A stretch of DNA of 64,000 nucleotides from Mucilaginibacter sp. OK283 (GTDB lineage Bacteria > Bacteroidota > Bacteroidia > Sphingobacteriales > Sphingobacteriaceae): positions 62,001 to 126,000 of the forward strand of contig NZ_FODR01000004.1 of assembly GCF_900110415.1 (NCBI RefSeq). The letters run 5' to 3'. Below the pieces are notes generated by a model. The model saw nothing but the letters and a program-made list of their open reading frames with translations, ran no database searches and was not told the origin of the DNA. Position numbers and translations under genes: made by a program. Positions 1-64,000 of this stretch are shown here, piece by piece; positions within the stretch are counted from its first letter, which is position 1; every line of letters begins with the position of its first letter.

Positions 1-828
1 TCCCTCCGGGTAAAAAAGGGTACAGCCTTGCAAAAGGACGCGGATAAAGTAGCCGTTGACTATAATAACGCCCAATCGCAGATTCAAGTGGCCGAGAGCA
101 ACCTTACCCTTGCTGAAAACCAGCTCAAGTATGAGATGGGTTACCCAATCAATACTGCGCTGGCTATTGACAGTACTGCTGCCAGCGATGTGTTTATACC
201 TGTTGCCCCGGCCCTTGCCAATAACAGCGCATTTACGGCAGATAATCGTACCGACTACCGTATTTCACAGGTGAATGCCAAACTACTGGAGATTGACGAA
301 AGCCGGATTAAGGCAGGTGCCCTTCCTAAACTGACTGCTTATGCACAATATGGTTTCATCGGTTTCGGCGACCGGCTTGGGCCTGCCTTTTCCGGCATGT
401 CACCCTATTCAGCAATTGGCCTTAAACTGAACATCCCGCTGTTTGATTTCTTCAAGCGCAGCGCGCAGTATAGCCAGGCCAAATATAAGCGCCTTAACGC
501 GCAGGAGAACCTGAAGCTGGATGAGGACAAATACCATTTGGACTATGAGAACGCACGGACCAAAGTACTTAAAGAACAAAGCAACGTAGAGAATAACCGC
601 CGTAATATACAATTGGCACAATCGGTATTCAGCACTACCGACCTTCAGTTAAAGAAAGGCACCACTGATCTTACCGATTGGCTGAACGCGCAAAACTCAT
701 TAAAAGAAGCGCAAAATAATTACCTCAACTCGCTGTATGCCTTCTTCCAGGCCCGTATCGACCTTGAAAAAGCAGGCGGCACATTAAAAACCTTTTACAC
801 CGGCTTATCATCAGCACATGAAAACTAA
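1..828 (+). CDS. TolC-family outer membrane efflux protein (5' end cut by window)
   Basis: This is the C-terminal part (275 residues) of an outer membrane efflux channel. The frame is open back to base 1 with no convincing start, so the gene begins upstream. The visible part is rich in long amphipathic helices with Gln, Asn, Ala and Lys and the tandem helix-strand layout of the OEP fold (for example YDNAQSQ-like helices near the start and an ARTKVLKEQSNVENN helix near residue 185). In the TolC family a trimer forms the outer membrane barrel and periplasmic tunnel of an RND pump. The last codons overlap the adaptor gene by 11 bp, so translation of the two is probably coupled. Family assignment is firm; the substrate is unknown. 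Confidence 0.9.
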   Translation, partial: SLRVKKGTALQKDADKVAVDYNNAQSQIQVAESNLTLAENQLKYEMGYPINTALAIDSTAASDVFIPVAPALANNSAFTADNRTDYRISQVNAKLLEIDESRIKAGALPKLTAYAQYGFIGFGDRLGPAFSGMSPYSAIGLKLNIPLFDFFKRSAQYSQAKYKRLNAQENLKLDEDKYHLDYENARTKVLKEQSNVENNRRNIQLAQSVFSTTDLQLKKGTTDLTDWLNAQNSLKEAQNNYLNSLYAFFQARIDLEKAGGTLKTFYTGLSSAHEN

Positions 829-1876
829 ATATATTGTACTTATAGCCCTTTTAGCGATAGTAGCGCTGATCGTATTCAGGCTTACATCCAATAAGAAGAA
901 ACTGGACGAAAAGAACAGACCTGCACCTGTCACCGCGGTTCGTATCCCGGTTAAAGCAGCTACCGCTAAAGAGCAATTACTGGAGATCAGTATGGTGAAA
1001 ACCGGTAATCTTGCACCTTTTAAGGAAGCTAAGGCGCTTGCAAAAACCGGGGGTACCTTATTACAGGTGCGATTTAAATTAGGTGACCAGGTGAACGAAG
1101 GACAGGTTCTGGCCCTGACCGATACCCGGGCCCAGCAGCTGGAGTTACAAAAGGCGGAAACCAGTGTAGCCAAACTGCGTAACGATCTGAACACTTATAC
1201 CGAGTTGTTGCAGGGGAAGGCCGCGACACAGGAGCAGGTGAACAATATCCGGCAGGATTATTCAAATGCCCTCAATCAGGCCGGTCAGGCGCGCAAGAAC
1301 CTGGCTGATGCTTCCATTAAAGCACCAACCAGCGGCATTATATCTGCCAGGCCCGTTGAAGAAGGTGTTTTTGTAAACGGAGGTGCGGAGATAGCCACTA
1401 TCGTCAACCTGTCCAAAGCCAAGGTGCAGGTTAACCTGACGGAGGCCGAGGTTTACCAGATTATACAGAGGCAGAAAGTTAAAATAACCACCGACGTTTA
1501 TCCCGGTAAGGTTTTTGCCGGTTCGGTAACATTTATTAGTCCGCAGGCGGATCAGACCCATAATTACCTGGTAGAAATACAGATCGATAACTCGCAAAAA
1601 GCCATACTGCGTTCCGGAACTTTTGTTTATGCCGATTTCTCTGAAAAGACATCCCAACAGGTGTTGGTCATCCCGCGTGAGGCACTGACGGAAAGTATTA
1701 AGAATGCCTCGGTTTATGTGGTTGAAAATGGCATTGCCAGGCAGAAAAGTATTCAAACGGGAGCCGAAATGGGCGGTATGATCGCGGTGACCGGCGGCCT
1801 GAAAGCCGGTGATCAGGTGGTAACATCCGGCCAGATCAATTTGAAAGATGGCACGCCGGTAAGTATTTCCAAATAA
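818..1876 (+). CDS. RND efflux periplasmic adaptor (HlyD/AcrA family)
   Basis: Membrane fusion protein of 352 residues. It has an N-terminal membrane anchor (about residues 5-23, IVLIALLAIVALIVFRL), a lipoyl-like half motif (GGTLLQVRFKLGDQVNEGQVL, about 88-108), an alpha-helical hairpin (about 110-165), the second lipoyl half (IKAPTSGIISARPVEEGVFV), a beta-barrel domain and a membrane-proximal domain. This order is standard for adaptors that join an inner-membrane RND pump to a TolC channel. It overlaps the upstream channel gene and lies just before the pump gene, so the three form one operon. The ATG start is followed directly by the anchor segment, which supports it. No regulator gene is visible beside it. 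Confidence 0.93.
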   Translation: MKTKYIVLIALLAIVALIVFRLTSNKKKLDEKNRPAPVTAVRIPVKAATAKEQLLEISMVKTGNLAPFKEAKALAKTGGTLLQVRFKLGDQVNEGQVLALTDTRAQQLELQKAETSVAKLRNDLNTYTELLQGKAATQEQVNNIRQDYSNALNQAGQARKNLADASIKAPTSGIISARPVEEGVFVNGGAEIATIVNLSKAKVQVNLTEAEVYQIIQRQKVKITTDVYPGKVFAGSVTFISPQADQTHNYLVEIQIDNSQKAILRSGTFVYADFSEKTSQQVLVIPREALTESIKNASVYVVENGIARQKSIQTGAEMGGMIAVTGGLKAGDQVVTSGQINLKDGTPVSISK

Positions 1877-1884
1877 CGACTGGT

Positions 1885-2049
1885 ATGACAGTAAATGATC
1901 AACAGGGCAGGCCATCCCGGTCGACTATTATTGTTGGCATCATTATGCTGCTGCTGATCGCTTTACAAACCTATTTAAAAATAAAGATCGCACGATCCAT
2001 TTTACAAACTAAAACACCGGTACATGTCAATAGCAGAGATTGCCGTTAA
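1885..2049 (+). CDS. Possible small single-pass membrane protein in the efflux operon
   Basis: A 54-residue reading frame lies between the adaptor stop codon and the pump and overlaps the pump start by 26 bp. Residues 14-31 (STIIVGIIMLLLIALQTY) form one clear hydrophobic segment, preceded by a polar N-terminus and followed by basic residues (KIKIARS). That layout fits a small inner-membrane peptide. Nearly the whole spacer between adaptor and pump is consumed by this frame, which favours it being real. I do not recognise a family. Small RND partners such as AcrZ exist in Enterobacteria, but no homology is claimed. It could also be a chance frame. Confidence 0.4.
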   Translation: MTVNDQQGRPSRSTIIVGIIMLLLIALQTYLKIKIARSILQTKTPVHVNSRDCR

Positions 2050-5000
2050 ACGGCCCTTATTTATCATCGTCATCTTCACCGTACTCTTCCTGTTCGGCGC
2101 ATTGAGCTATTCCAAACTTAACTATAAACTTCTGCCCAATATCGAGGTAGCCACCGTTTCTGTAAGTACAGTGTACCCGGGTGCCTCGGCTGCCGAGGTA
2201 GAAACTTCAGTAACAAAAAAACTGGAAGATGCTTTTGCTTCAGTAGAAGGCCTCGATAAGATCAGTTCAACCTCACAGGAAGGCGTGTCACAGATCGCGG
2301 TCCAGCTAAAAGGCGGAACAGATGTGGACCAGGCGGAGCGCGATATTCAGCGCAAGGCAGACCAGGCGCAAAATGACCTGCCGGATGATATTGACCGCCC
2401 TATAGTCAATAAGATCAATTTAGAGGAAACACCCGTTATCCGTGCGGGTGTCACTTCAACGCTTGCGCCCAAAGCATTATATGACCTGGTAGATCAGGAC
2501 TTTCGCCCCATGCTTCAGAATGTGAGCGGAGTGGGGCAGATCAACATTATTGGCGGCGACGAGCGGGAGATACAGGTGAACATTGATCAGGGAAAGTTAA
2601 GGGCTTACGGATTGGGCATTACCCAGGTAAGCGATGCGATCAATAACGCGAATAAATCCTTCCCTGCGGGTAGGATTGAAACCCAGAATCAGCAGGTATC
2701 TATTCAGTTTGATGCCAATGTGGCCTCCGTCAGCCAGATCCGCGACCTCATTGTGAAACAACAACCGGGCGGTGGCAGTATCTATCTGAAGGATATTGCC
2801 GAGGTGGTTGACGCGACGGCAAAAGTAACGGCCATCAATCATATCAATGGTTTGCCATCCGTTGGTATACAGGTGATCAAACAGACAGATGCCAATGCGG
2901 TGAATGTGAGCAAAGGCGTAAAAGCGATGTTCAGCCGGCTGGAAAGCCAGTATAAGACCCAGGGCATTCACTTTACCGTATCGAGCGATCAGTCCACCTA
3001 CACGCTTCGCTCGGCCAACGCGGTAATGGAAGACCTTGGCCTGGCCGTTGTGATTGTGGGGGTGGTGATGTTAGCCTTTCTGCACAGTTTCCGCAGTTCC
3101 ATGTTTGTGATGATAGCCCTGCCTTCATCCATCATCCCAACCTTCATCGCGATGTATTTCCTGGGTTTCTCCCTCAACCTGATGACGCTAATGGCCATGT
3201 CGCTGGTAGTAGGTATCCTGGTCGATGACTCCATTGTTGTACTGGAGAATATTTACCGGCACCTGGAGATGGGGTCTGAACGCCGGAAGGCCGCGCTGGA
3301 TGGTCGCAACGAGATCGGTTTTACAGCGATGGCAATCACGCTGGTGGACGTTGTGGTGTTCCTGCCGCTGGCATTGTCGGGCGGTATGATCGGTTCTATA
3401 TTGCGGGAGTTCTCCCTGGTGGTGGTCATTTCCACGCTCATGAGCCTATTCGTGTCATTCACGGTAACGCCATTGCTGGCCAGCCGCTTCGGCAGGCTGG
3501 AGCACCTGACGAAAGTCACCCTATGGGGCCGTATAAACCTGGGCTTCGAGCATGTGATTGACATCGTGAAAGAAAGCTATGGCAAGATGCTGGAGGTGAT
3601 GCTGCACAAAAAACGCTGGTTGCTGTCTGGCGTAATTGTACTCATCATCGGCTCGCTTATGCTGGTCGGCAAAGGCTTTATCGGCGCGTCATTTATCCCT
3701 TCGAGTGACCAGGGCGAATTACTGATCAATCTTGAACTCGAACCGGCAGCGTCCATCTATCAGACCAACATGGTAACACAACAGGTAGAAAAGATGATCA
3801 TGGCACAGCCTGAGGTTGAAAAGGTTTTTTCCAGTATCGGGTTTGTGAGCGGCGGTGTAGTAGGTACCGGTAATAACGCGAACAGGGCTGAGCTAACAGT
3901 GAGCCTGAAAGACCGCAAGGAGCGGAATATGACCGCCGATGAGTTCGGTATTATCATACAGCAAAAACTGAGCGCTGCAATTGCCGGTGTTAAAGTGACG
4001 GCATCATCAACCTCCATCACCGGTAACGCGAGTTCCGCACCTATACAGATTGCTATCAAAGGAGTAGACCGGGAAGCCGTGCGAAGAGTGGCCGAGCAGT
4101 ACCGAAACATGGTGGCTACCATACCCGGAACCAAGTTCGTACAGCTTTCGGTCAAAGACAGAAAGCCGCAGGTGGAGGTAAAGCTGAACCGTGATAAAAT
4201 GACTTTGCTGGGCATCAACGCCAGCCAGGTTGGCGGTGCTTTACAGAATGCATTCAGTGGCAACAGTAAGAGCAAGTTCAAACAATCTGGCAATGAGTAT
4301 GACATCCTGATCAGTCTGGATCGTTATGACCGGTCTAATATTAACGATCTGAGAAATCTGTCCTTCATCAATAATGACGGACAGGCTTTTGTGTTGAGCC
4401 AGTTTGCTGAAGTCAGGGACGGCCTGGGTGAAAGTGTTTTACAGCGAAGCGACCGGATGGGTTCCATTACTGTCAACGCCAATGTTGCAGGCAGGCCGAC
4501 CGGCACGGTCGCCAGTGAGATTAAAATAAAAGCGGCAAAAATCAAGCTTCCCGAAGGGATTGCTGTGGAGTATCTTGGTGATGTAAAGAACCAGGCAGAT
4601 GCCTTTGGCAGCCTGGGCCTCGCACTCATTATAGCTATTGTCCTGGTTTACCTCATTATGGTAGCGCTTTATGAAAGTGTGATCTATCCCTTTGTGGTAT
4701 TATTCTCCATACCAGTGGCTTTGATCGGCACTTTGCTGGCCCTGGCGCTCGCCATGGAAACGCTGAACATCTTTTCGATCATCGGGGTGATCATGCTATT
4801 GGGCCTGGTGTCTAAAAATGCTATCCTGATCGTTGATTTTACCAACCAGCTTAAAGCGGAAGGGCGGAGTGTTAAGGAAGCATTGATCGAAGCGGGTAAA
4901 GAGCGTTTGAGGCCCATCCTGATGACCACGCTGGCTATGATCTTTGGTATGCTCCCCATCGCTATTGCCAGTGGTGCGGGCTCCGAGATTAAAAACGGGA

Positions 5001-5152
5001 TGGCTTGGGTGATCATCGGTGGATTGACCAGCTCTATGATCCTGACATTGTTTGTTGTTCCGGCAATGTACCTGATCATTGATAAACTGGCTATGAAATT
5101 CAAAAAAAAGGAGCAGGCTGAGCTTAGCCGGATTGAGTTGAGTGATCATTGA
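2024..5152 (+). CDS. RND efflux pump inner-membrane permease (AcrB/HAE1-like)
   Basis: Full-length pump of 1042 residues, the usual length for the hydrophobe/amphiphile efflux RND family. It has an N-terminal transmembrane helix (IVIFTVLFLFGALSY), two large periplasmic loops and two blocks of membrane helices (about 335-535 and 860-1030). The proton-relay aspartates of TM4 are present as D401-D402 in GILVDDSIVVLENI. The gene follows the adaptor and channel genes on the same strand, so it is the energy-coupled part of a drug, metabolite or metal export complex. The CusA-type signature was not evident, so export of organic compounds is more likely than metals, but the substrate cannot be read from the sequence. 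Confidence 0.95.
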   Translation: MSIAEIAVKRPLFIIVIFTVLFLFGALSYSKLNYKLLPNIEVATVSVSTVYPGASAAEVETSVTKKLEDAFASVEGLDKISSTSQEGVSQIAVQLKGGTDVDQAERDIQRKADQAQNDLPDDIDRPIVNKINLEETPVIRAGVTSTLAPKALYDLVDQDFRPMLQNVSGVGQINIIGGDEREIQVNIDQGKLRAYGLGITQVSDAINNANKSFPAGRIETQNQQVSIQFDANVASVSQIRDLIVKQQPGGGSIYLKDIAEVVDATAKVTAINHINGLPSVGIQVIKQTDANAVNVSKGVKAMFSRLESQYKTQGIHFTVSSDQSTYTLRSANAVMEDLGLAVVIVGVVMLAFLHSFRSSMFVMIALPSSIIPTFIAMYFLGFSLNLMTLMAMSLVVGILVDDSIVVLENIYRHLEMGSERRKAALDGRNEIGFTAMAITLVDVVVFLPLALSGGMIGSILREFSLVVVISTLMSLFVSFTVTPLLASRFGRLEHLTKVTLWGRINLGFEHVIDIVKESYGKMLEVMLHKKRWLLSGVIVLIIGSLMLVGKGFIGASFIPSSDQGELLINLELEPAASIYQTNMVTQQVEKMIMAQPEVEKVFSSIGFVSGGVVGTGNNANRAELTVSLKDRKERNMTADEFGIIIQQKLSAAIAGVKVTASSTSITGNASSAPIQIAIKGVDREAVRRVAEQYRNMVATIPGTKFVQLSVKDRKPQVEVKLNRDKMTLLGINASQVGGALQNAFSGNSKSKFKQSGNEYDILISLDRYDRSNINDLRNLSFINNDGQAFVLSQFAEVRDGLGESVLQRSDRMGSITVNANVAGRPTGTVASEIKIKAAKIKLPEGIAVEYLGDVKNQADAFGSLGLALIIAIVLVYLIMVALYESVIYPFVVLFSIPVALIGTLLALALAMETLNIFSIIGVIMLLGLVSKNAILIVDFTNQLKAEGRSVKEALIEAGKERLRPILMTTLAMIFGMLPIAIASGAGSEIKNGMAWVIIGGLTSSMILTLFVVPAMYLIIDKLAMKFKKKEQAELSRIELSDH

Positions 5153-5323
5153 TGATGGACAATTCCCCGGCATCGGATTTTAACCGTAAAGACTAAGTTT
5201 GGATCCGCTATCCACGACGTTTATTTATGCGTGATTTGCGCGTATTGCGCTGTCAGGAATTAAAGGGACCGGACAATTCAAACAAGAATTCTTCAACTAT
5301 ATAGACACACATTGAAAACTGCG

Positions 5324-5701
5324 ATGAGGAAAAAAGTATATATAGCCCATGATGACGGCGCGTTTATAGAGCTGATGTCTGTTTTTCTTGAAGGCATAGG
5401 TTACGAGGGATACGGGAGTACCGAGCTTTTAAGCCTGCTTCTATTGGATTCCTTAAATTTGCCTGATGTCTTTTTGCTGAATGTTCAGTTGTGGGGTGAA
5501 GACAGCGAGATGATATACAACTATCTGAAGAGCAATGAGCCAACAGAAACTATTCCGATAATCTTATTTTCAACTTTAAAACGTTCCGCGCAAAACTCAT
5601 TTGATCATTACGCGGATAGTTTTATTTCTATACCTTTTGAAATAAATGAACTTCCCGGTTTATTGAAAAAAGCACTCCCTGGAAGGAATCAGGAAGAATA
5701 A
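5324..5701 (+). CDS. Receiver-domain-like protein lacking the phosphoacceptor Asp
   Basis: A stand-alone CheY-like fold of 125 residues from the ATG; a TTG four codons upstream is less likely. The acidic pair after strand 1 is kept (H9-D10-D11). The position of the phosphorylated Asp after strand 3 reads LLNVQ, with Asn53 where LLDV is expected. The Ser/Thr switch is present (LFST, 83-84), but the usual Lys before Pro-Phe is Ile103 (FISIPFEI). It therefore looks like a pseudo-receiver that cannot be phosphorylated in the normal way. There is no output domain and no histidine kinase beside it. It lies 160 bp downstream of the pump gene and converges with the Crp-like gene. The fold call is good; the role is unknown. 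Confidence 0.75.
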   Translation: MRKKVYIAHDDGAFIELMSVFLEGIGYEGYGSTELLSLLLLDSLNLPDVFLLNVQLWGEDSEMIYNYLKSNEPTETIPIILFSTLKRSAQNSFDHYADSFISIPFEINELPGLLKKALPGRNQEE

Positions 5702-5730
5702 TTTTTGGCTGGATATATATATCAGGCCCG

Positions 5731-6309
5731 CTAATGAAAAAGCTGTTTCCTGATCCGGCTTAAACTTTCCGGGGTAATACCCAGGAAGGATGCGACATAG
5801 ATAAGCGGTACACGAGCTGCGACCTGGGGGAAATCATGGATCAGCATCCTGTAACGATCCTCTGCATTGAGGCTCACCGCGGTATTCAGCCGCTGTTGCA
5901 AGCCCACATAAGCGCGCTGGTATAAGTGACGAAAATACCGTTCAAGGGCAGGCACCTCATTATATAATAATTCCAATTCGCGATGTGGCAAAAGCAAGAC
6001 CTCGCTGTCTTCGATTGCTTCGATGCTGATATTTCCCGGCGCCTGTGTAATAAAGCTTGAAAGGTCTGCTATCCAGTGACCTTCGAGTCCAAGTTGGATA
6101 ACATGTTCTGTACCCTCTTTATCAATGGTAAACGAGCGAAGAGCTCCTTTTTCAATAAAATAAATATAGCGGCTTACGTCTCCTCCAGTTAATAAAGACC
6201 TTCTTTTCTTGACGAACTTTTTTGCCATTATGCTTTCGATCCGTTCAAAATCAGTCTCCTTTATTGGGGCGTATTTATTGAAGTTATTGAAAAGGAGAGT
6301 TGAACGCAT
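5731..6309 (-). CDS. Crp/Fnr-family transcriptional regulator
   Basis: Regulator of 192 residues with an N-terminal cyclic-nucleotide-binding-type beta-roll (about 20-120, including KGALRSFTIDKEGTEHVIQLG) and a C-terminal helix-turn-helix (about 160-188, VASFLGITPESLSRIRKQL). This is the common Bacteroidota form of the family; the ligand is not predictable. A degraded fragment of an esterase gene lies directly upstream on the same strand. A second, broken copy of the first codons of this gene is found at about 10842, next to the intact esterase. Ancestrally, therefore, an esterase gene and this regulator probably formed an operon with a gap of about 20 bp. The start is an ATG shared by the repeat. 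Confidence 0.88.
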   Translation of the reverse strand: MRSTLLFNNFNKYAPIKETDFERIESIMAKKFVKKRRSLLTGGDVSRYIYFIEKGALRSFTIDKEGTEHVIQLGLEGHWIADLSSFITQAPGNISIEAIEDSEVLLLPHRELELLYNEVPALERYFRHLYQRAYVGLQQRLNTAVSLNAEDRYRMLIHDFPQVAARVPLIYVASFLGITPESLSRIRKQLFH

Positions 6310-6405
6310 GGAGGAAAATTATACCGCAATTTATAGACTTTTGGTTAATATCCAATCAACGAGGTCAGCAAGTTCTTTGTCACCACCGTGTGCACCACAT
6401 CGTAT
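6284..6405. repeat. Left copy of diverged direct repeat (esterase-crp junction)
   Basis: About 120 bp that match 10817-10935 in the same orientation with scattered substitutions. The copy spans the first codons of the intact crp gene, the short intergenic gap and the last codons of a broken esterase gene. The pair of copies brackets the TonB receptor and quinoprotein genes. Confidence 0.8.
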
Positions 6406-6470
6406 TCTTTATAAGTTATTATCGGTCAGCGGTTATCAGTAGGCAAACGCGTCATGTGCGTAAAATCAAC
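6331..6470 (-). pseudogene. Degraded 3' fragment of an esterase gene
   Basis: On the minus strand this segment ends with codons for DKELADLVDWILTKSL and a stop. These match the C-terminus EKELADLVDWIFAKSL of the intact esterase at 10863-11549. Just upstream, ITYKEYDVVHT matches ITYHEYDIVHT of the intact gene but in another frame, so one base has been lost in between. A further in-frame stop occurs before it. No start or catalytic part is left. It is the left-hand remnant of a duplicated esterase-crp junction. The outer boundary is approximate. Confidence 0.75.
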
Positions 6471-6558
6471 TATTGCATGATTGTGGCTGGAAAGGTATTG
6501 AGTCAAGCTGTCATTAATAATAGTTGACTATCATCTATGTTATGTTGATCATTTTTGA

Positions 6559-8937
6559 TCAAAATGAATACCGTAACCCTGTCATAAAGTTTTGTGGTGC
6601 GCCGGCCCATTTATTGATGTTGCCGTAGGCACTTGCCCAATACGTTTTGTTTGTAATATTATTCAGGTTTATGGAAAAGCCGATATGTTTGTATTTATAC
6701 TGCAAACCACCATTGAAAATGATATAACCGGGCAGCTTAATATCCGCATCCAATGTATTGCGGCTGCTCACTTGCGAATGCCCAATCAAAATGGATAAAT
6801 TATGAAGTGTACCATTAGTAAACGTGTACTTAAGCCAGCTGTTGCTGCTGTGTTGTGGTGCATTATCTTTAATGATACCTACTTGAGAAGGTACGTCGCT
6901 TTTGTTGATTTTGGTTACGTTATAAGCATAGGTCATACTGATTGAAAAGTTAGACAGTATATTTCCGTTGATTTCCGTTTCTACACCTCTTGCGCGATCT
7001 TCGCCATTTTGAACATATAAATTAGGGTTGGAGGGTATGTTGGCATTGGTTGCCACGTTTTGCACCGTGAGCTGATATAAGGCTACAGTAGCGGCTAACC
7101 TATCTTTAAATAAGGTTATTTTGGCCCCGGCTTCCAGCAAATAGCTGACAATGGGTATAAACGGTTTATCAAAAATTTGCAGACTTCCAGATGCTTCAAA
7201 AGGGTCAAAGCCCTTGTTGTGGGTGGCGTAAACGCTTAGCTGAGACGATAATGCGTAAGAAAGACCTATTTTGGGTAACCAGACAGATTCATCACTGCCT
7301 CCTTTATAAAATTCTCTCCTTAACCCCGCCAATAATTTCCATTTACCGTAAGTGAGTTGCTCCTGCAGATAAACGCCTTGCGTAGCATAAACTTCGGCAT
7401 CTACCTCGTTGGCTCCGCCGTCACTATCGCTAAGTTGATAGTCGCCTTTTTGCGGCTGAGGATATTGAGGATTACGCAAACTAAATGTGCCTGCTATGCC
7501 ATTCCCTGATCCAAACTGATTGGGCAGTTCATAGTTGTTTTGTTTGAGGTTTACAGTGCTTTTTATATAATCATAACCTGCCAATAGTTGATGTTTTAAC
7601 TTGCCTGTATTAAAGTTGAAATTAAAATAGTTAGTTAAACTATTAGTTGCTGTGTTGTAGGTCCAGTCTGTATAATATAGGTTGATTGAATCAGGAGCAA
7701 TATAGCTTTGAAAGCCGTGCTCAGCTACCTTTTGCCGGGAAATATAATTAAGGTAGCCACTATTAAAGCTGATGTTTTTATTTATTTTGTAAGAGGCGGA
7801 AATATTAGTGGCAATATCGGTTTCCTTTAAATAATCGCCAGGTTGGTTTACCATCAGACTAATTGGTGTAGTTTTCAAGGTTACATCATCCTCAAATCCT
7901 GGCGTACCCCTGTCAAGCAAAGAGTTGATGTGCGAAAGCGAAAAATCAACATTGAACTTCAGCTTATCATTTGGAAAATAAGAAATGGATGGTGCCAGTT
8001 CATAGGATTTAGAAAAAAAGGAATTCCGAAAAGATTTGGTGTTATCATAGCCCCCATTGAAACGGTACAATAATTTTTCATCTTTAGTAACCGGACCTGT
8101 AATATCTGCCAATGCGCGAAAATGATCCCACGTGCCGCCAGTAATACTCACATCGCCGCGGTTAGTTTTTAAAGGCTTTTTGGTTACTAAGTTAATGCTT
8201 CCGCCGGGATCGCTATTACCATAAAGGGTACCTGCTGGTCCTTTCAACACCTCCACTCTTTCTATATTTACAAGCATCGGACTTGTGTAGGTACTGTTAT
8301 AGCCACGCAGCCCGTTGATAGACCGGGCATTTTCTGCCCGAAAGCCACGGATGGTGTATTCATCAAAACCTGAGTATTGGTTTACCCCGGCTATATCAGG
8401 AGCAATATCTTTTAATGAATATTGCATCTTATCGGCGATCAGTTCTTTTGTAACAGTAGATATGGATTGAGGGACATCCTTTAATGAGGTTTGTGTTTTA
8501 GTACCTAAAAAAGTATAGTCACTTTTGTACGTTAGTGGAACACGACCTTTTATTTCCACTGTCGACAACTCTTCTGTTTTATATTTAAGCGTTAATGTGC
8601 CCAGGTTAAGCATTTCTCCATTCAAGGGTAGAACTTGCATTTTAAAAATGAATGCAGGTATATAATGAATTTCAAGTGTATCAGCCTTTAAAGGCAAAGC
8701 ATAGAAAGAAAAAGTACCCTCTGCATTGGTTGTTGTTACTTTGTTTGATTTAATCAGCTTTACGGTAACCGAACTTAGCGGCGAGCCGTACTCATCATAT
8801 ACTCTGCCGGTTATTTTACCAGCCAGATTTTGTGAAAAGGAAACAAAAGGTGATAAGACAAACAACAATATAAAGTATAAATATTGTGTTTTTCTTATGA
8901 AGCTGTTTGTGATGGTAATGTGTTTAGCGAAAATCAT
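6559..8937 (-). CDS. TonB-dependent receptor (siderophore-receptor type)
   Basis: Outer membrane receptor of 792 residues. The domains in order are a signal peptide (about 1-35, ending VSFSQ), a carboxypeptidase-regulatory-like beta-sandwich (about 38-115, GKITGRVYDEYGSPLSSVTVKL), a plug (about 140-250, with KDVPQSISTVTKELI and VLKGPAGTLYGNSDPGGSIN) and a 22-strand-type barrel that ends in an aromatic residue (TGLRYSF). The plug motifs are those of FhuA/FecA-type siderophore receptors. It has no SusD partner. Its neighbour upstream on the same strand is a PQQ quinoprotein, separated by a strong terminator. A role in PQQ or iron-chelate uptake is possible; the substrate cannot be decided from sequence. 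Confidence 0.9.
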   Translation of the reverse strand: MIFAKHITITNSFIRKTQYLYFILLFVLSPFVSFSQNLAGKITGRVYDEYGSPLSSVTVKLIKSNKVTTTNAEGTFSFYALPLKADTLEIHYIPAFIFKMQVLPLNGEMLNLGTLTLKYKTEELSTVEIKGRVPLTYKSDYTFLGTKTQTSLKDVPQSISTVTKELIADKMQYSLKDIAPDIAGVNQYSGFDEYTIRGFRAENARSINGLRGYNSTYTSPMLVNIERVEVLKGPAGTLYGNSDPGGSINLVTKKPLKTNRGDVSITGGTWDHFRALADITGPVTKDEKLLYRFNGGYDNTKSFRNSFFSKSYELAPSISYFPNDKLKFNVDFSLSHINSLLDRGTPGFEDDVTLKTTPISLMVNQPGDYLKETDIATNISASYKINKNISFNSGYLNYISRQKVAEHGFQSYIAPDSINLYYTDWTYNTATNSLTNYFNFNFNTGKLKHQLLAGYDYIKSTVNLKQNNYELPNQFGSGNGIAGTFSLRNPQYPQPQKGDYQLSDSDGGANEVDAEVYATQGVYLQEQLTYGKWKLLAGLRREFYKGGSDESVWLPKIGLSYALSSQLSVYATHNKGFDPFEASGSLQIFDKPFIPIVSYLLEAGAKITLFKDRLAATVALYQLTVQNVATNANIPSNPNLYVQNGEDRARGVETEINGNILSNFSISMTYAYNVTKINKSDVPSQVGIIKDNAPQHSSNSWLKYTFTNGTLHNLSILIGHSQVSSRNTLDADIKLPGYIIFNGGLQYKYKHIGFSINLNNITNKTYWASAYGNINKWAGAPQNFMTGLRYSF

Positions 8938-9009
8938 AAGGTAATTGGCCGTGCACTATTCTTGTCTCATTTTGCAGCATTATAGTCGTTGCTTAATGAC
9001 TGTATAAAA

Positions 9010-9046
9010 AAAGATCCCCCGGAAAATATATTCCCGGGGGATCTTT
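9010..9046 (-). terminator. Rho-independent terminator downstream of the quinoprotein gene
   Basis: A 13-bp perfect inverted repeat (9010-9022 and 9034-9046, core GATCCCCCGG/CCGGGGGATC) with an 11-nt A/T loop. On the minus strand it is followed by a run of T. It begins 8 bp after the quinoprotein stop codon, so it should end that transcript before the TonB receptor gene. Confidence 0.88.
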
Positions 9047-9054
9047 ATCTGGTA

Positions 9055-10668
9055 TTACAAACTGTAAATAAATATTTTGCTGTTCTTAGCTGTGCCAAAC
9101 CAAAGGTCTGATTTCATACCAGCAGCTACTGCCAAATATTGTTTACCGTTAACGGAATACGTAATCACGCCACCACCGTTAATGAGGTTTGTAGTACCTT
9201 TCCAAAGGATTTTTCCGGTTGCAGCATCAAACGCATACACTTCGCCATTCATTGAAGCAGTAAAGACCAAACCACCTGCGGTTGGCGTAACACCTGCCAG
9301 GATAGGCCCGGTAGTATGGTATTTCCACTTTTCAGAACCATCTTTTGCATCAAAAGCGGTTAGCCACCCCGTAGCCAATTTTGGGTCATCAGTTACCAAA
9401 TCTTTAGTCCCAAACCAATTAGAGCCAGGCGCGGGAATTCGATTTTTTACGCTATCCAAAGGAGCTAATTTCGCTTTCAACCCCCAGTCGTCGGCACCGG
9501 TATAGATAATGTTGGTTTGTGGATCGTAAGCAGGACCATTCCATTCATTCCCCCCTAAATAGCCTGGTTTAAAATATGTAAAAAACTCACGGGAAAGTGC
9601 CACATCTGTATTGACACGGGTAGTTGTAGGTACTTCATAAATCAAGGGCATAGTTTTTTCAGTTTCATTTGGGTCGTTGGTAATTCCCGCAATATCCAAT
9701 ACAGACAGCAAACCGTTTTTATTTGCAGAAGCTACTAATTTTCTACCTTCTTTAGTTGTGAAAACTACGGGAGGAGCAGAAACATCCCAATCGTGAATGT
9801 CATTTTTTACCAATTGTTTTGAGGCTATAACTTTTCCTGTTTTAATGTCCAAAGCAATCAAATGGTTAAAGTACTTTAAGTCTTCTCCTCTGGCTTCGAT
9901 GTCAAAATCCGGTGCAGGATTTCCGGCTGGAACGTATAAAATCCCCGTAGCTTCATCCAATCCGAAAGATGTCCAATAACCGCCACCGGAGACCGGAATC
10001 CCTGTAGAAGTTTTAGGATTATCGGCGTAATTTGTAATTGTATTGAATTTCCAGATTACGTGACCATCACTGGCATCCAAGGCATAAACGTGCCCTGTAA
10101 CTCCAACTAAATCACCACCTGCTGTTCCTACGAAAACCATTCCTTTGTAAGCAATTGGCGCCATTGGAATTGCTACGCCGGGCTGACCGGATACGTCTAA
10201 TTTAACGTCCCAAAGTATTGAACCATCTTTGGCATTCATTCCCAGAACATGAGAGTCTGAAGTGCCACGAAATAATTTACCATCAAGGTAAGCAACACCT
10301 CTGTTTGCGCCATAACCTGCAGTTGCCGCATTTGAGCGTTCTTTTTTCCAAACCAGGTTTCCTGTAGCCGCATTAACTGCGTAGGTAAACCTGTTTGTTG
10401 TGAAATACATGATGCCACTAACGACCAGCGGGCCGGTTTGGAAGCTATTGATATCTGTTTGCAGATCAAAAGAACCAACCAGTTTCAGGCTTGCTACGTT
10501 TGTGGCATTAATTTGATTGAGCGGTGAGTAACGGTCGCCGGCCAATGTACGGTTGTAAGATGCCCAATCACCTGATTGTGCTGTTTGTGCATGGACATTG
10601 CTTAAAAGCCCACCAACAAAGGCAATTGAAAGCAGGCCCTGTGAAAAAAGGTTTTTTGTTGTTTTCAT
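9055..10668 (-). CDS. PQQ-dependent quinoprotein dehydrogenase-like protein
   Basis: Secreted protein of 537 residues with a cleavable signal peptide (about 1-27, ending VHAQ) and a multi-bladed beta-propeller of PQQ-type repeats (for example LYALDASDGHVIWKF and VYAFDAATGKILWKG, the typical Trp-docking strands). The motif NDIHDWDVSAPP (about residue 290) matches the catalytic HDWD region of PQQ alcohol and glucose dehydrogenases. No cytochrome c domain is attached. I find no cysteine at all in the protein, so the vicinal Cys-Cys disulphide of classical PQQ alcohol dehydrogenases is missing. No PQQ synthesis genes are in the window. It probably oxidises an alcohol or aldose in the periplasm, provided PQQ is bound. 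Confidence 0.87.
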   Translation of the reverse strand: MKTTKNLFSQGLLSIAFVGGLLSNVHAQTAQSGDWASYNRTLAGDRYSPLNQINATNVASLKLVGSFDLQTDINSFQTGPLVVSGIMYFTTNRFTYAVNAATGNLVWKKERSNAATAGYGANRGVAYLDGKLFRGTSDSHVLGMNAKDGSILWDVKLDVSGQPGVAIPMAPIAYKGMVFVGTAGGDLVGVTGHVYALDASDGHVIWKFNTITNYADNPKTSTGIPVSGGGYWTSFGLDEATGILYVPAGNPAPDFDIEARGEDLKYFNHLIALDIKTGKVIASKQLVKNDIHDWDVSAPPVVFTTKEGRKLVASANKNGLLSVLDIAGITNDPNETEKTMPLIYEVPTTTRVNTDVALSREFFTYFKPGYLGGNEWNGPAYDPQTNIIYTGADDWGLKAKLAPLDSVKNRIPAPGSNWFGTKDLVTDDPKLATGWLTAFDAKDGSEKWKYHTTGPILAGVTPTAGGLVFTASMNGEVYAFDAATGKILWKGTTNLINGGGVITYSVNGKQYLAVAAGMKSDLWFGTAKNSKIFIYSL

Positions 10669-10761
10669 AATATTGTTTTTTAATTAAGAATACTCTTAAA
10701 GTCGATGATATTTGTGATCATCGTTTTTTAGGTTTTGTTTTCGTAAATGTTTTACTGGAAA

Positions 10762-10842
10762 TCAAACGATTGCTTTGTTAAAGGCGGCGTTTTTCAAATC
10801 AAAAGAATTTATCAGGTTATTGAAAAGCAGAGTCGAACGCAC
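10762..10842 (-). pseudogene. Truncated 5' fragment of a crp-like gene
   Basis: On the minus strand the segment reads V-R-S-T-L-L-F-N-N and then unrelated residues until a stop after 26 codons. The intact Crp/Fnr protein at 5731-6309 begins MRSTLLFNN. The start codon has changed from ATG to GTG, and similarity ends after about ten codons. It lies 20 bp downstream of the intact esterase gene, the same spacing as at the other copy. It is the right-hand remnant of a duplicated junction. Confidence 0.7.
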
Positions 10843-10935
10843 GCAGAAAATTATACCGCAGTTTATAGACTTTTGGCAAATATCCAATCAACCAGATCAG
10901 CAAGTTCCTTTTCACCTATGGTATGGACTATATCA
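10817..10935. repeat. Right copy of diverged direct repeat (esterase-crp junction)
   Basis: Matches 6284-6405 in direct orientation. Here the esterase side is intact and the crp side is broken, the mirror of the left copy. Such an arrangement is expected after single-crossover integration of a circle carrying the same junction, or after tandem duplication with loss. Confidence 0.8.
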
Positions 10936-11549
10936 TATTCGTGGTAGGTAATGTTGTTGGTTAAAGTTTGCAGATAAGCGAGTGCATCAGTTGCATAGGT
11001 TAAAGGCAATACGGGATCGTTTTTCCCATGGGCGATGAATATCGGCAAGCTTTGCAATTCTTCACCCGGCCTGATCAGCGGCTTAACTTCCGGTAACAGA
11101 CGGCTGCTTAAAATGAATATTCCCGCCAATTTTTTAGGGAAAGTAAGACCAACACTGTAAGACATGATACCGCCCTGGCTGAAACCACCGAGAAAAACTT
11201 TTTTGGGGTCAATATCATATTTGTCGACCAACTGGCTGATAAATGTATTGATGACCAAACGGCTTTTTTCAGCCTGTTCAGCATTAATTATCCGTTCGCC
11301 GTTGCTGAATCCTAATTCAAACCAGGTATACTTTCCGGGAGAAATCGTATAAGGTGCTCTCGCCGAAACTATTACAAAATCAGGCGGAAATTGGTTTGCT
11401 AACCTGAAAAGGTCTTCTTCATTGCTGCCAATTCCGTGCAATAAAAGAATCAACCCTGGCTTTTTTTCTGATAATTCTGCCCCGCGCATCTTATATATCA
11501 GCATCAGCTCTTCGCCCTTCAGGGCGTCTGTTTTAATTTCCATTATCAT
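10863..11549 (-). CDS. Alpha/beta-hydrolase esterase (phospholipase/carboxylesterase family)
   Basis: Serine hydrolase of 228 residues, close to the usual length for the Abhydrolase_2 family. The oxyanion-side motif is LLLHGIGSNEEDL (about 36-48). The nucleophile elbow GGFSQGG gives Ser124, the acid is Asp178 in HGKNDPV and the histidine is probably His209 in EYDIVHT. No signal peptide is visible, so it is cytoplasmic. The start is either of two ATG codons two codons apart. It is the third gene of a minus-strand run after the SnoaL-like and dioxygenase genes (gap of 17 bp to the dioxygenase). In many genomes such esterases sit beside ring-cleavage enzymes, but the substrate here is unknown. 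Confidence 0.88.
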   Translation of the reverse strand: MIMEIKTDALKGEELMLIYKMRGAELSEKKPGLILLLHGIGSNEEDLFRLANQFPPDFVIVSARAPYTISPGKYTWFELGFSNGERIINAEQAEKSRLVINTFISQLVDKYDIDPKKVFLGGFSQGGIMSYSVGLTFPKKLAGIFILSSRLLPEVKPLIRPGEELQSLPIFIAHGKNDPVLPLTYATDALAYLQTLTNNITYHEYDIVHTIGEKELADLVDWIFAKSL

Positions 11550-11566
11550 AGTATGTTTAATAATAA

Positions 11567-12391
11567 TTATCCTGCCTGAAAACAGCGCATACTCAAACTG
11601 CCGAACTGGTAGCCTTCGTATATGTGTTTTATCGGTTCACTTTTTTCGATCAATCCTATAGCATACATCAAAGGCAGGTAGTGATCATTGGTTGGAATAG
11701 ACATGCGCGCTGCTAAACCTGCTTTATCGTAGTTAATCAAAGCGTCGAAGTTTCGATGCTCTAATTGCTCCTTAACAAATCCATCGAATTCAAAATTCCA
11801 ATCATACGGTTGGGCATCGATGTTCCGCCAATCAATCATTCGGAGGTTATGCACGATATTTCCGCTGCAAAGAATGAGTACACCCCTGCGCCGTAGCGCT
11901 TTCAGCTGTTCGCCTAACCGGAAGTGGAAGGCCGCATCTTTTGAATAGTCCATACTCATTTCAAAAACCGGCACGTCAGCCTCCGGCCAGATAAATTTTA
12001 ATACTGTCCAAGCGCCATGGTCAAGGCCCATATCATGATCTTCCATCACATCGGTTAGTGACACGAGTGATTTTAATTCCCGCGCCAATTCAGGGTGCCC
12101 CTGCGGTTCGTATTTAACACGAAACAGTTCTTCGGGGAACCCGCCAAAGTCATGGATCGTCCGTGGTGCCGGATTAACACTTACATAGGTGCCAACAGTT
12201 TCCCAATGTGCTGATATAACCAACACGGCACTTGGTTTATCTAAGCTTTGACCAAGTTTGGTCAGTGTCCGCGTGAAGTCATTATCCCATAAGGCATTCA
12301 TGGGATGACCATGACCGATAAATAACAAGGGCATAGTTTTTTCCCTCAATGGGAAATTCCCGGCAATAGTTGCCAGTTCCTGCAATTTCAT
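11567..12391 (-). CDS. DODA-type extradiol dioxygenase (LigB-like, YgiD family)
   Basis: Protein of 274 residues of the class III extradiol ring-cleavage dioxygenase superfamily. It opens with the metal-site motif LFIGHGHPMNAL and has ISAHWE (about 60), GLDHGAWTVL (about 123-132) and SGNIVHNLR (about 175), which carry the His residues of the metal site. Length and motif order match the 4,5-DOPA dioxygenase/YgiD group, which opens catechol rings. It follows the SnoaL-like gene by 51 bp and precedes the esterase by 17 bp, so one transcript is likely. In Sphingobacteria many of these proteins have untested substrates, so catechol cleavage is inferred from the family. Confidence 0.88.
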   Translation of the reverse strand: MKLQELATIAGNFPLREKTMPLLFIGHGHPMNALWDNDFTRTLTKLGQSLDKPSAVLVISAHWETVGTYVSVNPAPRTIHDFGGFPEELFRVKYEPQGHPELARELKSLVSLTDVMEDHDMGLDHGAWTVLKFIWPEADVPVFEMSMDYSKDAAFHFRLGEQLKALRRRGVLILCSGNIVHNLRMIDWRNIDAQPYDWNFEFDGFVKEQLEHRNFDALINYDKAGLAARMSIPTNDHYLPLMYAIGLIEKSEPIKHIYEGYQFGSLSMRCFQAG

Positions 12392-12442
12392 ATGTTTAAT
12401 TTAAGCAGGCACACCATTTGGTATGCCTGCGGCGTATGCTGA

Positions 12443-13006
12443 TTATTTGCCAAGACCAATTTGGTCAAGGTAAGCCTTGTTGTCCCAAAACAAATGTTCT
12501 TCGGTCATTACGCCATCTTTCCAGATTCCGATGGTAGCCATTGGGATATTGAATTTTTTACCGGTCGGTTGGATGAATTTACCATTGCCGATAGGCATAG
12601 GTTTGGTAAAAGTACCTTCGAAAACGCCCGTAACGGCTGTAAAGTTTCCTGAACCGAAACGGATAGGGTGCTGCTTGATGCGGGTATCAGGCGCATAAAC
12701 AAACAAAGCCTTCATGTCTTCGATATGTTTGGCCAGGCCTGTGGTTATATGACCATCCGGCCAGAATACTTTGATATTTGCGCCATGGCTTTCGTGGAAG
12801 CGTGCCCACTGCTGACCACTGAAGACGGTATAATCCAATGTGTCAAATGTTTTCAGGTGTCGTTGAACCAGTTTGTCGGCTGCTGTCAGTTGTTTTAACT
12901 GTTGCTGCATTTTAACGATTTCCTGTTTTGATTGTGCCTTTACGGATAAAGCACCAGCGCTCACCATCAATAATAACATGGCTGCGATTCTTGTTAAATT
13001 TTTCAT
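12443..13006 (-). CDS. Secreted SnoaL/NTF2-like protein (ester-cyclase type)
   Basis: Protein of 187 residues with a signal peptide (about 1-24, LLLMVSAGALSVKAQ) and a coiled linker. A SnoaL-like cone-shaped domain follows from about residue 50 (VFSGQQWARFHESHGANIKVFWPDGHITTG to EEHLFWDNKAYLDQIGL). Proteins of this fold bind or isomerise small hydrophobic molecules; the catalytic role here is not known. It is the first gene of the minus-strand run with the dioxygenase and esterase, and the promoter should lie just upstream, between 13007 and about 13130. Confidence 0.78.
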   Translation of the reverse strand: MKNLTRIAAMLLLMVSAGALSVKAQSKQEIVKMQQQLKQLTAADKLVQRHLKTFDTLDYTVFSGQQWARFHESHGANIKVFWPDGHITTGLAKHIEDMKALFVYAPDTRIKQHPIRFGSGNFTAVTGVFEGTFTKPMPIGNGKFIQPTGKKFNIPMATIGIWKDGVMTEEHLFWDNKAYLDQIGLGK

Positions 13007-13597
13007 TTTTTTGATGTTTAAGTTTTTGTCTTATTGGACATGACAAAACTGGCCTTTAATTCACCATTCTTATTTGATGTATGGTAAGAAATAACCTTAA
13101 CATAGGTTAAGATTTCGGGTGATATTAGGAGGATTGATTGTGCTCCCAAAATGGAAATGACTTCTTGCTCTTTGAGTTAGAATGTCGTACGCCATCCGTT
13201 AAATGGATATTTCGGATGGCTTGGCCTGTTTATTCTGTGCGTTTTAGCGCGCCGGATTGTGTTTGCTACCCATAGAATTGGCATCAACAATCAATAAATT
13301 AATATTGTCAGTGTTACGGAATGGCTTGTTTGATATTTTGGAATGATGACTCCGCAATATTCAGCTATCCTCAAGGCGCTTTACCACAGGGATATAGGCC
13401 CAAACACCTGAGTTTTATTTTAATCCATCAATGCGGGATGGGAAAATAATCCTTATGCTAATTCTATAGATTTGCTAGCCCTTGCACGCTTAAAATGGCG
13501 TTTTCCTGATAAGGGTCTGCTCTTTCATAATTAGCATTTGGCCGTTCTTTCGACAAGATACCAGCTAATTCATTTACAATAAGTTTATATTTGGGCA
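13007..13597. other. Intergenic region between divergent genes
   Basis: No convincing gene in about 590 bp. It must hold the promoters of the minus-strand SnoaL run and of the plus-strand sigma gene. One hairpin is visible: GCCATCCG at 13191-13198 pairs with CGGATGGC at 13213-13220 across a 14-nt loop. It lacks a strong T-tract, so it is not a clear terminator. Confidence 0.5.
13586..13593 (+). promoter_or_regulatory. Candidate Bacteroidota -7 promoter box (TATATTTG)
   Basis: TATATTTG is an exact match to the TAnnTTTG -7 consensus of the primary Bacteroidota sigma factor. It ends four bases before the annotated ATG of the sigma gene. I saw no good TTTG at the expected -33 distance. If used, the transcript would start at or just inside the start codon, giving a leaderless message. 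Confidence 0.35.
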
Positions 13598-14227
13598 ATG
13601 GAAGCCCCTAACTTACATAAAACAACCTGGATTGAATTTAAAAACGGGAGCGAAGAGGCTTTGCATAATTTATACAGGCAACATTACCTCGGGCTGATCA
13701 ATTATGGCATTAAATTTAGCGGGGACAGGCAGCATTCAAATGATTGTGTTGTTGAAATGCTGCTCGGTCTTTGGGAGAAACGGACTAAATTACCAGAGGT
13801 TGAAAATGTAAGAAGTTATTTATTAACCTGTTTGCGGACGGTTATGCTGCAACACATCAGGTCAGATAAATTAAGGGGGGTTAAGGAAAGTCATGCTCAT
13901 TCTTTAACAGACCAGCAGGAATTATCCTACGAAGATCATATCACCAAAATCCAAACCGATTTAATCATTAAGGATAAACTAACTAAAAGCTTAAATAAAC
14001 TTACTGAAAGACAAAAAGAGTTATTACAGTTAAAGTTTTTTGAAAATCTTGATTACGATGAAATAGCAGCTAATTGCAATATATCCAAGCGTACTGCCTA
14101 TAATATTGTGTACGATGCTTTGAAAGTGCTGAAAGATGATCTTAAAAAGGAAGGTAATGAGGATTCTTATTACCTATTGTCGGCTGTAAGTTTGTTATTA
14201 TTGGCAATGGGGTCTAATATTTCCTGA
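13598..14227 (+). CDS. ECF-type RNA polymerase sigma factor (FecI-like)
   Basis: Sigma-70 family protein of 209 residues. Region 2 covers about 15-85 (FKNGSEEALHNLYRQHYLGLINYG, then LLGLWEKR), and region 4 covers about 130-185 (KLTERQKELLQLKFFENLDYDEIAANCNISKRTAYN, read in parts). A hydrophobic C-terminal tail (LLSAVSLLLLAMG) follows region 4; such tails are common in Bacteroidota FecI-type factors. A FecR-type anti-sigma gene and a SusC/SusD pair follow on the same strand. The classical model is that the outer membrane receptor signals through FecR to release this factor, which then transcribes the susC-susD genes. Confidence 0.88.
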   Translation: MEAPNLHKTTWIEFKNGSEEALHNLYRQHYLGLINYGIKFSGDRQHSNDCVVEMLLGLWEKRTKLPEVENVRSYLLTCLRTVMLQHIRSDKLRGVKESHAHSLTDQQELSYEDHITKIQTDLIIKDKLTKSLNKLTERQKELLQLKFFENLDYDEIAANCNISKRTAYNIVYDALKVLKDDLKKEGNEDSYYLLSAVSLLLLAMGSNIS

Positions 14228-14332
14228 ATTTTTCAAATAAAACGCTCGTTTTGTTAAATAGTTAAAAAATATTTCAATTTTTTGTAGTAAAAATTGAAAT
14301 GCCAAGCATCAATAGGGAAATTTTTAAAAAAA

Positions 14333-15430
14333 ATGAACTATTCTGATTTTGGTATTGAAGATTTCTTATCTGATATTTCGTTTCAGGAATATTGTTTGGG
14401 TAACAATGAACAGGCAGTAGCCTTTTGGACGGAATGGTTGAAAAATCATCCCGAGAAGGCGAGTGTTGTGCATAGTGCCAGAACCCTGTATTATGTACTT
14501 AACGGAAACATTACTGACAAAGATTTCCAGGCAGACTATGGAATTTTTCAGAAGGCTTTTGGTCATCAGCGTTTTAATTCCATTTCACGCCCGCCGGTTC
14601 AGGGGGAGATCATTCCGCTAAAACGGTCAAATATGAACCTGGTGATGGCCTTAACCGGCATTGCCGCGTGTTTTCTGATCGTATTCGCTGTTTACTTGTT
14701 TAAGTCAAAAAAAGCTAAGGAACCGATAATAAGCGAGGCACTTAGTTTTTCGAGCCCTTTAGGAAGAAAAAAAACAATCACCCTTACTGATGGAACAAAG
14801 GTCATATTGAATGGAGGGAGTAAATTAACGGTTGCGGGTGACTATAATGACAGTCGGCGCGATGTAATACTGGAAGGCGAAGGGTACTTTGACGTGGTAC
14901 ATGATGCTCAAAAAACATTTACAGTCCATACCGCTAAAATCAATATCAAAGATATTGGTACCATATTTAATGTAAAGGCCTATGCTGCTGATAAAACAAC
15001 AGAAGCCTCTTTAATAAAGGGAGCTATAGAAATCACCCTGAATAATAAAGCTAAAAGCAAAATTTTGTTAACCCCGAACAATAAACTGGTTTTGCTTAAC
15101 AACAAGGATCTGAATGTCGCCGGGGACAGCAAGAAGGTTAAAGCGCCTTTTGCTGTGCGTAATATTACCAGGAATACAGATGGCAATTCCGTAGTTGAAA
15201 CCGACTGGACCCAAAATAAACTCACATTTTTTGACCAGCGCTTTGATGAAATAACGGTCCAGATGGAAAGGTGGTACGGTGTAAAGATCGATATCCTTAA
15301 CCCCGATGTAAAGGGTTATCATTTTACGGCCACATTTGATCATGAGGACATCACGGAGGTGTTAAAGGCTCTTAAATTATCCGGAAACTTTAAATACAGG
15401 AAGGAGGGTAATGTAATCAGTATTTACTAA
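14333..15430 (+). CDS. FecR-type anti-sigma factor
   Basis: Protein of 365 residues counted from the ATG; an in-frame TTG 13 codons earlier is a weaker start. It has a short cytoplasmic N-terminus (about 1-100) that should bind the sigma factor, one transmembrane helix (about 102-123, NLVMALTGIAACFLIVFAVYL read in part) and a periplasmic FecR domain (about 140-270, with TLTDGTKVILNGGSKL and GEGYFDVVHD). The C-terminal DUF4974-type domain (about 285-365, FFDQRFDEITVQMERWYGV) is the part thought to contact the STN domain of the receptor. Its position between the sigma gene and susC is the standard arrangement for Bacteroidota sigma/anti-sigma regulated uptake loci. Confidence 0.9.
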   Translation: MNYSDFGIEDFLSDISFQEYCLGNNEQAVAFWTEWLKNHPEKASVVHSARTLYYVLNGNITDKDFQADYGIFQKAFGHQRFNSISRPPVQGEIIPLKRSNMNLVMALTGIAACFLIVFAVYLFKSKKAKEPIISEALSFSSPLGRKKTITLTDGTKVILNGGSKLTVAGDYNDSRRDVILEGEGYFDVVHDAQKTFTVHTAKINIKDIGTIFNVKAYAADKTTEASLIKGAIEITLNNKAKSKILLTPNNKLVLLNNKDLNVAGDSKKVKAPFAVRNITRNTDGNSVVETDWTQNKLTFFDQRFDEITVQMERWYGVKIDILNPDVKGYHFTATFDHEDITEVLKALKLSGNFKYRKEGNVISIY

Positions 15431-15451
15431 GATGCTCTCATCGTAAAAAAA

Positions 15452-15473
15452 GGGAAATACCTTGGTATTTCCC
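15452..15473. terminator. Hairpin between fecR and susC
   Basis: GGGAAATACC (15452-15461) can pair with GGTATTTCCC (15464-15473) with a very tight loop. A run of A precedes it, so the T-run is on the minus strand. On the plus strand it is a hairpin without a U-tract and may act as a weak attenuator or processing site between fecR and susC. Confidence 0.5.
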
Positions 15474-15560
15474 CACGAATTAAAATCCTCACTGAAGACA
15501 GGTTAATCAATTGGCGTTGTCGCCTGCTTCAAATGTCAAACTTTTAAATCATGTAAAATT

Positions 15561-18500
15561 ATGCAAAAAAGCACAGATAATGGTGCCGTTTTTCCTATTG
15601 CCCCTATTGGTAAAATTTTGTTTGTTATGAAATTAACTTTTATGCTGATGGTTATCAGTTGCCTTTCTGTTTCAGCAACGGTATACTCCCAGCAAGTGCG
15701 TATGTCTATGAGTGTCAAGGATGCTGAGATCAGTAAGATTATAAGAATAATCGAAAAAAATACACCCTATAAATTCGTTTACAATAACAACCTGTTCAAA
15801 TCGGACACCAGGATCAACCTTTCGGTTACTGACGTAACGGTTGCTGATATACTGAACACCATATTACAGCATACCGGCTTTACTTATAAAGTACTTAACA
15901 ACAATCTGGTCGTGCTTGTCAAACTGGAGTCGGAAACTCCCGCTCTGGTGATCACCGGTATGGTTGTTGATGACAACGATCTGCCGCTTCCCGGCGTTAC
16001 CATCAGAGTCAAAGGAGACAGATCAGTAAGCGCCGCCAGTGATTATAACGGTCATTTCAACATTGCCGTGGCATCCGGAAACGACATTTTAATCGTGAGT
16101 TATATTGGTTTTATTACGGAGGAAGTGCCTCTTTCAGGGCAAAAATCAATTAAAATCAGGCTTAAACCGGCTCAAAACGGTCTAAATGAAGTGCAGGTAT
16201 TAGGATATAGCACGACCACCAAAAGAAACAATACCGGGGCCGTAAGTTCCATTACCGCTAAGGATATAGAAAATCAGCCTGTTGCTAATCCCCTGGCTGC
16301 CATGCAGGGTAAACTCTCAGGTGTACAGATCACCCAAAACAATGGTTTGCCCGGTAGCGGTTTCAGGGTACAGATCAGGGGCATCGGCTCACTATCAAGC
16401 GGTACGCTTCCGCTATATGTAGTTGACGGTATTCCGTTTACGCTATTCAATGGAAGTACACCCGCGACAGACGGGTTGAACGCCTATGGCATTGGTGGTG
16501 CCAATGGCGGGGAAATCAGCCCGCTGGGCATGATTAACCCAGACGATATTGAGCGGATCGATGTTTTAAAGGACGCTGATGCGACTGCCATTTATGGATC
16601 TAAGGGTGCCAACGGTGTTGTTTTAATAACCACCAAAAAGGGCACAGGCGGGAAAACAAAATATAACGTAAACTTTTACCAGGGCATTGGTAAAGTCGGG
16701 CATTTTATCGATATGCTGAATACACCCGATTATCTGGCGATGCGCAAAGCAGCCTTCGCCACTTCCGGCGTTACACCAACAGCAACGAATGCCCCCGATT
16801 TACTGGTTTGGGATCAAAACACCAATACCAACTGGCAAAAGCAGTTAATAGGAGGTACGGCCCATACAACCAATGCAGACCTTGCTGTATCCGGCGGTAA
16901 TATGCAGAATACTTTCTTATTCAGCTCAAATTATCGTCATGAAGGAACCGTTTTTCCGGGAAGCTTTGGAGCTAATACATTTTCAAACCGTTTAAGCGCG
17001 GGGCATAGGAGCGAAGACAACAAGTTTGGCATCAACCTGAATGTGAACTACGGCTATATGCAGAACAATCTAATCGGCACTGATCTGTCTACCTTATACA
17101 ATTTACCACCAAACCTGCCTGCTTACAATGCGAACGGGACCCTTTACTGGAATACTTCTGTAACGAATCCGATGGCCTATTTGCTTCGACCCACTGCTAA
17201 TACCACCACCAACCTCATCAGTAATATGAATGTATACTATCATTTACTGCCGGGCTTGAATGTAAAGGCGAATTTAGGGTATTCGGCAACCGGTCTTAAA
17301 CAAACGCTGGAAACACCATTGACTTCCCTGAACCCGGCAACCGTCGTTTTATCCGCACCAAATAATACCTTACGGTATGCCAACAATACTTACTCCAACT
17401 ACATCCTGGAACCTCAGGTCGAGTACCGGAAAAAAATATTAAAAGGGGATCTGCAGGCATTGGCAGGTACAACCTTTCAGCGTACGCTTACCGATGGTTT
17501 AAATTTACTGGGAACCGGATTTAGCAGTGACGCCCTGATCGGCAATCTGAACAATGCAGCGTCAATTATTAATTATGGCAGCAACAACTCTGATTATAAA
17601 TATACAGCCTTGTTTGGCAGGTTAAATTATAACTGGGATGATAAATACCTGTTTGATGGTACTTTCCGCCGGGATGGCTCATCAAGGTTCGGCGCGAACC
17701 ATCGCTTCGGGAATTTTTGGGCTGTGGGTGCCGCCTGGGTTTTTTCGCAGGAATCCCTTATGAAAAACCTGCCATGGCTAAGCTTTGGTAAATTGCGCGG
17801 CAGTTATGGCTTAACCGGTAATGATCAGATCCAAAATTACCTCTATGATGCCTATTTTAACACAACCGGTTCCGCCAATAGCTACCAGGGGCAATCTATT
17901 ATTTATCCATCCTCTATTCCCAACCCTGATTTACATTGGGAGACCAATAAAAAATTGGATGTCGCCATTGAGCTCGGGTTCTTTAAAGACAGGATTTATC
18001 TGAAAGCGGATTACTTCCGTAACCGCTCATCAGATCAGTTGGTTTCTGTAACATTGCCAACCCAGGCGGGCTTCAATAGCTATACTACAAATTTCCCTGC
18101 AGTTGTTCAAAACAAGGGCTTCGAATTTGAATTAAATACGACCAATATTCAGCTTAAAAACTTTAAGTGGGTAACGGCATTCAATTTAACTATTCAACGT
18201 AATAAAATATTATCAATTGAAAACCCGAACCAACTGTTTAACAGCTCCAGCTATATCGTAGGGCAGCCCGTTAACGCAACCTTATTATATCATTTTACAG
18301 GTATCGACCCGGCAACCGGAGTGCCGGCTTATCAGGACCTGAATGGCGACGGAGCCATAACATACGCGGCCGACCGTAAACCAGCACCATTGGGCCATCC
18401 GTATTATGGGGGGATGACGAATAGCTTCACTTATAGAAGCATACAGTTAGATGTGTCCTTCTTGTTTAATCACCGTATGGGTTATGTCAATAACACCGCT

Positions 18501-18902
18501 TCCTATCCCTATGGTACCGGTTTAACCAATCAGAATGCAAGTGCGTTGCAGCGCTGGACAGCACCGGGTGACAACTCGGTTTATCCGGGGGCAACAACTA
18601 TCGGCACCAGCCCTTATTATAATTATAACTCGTCAGATGCGAACTGGGGCGATGCTTCATTTATCAAGTTAAAAACGGTGAATTTAAGCTATACCTTGCC
18701 CAAATCATGGGTTCGTTCCATCAGTTTATCCAACCTGACCGTGTTTGCAAGGGGGGAAAACCTGGTCACCTGGGCCAAGCAAAAATATACCTATGATCCG
18801 GAAACTACCGTTTCCGGTGCAGCACCGGGCTTGGGTACCGGTCAGTATATAGCGATGCCTCAGCTGCGCACAATGGTTATGGGTCTTAACTGTACATTTT
18901 AA
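15561..18902 (+). CDS. SusC/RagA-family TonB-linked outer membrane transporter with STN domain
   Basis: Transporter of 1113 residues. In order there is a leader and signal segment (about 22-45, KLTFMLMVISCLSVSATVYS), an STN domain (about 50-115, for signalling to FecR), a carboxypeptidase-regulatory-like domain (about 130-205, ITGMVVDDNDLPLPGVTI), a plug (about 215-330, GAVSSITAKDIENQPVANPL and IDVLKDADATAIYGSKGANG) and a large barrel ending in Phe. A second ATG at 15627 would remove a 22-residue leader and is an alternative start. It pairs with the SusD gene 14 bp downstream. The presence of STN plus the adjacent sigma/FecR genes indicates substrate-induced transcription. The nearby TlpA-like and M16 peptidase genes hint at peptide rather than glycan substrates, but that is inference. 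Confidence 0.93.
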   Translation: MQKSTDNGAVFPIAPIGKILFVMKLTFMLMVISCLSVSATVYSQQVRMSMSVKDAEISKIIRIIEKNTPYKFVYNNNLFKSDTRINLSVTDVTVADILNTILQHTGFTYKVLNNNLVVLVKLESETPALVITGMVVDDNDLPLPGVTIRVKGDRSVSAASDYNGHFNIAVASGNDILIVSYIGFITEEVPLSGQKSIKIRLKPAQNGLNEVQVLGYSTTTKRNNTGAVSSITAKDIENQPVANPLAAMQGKLSGVQITQNNGLPGSGFRVQIRGIGSLSSGTLPLYVVDGIPFTLFNGSTPATDGLNAYGIGGANGGEISPLGMINPDDIERIDVLKDADATAIYGSKGANGVVLITTKKGTGGKTKYNVNFYQGIGKVGHFIDMLNTPDYLAMRKAAFATSGVTPTATNAPDLLVWDQNTNTNWQKQLIGGTAHTTNADLAVSGGNMQNTFLFSSNYRHEGTVFPGSFGANTFSNRLSAGHRSEDNKFGINLNVNYGYMQNNLIGTDLSTLYNLPPNLPAYNANGTLYWNTSVTNPMAYLLRPTANTTTNLISNMNVYYHLLPGLNVKANLGYSATGLKQTLETPLTSLNPATVVLSAPNNTLRYANNTYSNYILEPQVEYRKKILKGDLQALAGTTFQRTLTDGLNLLGTGFSSDALIGNLNNAASIINYGSNNSDYKYTALFGRLNYNWDDKYLFDGTFRRDGSSRFGANHRFGNFWAVGAAWVFSQESLMKNLPWLSFGKLRGSYGLTGNDQIQNYLYDAYFNTTGSANSYQGQSIIYPSSIPNPDLHWETNKKLDVAIELGFFKDRIYLKADYFRNRSSDQLVSVTLPTQAGFNSYTTNFPAVVQNKGFEFELNTTNIQLKNFKWVTAFNLTIQRNKILSIENPNQLFNSSSYIVGQPVNATLLYHFTGIDPATGVPAYQDLNGDGAITYAADRKPAPLGHPYYGGMTNSFTYRSIQLDVSFLFNHRMGYVNNTASYPYGTGLTNQNASALQRWTAPGDNSVYPGATTIGTSPYYNYNSSDANWGDASFIKLKTVNLSYTLPKSWVRSISLSNLTVFARGENLVTWAKQKYTYDPETTVSGAAPGLGTGQYIAMPQLRTMVMGLNCTF

Positions 18903-18916
18903 TAAATCGGATCAAC

Positions 18917-20323
18917 ATGAAATTAAGATATAATTTATCAACATGGTTATTGATCGGTATGGCTTTTCCTGCACTGATCATGTCTTCTTCCTGCAAAAAA
19001 TATGTGGAACTGGATGCTCCTCAGAATAAAATCAATGCCTCGACTGCATACCAGACAGATGCTACAGCTACCGCGGCTGTTATTGCATTGTATAATTATG
19101 GTATATATAGTTCTATGGTTCCCTGGCAGCAGGGTATTGCCTTTTACGGTGGCGTAAGTGCTGATGAGCTGCATTATACCTTAACCGCAACTCCCGAAAT
19201 TACGGAGATTGAAAATAATGCCATTTCAATTGGCAGTGTTGCGAATACTAATTTTTGGTCAAATGCTTATGCTGAACTGCTTGCAGCAAATAATGCAGTC
19301 ACCGGTATCACGAATTCTACTACACTGACTCCTGCTGTAAAATCGCAATTATTGGGCGAAGCCAGGTTTTTCAGGGCGTTTGTGAATTTCTACCTGGTTA
19401 ACTTTTATGGCGGTGTGCCCTTAACGGGTAATGATCCCTTAACCAATGCGTACCTGCCCCGGTCTTCGGCCGAACAGGTATGGGCCTCTGTCATCAGTGA
19501 CCTAAAGGATGCCCAGGGACTGCTGCCCAGTACTTATGTGGGAACGCTGAAGGCCAGGGTAAATCAACTGGCAGCCACTGCATTATTGGCCCGGGTATAT
19601 TTATACCGTAAAGATTATGCAAATGCAGAAGCTATGGCAACACAGGTAATTGGTTCAGGAACCTACAGCCTGGCGCCAACCGCATCCGTATTTATGAATA
19701 CCAGCACCGAAACGATTTTGCAGTTTGCTACCTATTATGGCTATTCATCATTTGCACAATCCTATCGTACATCTACATCAGCCACAAATATTGCTCCGCC
19801 CAACTACGTGCTCACCAGTACCATTGCCAATAGTTTTGAGGCAGGCGATAACCGCAAAACCAATTGGGTGGATTCAACCGTAAGCGGATCGAAATTTTAT
19901 CGTATCAATAAATACAAAATTTTTACGGCAGTTACGGCAGGTGCCGGCAATGAGTTTAATGTCGTGCTGCGCCTGGCAGAACAGTATCTCATCAGGGCCG
20001 AAGCAAGAGCGCAGCAGGGAAATGTAAGCGGTGCTGCGGCAGATGTTAATGTTATTCGTGCCCGGGCAGGCTTAGCCGATCTATCAAGCAGTGCAGCAGC
20101 GTCTTCAACTGCTTTACTTACAGCCATTGCGCAGGAAAGAAAAGTGGAGTTGTTTGGCGAGTACGGTCACCGCTGGCTGGATTTATTGAGAACAGGTCAG
20201 GCAACCACGGTATTGGGCGTATTGAAGCCAGCTACATGGAATGCTACCCGGTCTGTCTTATTCCCGATCCCGGACGCGCAAAGACAACTGAACAGTGTGC
20301 TTACCCAAAATCCCGGTTATTGA
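18917..20323 (+). CDS. SusD/RagB-family nutrient-binding outer membrane lipoprotein
   Basis: Lipoprotein of 468 residues with a lipobox near residue 26 (IMSSSCKKY) and the helical TPR-rich SusD fold. Typical signatures are EARFFRAFVNFYLVNFYGGVPLT (about 148-170, read in parts), and near the C-terminus QERKVELFGEYGHRWLDLLRTG and LFPIPDAQRQLN. It sits on the extracellular face of the outer membrane as the lid of its SusC transporter. The gene follows susC by 14 bp in the same operon. Its stop codon is followed without a gap by the 5' end of a group II intron, so the intron is in the 3' untranslated part of this operon. Confidence 0.93.
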   Translation: MKLRYNLSTWLLIGMAFPALIMSSSCKKYVELDAPQNKINASTAYQTDATATAAVIALYNYGIYSSMVPWQQGIAFYGGVSADELHYTLTATPEITEIENNAISIGSVANTNFWSNAYAELLAANNAVTGITNSTTLTPAVKSQLLGEARFFRAFVNFYLVNFYGGVPLTGNDPLTNAYLPRSSAEQVWASVISDLKDAQGLLPSTYVGTLKARVNQLAATALLARVYLYRKDYANAEAMATQVIGSGTYSLAPTASVFMNTSTETILQFATYYGYSSFAQSYRTSTSATNIAPPNYVLTSTIANSFEAGDNRKTNWVDSTVSGSKFYRINKYKIFTAVTAGAGNEFNVVLRLAEQYLIRAEARAQQGNVSGAAADVNVIRARAGLADLSSSAAASSTALLTAIAQERKVELFGEYGHRWLDLLRTGQATTVLGVLKPATWNATRSVLFPIPDAQRQLNSVLTQNPGY

Positions 20324-21000
20324 GTGTCACGAATTGTGTAGAGGTTCGCAGAACCACTACACAAGAGTTGTACAAAAGATGAGGGACGGCCCCTCGGAAC
20401 CGGCTTACAGGAGCGGGTTCCAAACCGCCGCTAAGCTGCTTTAGTTAAATGCTTTGGTAGTGAGCGTTAGCGGAAAAGGCATCATTAAAGGTGTCAGGTA
20501 AGTGTTAAGAAGGTGAACGCAAGTGAACCATCGATGAGGCATCGAAAGGATGAGACGATGTCAAAACCGGGCAACAGTAGCGGCCCAGGGATAAGCAAAG
20601 CGGTTACCTGTTTACTGGCTATGCGGCATCCGGTGTATAGATGGCACGAGCTTAACACAGGCTTTTGTATGGAACGTGAGAACCTGTCGCCATCATGTTA
20701 AGGGAAAACCTCAAGTCGGTGCACCGGCAAGAGGGAAAGTACCGATGGATGGCACGGGGGCGGAACATCCCGTATTAGTGATGAAGTTCCTGTAATGGGA
20801 ATGGAGCGAAGGGGATGTATTAACACGCTTTCTATATCCGGCGTAAAACTGAGCGATCAGGAGGTAGCAAAGGATGAAAGCAAAACACGCGGGGTCTAGG
20901 ACCGACTCCGGTGTAATGGTTAATAAGAGCCGTATGATGGGAGACTATCAAGTACGGTTCTATGAGGGACTTGGGGTGAAATTCCCCGGGTCTACTCGAC
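20324..21000 (+). mobile_element. ORF-less group II intron
   Basis: This gene-free stretch has the hallmarks of a bacterial group II intron RNA. A 34-nt domain V is present (20927-20960) with an AGC triad and a GAGA tetraloop. Domain VI follows, with a candidate bulged branch A seven bases from the 3' end, and the segment ends CTACTCGAC, fitting the AY rule at 21000. The 5' end reads GTGTCACG directly after the susD stop and resembles the GUGYG start, but this boundary is less certain; a start at the hairpin near 20336 is possible. No reverse transcriptase/maturase gene lies in domain IV, so it would need a maturase supplied from elsewhere for mobility. The exon-binding pairings could not be settled by eye. 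Confidence 0.82.
20927..20960 (+). ncRNA. Group II intron domain V
   Basis: Lower stem GAGCCGTA pairs with TACGGTTC (one G-U wobble opposite the AGC triad). The upper stem GATGG pairs with CTATC and closes a GAGA (GNRA) loop, and the CAAG bulge region lies between the stems. All 34 nt match the catalytic hairpin layout with no breaking change, so the intron core could still be active. Confidence 0.85.
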
Positions 21001-21039
21001 AATTAAAACCATAAAAAAAGTTAAAAACATTGTCTTATG

Positions 21040-21067
21040 CCATAGGTCCGCTTATAGCGGCCTATGG
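21040..21067 (+). terminator. Candidate terminator after the susC-susD transcript
   Basis: CCATAGG (21040-21046), one bulged T and CCG pair with CGG and CCTATGG (21058-21067) around a 7-nt loop, and TTT follows. It lies in the 3' exon just after the intron, so it probably closed the susCD operon before intron insertion and still does so. Confidence 0.6.
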
Positions 21068-21202
21068 TTTGGCCACTGCCGTCTGCGAATTTGATATTAA
21101 AGGAGTACCAGGGATTTTTACCGGATAAAGATGGCAGGTAACAGGCAAGAACCTGTGAAGAAGCTTTATCGAATAAACTACAGTCCATTTTTAAAAACTA
21201 AA

Positions 21203-22699
21203 ATGAATATGAAAAACTATATAGCCACATTAGGGATTTTTGCCGCACTTATCGGTGCAGGTAAAATTGCCCACGCACAAACAGCATCTGCTGATACCAC
21301 ACTGCAATTGCTTAATAAACTGATGGTTTCTGCCAATCAGGCGGATAAAAGCTTGCTGGACAAGAAACTAAGCAGCCTTGGCGCAAGCAACAGTGAAAAA
21401 GACTTGCTGCTGGCCCAGCAATTTTATTATCGCTTAAAAAACACCAGAGCGGTTGATTCGCTTCAGACTGTTGAACTGGCCAGGTTTCCCGAAGGAATTG
21501 CAGCGCGAAGGAAGGAACAGGCGGCCGTATTTAACGAAAAGGGAGCTACAGATATGGAAAGAGCATATCATACCTGGATCAGGAGATTTCCGCCCGAAAA
21601 GTTCCTGACAGGAGATGTTGACGAAAAGCTGATCTACGATTATGCACGTTCCGCCATTGCGCAGAAATATGCGGAAGAAAAAAATACCACAAAAGCGATC
21701 ACCTATATCAACATGCTCGAAGCGGATTTTTGGAAGGGTAATGGCTATGGAGGTTTGTCACAGGTTTTCTATAAAAACGGAGACCTGGCTAATGCAGAGA
21801 TCTATGCCAAAAAGGCGATGGATAACGCAGAGTCGTACACTGATGGTAAAAAGGGGAACAGTAATGCGGCAAAATTTTCGGCCTCAGGTTATCCGGGCTT
21901 AACCAGTACCTATGCTAATATTTTATTTGAGGAGAAGAAATACAACGAAGCCTTAAAATATTCTGAGTTAGCTTATAAAAGTTCAACAGGATTAAACCCG
22001 CAGCTTAACTACAGGTATGCGCAGATATTGATCGGGCTAAACCGTAACCAGGAGGCTTATGATAAACTGGAGGAAGTTGTTAAAGGCGGTAAAGCTACGC
22101 CGGAGATGGCTGAAGTCTTTAAGTCGCTGTATGTTAAAGTCAAAGGCAGTGATGCTGGCTTCAGCGAATATTCGGCTGCGATAAGAAAAAGCTATATGGA
22201 GAATCTAAACAAAACTTTAACCAAAGCAATGGTTAAAGAACCTGCTGCCGGCTTTACCCTGACAGATCTGGATGGCAATAGGGTTTCCTTAGCTGATTTA
22301 AAAGGCAAAGTTGTTATTCTTGACTTTTGGGCTACCTGGTGCGGCCCTTGTAAGGCTTCCTTTCCGGCCATGCAAATGGCGGTAGATAAATACAAGGATG
22401 ATCCCAAAGTTAAATTCCTGTTTATTCATACCTGGGAAAAAACAGCTACGGCAACAAAAGATGCAGGTGATTATATAGCGGGAAAGAAATATAGCTTTCA
22501 GGTGCTGATGGATCTGAAAGACCCGGAAACCAAAGAAAATAAAGTGGTAAGCAGCTATAAGGTATTGGGTATTCCTGCAAAATTTGTGATTGATGCCAAT
22601 GGTAATATCCGCTTTAAATTAACGGGTTTTGATGGCAGTAACGAAGCTGCTGTTGATGAACTGTCCATGATGATTGATATGGCCAAAAGTAATTCGTAG
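21203..22699 (+). CDS. TlpA-like thiol-disulfide oxidoreductase with helical N-terminal region
   Basis: Exported protein of 498 residues from the ATG at MNMKNYIATLG. An ATG 24 codons upstream is open but would bury the signal peptide (about 4-25, IATLGIFAALIGAGKIAHA). Residues about 30-345 are alpha-helical, with TPR-like pairs such as DLANAEIYAKKAMDNA and EKKYNEALKYSELAYKS. The C-terminal 140 residues form a thioredoxin/TlpA fold with WCGPC (Cys380 and Cys383) and a cis-Pro loop LGIPAKFVID. Bacteroidota often carry such proteins next to SusC/SusD and peptidase genes. It probably reduces or exchanges disulphides in periplasmic or surface proteins; its partner is unknown. Confidence 0.88.
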   Translation: MNMKNYIATLGIFAALIGAGKIAHAQTASADTTLQLLNKLMVSANQADKSLLDKKLSSLGASNSEKDLLLAQQFYYRLKNTRAVDSLQTVELARFPEGIAARRKEQAAVFNEKGATDMERAYHTWIRRFPPEKFLTGDVDEKLIYDYARSAIAQKYAEEKNTTKAITYINMLEADFWKGNGYGGLSQVFYKNGDLANAEIYAKKAMDNAESYTDGKKGNSNAAKFSASGYPGLTSTYANILFEEKKYNEALKYSELAYKSSTGLNPQLNYRYAQILIGLNRNQEAYDKLEEVVKGGKATPEMAEVFKSLYVKVKGSDAGFSEYSAAIRKSYMENLNKTLTKAMVKEPAAGFTLTDLDGNRVSLADLKGKVVILDFWATWCGPCKASFPAMQMAVDKYKDDPKVKFLFIHTWEKTATATKDAGDYIAGKKYSFQVLMDLKDPETKENKVVSSYKVLGIPAKFVIDANGNIRFKLTGFDGSNEAAVDELSMMIDMAKSNS

Positions 22700-23049
22700 C
22701 GGATAGTATATAAATATCCTGTAATGTGTCGCTGTGAAGGTGCTTAAAGGGGATGGATCTTGTGGTAATAGCCTGGCTGAAGTGTAAAAAAACAGGGTGA
22801 TTAATTAAATAGAACCCCTAAAGCAGAAAAAATACAGTTTAAAACGGTTATCCAGTAAAATTTCCGGTTTTAATGGTAGTCATTGTTATAATGCGCGACA
22901 ATGGTGAGTTTTACTGAACTTTCTGATTATGCAGGGAATATTTTAAAGGTGTCGGGCCCGGTTAAACTTTTAAAATGAAACCGGAAACTATTAAGATAAC
23001 CGCTATTACATTTAAGGAGCAGATATATAAAAATATTAGACATACAAAA
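22700..23049 (+). other. Intergenic region upstream of the peptidase gene
   Basis: About 350 bp without a supported gene. An in-frame extension of the M16 gene begins at 22975 but lacks a signal peptide and is judged untranslated. No clear terminator for the TlpA-like gene was seen. Confidence 0.5.
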
Positions 23050-26001
23050 ATGAACTACAAAAAAGGAAAATACCTGTTGGCATTTACTGGGTTTATCATT
23101 GCAGGTATATCTGGGGTAAACGCCCAGGTAAAACATGAATGGAAACAGGCCACTGAAGGCGCTTACACGTATCGTTATGTAACCGGTGATCCCATGCACG
23201 CACAGTTTTACAAGCTCAAAAATGGCTTAACAGTTATCCTGAGCGTTAACAAGAAGGAACCGCGTATACAAACGCTGATTGGTGTGCGTGCAGGGAGTAA
23301 CAATGATCCGAAAGATCATACGGGTCTTGCACACTATCTGGAGCATCTGCTTTTTAAAGGAACGGATAACTACGGCTCACTGGACTGGGCTAAGGAGAAA
23401 CCATATATTGAGCAGATTGAGCAATTGTACGACAAATATAACCATACAAGTGACGCAGCATCGCGCAAAACAATATACCACCGCATTGACAGTGTATCGG
23501 GCCTGGCATCGCACTATGCTATAGCTAATGAGTACGATAAACTAATGGCAGGCATGGGTGCACAAGGTACCAATGCCCATACATTTGTTGAAGAAACAGT
23601 TTACCAGGAGGATGTTCCATCGTCATCAATAGATAAATATCTGGCGGTGCAGGCCGAGCGTTTCCGTTACCCGGTATTCCGTTTATTCCATACCGAGCTG
23701 GAAGCGGTATATGAAGAAAAAAACCGGGGATTAGACAACGACCCGCGTAAGGTGTACGCCGCCATGTTAGACGGCCTTTTCCCAACCAATAATTATGGAC
23801 AGCAAACCACTATCGGTACGGTAGAGCATTTGAAAAATCCTTCATTAATTGCCATACGCAATTTTTACAATACCTGGTATGTGCCTAACAATATGGCCAT
23901 CATCATGTCGGGAGATTTTGACCCTGCTTACCTGATCAAAAAGATCGATGCCGATTTTGCTTATATGCAACCTAAGCCTTTGCATGAATATACACCTGCT
24001 CCTGAAGCACCTATCAAAGCTCCTGTAGTCAAAGAAGTATTGGGTCCCGATGCAGAAAGCATAAATATTGCCTACCGTATGCCCGGCGTACAGGATAGCC
24101 ACGCACAGGTAATGCTGGAGGTGGTAAGTCAATTGCTGAGCAACGGCAAAGCAGGCTTGCTTGATTTGAACCTGAACCAACAACAAAAGGTACAGGGGGC
24201 TGGAGCTTACGGCCAAAGCTTTAAGGACTATGCCATGCTGGTTTTAAATGGTAAAGCCAAAAAAAGCCAAAGTCTTGATGAGGTTAAAGAACTTTTGCAG
24301 GCGCAGATAGAAAAAATTAAAAAAGGCGATTTTGATGCCACTCTGGTGAAAGCTATAGTGAACAACGCTCGCCTTTCAGATATCAAAGACCTCGAAAAAA
24401 ATGACAACCGTGCCAATAACCTGATGGATGCTTTTATAAAGCATAAAGGTAATAACTGGCAAAATGATGTGGGGCTGCTTGATGAAATGGCCAAAGTAAA
24501 CAAGCAGCAGGTGGTTGATTTTGCTAATCAATACCTGGGCAATAACTTTGTACTGGTTTATAAGCGCATTGGCGAAGATAAAAGCATTGTAAAGGTTGAA
24601 AAGCCTGCAATTACACCAATATTCATCAATAAGGAAGCGCAGTCGCCATTTTTGAAAACCATTGCTGCCATGCCTGCAACACCGGTACAGCCGCAGTGGT
24701 TAGACTATAAAAAGGATATACAGAAAAGCAAAGTAGGCATAACCGATATGCTGTATGTACAGAATAAGGATAATTCACTCTTTACCCTGTCTTACCGTTT
24801 TGATATGGGTAGCTGGAATAACAAAACGCTGCCCCTTGCCGCACAATACCTTCAGTTTTTAGGTACTGATAAAACATCCGCAGAAGCCATTATTAAAGCA
24901 TTTTATAACATTGCCTGCAACTACAATATAGCCGTAGGTACCGATGTAACCACGGTAACAATTACCGGTTTACAGGAAAATTTTGATAAAGCGGTATCGT
25001 TATTTGAAAACCTGTTAACTGACTGCAAAGCCGACGAAGGGGCATTTACCGCCTTTAAAGGCCGTATTGAAAAAGCAAGAGAAAATAACAAGCTTAACAA
25101 GGCAATTATCATGCGCGGGTTGATACAGTATGCCATGTATGGTCCCAATAACCCATACAATTACCAATTAAGTAAAGCGGAGTTGAACAGTGTAACTGCA
25201 GAGCAGCTTACCACCATACTGCACAACTTCATGAACTATAAACACACTGTTCTTTATTACGGACCGGCAGCAATAACATCTTTAGCAGCCACGCTTGGTA
25301 AACTGCATACCATGCCGGCTGAGTTTGCTGTAACCCCGGCAGTCAGGGTGTTTGATAAAACCAGCCAAAGCAGTAACCAGGTATTATTTGCTGATTATGA
25401 CATGGTACAATCAGAAGTATACTGGGTGCGTAACACAAGTAACTATAACCCGGATAATACCACGACCATCAATGTGTTTAATACTTATTTTGGTGCCGGC
25501 ATGGGCTCTGTAGTATTTCAAACTATAAGGGAATCAAAAGCATTGGCTTATTCAACCTTTGCGCAATACGTATCGCCGGATAAAAAGGACGGCAGGTATT
25601 CAGAGATAGCTTATGTAGGTACGCAGGCCGATAAAATGAATGATGCGATACACGGTATGAATGAGCTGTTAAATGATATGCCTGAAAATAATACCCTGTT
25701 ACAAAATGCCCGGCAAGGTATTAAGCAGGATATTGCAACGGAACGGATCACCCAGGACGGCATTATTTACAATTACCTGGCTGCACAAAAACTGGGGTTA
25801 GATTATGATTATCGAAAACAGGTATTTGAAACGGCCGACAAGATTAATTTTGCCGATATTCAAAAATTTCATGATGATAACCTGAAAGATAAGCCTTACG
25901 TCTACTGTGTTCTGGGTTCGGAAAAGAAGATCACCCCGGAAATATTAAAACAGTATGGGGATGTTAAAAAATTAACATTAGAAGAGATTTTCGGCTATTG
26001 A
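23050..26001 (+). CDS. M16-family zinc metallopeptidase, exported
   Basis: Peptidase of 983 residues from the ATG that opens a signal peptide (about 1-27, YLLAFTGFIIAGISGVNAQ). The inverted zinc motif is HYLEH, with His95, Glu98 and His99. The distal glutamate is in ELEAVYEEKNRG about 75 residues later. Like pitrilysin-type and two-domain M16B proteins it has a second, non-catalytic M16 half (about 520-980, with AYSTFAQYVSPDKKDG). The family degrades oligopeptides inside a closed chamber. Its place downstream of SusC/SusD and a TlpA-like gene suggests peptide or protein use in the periplasm. It ends about 105 bp before the convergent Lrp gene, with a terminator between them. Confidence 0.92.
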   Translation: MNYKKGKYLLAFTGFIIAGISGVNAQVKHEWKQATEGAYTYRYVTGDPMHAQFYKLKNGLTVILSVNKKEPRIQTLIGVRAGSNNDPKDHTGLAHYLEHLLFKGTDNYGSLDWAKEKPYIEQIEQLYDKYNHTSDAASRKTIYHRIDSVSGLASHYAIANEYDKLMAGMGAQGTNAHTFVEETVYQEDVPSSSIDKYLAVQAERFRYPVFRLFHTELEAVYEEKNRGLDNDPRKVYAAMLDGLFPTNNYGQQTTIGTVEHLKNPSLIAIRNFYNTWYVPNNMAIIMSGDFDPAYLIKKIDADFAYMQPKPLHEYTPAPEAPIKAPVVKEVLGPDAESINIAYRMPGVQDSHAQVMLEVVSQLLSNGKAGLLDLNLNQQQKVQGAGAYGQSFKDYAMLVLNGKAKKSQSLDEVKELLQAQIEKIKKGDFDATLVKAIVNNARLSDIKDLEKNDNRANNLMDAFIKHKGNNWQNDVGLLDEMAKVNKQQVVDFANQYLGNNFVLVYKRIGEDKSIVKVEKPAITPIFINKEAQSPFLKTIAAMPATPVQPQWLDYKKDIQKSKVGITDMLYVQNKDNSLFTLSYRFDMGSWNNKTLPLAAQYLQFLGTDKTSAEAIIKAFYNIACNYNIAVGTDVTTVTITGLQENFDKAVSLFENLLTDCKADEGAFTAFKGRIEKARENNKLNKAIIMRGLIQYAMYGPNNPYNYQLSKAELNSVTAEQLTTILHNFMNYKHTVLYYGPAAITSLAATLGKLHTMPAEFAVTPAVRVFDKTSQSSNQVLFADYDMVQSEVYWVRNTSNYNPDNTTTINVFNTYFGAGMGSVVFQTIRESKALAYSTFAQYVSPDKKDGRYSEIAYVGTQADKMNDAIHGMNELLNDMPENNTLLQNARQGIKQDIATERITQDGIIYNYLAAQKLGLDYDYRKQVFETADKINFADIQKFHDDNLKDKPYVYCVLGSEKKITPEILKQYGDVKKLTLEEIFGY

Positions 26002-26054
26002 TATAACACCAGCCGGCAATATAAATCACTATAAACTTTCAGATAAGTGAAATC

Positions 26055-26094
26055 ATCAAACAGGCAACATCCTTACAAGTGTTGCCTGTTTGAT
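26055..26094. terminator. Bidirectional terminator between convergent genes
   Basis: A 14-bp perfect inverted repeat (26055-26068 with 26081-26094, core AAACAGGCAAC/GTTGCCTGTTT) around a 12-nt loop. A and T tracts on both sides allow it to end both the M16 peptidase transcript and the convergent Lrp/AsnC transcript. Confidence 0.88.
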
Positions 26095-26106
26095 TAATAG
26101 CAAAAT

Positions 26107-26568
26107 TTATAACGGATATGCCGTATCGCTCTTGGTTTCAGACAAAACAAAGAAACTTTGCACGGTGGTAATATTGGGTAGGGTTGCCAGCTTGTTCCTG
26201 TAAAAATGATGGTAAGCCTCCATATCACTTGTAGCTATACGCAGGATAAAGTCAAAGGTCCCGGTCATCTGGAAACATTCCATTACTTCAGGGAACTTGG
26301 CAACTTCCGCTTCAAAGTTATTTAGCGTATTGGCGGTATGGTCATTTAAAAGAACATGGCTAAAAGCAATCAGATTTCTGTTGATCTTTTTGCTGTCAAG
26401 AATAGCTACAATGCGCTTAATGTAACCCTGGTCTTTCAACCGTCTGATCCTTTCATGAATAGTGGCAATCGATTTATGAAGCTTGTAAGATATCTCCTTA
26501 TTGGTTAATGAAGCATTTTGCTGTAAAAGCTTTAAAATTTCAAGGTCAGTTGCGTCTAAATCATTCAT
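26107..26568 (-). CDS. Lrp/AsnC-family transcriptional regulator
   Basis: Regulator of 153 residues, the usual length. The N-terminal winged helix-turn-helix covers about 5-60 (LDATDLEILKLLQQNASLTNKEIS in part, then IHERIRRLKDQGYIKRI). The C-terminal RAM ligand-binding domain covers about 68-145 (FPEVMECFQMTGTFDFILRI, the typical turn). Family members sense amino acids. It is divergent from a cysteine-synthase-family gene with about 210 bp between the starts, the classical layout for an Lrp-type regulator controlling its neighbour. Control of that gene by cysteine or another amino acid is likely but inferred. Confidence 0.92.
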   Translation of the reverse strand: MNDLDATDLEILKLLQQNASLTNKEISYKLHKSIATIHERIRRLKDQGYIKRIVAILDSKKINRNLIAFSHVLLNDHTANTLNNFEAEVAKFPEVMECFQMTGTFDFILRIATSDMEAYHHFYRNKLATLPNITTVQSFFVLSETKSDTAYPL

Positions 26569-26782
26569 TTATAAAAGTTTAAAAGATAAGCTATTGAAAA
26601 AACATGCAATGATAAGAATAAACAAGTTTAAAAACTGAAAATAAATCAACAATAGCTTTAGTTATCCATAAAATTTACGGATTTTTTAAGAATGATTGTT
26701 ACTATTATAGGATATGCTGAAATTTAACAAATAAAAATAAAGTATGATGGGCAGGGTAGCAGTATTGGATTTAACAATAAAT

Positions 26783-27805
26783 ATGGAAAAGAAGTTTCAG
26801 GACTTATGGTATCTGGTGGGCAACACGCCGATGTTAAAATTACAGTATACCTACAAGGGAAAGCCTGGAGAGATCTATGTAAAATGCGAACATTATAACC
26901 TTACAGGCAGCGTAAAGGACAGGATGGCGCTGTATATTTTATACAAGGCTTACAAAAATGGAAATATATTATCTAACGATACCATTATTGAGGCCACCAG
27001 CGGCAACACGGGTATTGCCTTTGCAGCAATAGGAAGGGCGCTGGGTCACGACGTAAAAATAATTATGCCCAATTGGCTAAGTAAAGAGCGGATTGATATC
27101 ATCAAAAGCATGGGGGCCGATGTATTATTGATCAGTAAGGAACAAGGCGGTTTTTTAGGCAGTATCAAATTAAGTAAGGAATTAGCCGCTGATGGCGGCG
27201 TTTTTTTACCCAAACAATTTGAAAACCTTTACAACGCCGAAGCGCACGAAATGACCACCGGGCCCGAAATATGGGAGCAACTCGCTGGCCTGGGCCTTAA
27301 GCCCGATGCATTTGTGGCCGGGGTAGGTACAGGCGGAACTGTAATGGGAACGGGCAAATACCTGAAATTGATGAATCCCGAAGTGAAAATCCATCCCCTT
27401 GAACCCGCTGAGTCGCCAACATTAACAACCGGGCACAAGGTAGGCAGCCATCGTATACAGGGAATTTCCGATGAGTTTATACCGGCAATTGTTAAGCTGG
27501 ACACGATGGACGAGGTCCTGCAGGCCAGTGATGGTGACGCTATCATTATGGCGCAAAAGTTATCTAAACAATTGGGGTTGGCGGTAGGCATATCGTCAGG
27601 TGCCAATGTTATCGGCGCCATTAAATTAAAGGAACAGTTGGGAGTGGACGCGGTAGTGGTTACGCTGCTATGTGACAGCAATAAAAAGTACCTCAGTACC
27701 GATCTGGTAAAAGAAGAACCCATTAAACAGGGATACATTTCAACAAATACAGATTTTACCGGGTATCAACCCATTTCCCGCCTAAATGAACCCGTTATTC
27801 AATAA
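26783..27805 (+). CDS. PLP-dependent cysteine synthase-family enzyme
   Basis: Fold-type II PLP enzyme of 340 residues from the ATG at MEKKFQDLWYLVGNTPML; an earlier in-frame ATG adds 13 residues. The PLP lysine is in TGSVKDRMALY (about residue 46), the substrate loop is ATSGNTGIAFA (about 74) and the phosphate-binding loop is GVGTGGTVMGTG (about 180). The layout is that of O-acetylserine sulfhydrylase, and cystathionine beta-synthase catalytic domains share it. It lacks CBS tandem domains. It would make cysteine, or a related beta-substituted amino acid, in the cytoplasm. The next gene starts 19 bp downstream and is part of a DsbD system, which fits a sulphur or thiol theme. Confidence 0.9.
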   Translation: MEKKFQDLWYLVGNTPMLKLQYTYKGKPGEIYVKCEHYNLTGSVKDRMALYILYKAYKNGNILSNDTIIEATSGNTGIAFAAIGRALGHDVKIIMPNWLSKERIDIIKSMGADVLLISKEQGGFLGSIKLSKELAADGGVFLPKQFENLYNAEAHEMTTGPEIWEQLAGLGLKPDAFVAGVGTGGTVMGTGKYLKLMNPEVKIHPLEPAESPTLTTGHKVGSHRIQGISDEFIPAIVKLDTMDEVLQASDGDAIIMAQKLSKQLGLAVGISSGANVIGAIKLKEQLGVDAVVVTLLCDSNKKYLSTDLVKEEPIKQGYISTNTDFTGYQPISRLNEPVIQ

Positions 27806-27824
27806 TTAATCAAGAGAAAATACA

Positions 27825-28274
27825 ATGAAAAAAATTACAACGATGATAACGGTGCTGATCTTGTTTGCCCTGCAAAGCAAATCGCAAATTTTGCAACCGG
27901 TAAAATGGAGTTATGCCGCTAAGAAAACCAGCGCAACAGAGGCAGTGGTATTTATTAAAGCAACTATTGATGCCGGCTGGCACGTATACTCCCAGTTTGT
28001 TAAAGATGGCGGCCCGGTGAAAACCACGATTGATTTTACCCCATCAAATACTTTTGCTATGGTTGGTAAAGCAACTGAGCCACAGCCTATTATCCGAATG
28101 GAGAAAGCTTTTGGAATGGAGGTTGGTTTTTTTGAAAACAGCGTGATTTTTCAGCAAAAGATTAAGCTGAAGGCCAGGCAGGTTACCGTTAGCGGCAAGC
28201 TGGAATATATGACCTGTAACGATCAGAAGTGTTTACCTCCGGATGATATAGACTTTAGCATACCTGTAAAATAA
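27825..28274 (+). CDS. DsbD N-terminal (alpha) domain as a separate secreted protein
   Basis: Secreted protein of 149 residues with a signal peptide (about 1-20, ITVLILFALQSKSQ) and the immunoglobulin-like DsbD alpha domain. The family signature ATIDAGWHVYSQFVKDGGP spans about 46-64. The redox pair is Cys131 and Cys136 in MTCNDQKCLPP. In Proteobacteria this domain is the N-terminus of DsbD and hands electrons to periplasmic partners. Here it is cut off from the membrane and thioredoxin part, which is encoded about 380 bp downstream. It follows the cysteine synthase gene by 19 bp. Confidence 0.88.
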   Translation: MKKITTMITVLILFALQSKSQILQPVKWSYAAKKTSATEAVVFIKATIDAGWHVYSQFVKDGGPVKTTIDFTPSNTFAMVGKATEPQPIIRMEKAFGMEVGFFENSVIFQQKIKLKARQVTVSGKLEYMTCNDQKCLPPDDIDFSIPVK

Positions 28275-28653
28275 ACCTTTAAAATTTATGGAATCAATGC
28301 GAATTTGGGGTACCCCAGGCTATGCCTTTGCCCGATTTTTTCCGACTTAGTGCTGTCTTGCGTGGTAAAACTTCCGGTTAATGCCGTTAAGCCGGAAGCA
28401 TTGTTACCAGCCGCCCATGTTTATGGGGTGTTGAAATACGGCTAAAGGTAAATACAATGGGTTTGGATTATCGGGTAATAGCAGCGGGCTTTTGCACCAT
28501 ATGACATTAACCGGTTAACAGATAATTATCATCAGGTGAGAGGGCTGTTGCTCCAATATCATCTTGATCACTTTGACCAGGTACAAGAATTACGTGATGA
28601 ACTTGGCTCTACAGGAATTGTAACAAATATCAGGGTTAAAAAAACAAAGATTA
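28275..28653 (+). other. Intergenic region inside the split DsbD locus
   Basis: About 380 bp. Short protein-like runs can be read in it but they are broken by stops, and I cannot assign them to a family. An open frame from 28536 runs into the next gene in another frame and is rejected. It may hold a decayed gene or a promoter for the DsbD membrane protein. Confidence 0.45.
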
Positions 28654-30330
28654 ATGAAGCGGATCATATTATTTATTTTACTAATTACAGGGATCGTATT
28701 TGCCCAAAATGTGGTAAAAGCACAAGACACTGCTTCAACCTCAGGTATAGAATTTACCCCTATTAATCCACCCCCGGCTGCAAAAACCATCGGGGCAACA
28801 AAAAAAGACGGCAGCCGGGAAAAAGCATTGGACAAAAAAAGCGGGAAGGCCGCATTAAAAGAAACTACCAAAGAGCAGCGCAAACAAACCCTATGGGCCA
28901 TATTTTTAGCCGGTTTGGCAGGCGGATTTGCAGCCCTGTTAATGCCCTGCATTTTTCCCATGCTGCCGTTAACAGTTAGCTATTTCACCAAATCGGGCGA
29001 TAAAAAGGGGAGTCCGGTGGGTAAGGCAGTTATTTATGGTGTCAGTATAATAGCCATATATGTGGTCATGGGGCTCCTGGTAACGGTAGTTTTTGGTGCC
29101 GATGCCTTAAATAGTTTATCAACCAACGGGATCTTCAACTTTGGTTTCTTTCTGTTAATTGTTGCGTTCGCAGCATCTTTTCTGGGTGCTTTTGAAATTA
29201 CTTTGCCTTCGGGCTGGGTAAATAAAATGGACCAGAACGCAGATAAAGGCGGCCTGGCCGGTTTGTTCTTTATGGCGGCTACATTGGCATTGGTATCCTT
29301 TAGCTGCACAGGTCCCATTATTGGTACACTGCTGGTTCAGGCCGCTACTACCGGGGCCTTACTGGGCCCCGCTATCGGTATGTTGGGTTTTGCGTTGGCC
29401 TTGGCTATACCGTTTGTATTGTTTGCTATGTTTCCCAGCTGGCTTCAATCGTTACCCAAATCAGGCGGGTGGCTTAACAGTGTGAAGGTGACGCTGGGCT
29501 TTCTGGAGCTGGCGCTATCCTTTAAATTCCTGAGCAATGTGGATCTGGCTTATCACTGGCACTGGTTTGACCGCGAAATATTCCTCGTGTTGTGGATCGT
29601 GATTTTTGCCCTGATGGGTCTTTATTTGTTGGGTAAACTAAAATTCAGTCATGACAGTGCCCTGAAATATATTTCGGTGCCCCGGCTTTTTCTGGCCATT
29701 ATTGTTTTGGCGTTCACTATGTATATGGTACCCGGGTTATGGGGTGCTCCACTTAAATCGATCAGCGCCTTTCTTCCACCACAGGCAACACAGGATTTCG
29801 ACTTGTCAAATCCGGGTATGGGTAATAATAATCAAAGCAACAGCAATAATACCACGGATACCCAGCCGCGTAAATATGCCGACCTGTTTGATAAGCCGAA
29901 GGGTTTTAATCCCTATTTTGATTATGATGAAGGCCTTGCTTATGCAAAAAAGGTACATAAACCGGTGATGATTGACTTTACAGGCCATGCCTGCGTAAAC
30001 TGCCGTAAAATGGAGGCGAACGTATGGCCCGACAACCAGGTATATCAAAGGATTACCCGGGATTATGTATTGGTCCAATTGTATGTGGATGATAAAACGG
30101 ACTTGGGTAAAGAAGAGCAAACCATTACGCCCGAAGGAAGAAAAATACAAACCATTGGCAATAAATGGAGCTATCTGCAAACTTCAAAATTTGTATCCAA
30201 TTCACAACCGTTTTACGTGCTGCTGGATCCGGATACACAGGAACCTTTAGTAACGCCCCAGGGGGCAGATTATGATCCGCTTAGCTATTTGAAATACCTC
30301 GATAGCGGTTTGAGTGCTTATGGTAAATGA
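28654..30330 (+). CDS. DsbD-type thiol:disulfide interchange protein (membrane plus thioredoxin domains)
   Basis: Protein of 558 residues with a signal peptide (about 1-24) and a charged linker. The CcdA/DsbD membrane domain covers about 85-375, with its redox pair Cys99 (LMPCIFPMLPLTV) and Cys218 (SFSCTGPIIGTL). A low-complexity Asn/Ser linker at about 390-405 is followed by a C-terminal thioredoxin domain with HACVNC (Cys447 and Cys450). It moves electrons from cytoplasmic thioredoxin across the inner membrane to periplasmic proteins. The missing alpha domain is the product of the gene at 27825, so the two together make a full DsbD. A small membrane protein gene overlaps its 3' end. Confidence 0.93.
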   Translation: MKRIILFILLITGIVFAQNVVKAQDTASTSGIEFTPINPPPAAKTIGATKKDGSREKALDKKSGKAALKETTKEQRKQTLWAIFLAGLAGGFAALLMPCIFPMLPLTVSYFTKSGDKKGSPVGKAVIYGVSIIAIYVVMGLLVTVVFGADALNSLSTNGIFNFGFFLLIVAFAASFLGAFEITLPSGWVNKMDQNADKGGLAGLFFMAATLALVSFSCTGPIIGTLLVQAATTGALLGPAIGMLGFALALAIPFVLFAMFPSWLQSLPKSGGWLNSVKVTLGFLELALSFKFLSNVDLAYHWHWFDREIFLVLWIVIFALMGLYLLGKLKFSHDSALKYISVPRLFLAIIVLAFTMYMVPGLWGAPLKSISAFLPPQATQDFDLSNPGMGNNNQSNSNNTTDTQPRKYADLFDKPKGFNPYFDYDEGLAYAKKVHKPVMIDFTGHACVNCRKMEANVWPDNQVYQRITRDYVLVQLYVDDKTDLGKEEQTITPEGRKIQTIGNKWSYLQTSKFVSNSQPFYVLLDPDTQEPLVTPQGADYDPLSYLKYLDSGLSAYGK

Positions 30331-30457
30331 TGATTATCAGGCTGATGATACTGTGACAGTTATAATGGTTGTCATCGGCTTTATGGTCATTTATCTCATC
30401 GTGCGCATGTTGCTGAACAAGTTTAAAGGTAAAGATGAGTTAGATGGATTGTTATAA
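30320..30457 (+). CDS. Small single-pass membrane protein coupled to dsbD
   Basis: A 45-residue frame starts at an ATG inside the last codons of the DsbD gene (11-bp overlap) and ends before a strong terminator. After an acidic start (MVNDDYQADD) comes one hydrophobic helix (TVIMVVIGFMVIYLIVRMLL), and then KFKGKDELDGLL. The overlap suggests coupled translation. I do not recognise a family; it could be an accessory subunit of the redox system or a chance frame. The good membrane segment and its place between a stop codon and a terminator favour a real gene. Confidence 0.5.
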   Translation: MVNDDYQADDTVTVIMVVIGFMVIYLIVRMLLNKFKGKDELDGLL

Positions 30458-30514
30458 ATTATTTTAGTTAAAAAGTCTTCATTTCGTTCTTTAATCAGTT
30501 AATAGTTAATTAAT

Positions 30515-30544
30515 AAAAAGCATCCCCTGAAGCGGATGCTTTTT
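30515..30544. terminator. Strong rho-independent terminator
   Basis: AAAAAGCATCC (30515-30525) pairs with GGATGCTTTTT (30534-30544) around an 8-nt loop, with further T after it on the plus strand and A before it. It closes the DsbD operon and could work in both directions. Confidence 0.92.
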
Positions 30545-30888
30545 TTGAAGACGTAAGAAAAATAGTATTCCATACATTTTTTCCTGGTTCCTGCTGTCAT
30601 TCGGTCGAAAGCATAATAGTACAAAAATATTTGGATAATAGGATCAAGGGACCTTTCATGCCAGGACGCGATTATAATCAGCGCCAAGGCCAAATGTAGT
30701 AAAACTACGGACAGTCAGTCTTATTGTTGATAATGCTGATCTGTAGTCGATTCAATGTTAGTATAAACAGGTTTCTTTCCCCGTCAATTTCAGATTTTAA
30801 TTTAGAAGTTATTAAATATCAAAATTAAATACTGACATTCGACAGACCAATTAATGTAACTACGCTTCAAATAAGCGACTAACACCAA
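30545..30888 (+). other. Intergenic region upstream of the second sigma gene
   Basis: About 340 bp with no supported gene. It should hold the promoter of the sigma gene, but no exact TAnnTTTG box was seen. Confidence 0.45.
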
Positions 30889-31479
30889 ATGAAAGCGCAT
30901 CTCCAATATTCAGATGAAGAACTTACGGGTTTAATCCAAAGTGACGAACTTGTAGCGTTTGAAGAAATATATAACAGATATTGGTACAAAATGTATGTTT
31001 TTACCAATAAAAGACTCAGGTGTAAGGAGGCATCCGAGGAAATTGTACAAAATTTTTTTACTAAATTCTGGCAAAACAGAAATACTATTAAAATTGACGA
31101 ATCCTTAAGGGCATACCTTTTTTCATCGATAAGTTATTTAATCATCAATCATCTAAAAAAGGAAGCCCTTAAAAATCAGTATCTACAGTTATCTTACATT
31201 GCTGTTGAAGACCGACTGGATAACTCAACCGAGGATATCGTACATTTAAATGATCTGCAGAGTATTATTGACAAAGAGCTGGAGAAGCTACCGGTACGTT
31301 GCCGTTCGGTTTTTGAGCTTAGCCGCAAGGGTAATAAATCAAATAAGGAAATTGCCCGCGTGTTAAATATATCTGAAAAAACCGTCGAGAACCATATCAC
31401 TAATGCCATTCGCTATCTCCGTATAAATCTAAAAAATTCATTGCTGTTTGCCCTTCTGGTATTCAGGCATCATCTATAA
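30889..31479 (+). CDS. ECF-type RNA polymerase sigma factor (FecI-like)
   Basis: Sigma factor of 196 residues. Region 2 spans about 22-90 (FEEIYNRYWYKMYVFTNKRL, then EIVQNFFTKFWQNR and YLFSSISYLIINHLKK), and region 4 spans about 125-178 (LPVRCRSVFELSRKGNKSNKE in part, then VLNISEKTVENHITNAIRYL). It ends in a short hydrophobic tail like many Bacteroidota factors. It is the first gene of the second sigma/FecR/SusC/SusD unit and probably drives expression of the fucosidase locus downstream. The FecR gene starts about 376 bp later, which is longer than usual. Confidence 0.92.
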   Translation: MKAHLQYSDEELTGLIQSDELVAFEEIYNRYWYKMYVFTNKRLRCKEASEEIVQNFFTKFWQNRNTIKIDESLRAYLFSSISYLIINHLKKEALKNQYLQLSYIAVEDRLDNSTEDIVHLNDLQSIIDKELEKLPVRCRSVFELSRKGNKSNKEIARVLNISEKTVENHITNAIRYLRINLKNSLLFALLVFRHHL

Positions 31480-31855
31480 CCCCGGTTTACTGGTCACAGT
31501 ATCCTTGTCCCAATACATCGGGCCTCGATCATTCTAAATAAATTTTAAGAACACAAAGTGAGAAGGCAATCTCACCTAACCAAGCTGGACATAGTAAGCT
31601 GAGCTAATAGTTCCGGATCTATACCAGTAAAAGTCCTTGTTTAGCTAACCAATCTTCAGTAAAAACGATTTCACGGAAGCTAAAATCAATGATTTTATTA
31701 TTCAGTGTTGACGCCCCCATGCACAACAAATTGTCTCGCGACTTTAAATTATTTACAATAAAATATTTTTTTAAAATTTATTTAGGGGGTACAGCTATTT
31801 TAATTGACTTCACTTATATAAACCAAGAGTAACACATTTTTTACAAATCTTTATC
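31480..31855 (+). other. Intergenic region between sigma and fecR genes
   Basis: About 376 bp with no gene. It is A/T-rich towards the fecR start and may contain the promoter recognised by the cognate sigma factor. No clear terminator was seen. Confidence 0.45.
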
Positions 31856-33085
31856 ATGGAAAAAAACATTTCAGTTGATGTGATTGAAAGATATCTGTCT
31901 GGAAATTGCACCCCTGATGAGATCAGGGAGGTATATCAATGGTTCAGATCATACGACAATATACCGGACAGCCTTGTCGGACTTCCGGACGATGAGAAGG
32001 CTATTGTTAAGGAGAAACTATTCGCACAAATTACAAGCGAAATCAACAACAGCGATAACGATAACATAGTACATCTGAATGTTAATTCCGTCAACAGTCA
32101 GGAGCCAAAGGAAAGGACTGACGGAACGCAGCAAAACATTGAGCGTAAAACTTATAGTTTATGGGCTAAAATTGCTGTAGTGGCCTCAGTCACACTGATC
32201 ATAGGCTTTTTACTTTACCCTGTGCTCACTAACCGCCATAAAATTGCACCTGAAATAGCGAAGGCACACTTACATGATATTGCCCCGGGGGGGAATAATG
32301 CTGTATTGACACTCGCAGATGGTTCTGAAATTATTCTGAATAATGCAAAAAAAGGATTGCTAAGCCAACAAGGCAATGTTAACGTATCTAAAACTTCTGA
32401 AGGATTACTTGTTTATAAAGCCAATAACGATGAGTCTGCCTCGGGTAATACGAAACTTAATACAATCACCACACCTAAAGGCGGACAGTATAAGGTGATG
32501 TTACCCGATGGGACCAAAGTATGGCTAAACGCGGTATCTTATTTGAGGTTCCCGACCAATTTTAGCGGTAATACGAGACAGGTGGAGATTGGCGGCGAGG
32601 TCTATTTTGAGGTAGCCAAGAATCATGCAAAGCCATTTATCGTAAAGTCAAACAGAACCCAAATTACCGTTTTAGGAACCCATTTTAACGTAAATGATTA
32701 TCCGGATGAGGCCTTTGCTAAAACTACCTTGCTTGAAGGTTCGGTAAAAATAAACGGGAAACAATCAGTTGGAATTTTAAAGCCCGGCGATCAGGCATCG
32801 TTGAATGAAAACGATGAAATGAAAATTGCTGCAGATGTGAATCTAAAAGAAGCTGTAGCATGGAAAAATGAGATTTTTGATTTCAATAACACTGATATCA
32901 CATCAATTATGCGGCAGGTAGCCAGGTGGTATGGCATTAACGTTATTTATACCGGCAAACCCGCGCCTGTTTTATATAAAGGAAGAATATCCAGAAATGT
33001 AAATCTTTCTGAAATGCTTGCCATGATAAAGTATATGGGAATAAATTACACACTTGAGGGGAACAACTTAACTGTAAAAAATTAA
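31856..33085 (+). CDS. FecR-type anti-sigma factor
   Basis: Protein of 409 residues. The cytoplasmic N-terminal part (about 1-100, VIERYLSGNCTPDEIREVYQW) should bind the sigma factor. One transmembrane helix lies at about 105-124 (KIAVVASVTLIIGFLLYPVL). The FecR domain follows at about 205-300 (TPKGGQYKVMLPDGTKVWLN in parts, EIGGEVYFEVAKN), and a DUF4974-type C-terminal domain at about 340-409 (FDFNNTDITSIMRQVARWYG). It is one of the longer forms, with an extra TLADGSEIILNNA segment. It relays the receptor signal to the sigma factor at 30889. Confidence 0.93.
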   Translation: MEKNISVDVIERYLSGNCTPDEIREVYQWFRSYDNIPDSLVGLPDDEKAIVKEKLFAQITSEINNSDNDNIVHLNVNSVNSQEPKERTDGTQQNIERKTYSLWAKIAVVASVTLIIGFLLYPVLTNRHKIAPEIAKAHLHDIAPGGNNAVLTLADGSEIILNNAKKGLLSQQGNVNVSKTSEGLLVYKANNDESASGNTKLNTITTPKGGQYKVMLPDGTKVWLNAVSYLRFPTNFSGNTRQVEIGGEVYFEVAKNHAKPFIVKSNRTQITVLGTHFNVNDYPDEAFAKTTLLEGSVKINGKQSVGILKPGDQASLNENDEMKIAADVNLKEAVAWKNEIFDFNNTDITSIMRQVARWYGINVIYTGKPAPVLYKGRISRNVNLSEMLAMIKYMGINYTLEGNNLTVKN

Positions 33086-33264
33086 AGTGTAATTATTCTT
33101 CTGGCATTCAGATAAATGCAATTGAAACCAATATAATAAAATTATAGTAACCCGATTTTTAACCTAAAATAATAAGCTTATGAGAGAAGAATTACAAATC
33201 TAATCACTCCCTTAAAGGTACCCATATTTTAATAGCCAGATCGTTTGATCTTAAATATAAAAAA

Positions 33265-33293
33265 GCCGAAAAGCGTTCGAAGCACTTTTCGGC
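33265..33293. terminator. Hairpin between fecR and susC (T-run on minus strand)
   Basis: GCCGAAAAG (33265-33273) pairs with CTTTTCGGC (33285-33293), with TTCG near the centre. A run of A lies on its left side, so the terminator-like T-run is on the minus strand. On the plus strand no U-tract follows. It may block antisense transcription into fecR or act as a processing or attenuation hairpin before susC. Confidence 0.6.
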
Positions 33294-33357
33294 AGCATTT
33301 GGGTGCCTAAACCAATTGACAAATTGACATTATTACTTACCCAAACATTACAAATGT

Positions 33358-36300
33358 ATGAAATTAAATCATAAGGCAATGCCCGTGGTATGGCCTGATT
33401 GTACCTCAATAATATTAACCATGAAACTCACTGCTATTTTCCTGATTGCAGCATTTATACAAGTGAGCGGCAAGAGTTTTAGTCAGCAGGTGACTATACA
33501 TCATAAAAACATTTCGATAGAAAAGGTCCTTCAGTTAATTGAAGATCAAAGTAGCTACCATTTTCTTTTCAAAATAAATGATCTGTCATCTTCAAGGAAT
33601 GTAGACTTAGAATTAACGAATGTTTCCGTTGAACAGGCACTTGACCAATGTTTTAAAAACACGGCCTTTACTTATAAAATTATTAACCGGACAATTTTAG
33701 TGAAAAAAACAGCTGACCTGCCTGACCGCGCGGCTGCCAATAGTTTTGTATTGCAAAAAATACAGGGCGTTGTAACCGATGAAAAAGGCGCTCCGCTTCC
33801 TGGTGTAACTATTAAGCTCAAAGGCACAACAACCGGTACAATTACCGATACCGACGGTAAATTTACACTGGAAGTTCCGGACGCAAATAGCACATTGATT
33901 GTCAGTTTTATAGGATTTACCTCGCAGGAGGTTTTAACAAACGGGCGTAATGTATTAAACATCCATTTAAAGGAGGCTCCGAAAGATTTAGGCGAGATAG
34001 TTGTTGTTGGTTATGGTCAACAGCGTAAGGAAACATTAACAGGTTCAATATCCACTGTATCTGGTAAAGAAATAACCCAAAGCCCTGCCCCCAACGTAGT
34101 AAGCTCCCTCGCAGGCAAGCTGCCCGGCCTGGTCGTAAATCAGCGTTCAGGGCAGCCGGGGGCCGATGATCCGAGTATAATTGTACGCGGAGTTGCAACT
34201 TTCTATAATGGAGGTTCAGGCAGCGGCCCGCTTATCATCGTTGACGGGGTGGAGCGTACGATAATAAGCCGCCTTAACCCAAATGATATTGAAAGTATTT
34301 CTGTGCTGAAAGATGGTTCCGCCGCTATTTATGGCGCGCGCGCCGCAAACGGTGTGATTTTGATTACTACAAAAAGAGGGAAAAAAGGCAAGCCGGATTT
34401 TAGCTTCAGTTACAATTACGCACTCCAAAGCCCTACTAAAGTTCCGAAAGTTTTGGATGCGGCAACATTTGCACAGGTATATAACGAAGGCAATTTTTAT
34501 CGGCAATCGACGGGTAGCACCTTCACAACGCCACCAGGTTACCAGCCATTTTATTCAGATGCTGCTATACAGGCATACAGAAGCGGTTCCGATCCGGTTA
34601 ATTTCCCGAATACCGATTGGGCAGGCGTTACCTTAAAAAACCATTCTTTCGTAAAAAACTATAACATGCAGGTTATTGGCGGTTCAGATAATGTACACTA
34701 CCTGTTTTCATTCGGCAGACTGAAGCAGGATGGTGGTTATGTTCATGATCCTCAAAATTACACGCAGTACAATTTTCGCTCGAAGGTTGATGTTGACATT
34801 AACAAATATTTGAATATAGGCGCCAATTTATCCGGTACGCTTGACACTAAAGCATATAGTACAGTGGCATCAAATGTTCAATTTATTAATATACTGCAGG
34901 CAAACCCAACGATAACGGCGATTTACCCAAACGGACTGATCGGCCCGGGCCGGCTGGGTGAAAATCCTTTGCTGATTGACCAGCGCGGTTATGACAATAT
35001 CAGTGAAACGCCTTTATATTCAACTTTTACGGCCAGCTTCAAAGTTCCGCATGTTGACGGGTTGAAGATCGATGCATCCTATAACTATGACCTGGATAAC
35101 GTATTTGAGAAGCGCTGGAATATACCGTACTTCTACTATCAGTATAATGTAAATACAAAAAACTACGACCGGATTCAAGGTTCAGCAACAGGGACAACTG
35201 AACTAACCGATACTTATTCGAAATATACTACGACATTAAGTAATATAAGAGTTTCCTATGACCATAATTTCCGCAACCATCATGTGGCAGCCATGGTTGG
35301 AAAGGAGCAGCAGCAGAATACTTTTTCGGGCGCAGATGCATACAGAAAGAATTTTTTGACCCAGGCCCTCCCGCAGATTAATTATGGCAGCAGCGTTCCG
35401 GCTGACCAGGCCAATGGCGGCTCGGCGAGTTCAAGTGCCCGCAACAACTATTTTGGAAGGTTTAATTACGATCTCGACTCCAAATACCTTGTAGAATTTT
35501 TGTTCCGTTACGATGGTTCCCCCATTTTTCCTTCTAACAACAGATACGGTTTCTTCCCGGGTGCATCAGTTGGGTGGCGATTGTCTGAAGAGAAGTTTCT
35601 TAAAGACCGGGCTCCGTTTATAAACCAGCTGAAACTGAGGGCTACCTATGGTGAAATAGGTAACGACCGTGTGGGGACCTACAACTATTTACAGGCATAT
35701 AATTTCGGACAAAACTATGTTTTCGGAAGTACCGATGCGCCGGGTATCTATTCCAACGTGCTGCCCAACCCCAATATCCACTGGGAGGTAAGTAAGAAAA
35801 CAGATTTTGGACTGGAGTCTGAATTGTGGAACGGTTTGCTGGGGGTAGATTTTACCTACTATTTGGAAAAAAGATCTAATATCCTGGCTATTCCGAACCT
35901 GTCAGTTAGCCAGGTATTGGGCTTCCCGGCTCTTCCTGCTGAAAATATCGGAAAAATGGACAACCACGGCTTTGAATTAAGCGTAAGTACCAGGAGTAAA
36001 ATTGGTGAGGTAACCTATAGCATAGCTGCCAACTTAAACTATAACAGAAGCAAAATTATTTACCAGGACGAAGTTCCGCCACAGGAGCCATACCAGGGTT
36101 TTACCGGCCATCCTTTTGGAGCGGGAATGTATTATAAAGCTGATGGTATTTTTCACACACAGGCCGAACTGGACGCTTATCCCCATGATCCGAATACCAG
36201 GGTGGGGGATGTTAAAATGCTTGATTTAAATCATGACGGCAAGATAGATTCAAAAGATCAGTTCACCTTTGATGGCAGCGTTTTACCCAGGTATACATTT

Positions 36301-36747
36301 GGTTTGAACATGAATTTTGCGTACAAAAGCTTTGACCTGAATGTATTTCTGCAGGGTCAGGCCGCCGCGTGGAATTATGACAATACATTTGCAAGTTTAG
36401 GTACAACCGACTTTGCCAACGCCGCTGTTGAAAGAGCACAAAACCGCTGGACTGTCAGCAATCCAAACGGAACAATGCCAAGGTCTGATGGATATCAGCC
36501 GGGCAACAGCACTTTCTATCTGTTCAACGCCAGTTTTGTCAGGTTAAAAACTGTCCAGTTAGGGTACACATTGCCTCAAAATGTGGTCTCAAAAATAGGA
36601 ATGAACAATCTGCGGGTCTTTATGAGTGGCTTTAACGTCATTACGTGGGCTAAACAGATCACCTGGGCCGATCCGGAACTTAATGGAGGTTATACCACCT
36701 ATCCACAACAACGTATTATCAATTTTGGCGCTACCGTAAAATTTTAA
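33358..36747 (+). CDS. SusC/RagA-family TonB-linked outer membrane transporter with STN domain
   Basis: Transporter of 1129 residues. After a 21-residue leader comes a signal segment (about 22-44, MKLTAIFLIAAFIQVSGKSF), then an STN domain (about 48-112), a carboxypeptidase-regulatory-like domain (about 135-210, GVVTDEKGAPLPGVTIKLKG), a plug (about 215-330, VVVGYGQQRKETLTGS and SVLKDGSAAIYGARAANGVI) and a barrel with a C-terminal Phe. A start at 33421 would remove only the leader. The barrel contains an Asp-rich LDLNHDGKIDSKDQF loop, a calcium-binding-like motif common in SusC-type barrels. It forms the transporter of the GH95/GH30 locus with the SusD protein that follows 11 bp later. Confidence 0.94.
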   Translation: MKLNHKAMPVVWPDCTSIILTMKLTAIFLIAAFIQVSGKSFSQQVTIHHKNISIEKVLQLIEDQSSYHFLFKINDLSSSRNVDLELTNVSVEQALDQCFKNTAFTYKIINRTILVKKTADLPDRAAANSFVLQKIQGVVTDEKGAPLPGVTIKLKGTTTGTITDTDGKFTLEVPDANSTLIVSFIGFTSQEVLTNGRNVLNIHLKEAPKDLGEIVVVGYGQQRKETLTGSISTVSGKEITQSPAPNVVSSLAGKLPGLVVNQRSGQPGADDPSIIVRGVATFYNGGSGSGPLIIVDGVERTIISRLNPNDIESISVLKDGSAAIYGARAANGVILITTKRGKKGKPDFSFSYNYALQSPTKVPKVLDAATFAQVYNEGNFYRQSTGSTFTTPPGYQPFYSDAAIQAYRSGSDPVNFPNTDWAGVTLKNHSFVKNYNMQVIGGSDNVHYLFSFGRLKQDGGYVHDPQNYTQYNFRSKVDVDINKYLNIGANLSGTLDTKAYSTVASNVQFINILQANPTITAIYPNGLIGPGRLGENPLLIDQRGYDNISETPLYSTFTASFKVPHVDGLKIDASYNYDLDNVFEKRWNIPYFYYQYNVNTKNYDRIQGSATGTTELTDTYSKYTTTLSNIRVSYDHNFRNHHVAAMVGKEQQQNTFSGADAYRKNFLTQALPQINYGSSVPADQANGGSASSSARNNYFGRFNYDLDSKYLVEFLFRYDGSPIFPSNNRYGFFPGASVGWRLSEEKFLKDRAPFINQLKLRATYGEIGNDRVGTYNYLQAYNFGQNYVFGSTDAPGIYSNVLPNPNIHWEVSKKTDFGLESELWNGLLGVDFTYYLEKRSNILAIPNLSVSQVLGFPALPAENIGKMDNHGFELSVSTRSKIGEVTYSIAANLNYNRSKIIYQDEVPPQEPYQGFTGHPFGAGMYYKADGIFHTQAELDAYPHDPNTRVGDVKMLDLNHDGKIDSKDQFTFDGSVLPRYTFGLNMNFAYKSFDLNVFLQGQAAAWNYDNTFASLGTTDFANAAVERAQNRWTVSNPNGTMPRSDGYQPGNSTFYLFNASFVRLKTVQLGYTLPQNVVSKIGMNNLRVFMSGFNVITWAKQITWADPELNGGYTTYPQQRIINFGATVKF

Positions 36748-36758
36748 TTAAAAGTATT

Positions 36759-38453
36759 ATGAAAAAACTATTATTGTTTTTCGCAATTGCTATATGTTTT
36801 TCTTGTAAGAAAAACATTCTCGATATCCCACCCAGCGACCGTGTTTCGGATGCTGCTGTGTGGACAGACGCAAATCTTATCCAGGCTTATGAAAACGAAA
36901 TGTACAACGGCCTCCCTCACGGGTTTTATATCCATATGTATTCAAAGTACACCGATGAAGCTGTAAATACCGCACCTTGCTGCGGGGCCAACATTTTCGG
37001 GCCAACTACTTACACGCCTGATAACATCGACCAGGCTGGTAGCGGCGATTTCTGGGGCGGTTATATGTATTACTGGACGCAGGGATATGTGTATATCAGA
37101 AAAGTAAACCTCTTCCTGGAAAAAATGAGCACTACTACCGTTAGCCTTCCTAATAAGGCCCGGTTGGTAGCAGAGGCCAAATTTTTACGTGCCTTCATGT
37201 ATTTTAACCTGATTGAAAGGTTCGGCGGAGTCCCTATTGTTACCCAATCGTATCCGCTGGGAACTCAGGTAGACTTTAAACGAAATTCGTTTGATGATTG
37301 TGTAACCTTTATTGAAAAGGATATCACCGAAGCCATCACTGACCTGCCCGTAAGTTATGCCAGTACCGACGCTAACTTTGGCCGTGCCAGTCAGGATGCC
37401 TGCAAGGCCCTAAGCTCACGCGTTTTGCTTTATGCGGCATCGCCTTTGTTTAATACTTCAAATGATATGACGAAGTGGCAAAAAGCCGCTGACGCTGCAG
37501 CCTCCTTGTTGAGCAGCGGCTATTCGCTTTATCCGGATTACCAAAAGGAATTTATGCTTACAAGCGGTTCGCCGAACAGCGAATTGATCTTTGCAAGGGA
37601 GTTTACCACTACCAATGGCCACCAGACCCCAATGAATAACCTGGGCCGCCGTTACGGCGCATACGGAGGTTGGTGGGGGAGTAACGGCCCTTCCCAAAAC
37701 CTGGTGGACGACTATGACATGACTAACGGTCAACCTCCTTTTATAACCGCAGCCGGAGGCGCGAAAACCATTAATCCCGCATCGGGTTATGCCCCTCAGC
37801 ATCCCTACGAAAACCGGGACCCTCGTTTTAATGCAACCGTAATACATGATTCGACAATTTTCCGCGGCGATCGGTTTGCGATGTGGATAGCGCCGGATGG
37901 GAAAACTTTTGGAATGGACAGCTATACTTTCAGCAGCGATAATCCAAAAGGCGGATATATACTAAAGAAATTTATGCCTGATGACCCCACTGTACCGCTT
38001 AGCTGGCAAACGACCTATACAACACCCTGGCCGTTTTTCCGTCTTGCCGAAATTTACCTGAATTATGCCGAGGCAAAATTAGCACTTGGGGATGAAGCAA
38101 CCTGCCGTCAGTATATTAATTTGGTCAGGGCACGTCCAAGTGTGAATATGCCGCCTATACCTCCCTCGGTTACCGGAGATGCATTAAAAGCAAGGCTTTA
38201 TAATGAGCGTAGAATAGAGCTGGCTTTTGAGGGCCACCGCTTTTTTGATGTGCGCAGGTGGAAGATTGCGATGGATATAGAGAACAGGCCTATTATGGGC
38301 ATGAATATCAGCCGGGATCCTGCCACCAGCAAACAAACCTATACGCCGGTGGTCGAATTACAAAAACAGTTTACCCCCAACATGTATTTGCTGCCTGTTG
38401 CAACTGCGGAGCTTAGCAGAAACAAGAATCTGGGGCAGTCTGCGGGATGGTAA
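36759..38453 (+). CDS. SusD/RagB-family nutrient-binding outer membrane lipoprotein
   Basis: Lipoprotein of 564 residues with a clear lipobox (FAIAICFSCKKN, Cys at about residue 16). SusD-type helices follow, with EAKFLRAFMYFNLIERFGGVPIV (about 139-161, read in parts), and the C-terminal signatures FFRLAEIYLNYAEAKLALGD and NERRIELAFEGHRFFDVRRWK. Family members bind oligosaccharides at the cell surface and cap the SusC barrel. It starts 11 bp after susC, and a strong hairpin terminator follows it, so the two glycosidase genes downstream may have their own promoter. Confidence 0.94.
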   Translation: MKKLLLFFAIAICFSCKKNILDIPPSDRVSDAAVWTDANLIQAYENEMYNGLPHGFYIHMYSKYTDEAVNTAPCCGANIFGPTTYTPDNIDQAGSGDFWGGYMYYWTQGYVYIRKVNLFLEKMSTTTVSLPNKARLVAEAKFLRAFMYFNLIERFGGVPIVTQSYPLGTQVDFKRNSFDDCVTFIEKDITEAITDLPVSYASTDANFGRASQDACKALSSRVLLYAASPLFNTSNDMTKWQKAADAAASLLSSGYSLYPDYQKEFMLTSGSPNSELIFAREFTTTNGHQTPMNNLGRRYGAYGGWWGSNGPSQNLVDDYDMTNGQPPFITAAGGAKTINPASGYAPQHPYENRDPRFNATVIHDSTIFRGDRFAMWIAPDGKTFGMDSYTFSSDNPKGGYILKKFMPDDPTVPLSWQTTYTTPWPFFRLAEIYLNYAEAKLALGDEATCRQYINLVRARPSVNMPPIPPSVTGDALKARLYNERRIELAFEGHRFFDVRRWKIAMDIENRPIMGMNISRDPATSKQTYTPVVELQKQFTPNMYLLPVATAELSRNKNLGQSAGW

Positions 38454-38480
38454 TTTCCTGCTCCTTTTGATGAATAAACC

Positions 38481-38516
38481 AATCAGGAAGCCATGACAAC
38501 TCCGGGCTTCCTGATT
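38481..38516 (+). terminator. Rho-independent terminator after susD
   Basis: A 12-bp inverted repeat (AATCAGGAAGCC at 38481-38492 with GGCTTCCTGATT at 38505-38516) and a 12-nt loop, followed by TTAT. It lies 27 bp after the SusD stop codon. Confidence 0.85.
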
Positions 38517-38836
38517 TTATCGGTGTCATCGTTTGAGCTCTGAAATTGCCGGGGTAAATAGGCCCGCAACGAAGGTTTTAAGGCGCGGTTTCCTAAACTA
38601 TGCCTGAAGAGCTGATTTGTCACCAACGCCCGATAATGAAAATACCCGGTGTTTTGCTTCTGATCCAAAAGATGATCTGAAGCTGAGCGCCGAAAATAAA
38701 AATGGGCATAAGATCTTCACGGCCGGCCCGGAATAAGGTAAACAAAATGGAAGTAAATAACATGATGCCAATTATAACAGCAACCAAAAACCTTTCCATG
38801 TCAAAGAAGAATATTAGCCTTTTTCAATAACTGTAT
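38517..38836 (+). other. Intergenic region upstream of the fucosidase gene
   Basis: About 320 bp without a supported gene. Short open stretches exist on both strands but none has a family signature or a good start. It probably carries the promoter of the glycosidase genes. Confidence 0.45.
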
Positions 38837-41287
38837 ATGAAACCTAAATATCAAAAACTTATAGTAGTTGCCTGTCTGTTTTTTCTTAATGCCAGCGTTT
38901 TTGCACAAGGGAAAAATAATTTATGGTACGACAAACCCGCTGCAAACTGGAACGAGGCATTGCCGATTGGCAATGGCTATATAGCTGCGATGGTTTTCGG
39001 CACTACACAACTTGAACGCCTGCAGCTGAATGAATCAACAATTTGGGCCGGAGGACCTAATAATACGGTCGATTCGGCAGCTAAACCTTACATTGACCAG
39101 GTCAGAACCCTCTTAGCGCAAAAAAAGTACCTGGAAGCACAGCTTTTGGCCAATAAGCAAGTGACTCAGAAAGGGAATGGCGGTATGCCGTATCAGTTGG
39201 CAGGTAATTTATACATCAATTTTCCTGGTCACGATAATGTAACAGACTATAAAAGGGACCTTAACATTGAAAATGCCACGGCCTCCGTAACTTATGTACA
39301 CAACGGGGTGCGTTATAAAAGGGAATATTTTACCTCGTTTACTGATAATGTTTTAATGGTCAGGCTGACGGCCGATAAACCGCGAATGATCACCTGCAAT
39401 ATTAAATTGCAAAGCCCTCTTATGAAAACCGTAGAAGTAACGAACGGTGATTTGGTTTTATCAGGATTAAGCAGCGATCATGAAAATCAAAAAGGCAAAG
39501 TGAAATTTGACGTCATGACCCGTGTAAAAAACTTTGCCGGCTCCCTCACTGCTGATACTTCAGGGATCAAGGTGAATAATGCAGATACGGCTATCATTTA
39601 CTTATCGATGGCGACTAATTTTGTAAACTACCATGACATCAGCGCCGATCCTTTCAGTCGTGCGCAAGAATTTTTAAATAACGCTTACAAAAAGGACTTT
39701 GCAACACTGCTCCGGGCACATTCAGCTTTCTACCAGAAATATTATAACCGTGTTAAATTGGATTTGGGCTCCGGCGATGCGGGGAAATCTACTACTGATA
39801 TACGTATTAAAAACTTTGCAAAGGGAGAAGATCCGCAACTGGCCGAGCTTTACTTTCAGTTCGGCAGGTATTTGCTCATTTCATCTTCACAACCGGGTTC
39901 GCCCGAGCCGGCTAACCTTCAGGGTATCTGGAACGGCGATCTGAAGGGCGCGTGGGATAGTAAATATACCATCAATATCAATACAGAGATGAACTATTGG
40001 CCAAGCGAGGTAACCCAGCTATCCGAGCTAAGTACACCACTTTTCAACATGATAAGCGATCTGTCAGTGACCGGAAAGGAAACCGCCGGTGTAATGTACG
40101 GTGCGCGGGGTTGGTCTTTACATCATAATACTGATGTATGGAGGATCACCGGGATTGTTGACGGACCTTTTTGGGGGCTTTGGCCAACCGGCAATGCCTG
40201 GCTTTGCCAGCACCTTTGGGAACACTACCTGTTTACCGGCGACAAAGCCTTCCTGAAAAAATATTATCCCATTATGAAAGGTGCAGCTCAATATTTTGAA
40301 GACGTTCTGCAACCGGAAGCTGAGCACAATTGGCTTGTAGTGTCGCCATCAATATCACCGGAGCATGAATATATCGATGGCAAAACTCAGGTATCGGTTT
40401 CTGCCGGGGCCACAATGGATAATCAACTGGTTTATGGCCTGTTTACCAATGTCGCACATGCTGCCGCCGATTTAAACGAAGACAGCGCCTTTGCCGATAG
40501 TTTAATGAATTACAGAACAAAGCTGCCACCTATGCAAATAGGCAGATACGGGCAGTTACAGGAATGGCTGGATGATCTGGATTCTCCAACTGATCGTCAT
40601 CGCCATGTTTCGCACCTGTATGGGTTATTTCCCGGTAATCAAATATCGCCTTTCCGCGATCCGCAGCTTTTTGCTGCTGCCAAAAACTCACTGATTTACC
40701 GGGGCGATCTTTCGACCGGCTGGTCAATGGCATGGAAAATTAATTTATGGGCCCGCTTACTTGATGGTAACCATGCCTATAAATTATTAACCGATCAGAT
40801 CTCACCGGCAAATAACGAGGGCCATGAGTCAGGTGGTACTTATCCCAACCTGTTTGATGCGCACCCGCCCTTTCAAATAGACGGAAATTTTGGTTGTACC
40901 TCAGGGATCGCAGAAATGCTGTTGCAGAGCCATGACGGTGCCATTTACGTCTTGCCTGCCCTGCCGGATGTCTGGAGAAAAGGAAGTGTAACCGGCTTAA
41001 TGGCCCGTGGCGGTTTTAAGATGGACATAACCTGGGACGATCATAAAATTACAAAGCTGGTTATTCATTCCGCTTTGGGTGGTAATTGCCGGCTTCGGTT
41101 AAATCAATTGGTGGTTAACAAATTGCTAAAAAAAGCATCTGCGCGAAACACAAACCGTTTCTATACGATAATGGATATTAAAAAGCCAGTCATCAGGACC
41201 GATAATAGTAAGCTGGGCATACAGTTACCAAAAACATGGCTGTATGATTTTAAAACAACAGCGGGGAAAATATACAAGATAATATAG
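38837..41287 (+). CDS. GH95-family alpha-L-fucosidase
   Basis: Exported glycosidase of 816 residues with a signal peptide (about 1-23, VACLFFLNASVFAQ). It has the GH95 N-terminal beta-domain (about 27-270, LWYDKPAANWNEALPIGNGY), an (alpha/alpha)6 barrel (about 290-690) and a C-terminal beta-domain. The NxN catalytic motif of GH95 is kept as N380-I-N382 in NINTEMNYW, and the general acid region is SPSISPEHEY (about 508-516). Known members remove alpha-1,2-fucose or related galactose from glycans by inversion. It belongs to the SusC/SusD locus and is followed 30 bp later by a GH30 gene, so the locus probably degrades fucosylated host or plant glycans. Confidence 0.93.
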   Translation: MKPKYQKLIVVACLFFLNASVFAQGKNNLWYDKPAANWNEALPIGNGYIAAMVFGTTQLERLQLNESTIWAGGPNNTVDSAAKPYIDQVRTLLAQKKYLEAQLLANKQVTQKGNGGMPYQLAGNLYINFPGHDNVTDYKRDLNIENATASVTYVHNGVRYKREYFTSFTDNVLMVRLTADKPRMITCNIKLQSPLMKTVEVTNGDLVLSGLSSDHENQKGKVKFDVMTRVKNFAGSLTADTSGIKVNNADTAIIYLSMATNFVNYHDISADPFSRAQEFLNNAYKKDFATLLRAHSAFYQKYYNRVKLDLGSGDAGKSTTDIRIKNFAKGEDPQLAELYFQFGRYLLISSSQPGSPEPANLQGIWNGDLKGAWDSKYTININTEMNYWPSEVTQLSELSTPLFNMISDLSVTGKETAGVMYGARGWSLHHNTDVWRITGIVDGPFWGLWPTGNAWLCQHLWEHYLFTGDKAFLKKYYPIMKGAAQYFEDVLQPEAEHNWLVVSPSISPEHEYIDGKTQVSVSAGATMDNQLVYGLFTNVAHAAADLNEDSAFADSLMNYRTKLPPMQIGRYGQLQEWLDDLDSPTDRHRHVSHLYGLFPGNQISPFRDPQLFAAAKNSLIYRGDLSTGWSMAWKINLWARLLDGNHAYKLLTDQISPANNEGHESGGTYPNLFDAHPPFQIDGNFGCTSGIAEMLLQSHDGAIYVLPALPDVWRKGSVTGLMARGGFKMDITWDDHKITKLVIHSALGGNCRLRLNQLVVNKLLKKASARNTNRFYTIMDIKKPVIRTDNSKLGIQLPKTWLYDFKTTAGKIYKII

Positions 41288-41317
41288 TATTGAATAAAAC
41301 ATCAAAGGTTAACATTT

Positions 41318-42802
41318 ATGAGGATTTTTAATATAATTATATTAATAGCAAGCAGCCTTTTATTATCGCTGCAGGTTTCGGCTCAGTCCTTCAATTGGAT
41401 TAAAAGTAGTGACACAGTTTTTTGGAAACTTAAAAGCGTAAATCTCCAAAAGGAGACTGGTTCAGCTATTGATATTACAATTGACGATAAAAAAAGTGGC
41501 AGTAAGTTTCAGTCATGGGGTACATGTTTCAACGAATTGGGCTGGGATGCGTTGAATCTGCTCCCAAAAGAAAAAAAAGAAATAGTTCTGAACGAGCTTT
41601 TCTCCCCGGACGGCGATATGCATTTTACAATAGGACGTTTTTCAATGAACGCCAATGATTACTCCCGTAACTGGTACAGCTGCGATGAGGTAGATGGTGA
41701 TTTTCAATTGAAGTATTTCAATATTGACCAGGACAAAAAGGCTCTTATCCCATATATCAGAGAAGCCCAGAGAAGAAACCCCAAAATGACCTTTTGGATA
41801 TCTCCATGGTCTCCACCTTCGTGGATGAAAGTCAACCACAATTACGCGGTCCTGAGTGATGCCAAATACAATCAGCTATCACCGCTTTCAGAGGTTGTGC
41901 TTTATGAGAACAGTAAGAAAAAGGACGAGCATGTCTTCCCTAAGCAGGTAACGGTAAATGATTATCTGATACAGGACCCACGTTACCTGCAAGCCTATGC
42001 TAACTATTTTTGCAAGTTCATTGACGCTTATAAAGAGCAGGGTATTCCAATCAAAATGGTGATGTATCAGAATGAAGCTTATAGTTACACTGTTTACCCA
42101 GGCTGCGCCTGGACGCCCGAAGGCGCCATTCGTTTCAATACAGAATATCTGGCACCTGCCTTGAAAGCTAAACACCCTGATGTTTCCTTATTTTTTGGAA
42201 CGATCAACACCAATCGTTACGATCTTGTCGATCAGGTGCTTTCAGACCCTCGTATGGCAAACTCGATCCAGGGTATCGGGTTTCAATGGGAGGGAGGGCA
42301 AATTCTACCTGCTATCCGTAAAAAATATCCCCAATATCAGTATGTGCAAACAGAAAGTGAATGCGGTTGGGGGACTTTTGACTGGAAATCAGCCGAGCAT
42401 ACCTTCGATCTCATCAATAGTTATTTGGGTCATGGTTGCACTGAATATACCTTTTGGAACCCTGTCTTGACCGATAGCGGTACAAGTGGATGGGGATGGA
42501 AACAAAACGCGCTTATCCGTGTAGATTCGCAAAACCAGACCGCTGCCTACACACCAGAATATTATGCGGTGAAACATTACTCCCGTTACATCACCCCCGG
42601 TTCCAGGCTGTTGTCGTTTAAAGAGGCTGGTAGTGACAAGAAGCCCGTACTGGCTTTCCAGACACCGGAAGGCAAATACGTTATAGTTGCCGGTAACTTT
42701 AAGGATACCGCGCAGCGGTTGCGCATCAAAATTGGTTCAAAGGTTTTGGATGTGTCTTTAGATCCTCATTCCCTAAATACTTTTGAAGCGAAAAAAAGCT
42801 AA
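41318..42802 (+). CDS. GH30-family glycoside hydrolase
   Basis: Exported enzyme of 494 residues with a signal peptide (about 1-22, IILIASSLLLSLQVSAQ) and a (beta/alpha)8 barrel with a side beta-domain. The likely acid/base is Glu253 in MYQNEAYSY and the nucleophile Glu346 in YVQTESECGWG, at the strand 4 and strand 7 positions expected for clan GH-A. Other family signatures are WISPWSPPSWMK and FQSWGTCFNELGWDAL. GH30 includes glucosylceramidases, beta-1,6-glucanases, xylanases and beta-fucosidases or galactanases; the subfamily cannot be set by eye. It is the last gene of the fucosidase locus, with a hairpin about 80 bp downstream. Confidence 0.9.
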   Translation: MRIFNIIILIASSLLLSLQVSAQSFNWIKSSDTVFWKLKSVNLQKETGSAIDITIDDKKSGSKFQSWGTCFNELGWDALNLLPKEKKEIVLNELFSPDGDMHFTIGRFSMNANDYSRNWYSCDEVDGDFQLKYFNIDQDKKALIPYIREAQRRNPKMTFWISPWSPPSWMKVNHNYAVLSDAKYNQLSPLSEVVLYENSKKKDEHVFPKQVTVNDYLIQDPRYLQAYANYFCKFIDAYKEQGIPIKMVMYQNEAYSYTVYPGCAWTPEGAIRFNTEYLAPALKAKHPDVSLFFGTINTNRYDLVDQVLSDPRMANSIQGIGFQWEGGQILPAIRKKYPQYQYVQTESECGWGTFDWKSAEHTFDLINSYLGHGCTEYTFWNPVLTDSGTSGWGWKQNALIRVDSQNQTAAYTPEYYAVKHYSRYITPGSRLLSFKEAGSDKKPVLAFQTPEGKYVIVAGNFKDTAQRLRIKIGSKVLDVSLDPHSLNTFEAKKS

Positions 42803-42880
42803 AGCAACTTAACCGTATAAAATGAATGTATTAAACGATAAACCGGGTCAAAATTTCCGACTGCTACACGTTTGAAAATT

Positions 42881-42901
42881 CTGGCCGTTGCCTACGGCCA
42901 G
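42881..42901 (+). terminator. Hairpin terminator after the GH30 gene
   Basis: CTGGCCGT (42881-42888) pairs with ACGGCCAG (42894-42901) around a 5-nt loop, followed by a T-rich stretch. It probably ends the glycosidase transcript, and it lies directly before the left copy of the 119-bp repeat. Confidence 0.75.
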
Positions 42902-42911
42902 GGCTATTTAT

Positions 42912-43030
42912 TTCAATCTTTTTCAAAGGATTTCCATTGCTATCCCTAACGGAGTTTTCGTTGGGGATTTTTATTGATAAACGTATTTTAAACGAAACGG
43001 GTAAAAAGCAGGCTGAGTTCGTGCCCGAAA
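42912..43030. repeat. 119-bp direct repeat, left copy
   Basis: Same length and orientation as 49731-49849. Four blocks are identical: 22 bp (42912-42933), 17 bp (42959-42975), 30 bp (42980-43009) and 15 bp (43016-43030). The parts between differ. In this copy CCCTAACG pairs with CGTTGGGG and ATTTTTATT follows, a terminator-like hairpin. The two copies bracket the GH13 to SIR2 genes. It could be an attachment-site or recombination remnant or a shared regulatory leader. Confidence 0.85.
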
Positions 43031-43147
43031 TGCCGGACGTATGAATAAGACTCCGATATATGCCATATTAATACGCAATTTTAATTGCTCTTAAATATTT
43101 GATAGATAAATAATTATATTTATAACGCAAGTCCTAAACTTATCAAA

Positions 43148-45052
43148 ATGGCAACAGTTTTAGACCATATAAATAACGATACCCCCATGGGAGCAAATTT
43201 GCTTCATAACGGGGCATCATTCCGGGTATGGGCCCCGAATGCGAAGTCTGTCTATATCACCGGAGATTTTAACAGTGGAAAGCCGGAGGATGGCAATTTA
43301 CTGAACCAGATCGGGAATGGCCATTGGGCCGGTTTCGTTCCTGGCGTAAGTGACAGGCAGCAATATATGTTTTATATAATTGGTAACGGTGATGAGGGGC
43401 CTAAGCGCGATCCTTACGCGAGGGAACTGGTTTCGCCTTTTCCTGATAAATGTGTTATTCGCGACCCCTATTTTCCTTGGCACGAAACGGGATATCAAAC
43501 GCCGCAGTTTGCTGATTTTGTGATCTACCAACTACATGTCGGGGTATTTCATGCGCCCAGATTGCCTGAAAAAGGGGCTTTCCTCGATGTGATCGCTAAA
43601 ATCCCTTACCTGAAAGATCTCGGCGTAACCGTCCTGCAACTGCTACCAATTCAGGAGTATTCCAGCCGTTTCAGCAGGGGGTATAATAATGTGGATTTCT
43701 ATTCCCCCGAAATGGATTTTGCCATTCCAGACATGGAGTTGCCGGCGTACCTGGAAGCAGTGAATGCCATGTTGGTCGAAAAAGGCCTGGCGACCTACCT
43801 GCTCGAGGACCTAAAGGGGGAAATGAATCAGTTAAAAGCGCTCGTTGACCTATGCCATATTTATGGCTTAGGGGTGATGTTCGATGTGGTTTATAACCAC
43901 GCAGGGGGAGACTTCGGCACAGAGTCGCTCTATTTCCTCGATCGCCAACCGGCAGGCTCGGATTCCAATTCGCTTTACTTCATTCCGGGGGATTTCGTGG
44001 GCGGCCTTATATTCGATTATTCTAAGCCGGAAGTTCGCGATTTTCTGATCAATAACGCTAAGTTTTTCCTCGACGAATACCGGATTGATGGTTTTCGCTT
44101 TGACGAGGTAAGTACGATTGATCATCGGGGACAGCCCTTTGGCTGGTCATTTTGTAAGGATCTTACCTCGACGCTCAAATTTATAGCACCCAACAAATTA
44201 TATCATGCAGAATATTGGGGAGTCAACCCCCTGGTCGTTCAGGATTCACCGGTTGGGATCGGTTTTAATACATCACTTACCGACGGTCTGCGTATAGCCA
44301 TTCGCGATATTATCAGTAATGCGGCACAACCAGATGCCCGGCCGTTAAACATGGATAGACTGGCCGAAAGTATGTGGCCGGCGGGTTTCTCCAGGGAATG
44401 GCAATTCGTGCAGGGGCCCGAAAATCACGACGTTGTTCATGTCGAACAGGAACAGCGTATAGCGCATCTGGCCGATCCTTCTGATGCACGATCCTGGTAT
44501 GCAACCAGTCGCTCCCGCGTGGCAATGGGTATTACACTTACTGCTCCAGGCATCCCCATGTTGTTCATGGGACAGGAATTCCTGGAAGATAAGCAATGGT
44601 CAGAGGATTTTTCCTGGTGGCCTCACCAGTTCATTTATTGGGAAGGGTTATCGCTTCAGAAAAAGATGGCCGATTTTCTCCGGTTTACCAGGGAACTGAT
44701 CGCGCTCCGCTGGCAACATCCCGGTTTGCGTGCTCAGGGATTCAGTGTCATTCATACCAATAATTCAAGTAGGGTAATGGCGTTTCACCGATGGGTTGAT
44801 GGTATAGGGAAGGATGTTATGGTGATACTGTGCCTGGCGAACAGCAACCAGTATCATTACAAAGTTGGTTTTCCTCATGGTGGCTTTTGGCAGGAGGTTT
44901 TTAACAGTGATGTTTACGAAAATTGGGTCAACCCGGATACCTGTGGTAATGGTGGCGGAATTTCTGCTGATGCCGGTTCTTATGACGGTTGCGCTTATTC
45001 GGCAACGCTTCAGATACCTGCGAACGGAATTCTGGTATTTGCCCGGCAATAG
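43148..45052 (+). CDS. GH13-family alpha-amylase/branching-enzyme-like protein
   Basis: Cytoplasmic protein of 634 residues with no signal peptide. The N-terminal CBM48-type beta-domain covers about 12-100 (FRVWAPNAKSVYITGDFN) and the GH13 barrel about 115-530. The catalytic set is complete: nucleophile Asp319 (GFRFDEVS), acid/base Glu355 (YHAEYWG) and transition-state Asp428 (PENHDVV). A C-terminal beta-domain follows. The layout matches glycogen branching enzymes and maltooligosyl-trehalose trehalohydrolases. No other glycogen or trehalose genes are near, so its reaction is open. It starts just after the left copy of the 119-bp repeat and is followed 68 bp later by a membrane protein gene. 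Confidence 0.87.
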   Translation: MATVLDHINNDTPMGANLLHNGASFRVWAPNAKSVYITGDFNSGKPEDGNLLNQIGNGHWAGFVPGVSDRQQYMFYIIGNGDEGPKRDPYARELVSPFPDKCVIRDPYFPWHETGYQTPQFADFVIYQLHVGVFHAPRLPEKGAFLDVIAKIPYLKDLGVTVLQLLPIQEYSSRFSRGYNNVDFYSPEMDFAIPDMELPAYLEAVNAMLVEKGLATYLLEDLKGEMNQLKALVDLCHIYGLGVMFDVVYNHAGGDFGTESLYFLDRQPAGSDSNSLYFIPGDFVGGLIFDYSKPEVRDFLINNAKFFLDEYRIDGFRFDEVSTIDHRGQPFGWSFCKDLTSTLKFIAPNKLYHAEYWGVNPLVVQDSPVGIGFNTSLTDGLRIAIRDIISNAAQPDARPLNMDRLAESMWPAGFSREWQFVQGPENHDVVHVEQEQRIAHLADPSDARSWYATSRSRVAMGITLTAPGIPMLFMGQEFLEDKQWSEDFSWWPHQFIYWEGLSLQKKMADFLRFTRELIALRWQHPGLRAQGFSVIHTNNSSRVMAFHRWVDGIGKDVMVILCLANSNQYHYKVGFPHGGFWQEVFNSDVYENWVNPDTCGNGGGISADAGSYDGCAYSATLQIPANGILVFARQ

Positions 45053-45119
45053 CGATCCGATATACCGCTTAATGTTACTGTTGTATTAACTCTAAATTCT
45101 AAACTCTAAACTATTGCTG

Positions 45120-45986
45120 ATGAACACGCGGGAGGATTACCTGGTAAAACTGGAAGACAAATGGCTTGAAAAGCTATCCGAAAATTATAAGGCGCTTAAT
45201 AAGAACGTCATTTTTCTATACACCTTATTGCTGATCTTATTGATGCTTGACTTTAAGCTGATCACCAAATGGGGGGTGGTGGGAGCAGAGATAGAGATGG
45301 CTAAGGTCGAATGGTTGTTATTCATGCCTGTCATCATCATGGTACCGTATTTCCTGGTCAACAATGCCATCAATCAGATTTCCAGGATCGTGAAGCAGCT
45401 AAAGTTGAATTCCGACGAACTCCTGACTATCAACAGCGAAGCGAGGCCTTTTCTTAACCGTGATCTGGAGATCTATTCTCAGGGGATAGCCGGGATTCAG
45501 TTCCAGCTTGCCAGCTGGATCGTCAAGTACTTTTTAAAGCGCGAGATACTGCATATCTCATTCGAAATCCCCCCGGTACGAAACCGGAAAACCATAATAG
45601 AGTTTAGCATTTATTTGCCCTATACGCTGATTAACTGGTCGATCAGGGCAGGCGGGGCGGTGTTAAACATCGCCGTTTGGATCATCTTCCTGGTGCTTTT
45701 ATATGTTTTCCCGCTCTTATGCACGCTGTTTATCCTGCTTCAAAACAAGCTCCTTCCTGATCTGGCATCCGACCACTTTCTTTCCCGGGACCTGTCGTAT
45801 ATCGCCCTGGCGCTGTTCATCCTGGTGATGCTAATTTCGACGCTCATCGCAAACCTAAAACTTTATTTGTTTTATTTTGAGGAGCTCAGTGCCCTGCAAC
45901 AAGAAGTGAAAACTGAAAGTTTGAAGAGGATTTATGATGGCATTATCCTCGTCTTACGTTTTTACCAGCCTCCGAACAGAGGATGA
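45120..45986 (+). CDS. Unknown multi-pass membrane protein
   Basis: Protein of 288 residues from the ATG; a TTG two codons upstream is open. Hydrophobic segments lie at about 28-46 (IFLYTLLLILLMLDFKL), 65-82 (LLFMPVIIMVPYFLV), 170-205 (LNIAVWIIFLVLLYVF, then LLCTLFILL) and 225-250 (YIALALFILVMLISTLIANL), so it is an inner membrane protein with four or five helices. A soluble charged part links helices 2 and 3. I recognise no family. It follows the GH13 gene on the same strand and may be co-transcribed, but no functional link is evident. Confidence 0.7.
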   Translation: MNTREDYLVKLEDKWLEKLSENYKALNKNVIFLYTLLLILLMLDFKLITKWGVVGAEIEMAKVEWLLFMPVIIMVPYFLVNNAINQISRIVKQLKLNSDELLTINSEARPFLNRDLEIYSQGIAGIQFQLASWIVKYFLKREILHISFEIPPVRNRKTIIEFSIYLPYTLINWSIRAGGAVLNIAVWIIFLVLLYVFPLLCTLFILLQNKLLPDLASDHFLSRDLSYIALALFILVMLISTLIANLKLYLFYFEELSALQQEVKTESLKRIYDGIILVLRFYQPPNRG

Positions 45987-46202
45987 AATAATAACTATGT
46001 CATGCAGGTGCTCCATGTCTGCATCGCTAAAGCTACGTTGGATAATTATCGGTATCGTTAAAAACAAAAGGTCATTCAACAGGGAGAGAAAATCCTGTTC
46101 GTTATTACCATTGAAAATGATTACAAAGGATGGAGCTGACAATTAAGCTGTTTTGACATTGCCATCAATGGGAAAGCATTTTATACAAAGTTCAAGATTG
46201 CT
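45987..46202 (+). other. Intergenic region with possible decayed coding sequence
   Basis: On the plus strand short runs read like protein (for example EKILFVITIENDYKGW, then after a stop FDIAINGKAFYTKFKIAL), but they are cut by stops and have no start. This may be the ruin of a gene. I cannot name the family. Confidence 0.3.
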
Positions 46203-46778
46203 TTAACCGACCCTTCGTAGACGGTTATCTTCCGCAAAGGCTGTGTAATAATAGAGATCCTGCTTTGTATCAAAGCTGCTTTGGTGTTTGAAGCCTGAAT
46301 GCTGCAAAACCTTGCGGGCAGCAAAATGTATTTTATTGACAACGGCACCGACATCGAAAATGCCCTTTGAGTTTAACGCTGACATTATAAATGGCAAAAG
46401 GTTGGTCATGATTTTTTGGCCCCGTGCATCACTTTTAAGGTAAAATTCGATAAAATGCGGATAATGGTCCAGCTGGTAATGTTCCCCGGCCAGGGCTGGT
46501 GAGATGATATCAACCATTCCTAAAAGCTTCCCTGATTTCCTCTCAGTAATGAAATGCAGGAAATTGCGGCCGCAGTGAAAATTAAGGATGTTGTTTTTGA
46601 GCCAGGTTTCGGTATCCGCCAGTGATCTCAAACGTTTTTCAGGGATAAATCTTAATGTTTCCTTATCGGAAAGGATTTGATAGGTTTCTTTTACAAGCTG
46701 TTCATAGCGTTCCAGTTCTTCCGGTCTGAAGGCATGGACAAGGACCTGTTCGTTTTGCAGGAAAATAGGATCAAGCAT
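46203..46778 (-). CDS. GNAT-family N-acetyltransferase
   Basis: Protein of 191 residues in the RimJ/RimL-like branch of the GNAT fold. Visible parts are the N-terminal substrate strands (VLVHAFRPEELERYEQLV), a central strand pair (LLGMVDIISPALAGEHYQLDHYPHFIEFYL, in parts) and the acetyl-CoA loop region (LKSDARGQKIMTNLLPFIM, about 117-135), followed by AARKVLQHSGF, the usual terminal helix. It would transfer an acetyl group to an amine; the acceptor is unknown. It is divergent from the unknown gene at 46872 and is inside the segment bounded by the 119-bp repeats. Confidence 0.82.
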   Translation of the reverse strand: MLDPIFLQNEQVLVHAFRPEELERYEQLVKETYQILSDKETLRFIPEKRLRSLADTETWLKNNILNFHCGRNFLHFITERKSGKLLGMVDIISPALAGEHYQLDHYPHFIEFYLKSDARGQKIMTNLLPFIMSALNSKGIFDVGAVVNKIHFAARKVLQHSGFKHQSSFDTKQDLYYYTAFAEDNRLRRVG

Positions 46779-46871
46779 GTGGCCAAAATATAATTCTGAA
46801 CACCATTATACAAATTTTGTTGTTTATCATGTTATATTAACAGGCCGGCGTTTTAGGTATCTTTAGCAACT

Positions 46872-47378
46872 ATGGAATCGGTAACAGATAAATACAGGGT
46901 AGGTAATTATATCCACCCGAGGGCCTCGATTGATGATTTTTTCACGAAGATAACTGGGGTCGCCGATGATCTTTTTTATTTGCATCAATGGAGAACCTCT
47001 TATCTGAATGAAATTGAGCCAATCCTGATCAATAACAGGCTCGTTTCCTTTTTTATGGAAAACATCAGCAAAACAGAAGGAGCTTACACTATGTTCAGGT
47101 CTGGCAACGTTGTTGTTGAGTTTTTAGACAATGAGGTTGTTAATATCTATCATGAAGGGAAACTTAACAAGCATATTAAATATGTTCATCAGCTTCAGAA
47201 CTTTGTAAGTGACCTGGGCTTGGGAGTTCCAAAATCACCTGAACAGGTCTGGTCTGAATTTGAGCCGGAAACATCTTCGATAAGCGCAGAAGATGTAATG
47301 AAAATATATGCTGCCATGCGCAGGTACGCCGAGCAGTTCAGCAGTGGGGTGATCACGCCGGAGAAACCTCAGAAATAG
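46872..47378 (+). CDS. Unknown 168-residue protein
   Basis: Soluble protein of 168 residues with mixed alpha/beta character, no signal peptide, no membrane segment and no motif that I recognise. A helical N-terminal part (about 20-70, DDFFTKITGVADDLFYLHQW) is followed by strands (YTMFRSGNVVVEFLDNEVV) and an acidic helical C-terminus. It lies between a divergent acetyltransferase gene and a convergent SIR2 gene, in a stretch with accessory character. It might belong to the SIR2 gene as a partner, but the convergent orientation gives no support for that. Confidence 0.65.
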   Translation: MESVTDKYRVGNYIHPRASIDDFFTKITGVADDLFYLHQWRTSYLNEIEPILINNRLVSFFMENISKTEGAYTMFRSGNVVVEFLDNEVVNIYHEGKLNKHIKYVHQLQNFVSDLGLGVPKSPEQVWSEFEPETSSISAEDVMKIYAAMRRYAEQFSSGVITPEKPQK

Positions 47379-47527
47379 GGAAGTTGATCAGTGGCTGGTG
47401 TCTGTGGCCATGAAGGTCATCGATGGGATTCTGCTTGCCGTTTTGACGACTGCGTGTTAAATAAATCAAAAGCCGGCCGTAATTTAGGGTGCAATGAAAC
47501 ATTCGGGAAAGAGGTGTTAATGGCGGC

Positions 47528-49408
47528 CTACAATAAGATTTGACTGACTTCAAAATTGAAAAACCCGGTTTTTTCATAATGATAGATGAGAATTTGGTTA
47601 TCAGGGATCAATGTCAGGGAAAATGCCTTTTCATCCGTTTTTGTTATTTGTGGGTTTAATAACAATATCTGTTCGCGGCCCAGAATAATCTCTTCGTTTA
47701 ATAACTTAATGGGAACCGGAATTTTTGATTCAATAGATAGGTAAGTCCCCGGCTCCATTTCCTTTAATCCCTCAATCATTTTAGAATAATAGATTTGGTC
47801 AGCTATCGTCAACCCTTCAGGATCCTTAACTGAGTGATACCCGTATTTAACTAGTGCAGAGAGTTTATTGAAGGCTTTTTTATCCTCATCCGTAAAGTCA
47901 TAAATGGAAACCGGCGGCAATTTTACCTTGAATTTTTTTTCGATTTGTACGAGTGAGAGGTAACGCTCCATTAATTTTTTGAAACGGCCGGCCTCCTCGT
48001 GGTACTGGAACTGTTTAGCCTGCACAGGATGGCCGGCTTGATGTATCTCGATTTTTTTGCCGAAAAAGAGGTAATACATGGCTTGAAAATAGTTTATGTA
48101 GATCTGCTTCGCCGGCGCGTGTTCTGGTTCTTCTGTGCTGAACTCTATTTTTATGCCGCCATCCTCCTGTATTTCCAGGTCGAACGCAATGGTAAAGCCT
48201 TGATAATCGAGTTTTATAAGCAGCTTACCGGGAATGCCGCTGAAAACTTCGTAACATACATTTTCAATGGCCAGCTTGTCCTCGGGAAAAACGATTTTAA
48301 CCTTTCCTTTCCTGGATTCGTGCATGATGTTGAACTGTGCGATGTCGTCGATGCCCATAAATTTGAAATCCTCAATCAGGAAGGAGAATTCATTTAATTG
48401 TGCCGCGGTGAATTTGAAAACGGGCGATGCATAACTATTTGAAAATTGTTTGTAGCTGTCAATAAAGGCCGTGTCGGTTGATGCGAAATTTATGGTGTGT
48501 TTGGTCGGCCCTGATACCTTCTGCAATGACACGATCTCGGTCATTTCCTTCGTCGCTTCTATTTTAACCTGCATATCGAATCCAGTGATAAAATCCTGGG
48601 CGGTCTGCGTATCTGTAAACCCTTGTTTATGGTCGGCAACCACGTTTTCTTTAATGTTGGCAATCAACCCGGTTACAAAATCCTCTCCATAAAGTTCAAT
48701 ATGCCCGATGCCTAACTTCTTTAGCCTTTTTTTCTTCAATGCAGGCAGGGGAGGGCCGACCATAAACCTTTTTTTGGTCTTGCTTTTCAGCTTGCTTTCA
48801 ATATGGTCGAAGTCAGCCCAGATGTTTTCGTCTTCATAGCCGTAACCCAGGAAGAGTACATGGTGCAAGGAAATTTCGTGAATAACAGCAGCCCAAAAAG
48901 GGTCTTTAAAATTACGATTATACATTTTCGAATAATCGGTAGCAGTTACTACCAGACTTTTACCATTCTTGATATCACCATGTATCTTGTAAATCTTTAC
49001 TTTGGCCTGCGATGTCCCAATCACATCGTTGTCCGTGGTAAGTGCCGCTGTACGCGGAGGGAAATTGTTTTCCAGTAGCTCATCATAATTTGTGGTAATG
49101 ATTCGCTTAAAGTGGGAGACAAGACCCAGTTGTTGATGGACATGTTCTGCGATGGGCGGCGTTTTAAATCGTTCTTGGATAACTCTTTCCAAAAATGCAC
49201 GACCGTTTTGCACAACAAAATCTTCTGAAAAGTGAATAAGGTCCTTTGAAAGGTCAAGTTCTTTCTGTTTTGCTGGAGAAACAGCGTTATTGAGTAAAGT
49301 CTTTATTTCATTTACAGAAGGGAACCCCGCATAAAAAGAGAACCCAGACCCCACCCACAAAAGTACTTGGTCCTTGCGGATAAGTTCATAAAGGTCATTT
49401 ATCGGCAT
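47528..49408 (-). CDS. SIR2-domain protein, probable anti-phage NADase
   Basis: Protein of 626 residues. The N-terminal SIR2-like domain (about 1-255) has the NAD-binding motif WVGSGFSFYAGFP (18-30), the ITTNYDE motif with Asn107 (about 104-110), the catalytic-site histidine His143 in KIHGD and LGYGYEDENIW (about 187-197). The remaining about 370 residues are mixed alpha/beta with no family that I know. Stand-alone SIR2 proteins of this size (for example the DSR group) deplete NAD after sensing phage proteins; the C-terminus is usually the sensor. Neighbours are unknown or mobile-element genes, which fits defence. A toxin or NADase role is inferred, not shown. Confidence 0.82.
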   Translation of the reverse strand: MPINDLYELIRKDQVLLWVGSGFSFYAGFPSVNEIKTLLNNAVSPAKQKELDLSKDLIHFSEDFVVQNGRAFLERVIQERFKTPPIAEHVHQQLGLVSHFKRIITTNYDELLENNFPPRTAALTTDNDVIGTSQAKVKIYKIHGDIKNGKSLVVTATDYSKMYNRNFKDPFWAAVIHEISLHHVLFLGYGYEDENIWADFDHIESKLKSKTKKRFMVGPPLPALKKKRLKKLGIGHIELYGEDFVTGLIANIKENVVADHKQGFTDTQTAQDFITGFDMQVKIEATKEMTEIVSLQKVSGPTKHTINFASTDTAFIDSYKQFSNSYASPVFKFTAAQLNEFSFLIEDFKFMGIDDIAQFNIMHESRKGKVKIVFPEDKLAIENVCYEVFSGIPGKLLIKLDYQGFTIAFDLEIQEDGGIKIEFSTEEPEHAPAKQIYINYFQAMYYLFFGKKIEIHQAGHPVQAKQFQYHEEAGRFKKLMERYLSLVQIEKKFKVKLPPVSIYDFTDEDKKAFNKLSALVKYGYHSVKDPEGLTIADQIYYSKMIEGLKEMEPGTYLSIESKIPVPIKLLNEEIILGREQILLLNPQITKTDEKAFSLTLIPDNQILIYHYEKTGFFNFEVSQILL

Positions 49409-50062
49409 AATATTATATTAGGCTAATCTACGAAAGCCGTTATTATTTTTTGTCTGTTTAAATACTACTTATTTATTCTTACAGTCACAATTTAAAATTC
49501 AGAATTGTGGCGGTTTTATCATGCGTATCTTAAATTGAACTTAAGCGAGGGATGCCCAACCTTGACAACCAGCAATGTATCCCCAATTACCCCGCTGACC
49601 GTACGAGCACAAACGATTTCAGTTATGCATACAAAAATGACATTTCGTAACGAATAGTAACTAATTACCAATCCGGGGTATTGGTTCATCCGCTGATACC
49701 GATAGGATGTTGCTTTCGGCCCGGGCTCTGTTCAATCTTTTTCAAAGGATTTACCCTACAATCCATTAGGTTTTATCGTTGGGGATTTTTATTAATGAAC
49801 GTATTTTAAACGAAACGGGTAAAAAGCGCAGCTAAGTTCGTGCCCGAAACCACAGGGCATACGTCAAAAGATTTCCGGCATAATTCAGCCGCTCGTTCCT
49901 CCCGTCTTCAGCCTCCGGCACTTATTCCGTTTCCTTTTGCCTCCTGCCACGGGCACTATTTATTGCTTTCTTTTTTCCCTTTTTCTTTTAAAAATACACA
50001 CACAGACAAACGGATAAGAAAGGAAAATTAAACAATTAATACTTCATTAAAAACAAAAGGTT
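49409..50062. other. Intergenic region with SIR2 promoter, repeat and ssb leader
   Basis: About 650 bp. It contains the right copy of the 119-bp repeat (49731-49849) and a C/T-rich leader before ssb. An open frame from 49840 over C/T-rich sequence has no protein-like signature and is not called. The minus-strand promoter of the SIR2 gene should lie near 49420-49520. Confidence 0.55.
49731..49849. repeat. 119-bp direct repeat, right copy
   Basis: Matches 42912-43030 in direct orientation with four identical blocks (49731-49752, 49777-49793, 49798-49827, 49835-49849). The terminator-like stem of the left copy is not conserved here, which argues that the conserved blocks rather than a hairpin are what matters. 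It lies just upstream of the ssb/PRTRC genes and may mark an edge of the accessory element. Confidence 0.85.
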
Positions 50063-50467
50063 ATGGAAATCATCACAGGCAGATTAACCGCAGATGCAGA
50101 GGTTAAGGAATTACAAAACGACAAAAAGGTAACCAATTTCAGGTTAGCCATCAATTACCGTTACCGCAGGAACGGAGAAACCGCAGAGGACACCACTTAC
50201 GTGGATTGTGCCTACTGGCTCAATTCAGGGGTAGCCAAATTCCTGACCAAAGGTACACAGGTGCAGCTGTATGGCAGGTTAGGGGTTAACGCATGGGTAA
50301 ATGCCAACAACGAGGCAAAGGCTATCATCACTTTTCATGTGAACGATCTGACCTTATTGGGAAAGGCCGGTAATGCGTGGGAGGAGAAAGCGGGTAAACC
50401 TGCTAAGAAAACCAAAGCGGTGGATACCGATGTGACAGGCTCCGGCGATGATGACCTACCTTTCTAA
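50063..50467 (+). CDS. ssb: Single-stranded DNA-binding protein
   Basis: Protein of 134 residues with an OB fold (about 1-105). It has the SSB start EIITGRLTADAEVKEL, FRLAINYRYR and the strand LTKGTQVQLYGRLGVN. The C-terminus ends DDDLPF, the acidic tail that docks other replication and repair proteins. The family coats single-stranded DNA in replication and conjugation. A second, element-borne copy at the head of a PRTRC cassette is typical of plasmids and integrative elements; the host copy is expected elsewhere. It is followed by a YubB-like gene 63 bp later. Confidence 0.92.
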   Translation: MEIITGRLTADAEVKELQNDKKVTNFRLAINYRYRRNGETAEDTTYVDCAYWLNSGVAKFLTKGTQVQLYGRLGVNAWVNANNEAKAIITFHVNDLTLLGKAGNAWEEKAGKPAKKTKAVDTDVTGSGDDDLPF

Positions 50468-50530
50468 AACGCATGGGCAAGCAGGTTAAGCCCAAAGCCT
50501 GCACTTTTTTTAACAGTAAACAGATTCAAT

Positions 50531-51022
50531 ATGGCAAACTGGTGCAGTAACAGGGTGGAGTTCAAAGGAAGCATCGCCCAATTATCGGAATTGGCGGAAT
50601 TGTTCAACGATATGGCGGATAGGGAGAAAAGCAGTAATACGGGGCAGCTTCCGGGTTTTGTGACCGCTCAAACAGGTTACCTGTTTGATATCCGCTGGGA
50701 GGATGATGTCCTTTATTATGAAACAAGGTGGACGCCGAATATCAGCGTGATGAAGCATATCGCTATTTATACCGACACTTCTTTTGTCATGCAGTATTGC
50801 GAAATGGGAAACCTTATTTATGGTGAAGCGAGGTTCGATGATGGCAGGTTTTCAGATATAGTGCTTGAAATCGAGGATTTTGATCAGTACTGCTACAGTT
50901 TCGATACGGAAACTTACCTGTTCGAGGGGATGGAATACGAGATTCTCGATGAAATACTGGATATCCTGCTCGAAAGGAAAACTGCGGTTGCCCTGCTTAA
51001 AGTAGAAAATAACATCAATTAA
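50531..51022 (+). CDS. YubB-type ferredoxin-like-fold protein (DUF1281-like)
   Basis: Protein of 163 residues that starts MANWCSNRVEFKG, the usual opening of the plasmid- and phage-borne YubB/Api92-like ferredoxin-fold domain. Aromatic core segments follow (FDIRWEDDVLYYETRWTPN). No catalytic residues are known for the family, and its function on mobile elements is not established. It lies between ssb and the PRTRC genes on the same strand. The call rests on the opening motif and the overall pattern. Confidence 0.72.
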   Translation: MANWCSNRVEFKGSIAQLSELAELFNDMADREKSSNTGQLPGFVTAQTGYLFDIRWEDDVLYYETRWTPNISVMKHIAIYTDTSFVMQYCEMGNLIYGEARFDDGRFSDIVLEIEDFDQYCYSFDTETYLFEGMEYEILDEILDILLERKTAVALLKVENNIN

Positions 51023-51057
51023 TCATTAACAAAGGGGGAAGTCCTCCAACAACACAC

Positions 51058-51306
51058 ATGAGCATATTATCTAATCATACGGAAAGACGGGCTTTAAAGG
51101 GGTTAGCTAACACGCTCCGCTTTTTTGACCATACCGACCTTTTGCTGATGAGTGCAGAAGATGCACAGAAAGCAAGGCAAGCGGAAAATACCTTAAGGTC
51201 GATCATTGAAAATAACGGGTATACGACCCGATATAAAAAGGGCAGGGGAACAAAAATGTATAAGAACAGGAAAAACAAGCAATCACATGAAAACGAACTT
51301 TTTTGA
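51058..51306 (+). CDS. Unknown 82-residue protein of the PRTRC locus
   Basis: Small soluble protein with a helical N-terminal two-thirds (ERRALKGLANTLRFFDHTDL, AEDAQKARQAENTLRSIIEN) and a basic tail (YKKGRGTKMYKNRKNKQ). It could bind nucleic acid, but no known motif is present. It starts 36 bp after the YubB-like gene, and its last 20 bp overlap the start of the PRTRC protein E gene, so it belongs to the same transcript. Family not recognised. Confidence 0.65.
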   Translation: MSILSNHTERRALKGLANTLRFFDHTDLLLMSAEDAQKARQAENTLRSIIENNGYTTRYKKGRGTKMYKNRKNKQSHENELF

Positions 51307-51898
51307 ACATATCGCAGGTTTAGGCATCACTGCCGACCTGAAAATAGCAGTCAGCTTTGGGGCAAACGGAAATTTGGTGGTATCGGTGATGGTCGCCAAT
51401 GATAAGCTGTCGGACAAAGCAGGGAAAATTATTCAGCCTATGATTTTAAAGGGAAACGCCGGGGAACTGGATGAGGGCTTTTTTGAGGCAGTCAGCACAC
51501 CCTTAAAACAGACTTTCCAATTATTTGCCAATATGGATGCTTACCAAAAGGGACTGGACGATGCCAAACTGGCCTCTAAACAGGAACAGGACAAAAAGAA
51601 CAAAAATGGCAAGGCCAAAACAGGGGCCGAGGAAAGTGATGAGGATAATGAATCAAATAGCGAAAACCTGTTCAGCAATAAACAGGCGGAGGAACAGCAG
51701 AAAGCGGATAGGAAAAAAGTCTATGATGAGGCCATGCTGCAAATCGCTGAACTGGCCAAAACTTTTAAGTATGCGGAAGCCATCGCATTACTTCCATCGG
51801 TTGACGAGTACCCCGAAAAAGTAAAGGAACTGAAAGAAAAAGCGGATGAACTGGCCAAGCGCAAAAAAATCTATGATACCATCAGCCAGGATTTATAA
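51287..51898 (+). CDS. PRTRC system protein E
   Basis: Protein of 203 residues from the ATG at MKTNFFEHIAGLGITADLK; the longer open frame upstream overlaps another gene and is rejected. The N-terminal part (about 1-95) matches PRTRC protein E (VSFGANGNLVVSVMVANDK, then GNAGELDEGFFEAVSTPL). The middle is a charged Lys/Glu/Asp-rich linker (about 100-150), and the C-terminus is helical and coiled-coil-like. PRTRC stands for ParB-related, ThiF-related cassette, a module of unknown function found on plasmids and integrative elements. It overlaps the previous gene by 20 bp. Confidence 0.85.
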   Translation: MKTNFFEHIAGLGITADLKIAVSFGANGNLVVSVMVANDKLSDKAGKIIQPMILKGNAGELDEGFFEAVSTPLKQTFQLFANMDAYQKGLDDAKLASKQEQDKKNKNGKAKTGAEESDEDNESNSENLFSNKQAEEQQKADRKKVYDEAMLQIAELAKTFKYAEAIALLPSVDEYPEKVKELKEKADELAKRKKIYDTISQDL

Positions 51899-51916
51899 AA
51901 CTTAAACCTACCAAAC

Positions 51917-52132
51917 ATGATAGTAAATACATTAAGCAGGATATTCCTGCATAGTGATAACGGGCAGGATGTCCGTTTGGCCGACCCCGGTGCTGATTTC
52001 AGTACAGTAGCAGTGCTGAACTTTTACGCCAACACTTACCCCATCCTGACCACCGCCAAAATTACCGGCCCGGAGATTAAGGAAGATGAGGTACAGTACC
52101 GCTTTGAAACCACCATGGGAACGAAAGGATGA
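51917..52132 (+). CDS. PRTRC system protein C
   Basis: Small protein of 71 residues, matching the compact size of PRTRC protein C. Recognisable parts are the opening IFLHSDNGQDVRLADPGADF and LNFYANTYPILTTAKITGPE, with a predicted ubiquitin- or small-beta-fold character. In the cassette, protein C sits beside a ThiF/E1-like protein, so a carrier-like role has been speculated for the family, but it is untested. Its stop codon overlaps the ATG of a 59-residue frame. Confidence 0.85.
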   Translation: MIVNTLSRIFLHSDNGQDVRLADPGADFSTVAVLNFYANTYPILTTAKITGPEIKEDEVQYRFETTMGTKG

Positions 52133-52308
52133 ACAGGAATCCAAAACCAATCCGGAATATTAAAATCGATAAGGAAGCAGATCAATGGAGAATACAGCAA
52201 TCATTCGGGGCGTTCGTCGCCAAACTAAACCGCTTGCCGGACGCAGGGGAGGTACAACGCAACCCGCTTCGAAGCGCACCGCAAGGCATAGCCGGAATGG
52301 TTTTCTAA
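52129..52308 (+). CDS. Possible 59-residue protein, or N-terminal part of the next gene
   Basis: The frame starts at an ATG that overlaps the protein C stop (ATGA) and reads naturally (IKIDKEADQWRIQQSFGAFV, then AKLNRLPDAGEVQRNPLRSA). It stops exactly where the larger next frame becomes protein-like. The next frame overlaps this stretch with an Arg/Thr/Gly-rich sequence that looks like a shadow. A -1 shift at GGTTTTCTAA would join the two as ...GMVFLNYRFLPFY. So this is either a small coupled gene or the true N-terminus of the next protein after a frameshift. Confidence 0.45.
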   Translation: MNRNPKPIRNIKIDKEADQWRIQQSFGAFVAKLNRLPDAGEVQRNPLRSAPQGIAGMVF

Positions 52309-53303
52309 ATTATCGTTTCCTGCCGTTTTATACCTATAACGGCGACAGGAGCAGAGCGGAAATGGAATATTTCCGCTCCCTCTCCAATATCTGTACATAC
52401 TATGATTTGAACGTACCTGATGTGTCTTCTCTTACTTTTCCGCAGAATATTTTCAGTTCATGGGAAAATGTAGCCGGACAAATCAAAGCCATCGATAAAA
52501 AAATGGATTGTATCATCGTGCAGGATGTTGACCACGTAGCAACACTGGCAACCCTGAAACGATTGAACACGGGAAGTACCTTATTCTATGTGCCGGTAAG
52601 ACCCTTATGGCATTGGGGACAGGTGGCTGAACAAGAGCATATAGCTGAATTGGTTACCGCACTGTTCGCTTACCTGTATCAAATCGTCAAAATGCCTTTT
52701 TATGCAGAGGATAATAGTTACCTCAAATACCAGTATGATACCTTATTTGAATGGGTAACCGAGCAGGTAGACGAGGACGATAAGGATGAAAAAGAGTTCA
52801 AAGAATTGGAACTGGATACGCTCTACCTCATGCAAAATGCGGGCATTCATATTCTAAGATCAATCAGCGATCCCAATTGGATGGAACGCATGGAAAGTGT
52901 GGTTATAGCCTATGCCGATTTACCGGAAAAGGATTTGGAATGGGCGCTTTTAGCAATTGATTTTCTGCAATTGTATCAGCAGTATCCTGACCGCTCTGTT
53001 TTTGACCACATCCGGCCTGACCTCTACCACCTTGACGAAGAGGATCGTATACAGGCAGAGGAATACATTTCTTTCTATTGGAGCGGAAACGATTGCTTTA
53101 CCGACACCCTCGATGATTTGATCAATACGAATTTTCAGGAAATAGCTGTCATGGATGAACCCATAGCAGTGCAGATGTTCGATACCCTGAACGAAACAGT
53201 ACCGGAAGATTTTGACTTCGAGACCCGGCTGTTCGACCTCCTCAATAAATTATCAACCCTTTTACACCAATACGACCATGAAGAACGTGAGCCAACAGTT
53301 TAA
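52185..53303 (+). CDS. PRTRC-locus protein, possibly protein F
   Basis: Acidic soluble protein of up to 372 residues. The region from about residue 43 (FLPFYTYNGDRSRAEMEYF) onward looks like real protein, with a central helical part and many Asp/Glu residues; there are no membrane segments. Its first 40 residues are probably not translated in this frame, because another frame covers the same bases, so the true start may be the ATG at about 52362 or a frameshift from 52129. Its place between proteins C and B suggests the PRTRC protein F position, but I could not confirm the family. Its end overlaps protein B by 26 bp. Confidence 0.7.
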   Translation: MENTAIIRGVRRQTKPLAGRRGGTTQPASKRTARHSRNGFLNYRFLPFYTYNGDRSRAEMEYFRSLSNICTYYDLNVPDVSSLTFPQNIFSSWENVAGQIKAIDKKMDCIIVQDVDHVATLATLKRLNTGSTLFYVPVRPLWHWGQVAEQEHIAELVTALFAYLYQIVKMPFYAEDNSYLKYQYDTLFEWVTEQVDEDDKDEKEFKELELDTLYLMQNAGIHILRSISDPNWMERMESVVIAYADLPEKDLEWALLAIDFLQLYQQYPDRSVFDHIRPDLYHLDEEDRIQAEEYISFYWSGNDCFTDTLDDLINTNFQEIAVMDEPIAVQMFDTLNETVPEDFDFETRLFDLLNKLSTLLHQYDHEEREPTV

Positions 53304-54027
53304 CGACCAGTACATGCCTATCAAAGCATTATTGATATACCAATCGGTTGGGCAGGAGGAAGATGGTAATTACCATCACAGGGAAAACAGGCAGGAAGTT
53401 TACGTCGAAAGCTATGATATCGGGAAACAGGGTAACCCCATCAACGCGCACCCGCTCACCATTCCTGAAATGCAATCCCTGAACGAATTATTGCAAAGTA
53501 CGCAGGAACTGAAAGGTGCCTATTTGAAAAGCAGGGGAGTACTGCCCGGTAAGGTGATATATATCAACCCGCTGACCAATGGTTTTGCAGTATGGTATAC
53601 TCCACCGCAAGAAATGAATTTGTTTTTTGTGGACAGCCTCGGCATTCCGTCAGGTAAAGCGCATATCCCGGCTATGGTATGGAAAGCCTCCAAAGACAGG
53701 CTCGATGTGTTTGCCATTAAGGGTAAAAGTAAGCCGACAGTCAAAACCGCCCTTTATCATGCACCTTACTTCAATATTCACTATAACGGTAATGTATGCA
53801 TGGGAACGGTTGTCATTAACATCGACCGCAACACCGCCCTTGAAGATTTCATGGCGCAATGGGAAAGCTATTTCTTTAACAGCTATTTCAGCCATACCAT
53901 CCACAGCGACAGCAGTACCAAAATAAATATCGTTCAGCTTTGGCAGGAGCAGGTCGCTACAGGCAGAGACTTTCCGCAGGAAGTTTTAGTCAAATCAAAT
54001 ACCTCATTAAACCATCTTATCCGATGA
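53278..54027 (+). CDS. PRTRC system protein B
   Basis: Protein of 249 residues from the ATG at MKNVSQQFNDQYMPIKALL; a longer frame overlapping the upstream gene is rejected. The core has the family pattern (VYVESYDIGKQGNPINAHPL in part, GAYLKSRGVLPGKVIYINP, and YNGNVCMGTV with a conserved Cys). Protein B has no known catalytic activity. It overlaps the upstream gene by 26 bp and the ThiF gene by 4 bp (ATGA), so synthesis of the three is probably coupled. Confidence 0.87.
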   Translation: MKNVSQQFNDQYMPIKALLIYQSVGQEEDGNYHHRENRQEVYVESYDIGKQGNPINAHPLTIPEMQSLNELLQSTQELKGAYLKSRGVLPGKVIYINPLTNGFAVWYTPPQEMNLFFVDSLGIPSGKAHIPAMVWKASKDRLDVFAIKGKSKPTVKTALYHAPYFNIHYNGNVCMGTVVINIDRNTALEDFMAQWESYFFNSYFSHTIHSDSSTKINIVQLWQEQVATGRDFPQEVLVKSNTSLNHLIR

Positions 54028-54845
54028 AAAAACTCAAAAAACTAATAGCAGTTAAACCTGCCGTGCATATCGTTGAAAAAGAATTGTTACAACCTTATAA
54101 CCCCGTCTCTATTAACCTGATTGGGGCAGGAGGTACGGGAAGCCAGTTACTGACCGCCCTCGGACGCATGAACCACGCCCTTATAGCCCTGAACCATCCC
54201 GGCCTGATGGTGACCGTATTTGATGATGATAAGGTAGACAGGGCTAACCTTGGCAGGCAGCTTTTTACCACTGCTGAATTAGGGTTATATAAATCGGTGG
54301 CACTGGTTAACCGTATCAACCGTTTCTTCGGCACGAACTGGAAAGCGGTGGCCGAAAAATATGATAAGGATTATTGTTCTTTGGAAAAGGGAGTGGCGAT
54401 TATAACCCTTTCCTGCGTGGACACCGTGAACGCCCGTTTTGAAATAGCGGAGATATTGGAAACCTATCACCGTCATATGCCGAATCACCGCAACAGGCCG
54501 GTATATTGGATGGATTTTGGCAACAGCAGGGATACCGGGCAGGTTTTAATAGCTACAGTGGGCGCAGTAAAACAGCCGGAATCTAAAAAGTACAACCCTG
54601 TTGGCAAATTACCTTTGGTTACCGAGGAATTTAAAGAGCTGTTGATTAGTTCCGAACAGGCAGACAATACACCATCATGTTCTTTGGCGGAAGCCCTGAC
54701 CAAACAGGATTTGTTCATCAACTCCGCACTGGCTAATCTCGGTGCATCGCTTTTATGGTCTTTGTTTCGGGAGGGCATGTTGTTCAATCGTGGTTTTTTT
54801 CTCAATCTAAAAGATTTCAGGACACAACCACTCAAAGTGGCTTAA
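54024..54845 (+). CDS. PRTRC system ThiF/E1-like protein
   Basis: Protein of 273 residues with the Rossmann-type adenylation fold of ThiF/MoeB/E1 enzymes. The nucleotide loop is LIGAGGTGSQLL (GAGGTGS at 34-40), followed by VTVFDDDKVDRANLGRQLF (about 68-86), the typical aspartate and arginine-containing adenylate motif. E1-like proteins adenylate the C-terminus of a ubiquitin-like carrier; the carrier here might be protein C, which is inference. A catalytic Cys candidate is in CSLAEALTKQ. It overlaps protein B at its start. A Mov34/JAB protease (PRTRC protein A) and the ParB-like member of the full cassette are not seen nearby. Confidence 0.9.
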   Translation: MKKLKKLIAVKPAVHIVEKELLQPYNPVSINLIGAGGTGSQLLTALGRMNHALIALNHPGLMVTVFDDDKVDRANLGRQLFTTAELGLYKSVALVNRINRFFGTNWKAVAEKYDKDYCSLEKGVAIITLSCVDTVNARFEIAEILETYHRHMPNHRNRPVYWMDFGNSRDTGQVLIATVGAVKQPESKKYNPVGKLPLVTEEFKELLISSEQADNTPSCSLAEALTKQDLFINSALANLGASLLWSLFREGMLFNRGFFLNLKDFRTQPLKVA

Positions 54846-54856
54846 TTTTAAATGCA

Positions 54857-55048
54857 ATGGAAATTATAGACATGAACGGCAAGGTCATACAAGTGACCGA
54901 CCTGAAACTGTCTCTTTTACAGGCTGATGATTACCGGCACTACCGCCACACTGATCCTGCTTTTGCAGCAAAAGATGAAGTGTTGGCAACTTATTGGAGT
55001 GATATTTATCAAAAGCTATTATTATTGGAGCTACAAACCGCACAATGA
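54857..55048 (+). CDS. Unknown 63-residue protein of the PRTRC operon
   Basis: Small protein, mostly helical after a short beta start (MEIIDMNGKVIQVTDLKLSL, then an Asp/His/Tyr-rich part HYRHTDPAFAAKDEVLATYW and a Leu-rich end). It starts 11 bp after the ThiF stop and overlaps the macro-domain gene by 4 bp (ATGA). The tight spacing supports a real gene. I recognise no family. It may be an adaptor between the PRTRC proteins and the macro-domain protein. Confidence 0.6.
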   Translation: MEIIDMNGKVIQVTDLKLSLLQADDYRHYRHTDPAFAAKDEVLATYWSDIYQKLLLLELQTAQ

Positions 55049-55497
55049 TACATTTTACACAGGGTAATTTATTGAAAAGTAATGCCAGGGCTTTGGTCAA
55101 TACGGTAAATACCGTGGGTGTTATGGGAAAGGGGATAGCCCTCCAATTCAAGAATACTTTTCCGCTGAATTATAAATTGTACCAGGATGCCTGTAAGAAT
55201 GGCAAGCTGACAACAGGCCAGTTGTTGGTGGTTCACGAAAACGACCTCCTGCGTGGTGAAAAGATCATTATAAACTTCCCTACCAAACAGCACTGGAAGC
55301 AGCCATCAACCTATGAATACATTGAATCGGGTTTAGTCGCCCTTCAAATATACCTGATCGAAAACCCTGTTGAAAGTTTGGCCATGCCCGCTTTGGGTTG
55401 TGGTAATGGCGGGCTGGACTGGGAAGTAGTTAAACCTATGATCGTGGAATACCTTTCTGATATTGACACGGAGTTTTTTGTTTATGAGCCGCTTTAA
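55045..55497 (+). CDS. Macro-domain protein (DarG-like ADP-ribose hydrolase)
   Basis: Protein of 150 residues made of a single macro domain. It opens MIHFTQGNLLKSNARALVNTVN (read in parts), with TVGVMGKGIALQFKNTFP (about 25-43), the ADP-ribose-binding loop of DarG-type antitoxins, and LAMPALGCGNGGLDW (about 112-126), the second phosphate loop. DarG removes ADP-ribose that the toxin DarT puts on thymidines in DNA. No DarT-like gene is visible in the window, so this may be an orphan antitoxin, an anti-defence factor or a general ADP-ribose hydrolase. It is joined by an ATGA overlap to the PRTRC operon. Confidence 0.88.
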   Translation: MIHFTQGNLLKSNARALVNTVNTVGVMGKGIALQFKNTFPLNYKLYQDACKNGKLTTGQLLVVHENDLLRGEKIIINFPTKQHWKQPSTYEYIESGLVALQIYLIENPVESLAMPALGCGNGGLDWEVVKPMIVEYLSDIDTEFFVYEPL

Positions 55498-55516
55498 GGT
55501 GTTTAAATTGCTCGGC

Positions 55517-55537
55517 GGCCACGGCATAGCCGTGGCC
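55517..55537 (+). terminator. Hairpin after the PRTRC/macro operon
   Basis: GGCCACGGC (55517-55525) pairs with GCCGTGGCC (55529-55537) around a 3-nt loop, followed by CTTT and T-rich sequence. It probably ends the PRTRC operon. It lies within a 27-codon frame (55484-55567, starting MSRFKVFKLLGG) that overlaps the macro gene; I treat that frame as probably untranslated. Confidence 0.75.
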
Positions 55538-55567
55538 CTTTCGCCGTCTGTTTACTTTGATTTTTGA

Positions 55568-55846
55568 GGGCTGATAATCAGCCGGCGCTTTTTGGGAGTG
55601 TGATATGAACTCGATAAATTAGATAGTCATCATTTCATGACGGGTGCGAAAGCGGGAAATTTATTAATTTGCGATTTATAATTAGTAAGTAGATTAATAA
55701 ACCATTAAGTCACCCAAGCTCTTCAAGGCTTCTTGCCGAACGAAAATTCTTAATTCAATTGCAAGATTTATTACTGCAGTTAATACATAGTTCAATTTAC
55801 CAATCTCATAAACCTAAACTTTATTTCCTATTTTTAAAGATCCAAA
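55568..55846 (+). other. Intergenic region upstream of the caspase-NACHT gene
   Basis: About 280 bp, A/T-rich, with no gene. It separates the PRTRC operon and its terminator from the defence-type gene, which should have its own promoter here. Confidence 0.45.
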
Positions 55847-58800
55847 GTGACGGAAAAGATGATCAGAGACAGTTATTACCTGGGAATAGGAATTGATGAA
55901 TACCCAGGTGATAAGCGGTTAAACAACGCAGTAGGCGATGTTACGCGTATTCGGCGTTTGTTAGAAGACAAATACGGATTTAAGTCTCTACGTGATCCTC
56001 TATTGAACGGAGATGCCACTCGAGATAATATCTTAAACGAGCTAAATAATCTTTGCAATTTTATTGGCAAAAATGACAATGTGATCGTCTACTTTGCGGG
56101 TCATGGCAATAAGGCCCCTACAAGTGAGGCCGGCTATTGGGAACCAATCGACTTTGATCCTCATAAAATATCAACGCGGATTGACAATTCTTCAGTACTG
56201 GATTTACTGGAGGGCATAGATGCACAGCATATTCTTTTAATTTCAGATTCCTGCTTTTCAGGTACTTTTTTAACCCGTGACCGATCCGGGACTTCAGAAA
56301 CCGATCATGATTATCTGGATAGCCTCAAGTCTGGATGGATTTTAGTTTCCGGTGGCTTGGAAAACGTCGGCGACGGAGTCTCGGGGAAGGGGAGTACATT
56401 TAATCAAACCATTTGCCGTGTCCTTCAAAGAAACTCAAAGCCAAGCATGGCTTCTGGTGACCTGTTTGAAGAGGTCATCAGGATAATGAAGGAAAGCACA
56501 TTTCAAAGTCCCGGGGCTGCTCCGATCAAGAGAGACAGTATCCATCAGGGAGGGCAAATGATATTTTTTCAAAATTCTGATGAATCAGAAGATGTGCCTG
56601 ATTTTCCAATACCGGAGGTTGTAATTCAAAATGCCTATTTACCCAGAACACTGACGAACTATTCGGATAAGCGACCGGTACTAAGTTTTTTTTATGAGCC
56701 TGAAGTGGGAAATGTTATTTTGGATGACCTGATTAATACTCAAAAAAGGATCGTAATATTAGGCGGGGCTGGCTCAGGAAAATCGATCGAAATGAGTAAA
56801 GCAATGGAAAGGGTCAAGGCTTCAGATAAAGGATTAGTTCCATTGTTTAGGAGGCTTAACAATTATACTGATGGTGACCTCGACCAGTACTTACCCGCAG
56901 CGTGGAAACAGGTTCCCGTTGAGAGGCTGGTCATCTTACTGGACGGACTTGATGAAATACAACCTCAATTTGTAAACACAGCGCTTAGAAAAATAAGTGA
57001 TTTTGGCGAAAGATATCCGGATATCACTATTGTCATCAGTTCACGGACCAATTTTTACGAGTTGCCTTCAAAATCTTTTTCGGGTACACTGAGCGGATAC
57101 CTGGTTTACTTATTGAATGATATTAATCTTCATGCTATCAAAAATTACGTTCAGGCAATGGGGCTGGATGGTGAAAGATTTGTTAAAGAAGTTCAGGATC
57201 ATAACTACCTTGATCTGGTCCAAAAGCCATACTTTCTGAATATACTTTTTAATTACTTTCATAAAAACAATGACCTGAATGTCCGGCGATCTGATGTTTT
57301 AAACGATGCGCTCGACCATTACTTCGAGGCTAACCGGGAGCAATATAAAAACGCAGATATGCCCCTGCCAAACGAGGCGCTTGTTCCACTTGCTGAGCGG
57401 ATAGCATTTGTAATGGAGTTATTGGGAAAAAACTTCATTACCGACGATGAAATTAGTAGGATTATTACACAAGAAAAAGAGTACCGTTCCCTTCGTTATC
57501 TGCCGGCTTTCAAATATGACCAGGAAACGGAACAATGGTACTTCGAACATAATAATATTCAGGAGTACCTGGCCTCAAGAATATTGAAAAAACAGAATTT
57601 CGACAAAATGGTCGATTTGTTAACACTAACTTCTTCTGGTATTTCTAAAATTAAGCCGACTTGGGTAAACACGCTGTCCTTCATGATCAGTATTGGCCAG
57701 GATGAAGAAATAAAAGGAATATTAGATTGGCTCATTAAAAATGAACCAGAAATTTTAGTACGATTCGAGCCGGACAGGCTTCCACAAACGACCCGTATTG
57801 CGATCTTTAAACAAATATTTGAATATTATCGAAGCCTTCAGATATGGCTCAGCTCCAATAAGTTTTCTGATAAGGAACTTGCGCGCTTTGGTCAGTCTGA
57901 GGAAACATTGAATTATTTATTAGCAATATTGACTGACGACGATTCAACCAGATTCGATGTGCTCAATACAGCCCATGTTCTCCGAAGAATCGAAATATCA
58001 AAATTCAAAGGATATCAGAAATCTATCCGTGGTTTAATTTTGGGGCTACTCGAAAGGAAAGACCTTAATGAAAGTGACCAATACAGCCTCATCGGTTCAC
58101 TAGCTGATCTTGGGTTCGCCGATGATGATACAATAGGGTATCTGATTTCAAAATATGCTAACCGGGAAAACCAATATTTAAGGGCCGGGCTTTATAAGAT
58201 TATCCGAAGATCTGAGAATCTGGATAAATATGCCGATGTTTTTATTACGGGACTTCGTTTTAATCATTTTAACTATCAAAGTAAAGATCGTGACACGGTT
58301 ACCTTGATGGATGAACTGTCACAGCTAAAGGCTGCGGTGAAACAATTCAATAAACCCGGGTCAATAAGAAAATTGCTTGAAGCGGTTACTGTCGACATTA
58401 ATTCTGTACATCAATTCTTTGCTGAATTCAAAGAGGAAATGCAGACCATATTGGAACACATTTTTGTTGCATACGAGCAGGATTCATCCCTGTTTTCGCT
58501 TATTGCAACATTTTTCGCGCGTCATGCTACGGAGCAGCGAAGCCAGTTAGTTCCAACACTGCTGGAAATGATCGATGCACATGGAATAAGGTGGGAAACT
58601 CTGCAATTTGTGTTAAATGGCAAAGGGCTTCGTGAATATGAGATATCTTCCGCAGCTGCGGCATTAATCAATGAACAGACGATTGAACAGTTGATCACCC
58701 AATATAAAAAGGGCACAATCGAAAGTTTACAGTTGCAGCAAATATTTAATAATTTCAAATGGCGGCAGACCGACTGGCCCGATTACGATGAGCGATTGTC

Positions 58801-60202
58801 ACTCTTTAAAAAATCACTTCAAGGGGCAACTGATATCATATTCCCTCAGGAACCAGAAGTTGACAGAGCCGCACTGTTCAAAAAAAATGCTCAGAGAGAG
58901 TTCGATTTGCTATTCAATCCGGATAACATAAAAGCCGAAGTCAAAGCAGTTTTTAAGTATTTGGAAAAAGACACCGTAACTTATGACGACCTTCATCGCT
59001 ATAAAAACGGGGAGTATGTTGATATCAGAGATAAATTCAGTAGTATTTCCGCTGAACTTTTTCGAAATTTTACTTATGGCAATGCTTCCATATCTCAAGC
59101 AACTATTTTAGAATGGATTGATGAAAGTTCTCAATTTGAGAATTTTAGGATCGATGCCATCAAATCGAGGCTTTTAGCGCTGCCGGAACTTGAAATCAAT
59201 AAAGAGCAGTTATCTTATATTCAGAGTTGGGTGCAGCGAAATGAAGATACTAATATTTATACGTGGTATTTTATCAGGAGGTTTAAGTTTACACTTCCAG
59301 AAGAAAGGTATCTGGAATTTACCCGGTATTTTAGTCCCTCAGAGGAACGAGATTTACAGCAAGGCGGTTTTATTGAACTGTTAACCGGTTTTGTTTCTAA
59401 AAATAAACTTGAAGATAAAGTACGTTCAAATCTTAAAAGTGGCGACTTGGATTTTGTTGTCTGGACTGCTAACGCAGGATATGCGTTGAGAAATGATCTC
59501 ACAGATACTTTTAATGGCATACTGGATTTTATCGAAACAACAAGCCAAAGCTGGCACAGCTATAGAGATCTTCTTAAATTTTGGTTTGAAAAGACAGGCG
59601 ATATTGACAGGTTGATAAAAATAATTAAGGAGACTGAAAACCAATCGTTGAAAGAGGACTCGATTCGTTTACTACTGGATTCGGAAAAAGCTGATGGATT
59701 TCTCATTTCTTATTTCCAGGAACTATTGAGTAAACAGGAAATTTCTGAACCGGAGAAATTGACAGGGGCGAATTACCTGATCAAACTTGGGATATTAGAT
59801 GGTTTTGAATTTATAGCAGATGCCTTTCTCAAAGCTCCTTCCCCTGATTTTGATTTTAGGGAAAATTTTCGGAATATATCCAAGATCATTGATCCCGCAT
59901 CGCTGGATACTCTTATGAAATTGTTATTCTTTGCAAAAAAAACTGAGTATAAAAACGATGTCTTTAATGATCTTGAGTCTTTAATATTAGAAACCCTGTT
60001 TAACATCGGCATTCAATCGAAAGAACATTTCAAAGCGGTCAAAGATCATCTTCAGCAATTCATTTCAAGTTATAAAAATGAAATCCCTCATATCAATTTC
60101 CTGGAATTTACAATTACCAGGATTGAAGATCAGCTGAACGTTAAGTTATCACGGGAATTTGGCTTGGAAGATGCTGTAAAATTGTTGAATTCGTTAAATT
60201 AG
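55847..60202 (+). CDS. Caspase-like protease fused to NACHT ATPase and helical repeats (putative anti-phage effector)
   Basis: A 1451-residue single-chain protein. Residues about 8-240 form a caspase-like (peptidase C14) domain that starts YYLGIGIDEYPGDKRLNNAVG; the catalytic His86 (YFAGHG) and Cys136 (SDSCFSG) are both kept. A NACHT NTPase follows, with Walker A GGAGSGKS (306-313) and Walker B VILLDGLDE (362-370), and helices up to about 600. Residues about 600-1451 are long helical repeats of HEAT/TPR-like character, probably the sensor. Bacterial NACHT proteins act in phage defence; binding of a phage trigger should assemble the ATPase and activate the protease. The start may be the GTG used here or an ATG four codons later. 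No separate substrate gene is evident. Confidence 0.88.
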   Translation: MTEKMIRDSYYLGIGIDEYPGDKRLNNAVGDVTRIRRLLEDKYGFKSLRDPLLNGDATRDNILNELNNLCNFIGKNDNVIVYFAGHGNKAPTSEAGYWEPIDFDPHKISTRIDNSSVLDLLEGIDAQHILLISDSCFSGTFLTRDRSGTSETDHDYLDSLKSGWILVSGGLENVGDGVSGKGSTFNQTICRVLQRNSKPSMASGDLFEEVIRIMKESTFQSPGAAPIKRDSIHQGGQMIFFQNSDESEDVPDFPIPEVVIQNAYLPRTLTNYSDKRPVLSFFYEPEVGNVILDDLINTQKRIVILGGAGSGKSIEMSKAMERVKASDKGLVPLFRRLNNYTDGDLDQYLPAAWKQVPVERLVILLDGLDEIQPQFVNTALRKISDFGERYPDITIVISSRTNFYELPSKSFSGTLSGYLVYLLNDINLHAIKNYVQAMGLDGERFVKEVQDHNYLDLVQKPYFLNILFNYFHKNNDLNVRRSDVLNDALDHYFEANREQYKNADMPLPNEALVPLAERIAFVMELLGKNFITDDEISRIITQEKEYRSLRYLPAFKYDQETEQWYFEHNNIQEYLASRILKKQNFDKMVDLLTLTSSGISKIKPTWVNTLSFMISIGQDEEIKGILDWLIKNEPEILVRFEPDRLPQTTRIAIFKQIFEYYRSLQIWLSSNKFSDKELARFGQSEETLNYLLAILTDDDSTRFDVLNTAHVLRRIEISKFKGYQKSIRGLILGLLERKDLNESDQYSLIGSLADLGFADDDTIGYLISKYANRENQYLRAGLYKIIRRSENLDKYADVFITGLRFNHFNYQSKDRDTVTLMDELSQLKAAVKQFNKPGSIRKLLEAVTVDINSVHQFFAEFKEEMQTILEHIFVAYEQDSSLFSLIATFFARHATEQRSQLVPTLLEMIDAHGIRWETLQFVLNGKGLREYEISSAAAALINEQTIEQLITQYKKGTIESLQLQQIFNNFKWRQTDWPDYDERLSLFKKSLQGATDIIFPQEPEVDRAALFKKNAQREFDLLFNPDNIKAEVKAVFKYLEKDTVTYDDLHRYKNGEYVDIRDKFSSISAELFRNFTYGNASISQATILEWIDESSQFENFRIDAIKSRLLALPELEINKEQLSYIQSWVQRNEDTNIYTWYFIRRFKFTLPEERYLEFTRYFSPSEERDLQQGGFIELLTGFVSKNKLEDKVRSNLKSGDLDFVVWTANAGYALRNDLTDTFNGILDFIETTSQSWHSYRDLLKFWFEKTGDIDRLIKIIKETENQSLKEDSIRLLLDSEKADGFLISYFQELLSKQEISEPEKLTGANYLIKLGILDGFEFIADAFLKAPSPDFDFRENFRNISKIIDPASLDTLMKLLFFAKKTEYKNDVFNDLESLILETLFNIGIQSKEHFKAVKDHLQQFISSYKNEIPHINFLEFTITRIEDQLNVKLSREFGLEDAVKLLNSLN

Positions 60203-60664
60203 AATAGTTGCCAAGTTTGACGGATTAATTTCAGCACAGTAATTTTTATGTTGATAGAAGATTTAATCAGCACCTAAGTCATTTTGTTTATTGTCGTGTA
60301 GGATATACTCATCCAAATTTTTAGGTTGTTTGCTCTCTTTTACCAAGTTCTTACTCTGATGCTACCCAGAATTAATTTGTAATTGATTTATGTCTCGGTG
60401 AAAATCGATTCCTAACTTATTGAAACATCGGATAAGGCGTTTATGGAAAAATACAAATCTTCGGTAGTGGGCTAGGAATTAACATTTGTCAATAACGTAA
60501 CAGTCATGGCGGAGTGGGTTAAAAATATGACAATATATTTTACGGAAACATAAGAATCAAAAAATAACTGTAAATATTGGCACATATTTATATCTTAGTC
60601 AGGTCAGAATAGTTTGCCATTTTCAATCGCTCCTAAACAATCACACCTAAACAATTACTACTGC
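60203..60664 (+). other. Intergenic region upstream of the DUF262 genes
   Basis: About 460 bp, A/T-rich and without a supported gene. The first DUF262 frame can be extended to a TTG at 60614, but the ATG at 60665 starts the conserved domain better. No terminator for the caspase-NACHT gene was seen. Confidence 0.45.
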
Positions 60665-62473
60665 ATGGCAGAACTTGTATTTAGTATCAACAATATTTTT
60701 AATGCTGAAAACAGTGACGGCTGTCTTGAACAACACAGCGCCGATCGTTATCACATACCAGCTTATCAGCGCGGCTATAAATGGGGATCTCTTCACGAAA
60801 CCGATCCCGTGCGCATGCTACTTAAAGACCTCTATGAAGCTTTTGAGGCCGCAAAAAAAAATCCGGATAAAGAATATTATCTCCAATACATTACGGTAAA
60901 ACGGTCTGCAAATTACGTTCACCTTGAGGTTATCGATGGTCAACAAAGACTCACTACGTTATCCATTCTGTTATCTGTGCTTAGTCGGAAAGTAAAAGGA
61001 ACGGTAAATATTGCGATCAATAAACTGGACTATGCGATCAGGGAAAATTTTTTTGTGCGCCATATTTATCCGGCTAATGCTTTAACGGTATTACTCAATA
61101 CAAATTGGGATAAGGACAAGGGTATTGTTTTGTCGGAAGAGGACCAAGGTATCGCAAAACATAGGTTATATAATAATCAGGATGTATTCTATATAACGGA
61201 AGCCGCTAAAGCGATGGATAATTTCATGTCCGTGCAAATGCAGGAGGAGGAACTACCTAATTTCTACCATTTCGTCCTTAACAACGTTTTCCTGATTGTC
61301 AATGCTGTAGAACCATATGTGTCAAGCGAACAGGTTTTCAGTAACCTGAACAGCAATAAAGTTCCACTTACGGAGCCCGAATTGATAAAAGCATTAATAC
61401 TAACAAAAGCGGCAAGAGAAAAAGATAATAGGCACCAGAGCAGGCATTTTAAGGAGATTCTGGAGTTGCGTGCATCAATGGGAAGGACATGGGATGAAAT
61501 TTCAAGATGGGTAAATAACAAGGCTGTCAAAAGCTTTTATTTTGAGGAGACTGATGGAATGAAGGGCCTACTTAGTCTTGTAGCTGTGAAAATGGGCTAT
61601 CATCCCGATAAAGTAGATCAGGGCAGTCACCACCCCTTGTTTAACTATTTTCACAAGCAGTCAAATATCTCAGGGATATTTGATAAGCTCAAGAAATATT
61701 ATCAGATCCTGAAAGATTGGTATGAAAATGATAAAAAATATAACCTGTTGGGGTTCGTACTTTTTGCAAAGGGCAGCAGCCATAGAAAGAATAAAACCAA
61801 TCTCATCGCCAATTTGCTGGATAGAGACCAATTCAGTTTTTCTGAAAAATTAACATCAATAAGAAATGAACTAATAACGGTCGATTTTGACAAACTATTG
61901 TATGATGGCACGTCCCCAAATGATGAAATTCACAGGCTCCTCCTTGCAATAAATGTTTTTAATACGGACGCCAGCAAAATAACTCGATTTGATTTTTTCG
62001 CCTTCAAGCGTTCCGGCTGGACGCTTGAACATATCTTCTCACAGCGGCCAGAAGGAAAAGGCAAGATACTGACAGCCGACGATAAGACATGTATTATAAA
62101 TATCTTGGGGGCTTCAATGACGGAAAAAATTCAAAAAACTCTCGACAAAAAAACAAGAACGGATGCTGAAAAGGAAATCTATTACGAAGCATTGCAAAAA
62201 CATAATCTCATAAACAGTATCGGAAATATGACGCTGCTGACCGGTGAAGATAATAGTTCAAACGGCAACGGTCAGTTCGATGCAAAACGAAGCAATATCC
62301 TGGAATTGGTTCGCGGCGGGAGTTTTGTGCCAAAACATACTTTTGAGGTGTTCAGTAAGCTTATCCTGCCTAATCCAGGAGATCTCAGAAACTGGGGGAG
62401 AACCAATATCGATGAGCACGCGGATCATATCAAAAAAACAATTGACAAGCTAAAACAGAACATCTACGCATGA
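60665..62473 (+). CDS. DUF262/DUF1524 GmrSD-like protein
   Basis: Protein of 602 residues from the ATG at MAELVFSINN. The N-terminal DUF262 domain has IPAYQRGYKW (31-40) and DGQQRLTT (91-98), the ParB-like NTP-binding motif. The C-terminal DUF1524 domain has LEHIFSQ with His456 and GNMTLLTGEDNSSNG (about 522-536) followed by KRSNIL, the HNH-type nuclease pattern. In GmrSD, a type IV restriction enzyme, the GmrS half hydrolyses NTP and the GmrD half cuts modified phage DNA. Both parts are in one chain here. Its stop overlaps the start of a second DUF262 gene by 4 bp, so the two are made together. Confidence 0.9.
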   Translation: MAELVFSINNIFNAENSDGCLEQHSADRYHIPAYQRGYKWGSLHETDPVRMLLKDLYEAFEAAKKNPDKEYYLQYITVKRSANYVHLEVIDGQQRLTTLSILLSVLSRKVKGTVNIAINKLDYAIRENFFVRHIYPANALTVLLNTNWDKDKGIVLSEEDQGIAKHRLYNNQDVFYITEAAKAMDNFMSVQMQEEELPNFYHFVLNNVFLIVNAVEPYVSSEQVFSNLNSNKVPLTEPELIKALILTKAAREKDNRHQSRHFKEILELRASMGRTWDEISRWVNNKAVKSFYFEETDGMKGLLSLVAVKMGYHPDKVDQGSHHPLFNYFHKQSNISGIFDKLKKYYQILKDWYENDKKYNLLGFVLFAKGSSHRKNKTNLIANLLDRDQFSFSEKLTSIRNELITVDFDKLLYDGTSPNDEIHRLLLAINVFNTDASKITRFDFFAFKRSGWTLEHIFSQRPEGKGKILTADDKTCIINILGASMTEKIQKTLDKKTRTDAEKEIYYEALQKHNLINSIGNMTLLTGEDNSSNGNGQFDAKRSNILELVRGGSFVPKHTFEVFSKLILPNPGDLRNWGRTNIDEHADHIKKTIDKLKQNIYA

Positions 62474-64000
62474 AGCCCGGGAAATACTCGCTAAAAGAAT
62501 TATTTAAAGACCGAAATGTAGAGCGGATACTTATTCCTGAAATTCAGCGCGACTACGTATGGGGTAATGATCAGGTTAATGGCCTGCTTGGCTCTATCAT
62601 TGATGAATATCGGAAATTTAGGAAAGCAGATTATCACATAGAGGTGTTGACAGAGGATCAGCAATTGCAACATGCTTTCTATGATTATTATAAAAAACAG
62701 AAGCACGTTGCCAATATTGGCTTTATATATGCATATGATGATCCTCATTATATCGGCAACTATTTTTTGATTGACGGGCAGCAACGTTTAACGACAACGT
62801 ATCTGTTATTACTTGCACTTTCTATCCTTTCCGGCAGAACGGAAGAATTTAAAAAGGTTTATTTTTCGGGTAAAAAATTAAAATTAGATTATAAAGTACG
62901 TGAGTCAGCACACGATTTTTTCACGAGTTTTGTTGAATTTGCTTTGGAAGGAAAGAATGTTGAACTTACTAAAAGGCAAAATTGGTATCTTGATGATTAT
63001 GAAAATGACACCACGATCAGCGCTATTTACAATAACTATTTAACCATTTTTCGGTATATTCAGGTGTCAACGGCGTCTGAGCTTTTTGATTATGTTCAGG
63101 ATTATGTGGAGTTCTGGTATTTTGATACAAATATCAGCGAACAGGGTGAGGAACTTTATATCTATATGAATGCCCGCGGCGAACAGATGCAAAGTAACGA
63201 AAACCTGAAAGCCAATCTTTTGGCAAAAATAAAAGATGACAATCAGAAAGACGAGGCAGGGAAAACATGGGAAGACTGGCAGGATTACTTTTGGATAGGC
63301 CGGGGCGAGAATGAAAATGCTGATAAAGGTTTTAATGAATTTTTGAATGCCATTGCAGGTTTTGAAAATTACAAGTTAACTCGTGCTAAACTCACTATTT
63401 CTAAATCTAAGTTTGACGAAGGGGGGATAAAAACAGCTACTTTAGTGGAATACCTTGATCTAACTATTATAGCTGAATATTTTTCAGCCTTTACAAATGT
63501 GATAGAAATAGCGGAGCAATGCAAGCTGGATTATGACTATCATGCCTGGGTTGAGAATTTTAAGCAAGACTGGTGGGACCTTATTAATAATAATAAGACC
63601 AATTGGTTCGCAGATCTTGATGATTCCAATCGCGGGCAGGAGCATAGCCGCATGGTATATTTCTGGTCCATTATCTATTATTTCAAAGATAAAAATCCGG
63701 ATAAAATGGAGGCAATCCGCCTGCTTCGATTGTATTTTGTCAGGTACTACAATTATGATAGGCAGGTTAAAAACATTATATCAAGAATTGATTTTTATAA
63801 CCAACATCGTGTATTAAGCGATAATTTAAACACAAATTCTAACGACGAAGTACTTAAACACCAATTTTATGCCACGCTAACCGAACAGGAAACCAAAAAG
63901 TACGAGGCACTTATTTGGCAGATCGAAGATCATCCCTTCAATCTTGAAGGGGAAGGTTTGGAGGCTGTTAATGTTTCCCATTTGGTAGATTTCTCTGCCA
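62470..64000 (+). CDS. Second DUF262-domain protein (3' end beyond window)
   Basis: Open from an ATG overlapping the previous stop (ATGA) to the end of the window, giving 510 residues with no stop. The N-terminal DUF262 domain reads IPEIQRDYVWG (about 22-32) and DGQQRLTTTYLL (102-113). About 280 residues later come YMNARGEQMQSNENLKANL and a helical region, and near the end IEDHPFNLEGEGL. No HNH motif is visible so far; it may lie beyond the window or be absent. A tandem pair of DUF262 proteins with different C-termini suggests a two-subunit complex, of which only the first shows a nuclease signature. Function in DNA restriction is inferred from the family. Confidence 0.87.
   Translation, partial: MKPGKYSLKELFKDRNVERILIPEIQRDYVWGNDQVNGLLGSIIDEYRKFRKADYHIEVLTEDQQLQHAFYDYYKKQKHVANIGFIYAYDDPHYIGNYFLIDGQQRLTTTYLLLLALSILSGRTEEFKKVYFSGKKLKLDYKVRESAHDFFTSFVEFALEGKNVELTKRQNWYLDDYENDTTISAIYNNYLTIFRYIQVSTASELFDYVQDYVEFWYFDTNISEQGEELYIYMNARGEQMQSNENLKANLLAKIKDDNQKDEAGKTWEDWQDYFWIGRGENENADKGFNEFLNAIAGFENYKLTRAKLTISKSKFDEGGIKTATLVEYLDLTIIAEYFSAFTNVIEIAEQCKLDYDYHAWVENFKQDWWDLINNNKTNWFADLDDSNRGQEHSRMVYFWSIIYYFKDKNPDKMEAIRLLRLYFVRYYNYDRQVKNIISRIDFYNQHRVLSDNLNTNSNDEVLKHQFYATLTEQETKKYEALIWQIEDHPFNLEGEGLEAVNVSHLVDFSA

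Follow-up and report, generated by a model that had tools for sequence, protein, structure and literature searches.

The question raised by this locus is whether one open reading frame of Mucilaginibacter sp. OK283 encodes a complete defence system, with sensor, switch and protease effector in a single chain, as was proposed in the initial annotation of the window (the whole stretch of 64,000 nucleotides that was analysed). The frame runs from position 55847 to 60202 of the forward strand, on which all features of the protein described below are encoded, and the open reading frame listing gives it as 1451 codons from a GTG, uninterrupted by stops. A homologue in Mucilaginibacter polytrichastri has 52% protein identity to the OK283 protein, and conservation of a frame of such length at this level is far beyond chance. 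Since the first Met of two homologues aligns with Met5 (counting the GTG as 1), translation is likely to start at the ATG at 55859. The most likely gene is thus 55859–60202, encoding a caspase–NACHT–solenoid protein of about 1447 amino acids. Residues are numbered throughout from the GTG at 55847.

The N-terminal part of the protein is a predicted caspase/metacaspase domain (residues 8–245; 55868–56581). Peptidase_C14 matches residues 14–218 with an E value of 1.9e-17 and 64.2 bits against a cut-off of 21.4, and the sole PADLOC model to match the protein at E up to 0.1 is 'caspase'. The predicted model of residues 8–245 superposes on metacaspase-4 with a Z score of 23.7 and an rmsd of 2.5 Å over 214 aligned residues, and in it His86 (56102–56104) and Cys136 (56252–56254) align with the His–Cys dyad of that enzyme. 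Both of these predicted catalytic residues, which the initial annotation had named, are present in all nine caspase rows, by which we mean the caspase-chassis proteins including that of OK283 and two near-copies. Asp31 (55937–55939), present in 9/9 caspase rows, and Asp134 (56246–56248), present in 8/9 and replaced by Ala in L074, are candidate acidic S1-pocket residues, a role that we take over from the matching Asp of metacaspases and MALT1. The P1 residue is predicted to be basic (Arg or Lys).

The NACHT module, with its helical and winged-helix parts, occupies residues about 264–590 (56636–57616), as judged from an alignment of 27 sequences and from fold matches to NLRs; in that alignment Arg267 marks the junction between effector and chassis. 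Walker A (GGAGSGKS, residues 306–313; 56762–56785) and Walker B (LLDGLDE, residues 364–370; 56936–56956) can both be seen in the sequence, Lys312 and Asp369 being kept in 9/9 caspase rows and Asp366 and Glu370 in 8/9. The Pfam NACHT score of the protein, at 17.1 bits, is below the cut-off of 26.7, which the closest homologue, L022, exceeds with 27.8 bits. Given this sub-threshold score, we assign the module to NACHT from its fold: the model of residues 244–640 matches NLRC4 (Z 23.3, 363 residues aligned, rmsd 5.7 Å) and also NLRP3 and NOD2, with a Foldseek E value of 1.1e-12. Among the VIA-align matches listed there was no bacterial Avs or bNACHT structure, and neither is thereby excluded. Within the motif FEHNNIQE (residues 566–573; 57542–57565), which we take to be the counterpart of the NLR winged-helix His motif, the F, H, N, N, Q and E are unchanging in 27/27 rows. 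In caspase row L088 the first Gly of Walker A is replaced by Ala and Walker B reads EGLDD, so that a hydrolysis-dependent switch may fail for part of the caspase clade.

The remainder, residues about 604–1451 (57656–60199), is a predicted HEAT/ARM-like helical solenoid, identified by its model, by its HEAT/ARM neighbours and by alphaRep profile matches. The model of residues 565–1451 is nearly all-helical, with a mean pLDDT of 88.4, and its match to HEAT/ARM structures (Z 8.8–10.4) signifies a general helical-repeat arrangement only. The solenoid is presumed to be the sensor. Our conclusion from these results is that the three-part build described by the initial annotation, including about 850 residues of helical repeats, is borne out by the frame, the profiles and the predicted folds: the profile search it had suggested gave a clear match for C14 and a weak one for NACHT, with alphaRep matches for the repeats, and structure prediction for segments of the chain recovered the caspase fold.

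By sequence comparison, the NACHT module and solenoid form a chassis that is common to proteins with different N-terminal effectors, and this is what is new here. We found 58 distinct chassis proteins, mostly from Bacteroidota; the actinomycete member, L104, has a chassis profile score of just 41.9 bits. The N-terminal slot is filled by a DUF4062 TIR-like domain in 20, an Mrr-like nuclease in 18, a caspase in nine, SMEK in two and HNH in two, giving five recognised kinds of domain, while the other seven carry something else or nothing complete. In a chassis tree of 52 of the 58 proteins, from which the partial or weak L083, L099, L067, L104 and L032 and the near-copy L050 were omitted, the caspase rows make up one side of one branch, with an SH-aLRT value of 92, unstarred, in what is a quick tree with long branches. 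In a tree of the caspase domain itself the chassis caspases require two changes, L007 and L088 being unplaced beside a starred set of eight. A one-clade test for DUF4062 gives p 1e-50 with L097 and p 0.031 without it. The former value is inflated, because L097 is near-identical to L098 yet lacks the DUF4062 domain, and on the latter repeated effector swapping on the chassis is weakly supported.

The presence of the chassis is patchy: it was found in 17 of 149 genomes of the genus and in 35 of the 399 in the family sample, the OK283 genome being counted in each. Scanning contigs of the family with an alignment as query, 37 of 79 stretches were relatives, from 35 loci, while an earlier scan with a single protein as query gave none in 23 stretches. 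No relative is encoded by the pattern matches on viral contigs (0/7 and 0/122), and none of the 14 plasmid records that matched spans 80% of the query. In OK283 the gene sits in a defence-rich slot adjoining a PRTRC module, with surroundings that include SIR2, a DUF262 pair and a downstream AAA_22/NPHP3_N protein of 1783 amino acids. The neighbours named in the initial annotation were recovered by profile search, a GmrSD/DUF262 gene adjoining at 60614 and a SIR2_2 gene at 47528–49408 of the same window; their proximity marks a defence-rich place and not membership of a system. PRTRC-like DNA occurs in 11 of the 17 chassis-bearing genus genomes. The chassis gene is within 30 kb of it in five of these (OK283 included) and not in the other six, and the proximity in 5/11 is as expected for cargo of one type of mobile island.

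The suggestion that this domain order may not have been studied proved too strong. A survey of metacaspases published in 2012 (PMC3501461) lists NACHT in 15 sequences of Actinobacteria, Bacteroidetes, Chloroflexi and Cyanobacteria, either followed C-terminally by WD40, or by pentapeptide repeats and WD40, or, in a further layout, placed with HEAT_PBS N-terminal to the protease; metacaspase–NACHT–WD40 fusions of Bacteroidetes are among those catalogued. The available sections of that survey contain no functional test of the fusions. Like the 2012 fusions (PMC3501461), the OK283 protein is a single bacterial chain with both NACHT and a caspase-type protease, but it differs from them in the ~850-residue HEAT/ARM-like solenoid that comes after NACHT and is common to non-caspase proteins. 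With metacaspase–NACHT fusion already known, the useful part is the natural series of effectors on one sensor chassis. Several bNACHT proteins have demonstrated phage defence (PMC12169576), and their layout of N-terminal effector, central NACHT and C-terminal putative sensor is that of the OK283 protein, although the effector of bNACHT25 is a PD-(D/E)XK nuclease and bNACHT32 carries an NCH1 domain in place of a caspase (PMC12169576).

HyoA (NF058534) and EruA (NF058535) are NACHT antiphage proteins by name, with NCBIfam models of 1430 and 1318 positions. Against these the OK283 protein scores 63.0 bits (cut-off 1200; best stretch residues 416–725) and 33.8 bits (cut-off 1000; best stretch residues 293–583), and it appears from such scores to be a relative, not a member, of either family. 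Their NACHT starts near model position 20–40, so that presumably no equally large effector is fused before it; among the literature matches listed there was no antiphage-protein paper on either. In AVAST (Avs) proteins the STAND switch is preceded by an effector and followed by a sensor, an order also predicted for the OK283 protein, and none of the AVAST models of PADLOC-DB matches the latter at E up to 0.1. The EACC1-associated caspases (NF047832; Kaur et al. 2020, PMC7159879) have a related caspase domain, at a sub-threshold 43.7 bits against a cut-off of 140; theirs is a two-gene system. The neighbours of the OK283 gene are a macro-domain gene and a GmrSD gene, and no partner was recognised next to it. 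The TIR-like DUF4062 domain is reported to be the phage-triggered NADase of Swarozyc, and adjoins NACHT in human NWD1, NWD2, TEP1 and NPHP3 (PMC13174449). In sister chassis proteins it is DUF4062 that fills the effector slot, while for the bacterial Swarozyc that was tested the description gives an auxiliary domain and not this chassis (PMC13174449), and the slot in OK283 holds a caspase.

From this set of results, we think it likely that the OK283 gene is a defence system by itself and encodes an NLR-like protein of abortive infection, with a protease that sensor-driven oligomerisation activates. We infer its defence role, as we do sensing, oligomerisation, proximity activation, the basic P1 and cell death. 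At rest, the solenoid would keep NACHT as an ADP-bound monomer. Binding by the solenoid of a phage component, or of a host protein disturbed by the phage, would trigger nucleotide exchange in NACHT and its oligomerisation, bringing the N-terminal caspase domains close enough to become active by proximity. The caspases would then cut proteins of the host or the phage, with Arg or Lys probably at P1 in the manner of metacaspases, and the cell would arrest or die ahead of phage release. The effector slot would be exchangeable, TIR-like DUF4062 or nucleases taking it on related chassis. Favouring this reading are the metacaspase-4 and NLRC4 fold matches, both in the expected ranges; the His, Cys and Walker Lys kept in 9/9 caspase rows; the five recognised kinds of N-terminal domain among the 58 chassis proteins, DUF4062 being reported as a phage-triggered NADase (PMC13174449) and bNACHT25 having a PD-(D/E)XK nuclease as its effector (PMC12169576); and the patchy presence, the remote HyoA/EruA match, the defence-rich surroundings and the chassis–PRTRC proximity. 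Against it we count the sub-threshold NACHT and HyoA/EruA scores, the lack of a PADLOC AVAST match, of an adjoining substrate gene and of a relative on viral contigs, the Walker changes of L088, and the 6/11 genomes in which chassis gene and PRTRC-like DNA are not within 30 kb.

The loci support the one-gene system of the initial annotation. The gaps flanking the gene are 349 and 411 bases, and no further frame of more than 64 amino acids was found to touch either. We compared neighbouring frames of 70–1000 amino acids at the OK283 locus, L070–L074 and L088 with those at 15 other loci (the L074 contig being 6 kb only, and the L048 flanks left out). No neighbour gene of up to 1000 amino acids is common to any two of the seven caspase loci, and the six matches listed for caspase loci are all to non-caspase loci. 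As for individual partners, the macro-domain gene at 55045–55497 was rejected as an antitoxin, since it matches the macro half of DarG only, and similar DNA follows the PRTRC ThiF in other genus genomes (matches reach query positions 2411–2491). The DUF262 gene was rejected because it has no relative beside the other six caspase loci compared. The promoter scan yielded 15 sites where 16.1 were expected, and the terminator scan 6 where 3.9 were expected.

These data bear on the possibility that the caspase is an initiator and not an executioner, making one specific cut to activate a second effector, be it a gasdermin-like pore, a Canu-like pro-nuclease or another protein encoded elsewhere. Bacterial caspases do activate gasdermins (PMC9612521) and the Canu pro-nuclease (PMC12799240) by specific cuts, and the OK283 genome has two other C14 genes. 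However, a dedicated substrate would usually accompany its protease, and no substrate gene was found adjoining this one, either as a neighbour shared between caspase loci or as a further frame in the flanking gaps. We consider an initiator role unlikely.

We are more sceptical that the caspase first cleaves itself, most likely near Arg146 (56282–56284) within the loop that follows Cys136, to be activated or released, and acts only after that. Metacaspases commonly self-process, the predicted P1 is basic, 6/9 caspase rows have Arg or Lys at position 146 (7/9 have a basic residue at 144 or 146), and the model is unsure at loop 146–150, where pLDDT is under 50. Yet neither of these positions is basic in L049 or in its near-copy L050, and in an alignment judged by eye there is no common basic site in the linker to NACHT; self-cleavage would in any case be compatible with the abortive-infection reading, and not exclusive of it. 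It is highly improbable that the protein instead regulates stress, development or kin conflict, like some other STAND proteins, for although this family includes transcription regulators and the trigger here is conjectural, the patchy presence (17/149 genus genomes), the defence-type effectors in the slot and the defence-rich surroundings fit immunity better.

Extending the abortive-infection reading to the whole chassis, we put forward, as a possibility about which we remain doubtful, a one-chain inflammasome family, mostly of Bacteroidota, in which the death enzyme is swapped at a fixed junction while the type of sensor is kept, so that similar phage triggers would be answered by different chemistries; its caspase branch would kill by direct proteolysis at basic P1 residues, with neither gasdermin nor partner gene. 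If this were true, the family would provide a natural effector-swap series, in which comparable sensors end in a protease, an NADase or a nuclease. With such a series one could ask directly if NLR-type immunity treats the recognition of a trigger and the execution that follows as independent modules, and if a bacterial caspase can abort infection without gasdermin or any other dedicated substrate. Within the presumed sensor, the least conserved long stretch is residues 851–1100 (58397–59146), a candidate for ligand binding: mean pairwise identity per 50 residues among three caspase rows is 0.25–0.31 there, as against 0.50–0.55 in residues 51–250.

The open reading frame at 55847-60202 (+), in a genome of 7.19 Mb, runs uninterrupted through 1451 codons. 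Because the first methionine of two homologues aligns with Met5 of the window protein, ATG 55859 is the likelier start codon than GTG 55847, from which residues are numbered here. The closest homologue (L022/L070, from M. polytrichastri) has ~130 aa extra at its C-terminus, absent from the window protein and from the relative L023.

The initial annotation described a caspase, a NACHT ATPase and helical repeats joined in one chain, and this description is correct: we find a C14 match, an NLRC4-like NACHT fold and a modelled solenoid. The Pfam profile Peptidase_C14 matches residues 14-218 (E 1.9e-17), and VIA-align superposes metacaspase-4 on residues 8-245 of the predicted structure with Z 23.7 (rmsd 2.5 Å, 214 residues aligned). 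The NACHT domain stands by predicted fold, NLRC4 superposing on modelled residues 244-640 with Z 23.3 (rmsd 5.7 Å, 363 aligned), but not by the Pfam cut-off, its score being a weak 17.1 bits against 26.7; the homologue L022 exceeds that cut-off at 27.8 bits. Searching Foldseek with the AlphaFold2 model of residues 1-640 (27 input sequences, mean pLDDT 83.9) returned NLRC4, NOD2 and NLRP3 at E values down to 1.1e-12, together with caspase folds including metacaspase-9 and MALT1 (from 1.9e-10). Residues 565-1451 (29 input sequences, pLDDT 88.4) are predicted to form a helical solenoid, with HEAT and ARM proteins as the closest solved structures; a solenoid profile search picks up alphaRep proteins. 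Since the pTM of the two models is modest (0.59 and 0.70), we trust the domain folds above their mutual placement.

The catalytic and nucleotide-binding residues that had been named are also borne out. Across nine proteins that join a caspase to this NACHT-solenoid part, a set that includes the window's own protein and the near-copies L049 and L050, His86, Cys136, Asp31 and the Walker Lys312 are kept in 9/9, and Asp134 and the Walker B residues Asp366 and Glu370 each in 8/9. In phmmer alignment the His86/Cys136 dyad pairs with that of Arabidopsis metacaspase-4. In metacaspases and MALT1 the acidic S1 pocket is built from aspartates at the positions of Asp31 and Asp134, and by this analogy a P1 residue of Arg or Lys rather than Asp is predicted. 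In seven of the nine, the loop behind Cys136 carries a basic residue (position 144 or 146), a candidate self-cleavage site.

Conservation is uneven along the protein. Over 50-residue blocks of three caspase rows, the caspase portion (1-250) has identities of 0.45-0.55, against 0.25-0.31 at residues 851-1100 and 0.31 at 1251-1300. The lowest block lies near 960-1010 in both the nine-row (0.20) and 29-row (0.18) alignments, the latter being low at 715-764 too (0.22). Rapid change in the middle of the solenoid is the pattern expected of a sensor face, and falls short of proof of one.

The NACHT and solenoid part, from residue ~264, proved to be a chassis shared by proteins with differing N-terminal effectors. 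With the whole protein as query, 60 genomes yielded two types of relative: caspases in other contexts, and matches starting at residue 255-299. Residues 252-1451 matched in 17 of 149 genus genomes at 1e-20, and an alignment of nine chassis in 35 of 399 family-sample genomes at 1e-30, both counts including the window's own genome. Scanning named genomes gave 35 confirmed loci, chiefly in Bacteroidota; the others are from deltaproteobacterial MAGs (two), Balneolota, Cloacimonadota and Neomarinimicrobiota (one each) and, weakly, an actinomycete (one). De-duplication left 58 chassis proteins, whose N-termini cluster as DUF4062-like (20), Mrr-like (15 + 3), caspase (9), SMEK (2) and HNH (2), with seven single, missing or truncated. 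Pfam backing for these names varies in strength: among representatives, SMEK is far above cut-off in 2/2 and Mrr_cat above it in 2/4, while DUF4062 (3/3, E 0.0008-0.0026) and HNH (1/1) fall under it. Homology starts at a common point: when 27 rows with caspase, DUF4062 or SMEK effectors are aligned, Arg267 is at least 90% conserved.

In the tree built from 52 chassis, a branch with SH-aLRT 92 sets the eight caspase rows apart, within a group that also holds DUF4062 rows, and in a tree of 23 caspase domains the chassis caspases cluster, 8/9 inside a starred set. The simplest reading is a single capture of a caspase by the chassis; repeated effector swaps elsewhere in the chassis tree are weakly supported (p 0.031). 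Two Chitinophagaceae chassis proteins, L097 and L098, are nearly identical, yet one is without the DUF4062 effector. In eleven loci of other Bacteroidia (L008-L015, L017, L018, L020), a related caspase domain is C-terminal in its ORF, the opposite arrangement to that of the window protein; some of the eleven ORFs are truncated by the edge of the locus or contig.

Upstream of the gene lie SSB, PRTRC-E, Prok-E2 and PRTRC ThiF genes and a stand-alone macro-domain gene (55045-55497, +), whose DarG match is limited to the macro half (profile 1-145 of 329); in relatives, DNA resembling the macro-domain gene accompanies the PRTRC module. The reported DUF262-type and SIR2 neighbours were recovered as two GmrSD-type genes downstream and a 626-aa SIR2_2 protein (47528-49408, -; nearest PADLOC model ThsA, E 2.5e-21). 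About 11 kb downstream of the gene, a 1783-aa protein (L146:10454-15802, -, contig C21) matches AAA_22 and NPHP3_N and none of the PADLOC models, and is possibly another STAND-type protein.

DNA resembling 53000-55500 occurs in 75 of 149 genus genomes, own included. The genes that follow it in ten relatives are chiefly different from one another (two are common to G067 and G077, one to G098 and G062), and a caspase-NACHT gene is absent from the ORF lists of the 12 kb past it in all ten. In genome G106, the slot is occupied by a SMEK-NACHT gene (L142:5282-9766, -; 1495 aa, SMEK 62.3 bits, weak NACHT match) ~2.1 kb past the PRTRC-like match; in G028, the macro gene is followed, by eye, by two DUF262-like genes. 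PRTRC-like DNA is found in 11 of the 17 chassis-bearing genus genomes; in five of these (own genome, G156, G095, G017, G036) a chassis gene is no more than 30 kb away, and in six there is none at that distance. G156, labelled the same species, carries an Mrr-type chassis protein (25% identity) instead of the caspase type, and lacks DNA resembling 60614-64000. We read these surroundings as a cargo slot with many defence-type genes.

Metacaspase-NACHT fusions were catalogued already in 2012 (PMC3501461), and effector-STAND layouts with caspases as one effector type were published in 2020-2021 (PMC7159879, PMC8195603). Phage defence by bNACHT proteins is described (PMC12169576), and a 2025 paper (PMC12799240), citing the 2023 bNACHT paper, lists caspase homologues with known antiphage roles, NLR systems included. 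A caspase-bearing bNACHT may already have been tested elsewhere; the matches listed, from literature mostly outside subscription journals, include no paper on the caspase-chassis branch or its effector series. HyoA and EruA (NCBIfam) are remote relatives. The kind of protein is thus already known, and the useful part is the caspase variant with its sister effectors.

Our conclusion is that a defence protein encoded by a single gene, as first proposed, is the best-supported reading and a reasonably probable one. The gene is separated by 349 bases from the gene before and 411 from the gene after, with no other ORF above 64 aa reaching into either gap, and no two of seven caspase loci (window, L070-L074, L088) have a neighbour of up to 1000 aa in common at E 1e-5. 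At the Pedobacter soli locus (L073:4441-7013, -), a second caspase-like gene with an FSGHG motif, accompanied, by eye, by an apparent alpha/beta hydrolase gene, adjoins the caspase-NACHT gene in divergent orientation.

Follow-up and report, generated by a model that had tools for sequence, protein, structure and literature searches.

Two neighbouring genes, A and B, at the right-hand end of the window (the whole 64,000-nucleotide stretch of Mucilaginibacter sp. OK283 DNA that was analysed) each encode a protein with a DUF262 domain. The source contig was read past window position 64000, and B was followed to its stop. The features of the pair are as follows.

60665..62473, + strand: gene A, GrwA-like, 602 aa, DUF262 NTPase-like domain plus His-Me (HNH, DUF1524) nuclease (open reading frame, translation, Pfam)
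60737..61399, + strand: GmrSD_N/DUF262 domain of A, residues 25-245, with YQR 34-36, DGQQR 91-95 and F225-N229 (Pfam and alignment)
61994..62431, + strand: GmrSD_C/DUF1524 His-Me finger of A, residues 444-589, with E455-H456, N521 and N530 (Pfam, alignment, AlphaFold2)
62470..62473, + strand: ATGA overlap, the start of B on the stop of A (sequence)
62470..64000 in the window, stop at 64617, + strand: gene B, GrwB-like, 715 aa, DUF262 without nuclease
62491..63219, + strand: GmrSD_N/DUF262 domain of B, residues 8-250, with Q26-R27, D102-R106 (DGQQR) and N234 (Pfam and alignment)
63367..64000, on to about 64614, + strand: C-terminal module of B, residues 300-715, mostly helical, then alpha/beta (AlphaFold2, conservation)

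An alternative TTG start at 60614 would lengthen A to 619 aa. Across the whole 7.19 Mb genome, GmrSD_N matched A and B only, and searches of the pair with PADLOC and NCBIfam returned partial DUF262 matches or none. A first-pass annotation of the sequence had proposed tandem DUF262 genes with an ATGA overlap, and this is borne out by the A stop at 62473, the B start at 62470 and the Pfam matches to GmrSD_N in both proteins.

Our analyses have shown that A joins GmrSD_N (E 1.3e-26, residues 25-245) to GmrSD_C (E 1.5e-9, residues 444-589), and the DUF1524 HNH half that had been read in the first gene is thus confirmed by Pfam. When 74 A proteins were aligned, Y34, Q35, R36, D91-R95 and F225 were unchanged and N229 was kept in at least 90%. 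The nuclease residues E455, H456, G520, N521, N530 and K541 were unchanged as well, and GmrSD_C was detected in 73 of the 74. In the AlphaFold2 model of A (mean pLDDT 91.9), H456 ends strand 453-456, N521 lies just ahead of strand 522-525 and N530 falls within helix 527-533; as modelled, the C-terminus of A has the beta-beta-alpha layout of a His-Me finger. The best PDB matches, near full length, were DndI (9jfl) and SspE (7drr, 6jiv), and BrxU was a weak match in a sequence-profile search. SspE and DndI are phosphorothioate-sensing DUF262-DUF1524 nucleases with the domain order of A; however, they are single proteins coupled to phosphorothioation genes, and none of the genes flanking the pair was recognised as an ssp or dnd phosphorothioation gene. 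BrxU and the single-chain GmrSD (Eco94GmrSD) are type IV restriction enzymes that also combine DUF262 with DUF1524, but they consist of one polypeptide without a second DUF262 partner, whereas A always has a partner gene.

The absence of a nuclease from the second gene, first read from the part of B within the window, holds over all 715 residues to the stop at 64617. Full-length B matched GmrSD_N alone (E 2e-24, residues 8-250), and GmrSD_C was found by Pfam in none of 65 B homologues. A hidden nuclease in B was ruled out by this Pfam survey of 65 homologues, by profile comparison with A and by a fold search. Homology between the two proteins is confined to the N-terminal third of B, with a profile-profile alignment limited to residues 12-307 of A and 10-292 of B. 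Within this part, Q26, R27, D102-R106, R144, D180, G226, E227, N234, G237 and E244 were invariant in 75 B proteins, and B carries YxxxN (Y230-N234) in place of FxxxN. Since QR, DGQQR and the other motif residues do not vary in these 75 proteins, we consider the nucleotide-pocket motif of B to be retained.

Beyond its DUF262 domain, B possesses a long C-terminal module that is a conserved feature of the family. The middle of the AlphaFold2 model of B (mean pLDDT 89.4) is helical and its C-terminal part is mixed, and R417, E460, K463, E479, W483 and E486 are conserved in the C-terminal half. In a PDB fold search with this model, only two DUF262 proteins, SspE and DndI, matched significantly; the match to BrxU fell short of significance, and the C-terminal 400 or so residues found no PDB fold match. 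A second group of pairs, in Bacteroidota and Gammaproteobacteria, has a larger B (741-874 aa); profile comparison aligned B with this family over 596 columns (E 4.4e-51), and the C-terminal module is common to both. Because the C-terminal half is conserved and common to the larger-B group, B is an old separate family and not a recent truncated copy of A. A search of viral contigs revealed no relative of B, and phage records queried with the Marinobacter B held no homologue. A viral fold library gave convincing matches to the B model only among DUF262 proteins of giant viruses (Harvfovirus, Yasminevirus).

We scanned 84,980 species genomes with four aligned B proteins as the query and analysed the best 80 B-like loci. 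In all 80 an A-type nuclease gene lay directly upstream of B on the same strand; the survey of other genomes that had been suggested for the pair and its order therefore found both to be fixed among these loci. The hosts are mainly Bacteroidota, together with Gammaproteobacteria (Modicisalibacter, Marinobacter, Glaciecola), Campylobacterota (Aliarcobacter), Planctomycetota, Ignavibacteria, Spirochaetes (Treponema) and a Gallicola bin. Among 81 pairs the A-B offset was most often -4, which is the 4-base overlap of the window, and in a plasmid collection searched with separate A- and B-type queries an A-like gene stood upstream in 16 of the 17 records with a B-like gene. The distance matrices of A and B correlated with r = 0.88, against at most 0.08 in 2000 shuffles, and the nearest neighbour was identical for A and B at 52 of 76 loci, an agreement that could partly stem from joint inheritance or transfer of linked genes and not from physical contact. 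That A and B form one functional unit is strongly supported, and we hold it to be nearly certain.

The setting of the pair varies between genomes. At least one homologue of the type I restriction genes hsdM, hsdS and hsdR lies beside it at 21 of the 80 loci, about a quarter, and homologues of all three flank it in at least 14, with hsdM and hsdS upstream and hsdR downstream (loci L046, L049, L053, L056, L062 and L063 among others). A WYL-type regulator was found nearby in 16 of the 80 and a DnaQ-like exonuclease in 10, with Pfam annotation of the hsd, WYL and DnaQ neighbours run on one example of each. The Mucilaginibacter pair lies outside any type I operon, and its neighbours in the window include a caspase-NACHT-like protein, a macro-domain protein, PRTRC genes and a SIR2 protein. 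Gene C (64670-67030, +), read in the direction of B, begins 52 bases beyond it and encodes 786 aa with no Pfam match; it is possibly nitrilase-like, judging by eye from an E, K, C motif. Homologues of C occur on plasmids of Rhizobium, Agrobacterium, Deinococcus and others.

Several two-protein systems bear on these observations. GrwAB of the V. cholerae WASA lineage, published in 2025, is a modification-dependent system in which both genes are required; it acts against phages with 7-deazaguanine or with hydroxymethylcytosine that carries a sugar, and escapers map to DpdA, an enzyme that modifies DNA (PMC12137116). Its defence is lost when either DGQQR arginine is mutated, or when GrwA H431, N521 or N530 is (PMC12137116). 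Like the A-B pair, GrwAB has the nuclease gene (DUF262-DUF1524) first, and QR, DGQQR and F/YxxxN motifs are present in both proteins. GrwB resembles B in having DUF262 at the N-terminus and then a long stretch of unknown domains, and in both GrwA and A the second nuclease Asn lies 9 residues past the first (N521/N530 in each). The two systems differ in the spacing from nuclease His to Asn, which is 65 residues in A versus 90 in GrwA, and in the position of the DGQQR arginines, R95 (A) and R106 (B) compared with R81 and R86 in GrwAB. In motif spacing, the larger-B pair family (A6) is closer to GrwAB than B of the window is. Kinship with GrwAB was judged by layout, motifs, motif spacing and this larger-B family, not by sequence alignment; searches for GrwAB itself in plasmid and phage records, in E. 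coli genomes and in two samples of gammaproteobacterial genomes turned up related pairs, none of which had exactly the GrwAB residue numbers.

TgvAB, encoded on VPI-2 of V. cholerae, likewise pairs two proteins with DUF262, of which one ends in a DUF1524 domain, and both are needed (PMC11411939). Some members of the A-B family lie between hsdS and hsdR, an embedding that is also known for tgvAB. In contrast, the nuclease-less TgvA comes first, whereas the window and all 80 relatives have the nuclease gene in front, and outside DUF262 GrwB and TgvA are regarded in the literature as distinct. GmrSD-ECOR17 of E. coli (GmrS1/GmrSD2) restricts T-even phages with two GmrS-like proteins, one with HNH and both required, and is described as strongly diverged from other GmrSD proteins (PMC12373910). 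Its gene order is also the reverse of A-B, with GmrS1 upstream of GmrSD2. Our searches found reversed-order pairs as well, with a DUF262 protein of 444-558 aa first and a nuclease protein of about 640-680 aa second; these are a separate group with the TgvAB/GmrSD-ECOR17 layout. The statement in the first-pass annotation that one DUF262 NTPase serves each nuclease is right for GmrSD and SspE, but it overlooks the systems with two DUF262 proteins (PMC12137116, PMC11411939, PMC12373910).

Taken together, these comparisons suggest, with a probability that we put at roughly 80%, that A and B make up a GrwAB-type antiphage enzyme, a type IV restriction system of two proteins that depends on DNA modification and has one His-Me nuclease gated by two DUF262 domains. 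The A-B pair is a mainly Bacteroidota branch of an already published two-protein type and extends a known system to Bacteroidota. The first-pass annotation had arrived at a two-component restriction complex with one nuclease, and it is very probably right: the proposal is well supported because pairing and order are conserved, the trees match, the motifs are intact and the relatives need both proteins, although it is not new. It was to be abandoned if B had a DUF1524 domain of its own and the pair was not conserved elsewhere, and neither turned out to be so. From GrwAB, TgvAB, GmrSD-ECOR17 and SspE we infer NTP hydrolysis, dependence on modification, formation of a complex and the need for both proteins. 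In the mechanism that we propose, A and B would assemble via or alongside their DUF262 domains, and both domains would bind and hydrolyse NTP (DGQQR) on meeting non-host DNA with a modified base. The resulting conformational change would free the C-terminal His-Me nuclease of A, the only one in the complex, and the DNA would be nicked or cut. The long C-terminal module of B might help to read the substrate, grip the DNA or control A.

Could B instead be a regulator, an antitoxin-like restrainer that silences a toxic A until infection and has no part in reading DNA? GmrSD-ECOR17 is toxic when both of its genes are induced, hence a nuclease of this kind needs control (PMC12373910), and the obligate pairing of A with B, like the translational overlap that favours a fixed stoichiometry, would suit such a role. 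However, that toxicity was reported for the pair. In GrwAB and TgvAB, moreover, the nuclease partner alone gives no protection and defence is lost with the DGQQR arginine of its partner (PMC12137116, PMC11411939), and B keeps its NTPase motif without variation, as an active subunit would. We therefore regard a mere restrainer as unlikely.

Readings in which A and B are not a unit of two are far less probable. DUF262 genes tend to cluster with other DUF262 genes (PMC4619093) and the region of the window is rich in conflict-related genes, as might be expected if two independent single-protein DUF262 systems had become chance neighbours in a defence island. This explanation can hardly be reconciled with adjacency and order kept in 80 of 80 loci across phyla and with distance matrices that agree, and we consider it the least probable of all. 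The proximity and shared strand of gene C would fit a larger unit in which A, B and C act together, but no C homologue lies near any other A-B pair, and in the three plasmid regions inspected its homologues stood without a DUF262 gene beside them; a three-gene unit is thus very improbable, too.

Within the two-protein restriction enzyme that we favour, the part played by B is less clear. The first-pass annotation gave it the recognition of a DNA modification. We treat B as reader only as a guess, and a tentative one, because the relatives need both DUF262 domains and what the partner does is called unclear: the studies of GrwAB and TgvAB left open the reason for a second DUF262 protein in some GmrSD-like enzymes (PMC12137116, PMC11411939). 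More doubtful still is the narrower idea that specificity lies in the C-terminal module of B, as a DNA-modification reader of a new kind that directs a shared A nuclease. If the module is a reader, exchanging B would redirect the enzyme to another phage modification; where a pair lies within a type I operon, the module could instead be adapted to the adjacent restriction-modification system. With 80 strictly paired loci in several phyla, the alignment is deep enough to choose interface or reader residues in B and to predict the complex, and E460, K463, E479, W483 and E486 are candidates for such residues.

Some further observations concern the surroundings of the pair. Just upstream, at 55847-60202 (+), lies a probable suicide-type defence gene. 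Its product of 1451 aa begins with a caspase (C14) domain, includes a NACHT-like NTPase and shows weak similarity to HyoA and EruA, two antiphage NACHT proteins. A 626-aa SIR2-domain protein encoded at 47528-49408 (-) partially matches ThsA and other SIR2 defence proteins. The PRTRC genes (PRTRC E, Prok-E2 family D, ThiF) occupy 51206-54845 (+), and genes of this kind are typical of plasmid-like elements that have integrated. At 20381-21000 (+), two Rfam group II intron matches (the D1-D4 part and the 3' domain) are separated by about 420 bases, suggesting a small group II intron that is too short for a long reading frame.
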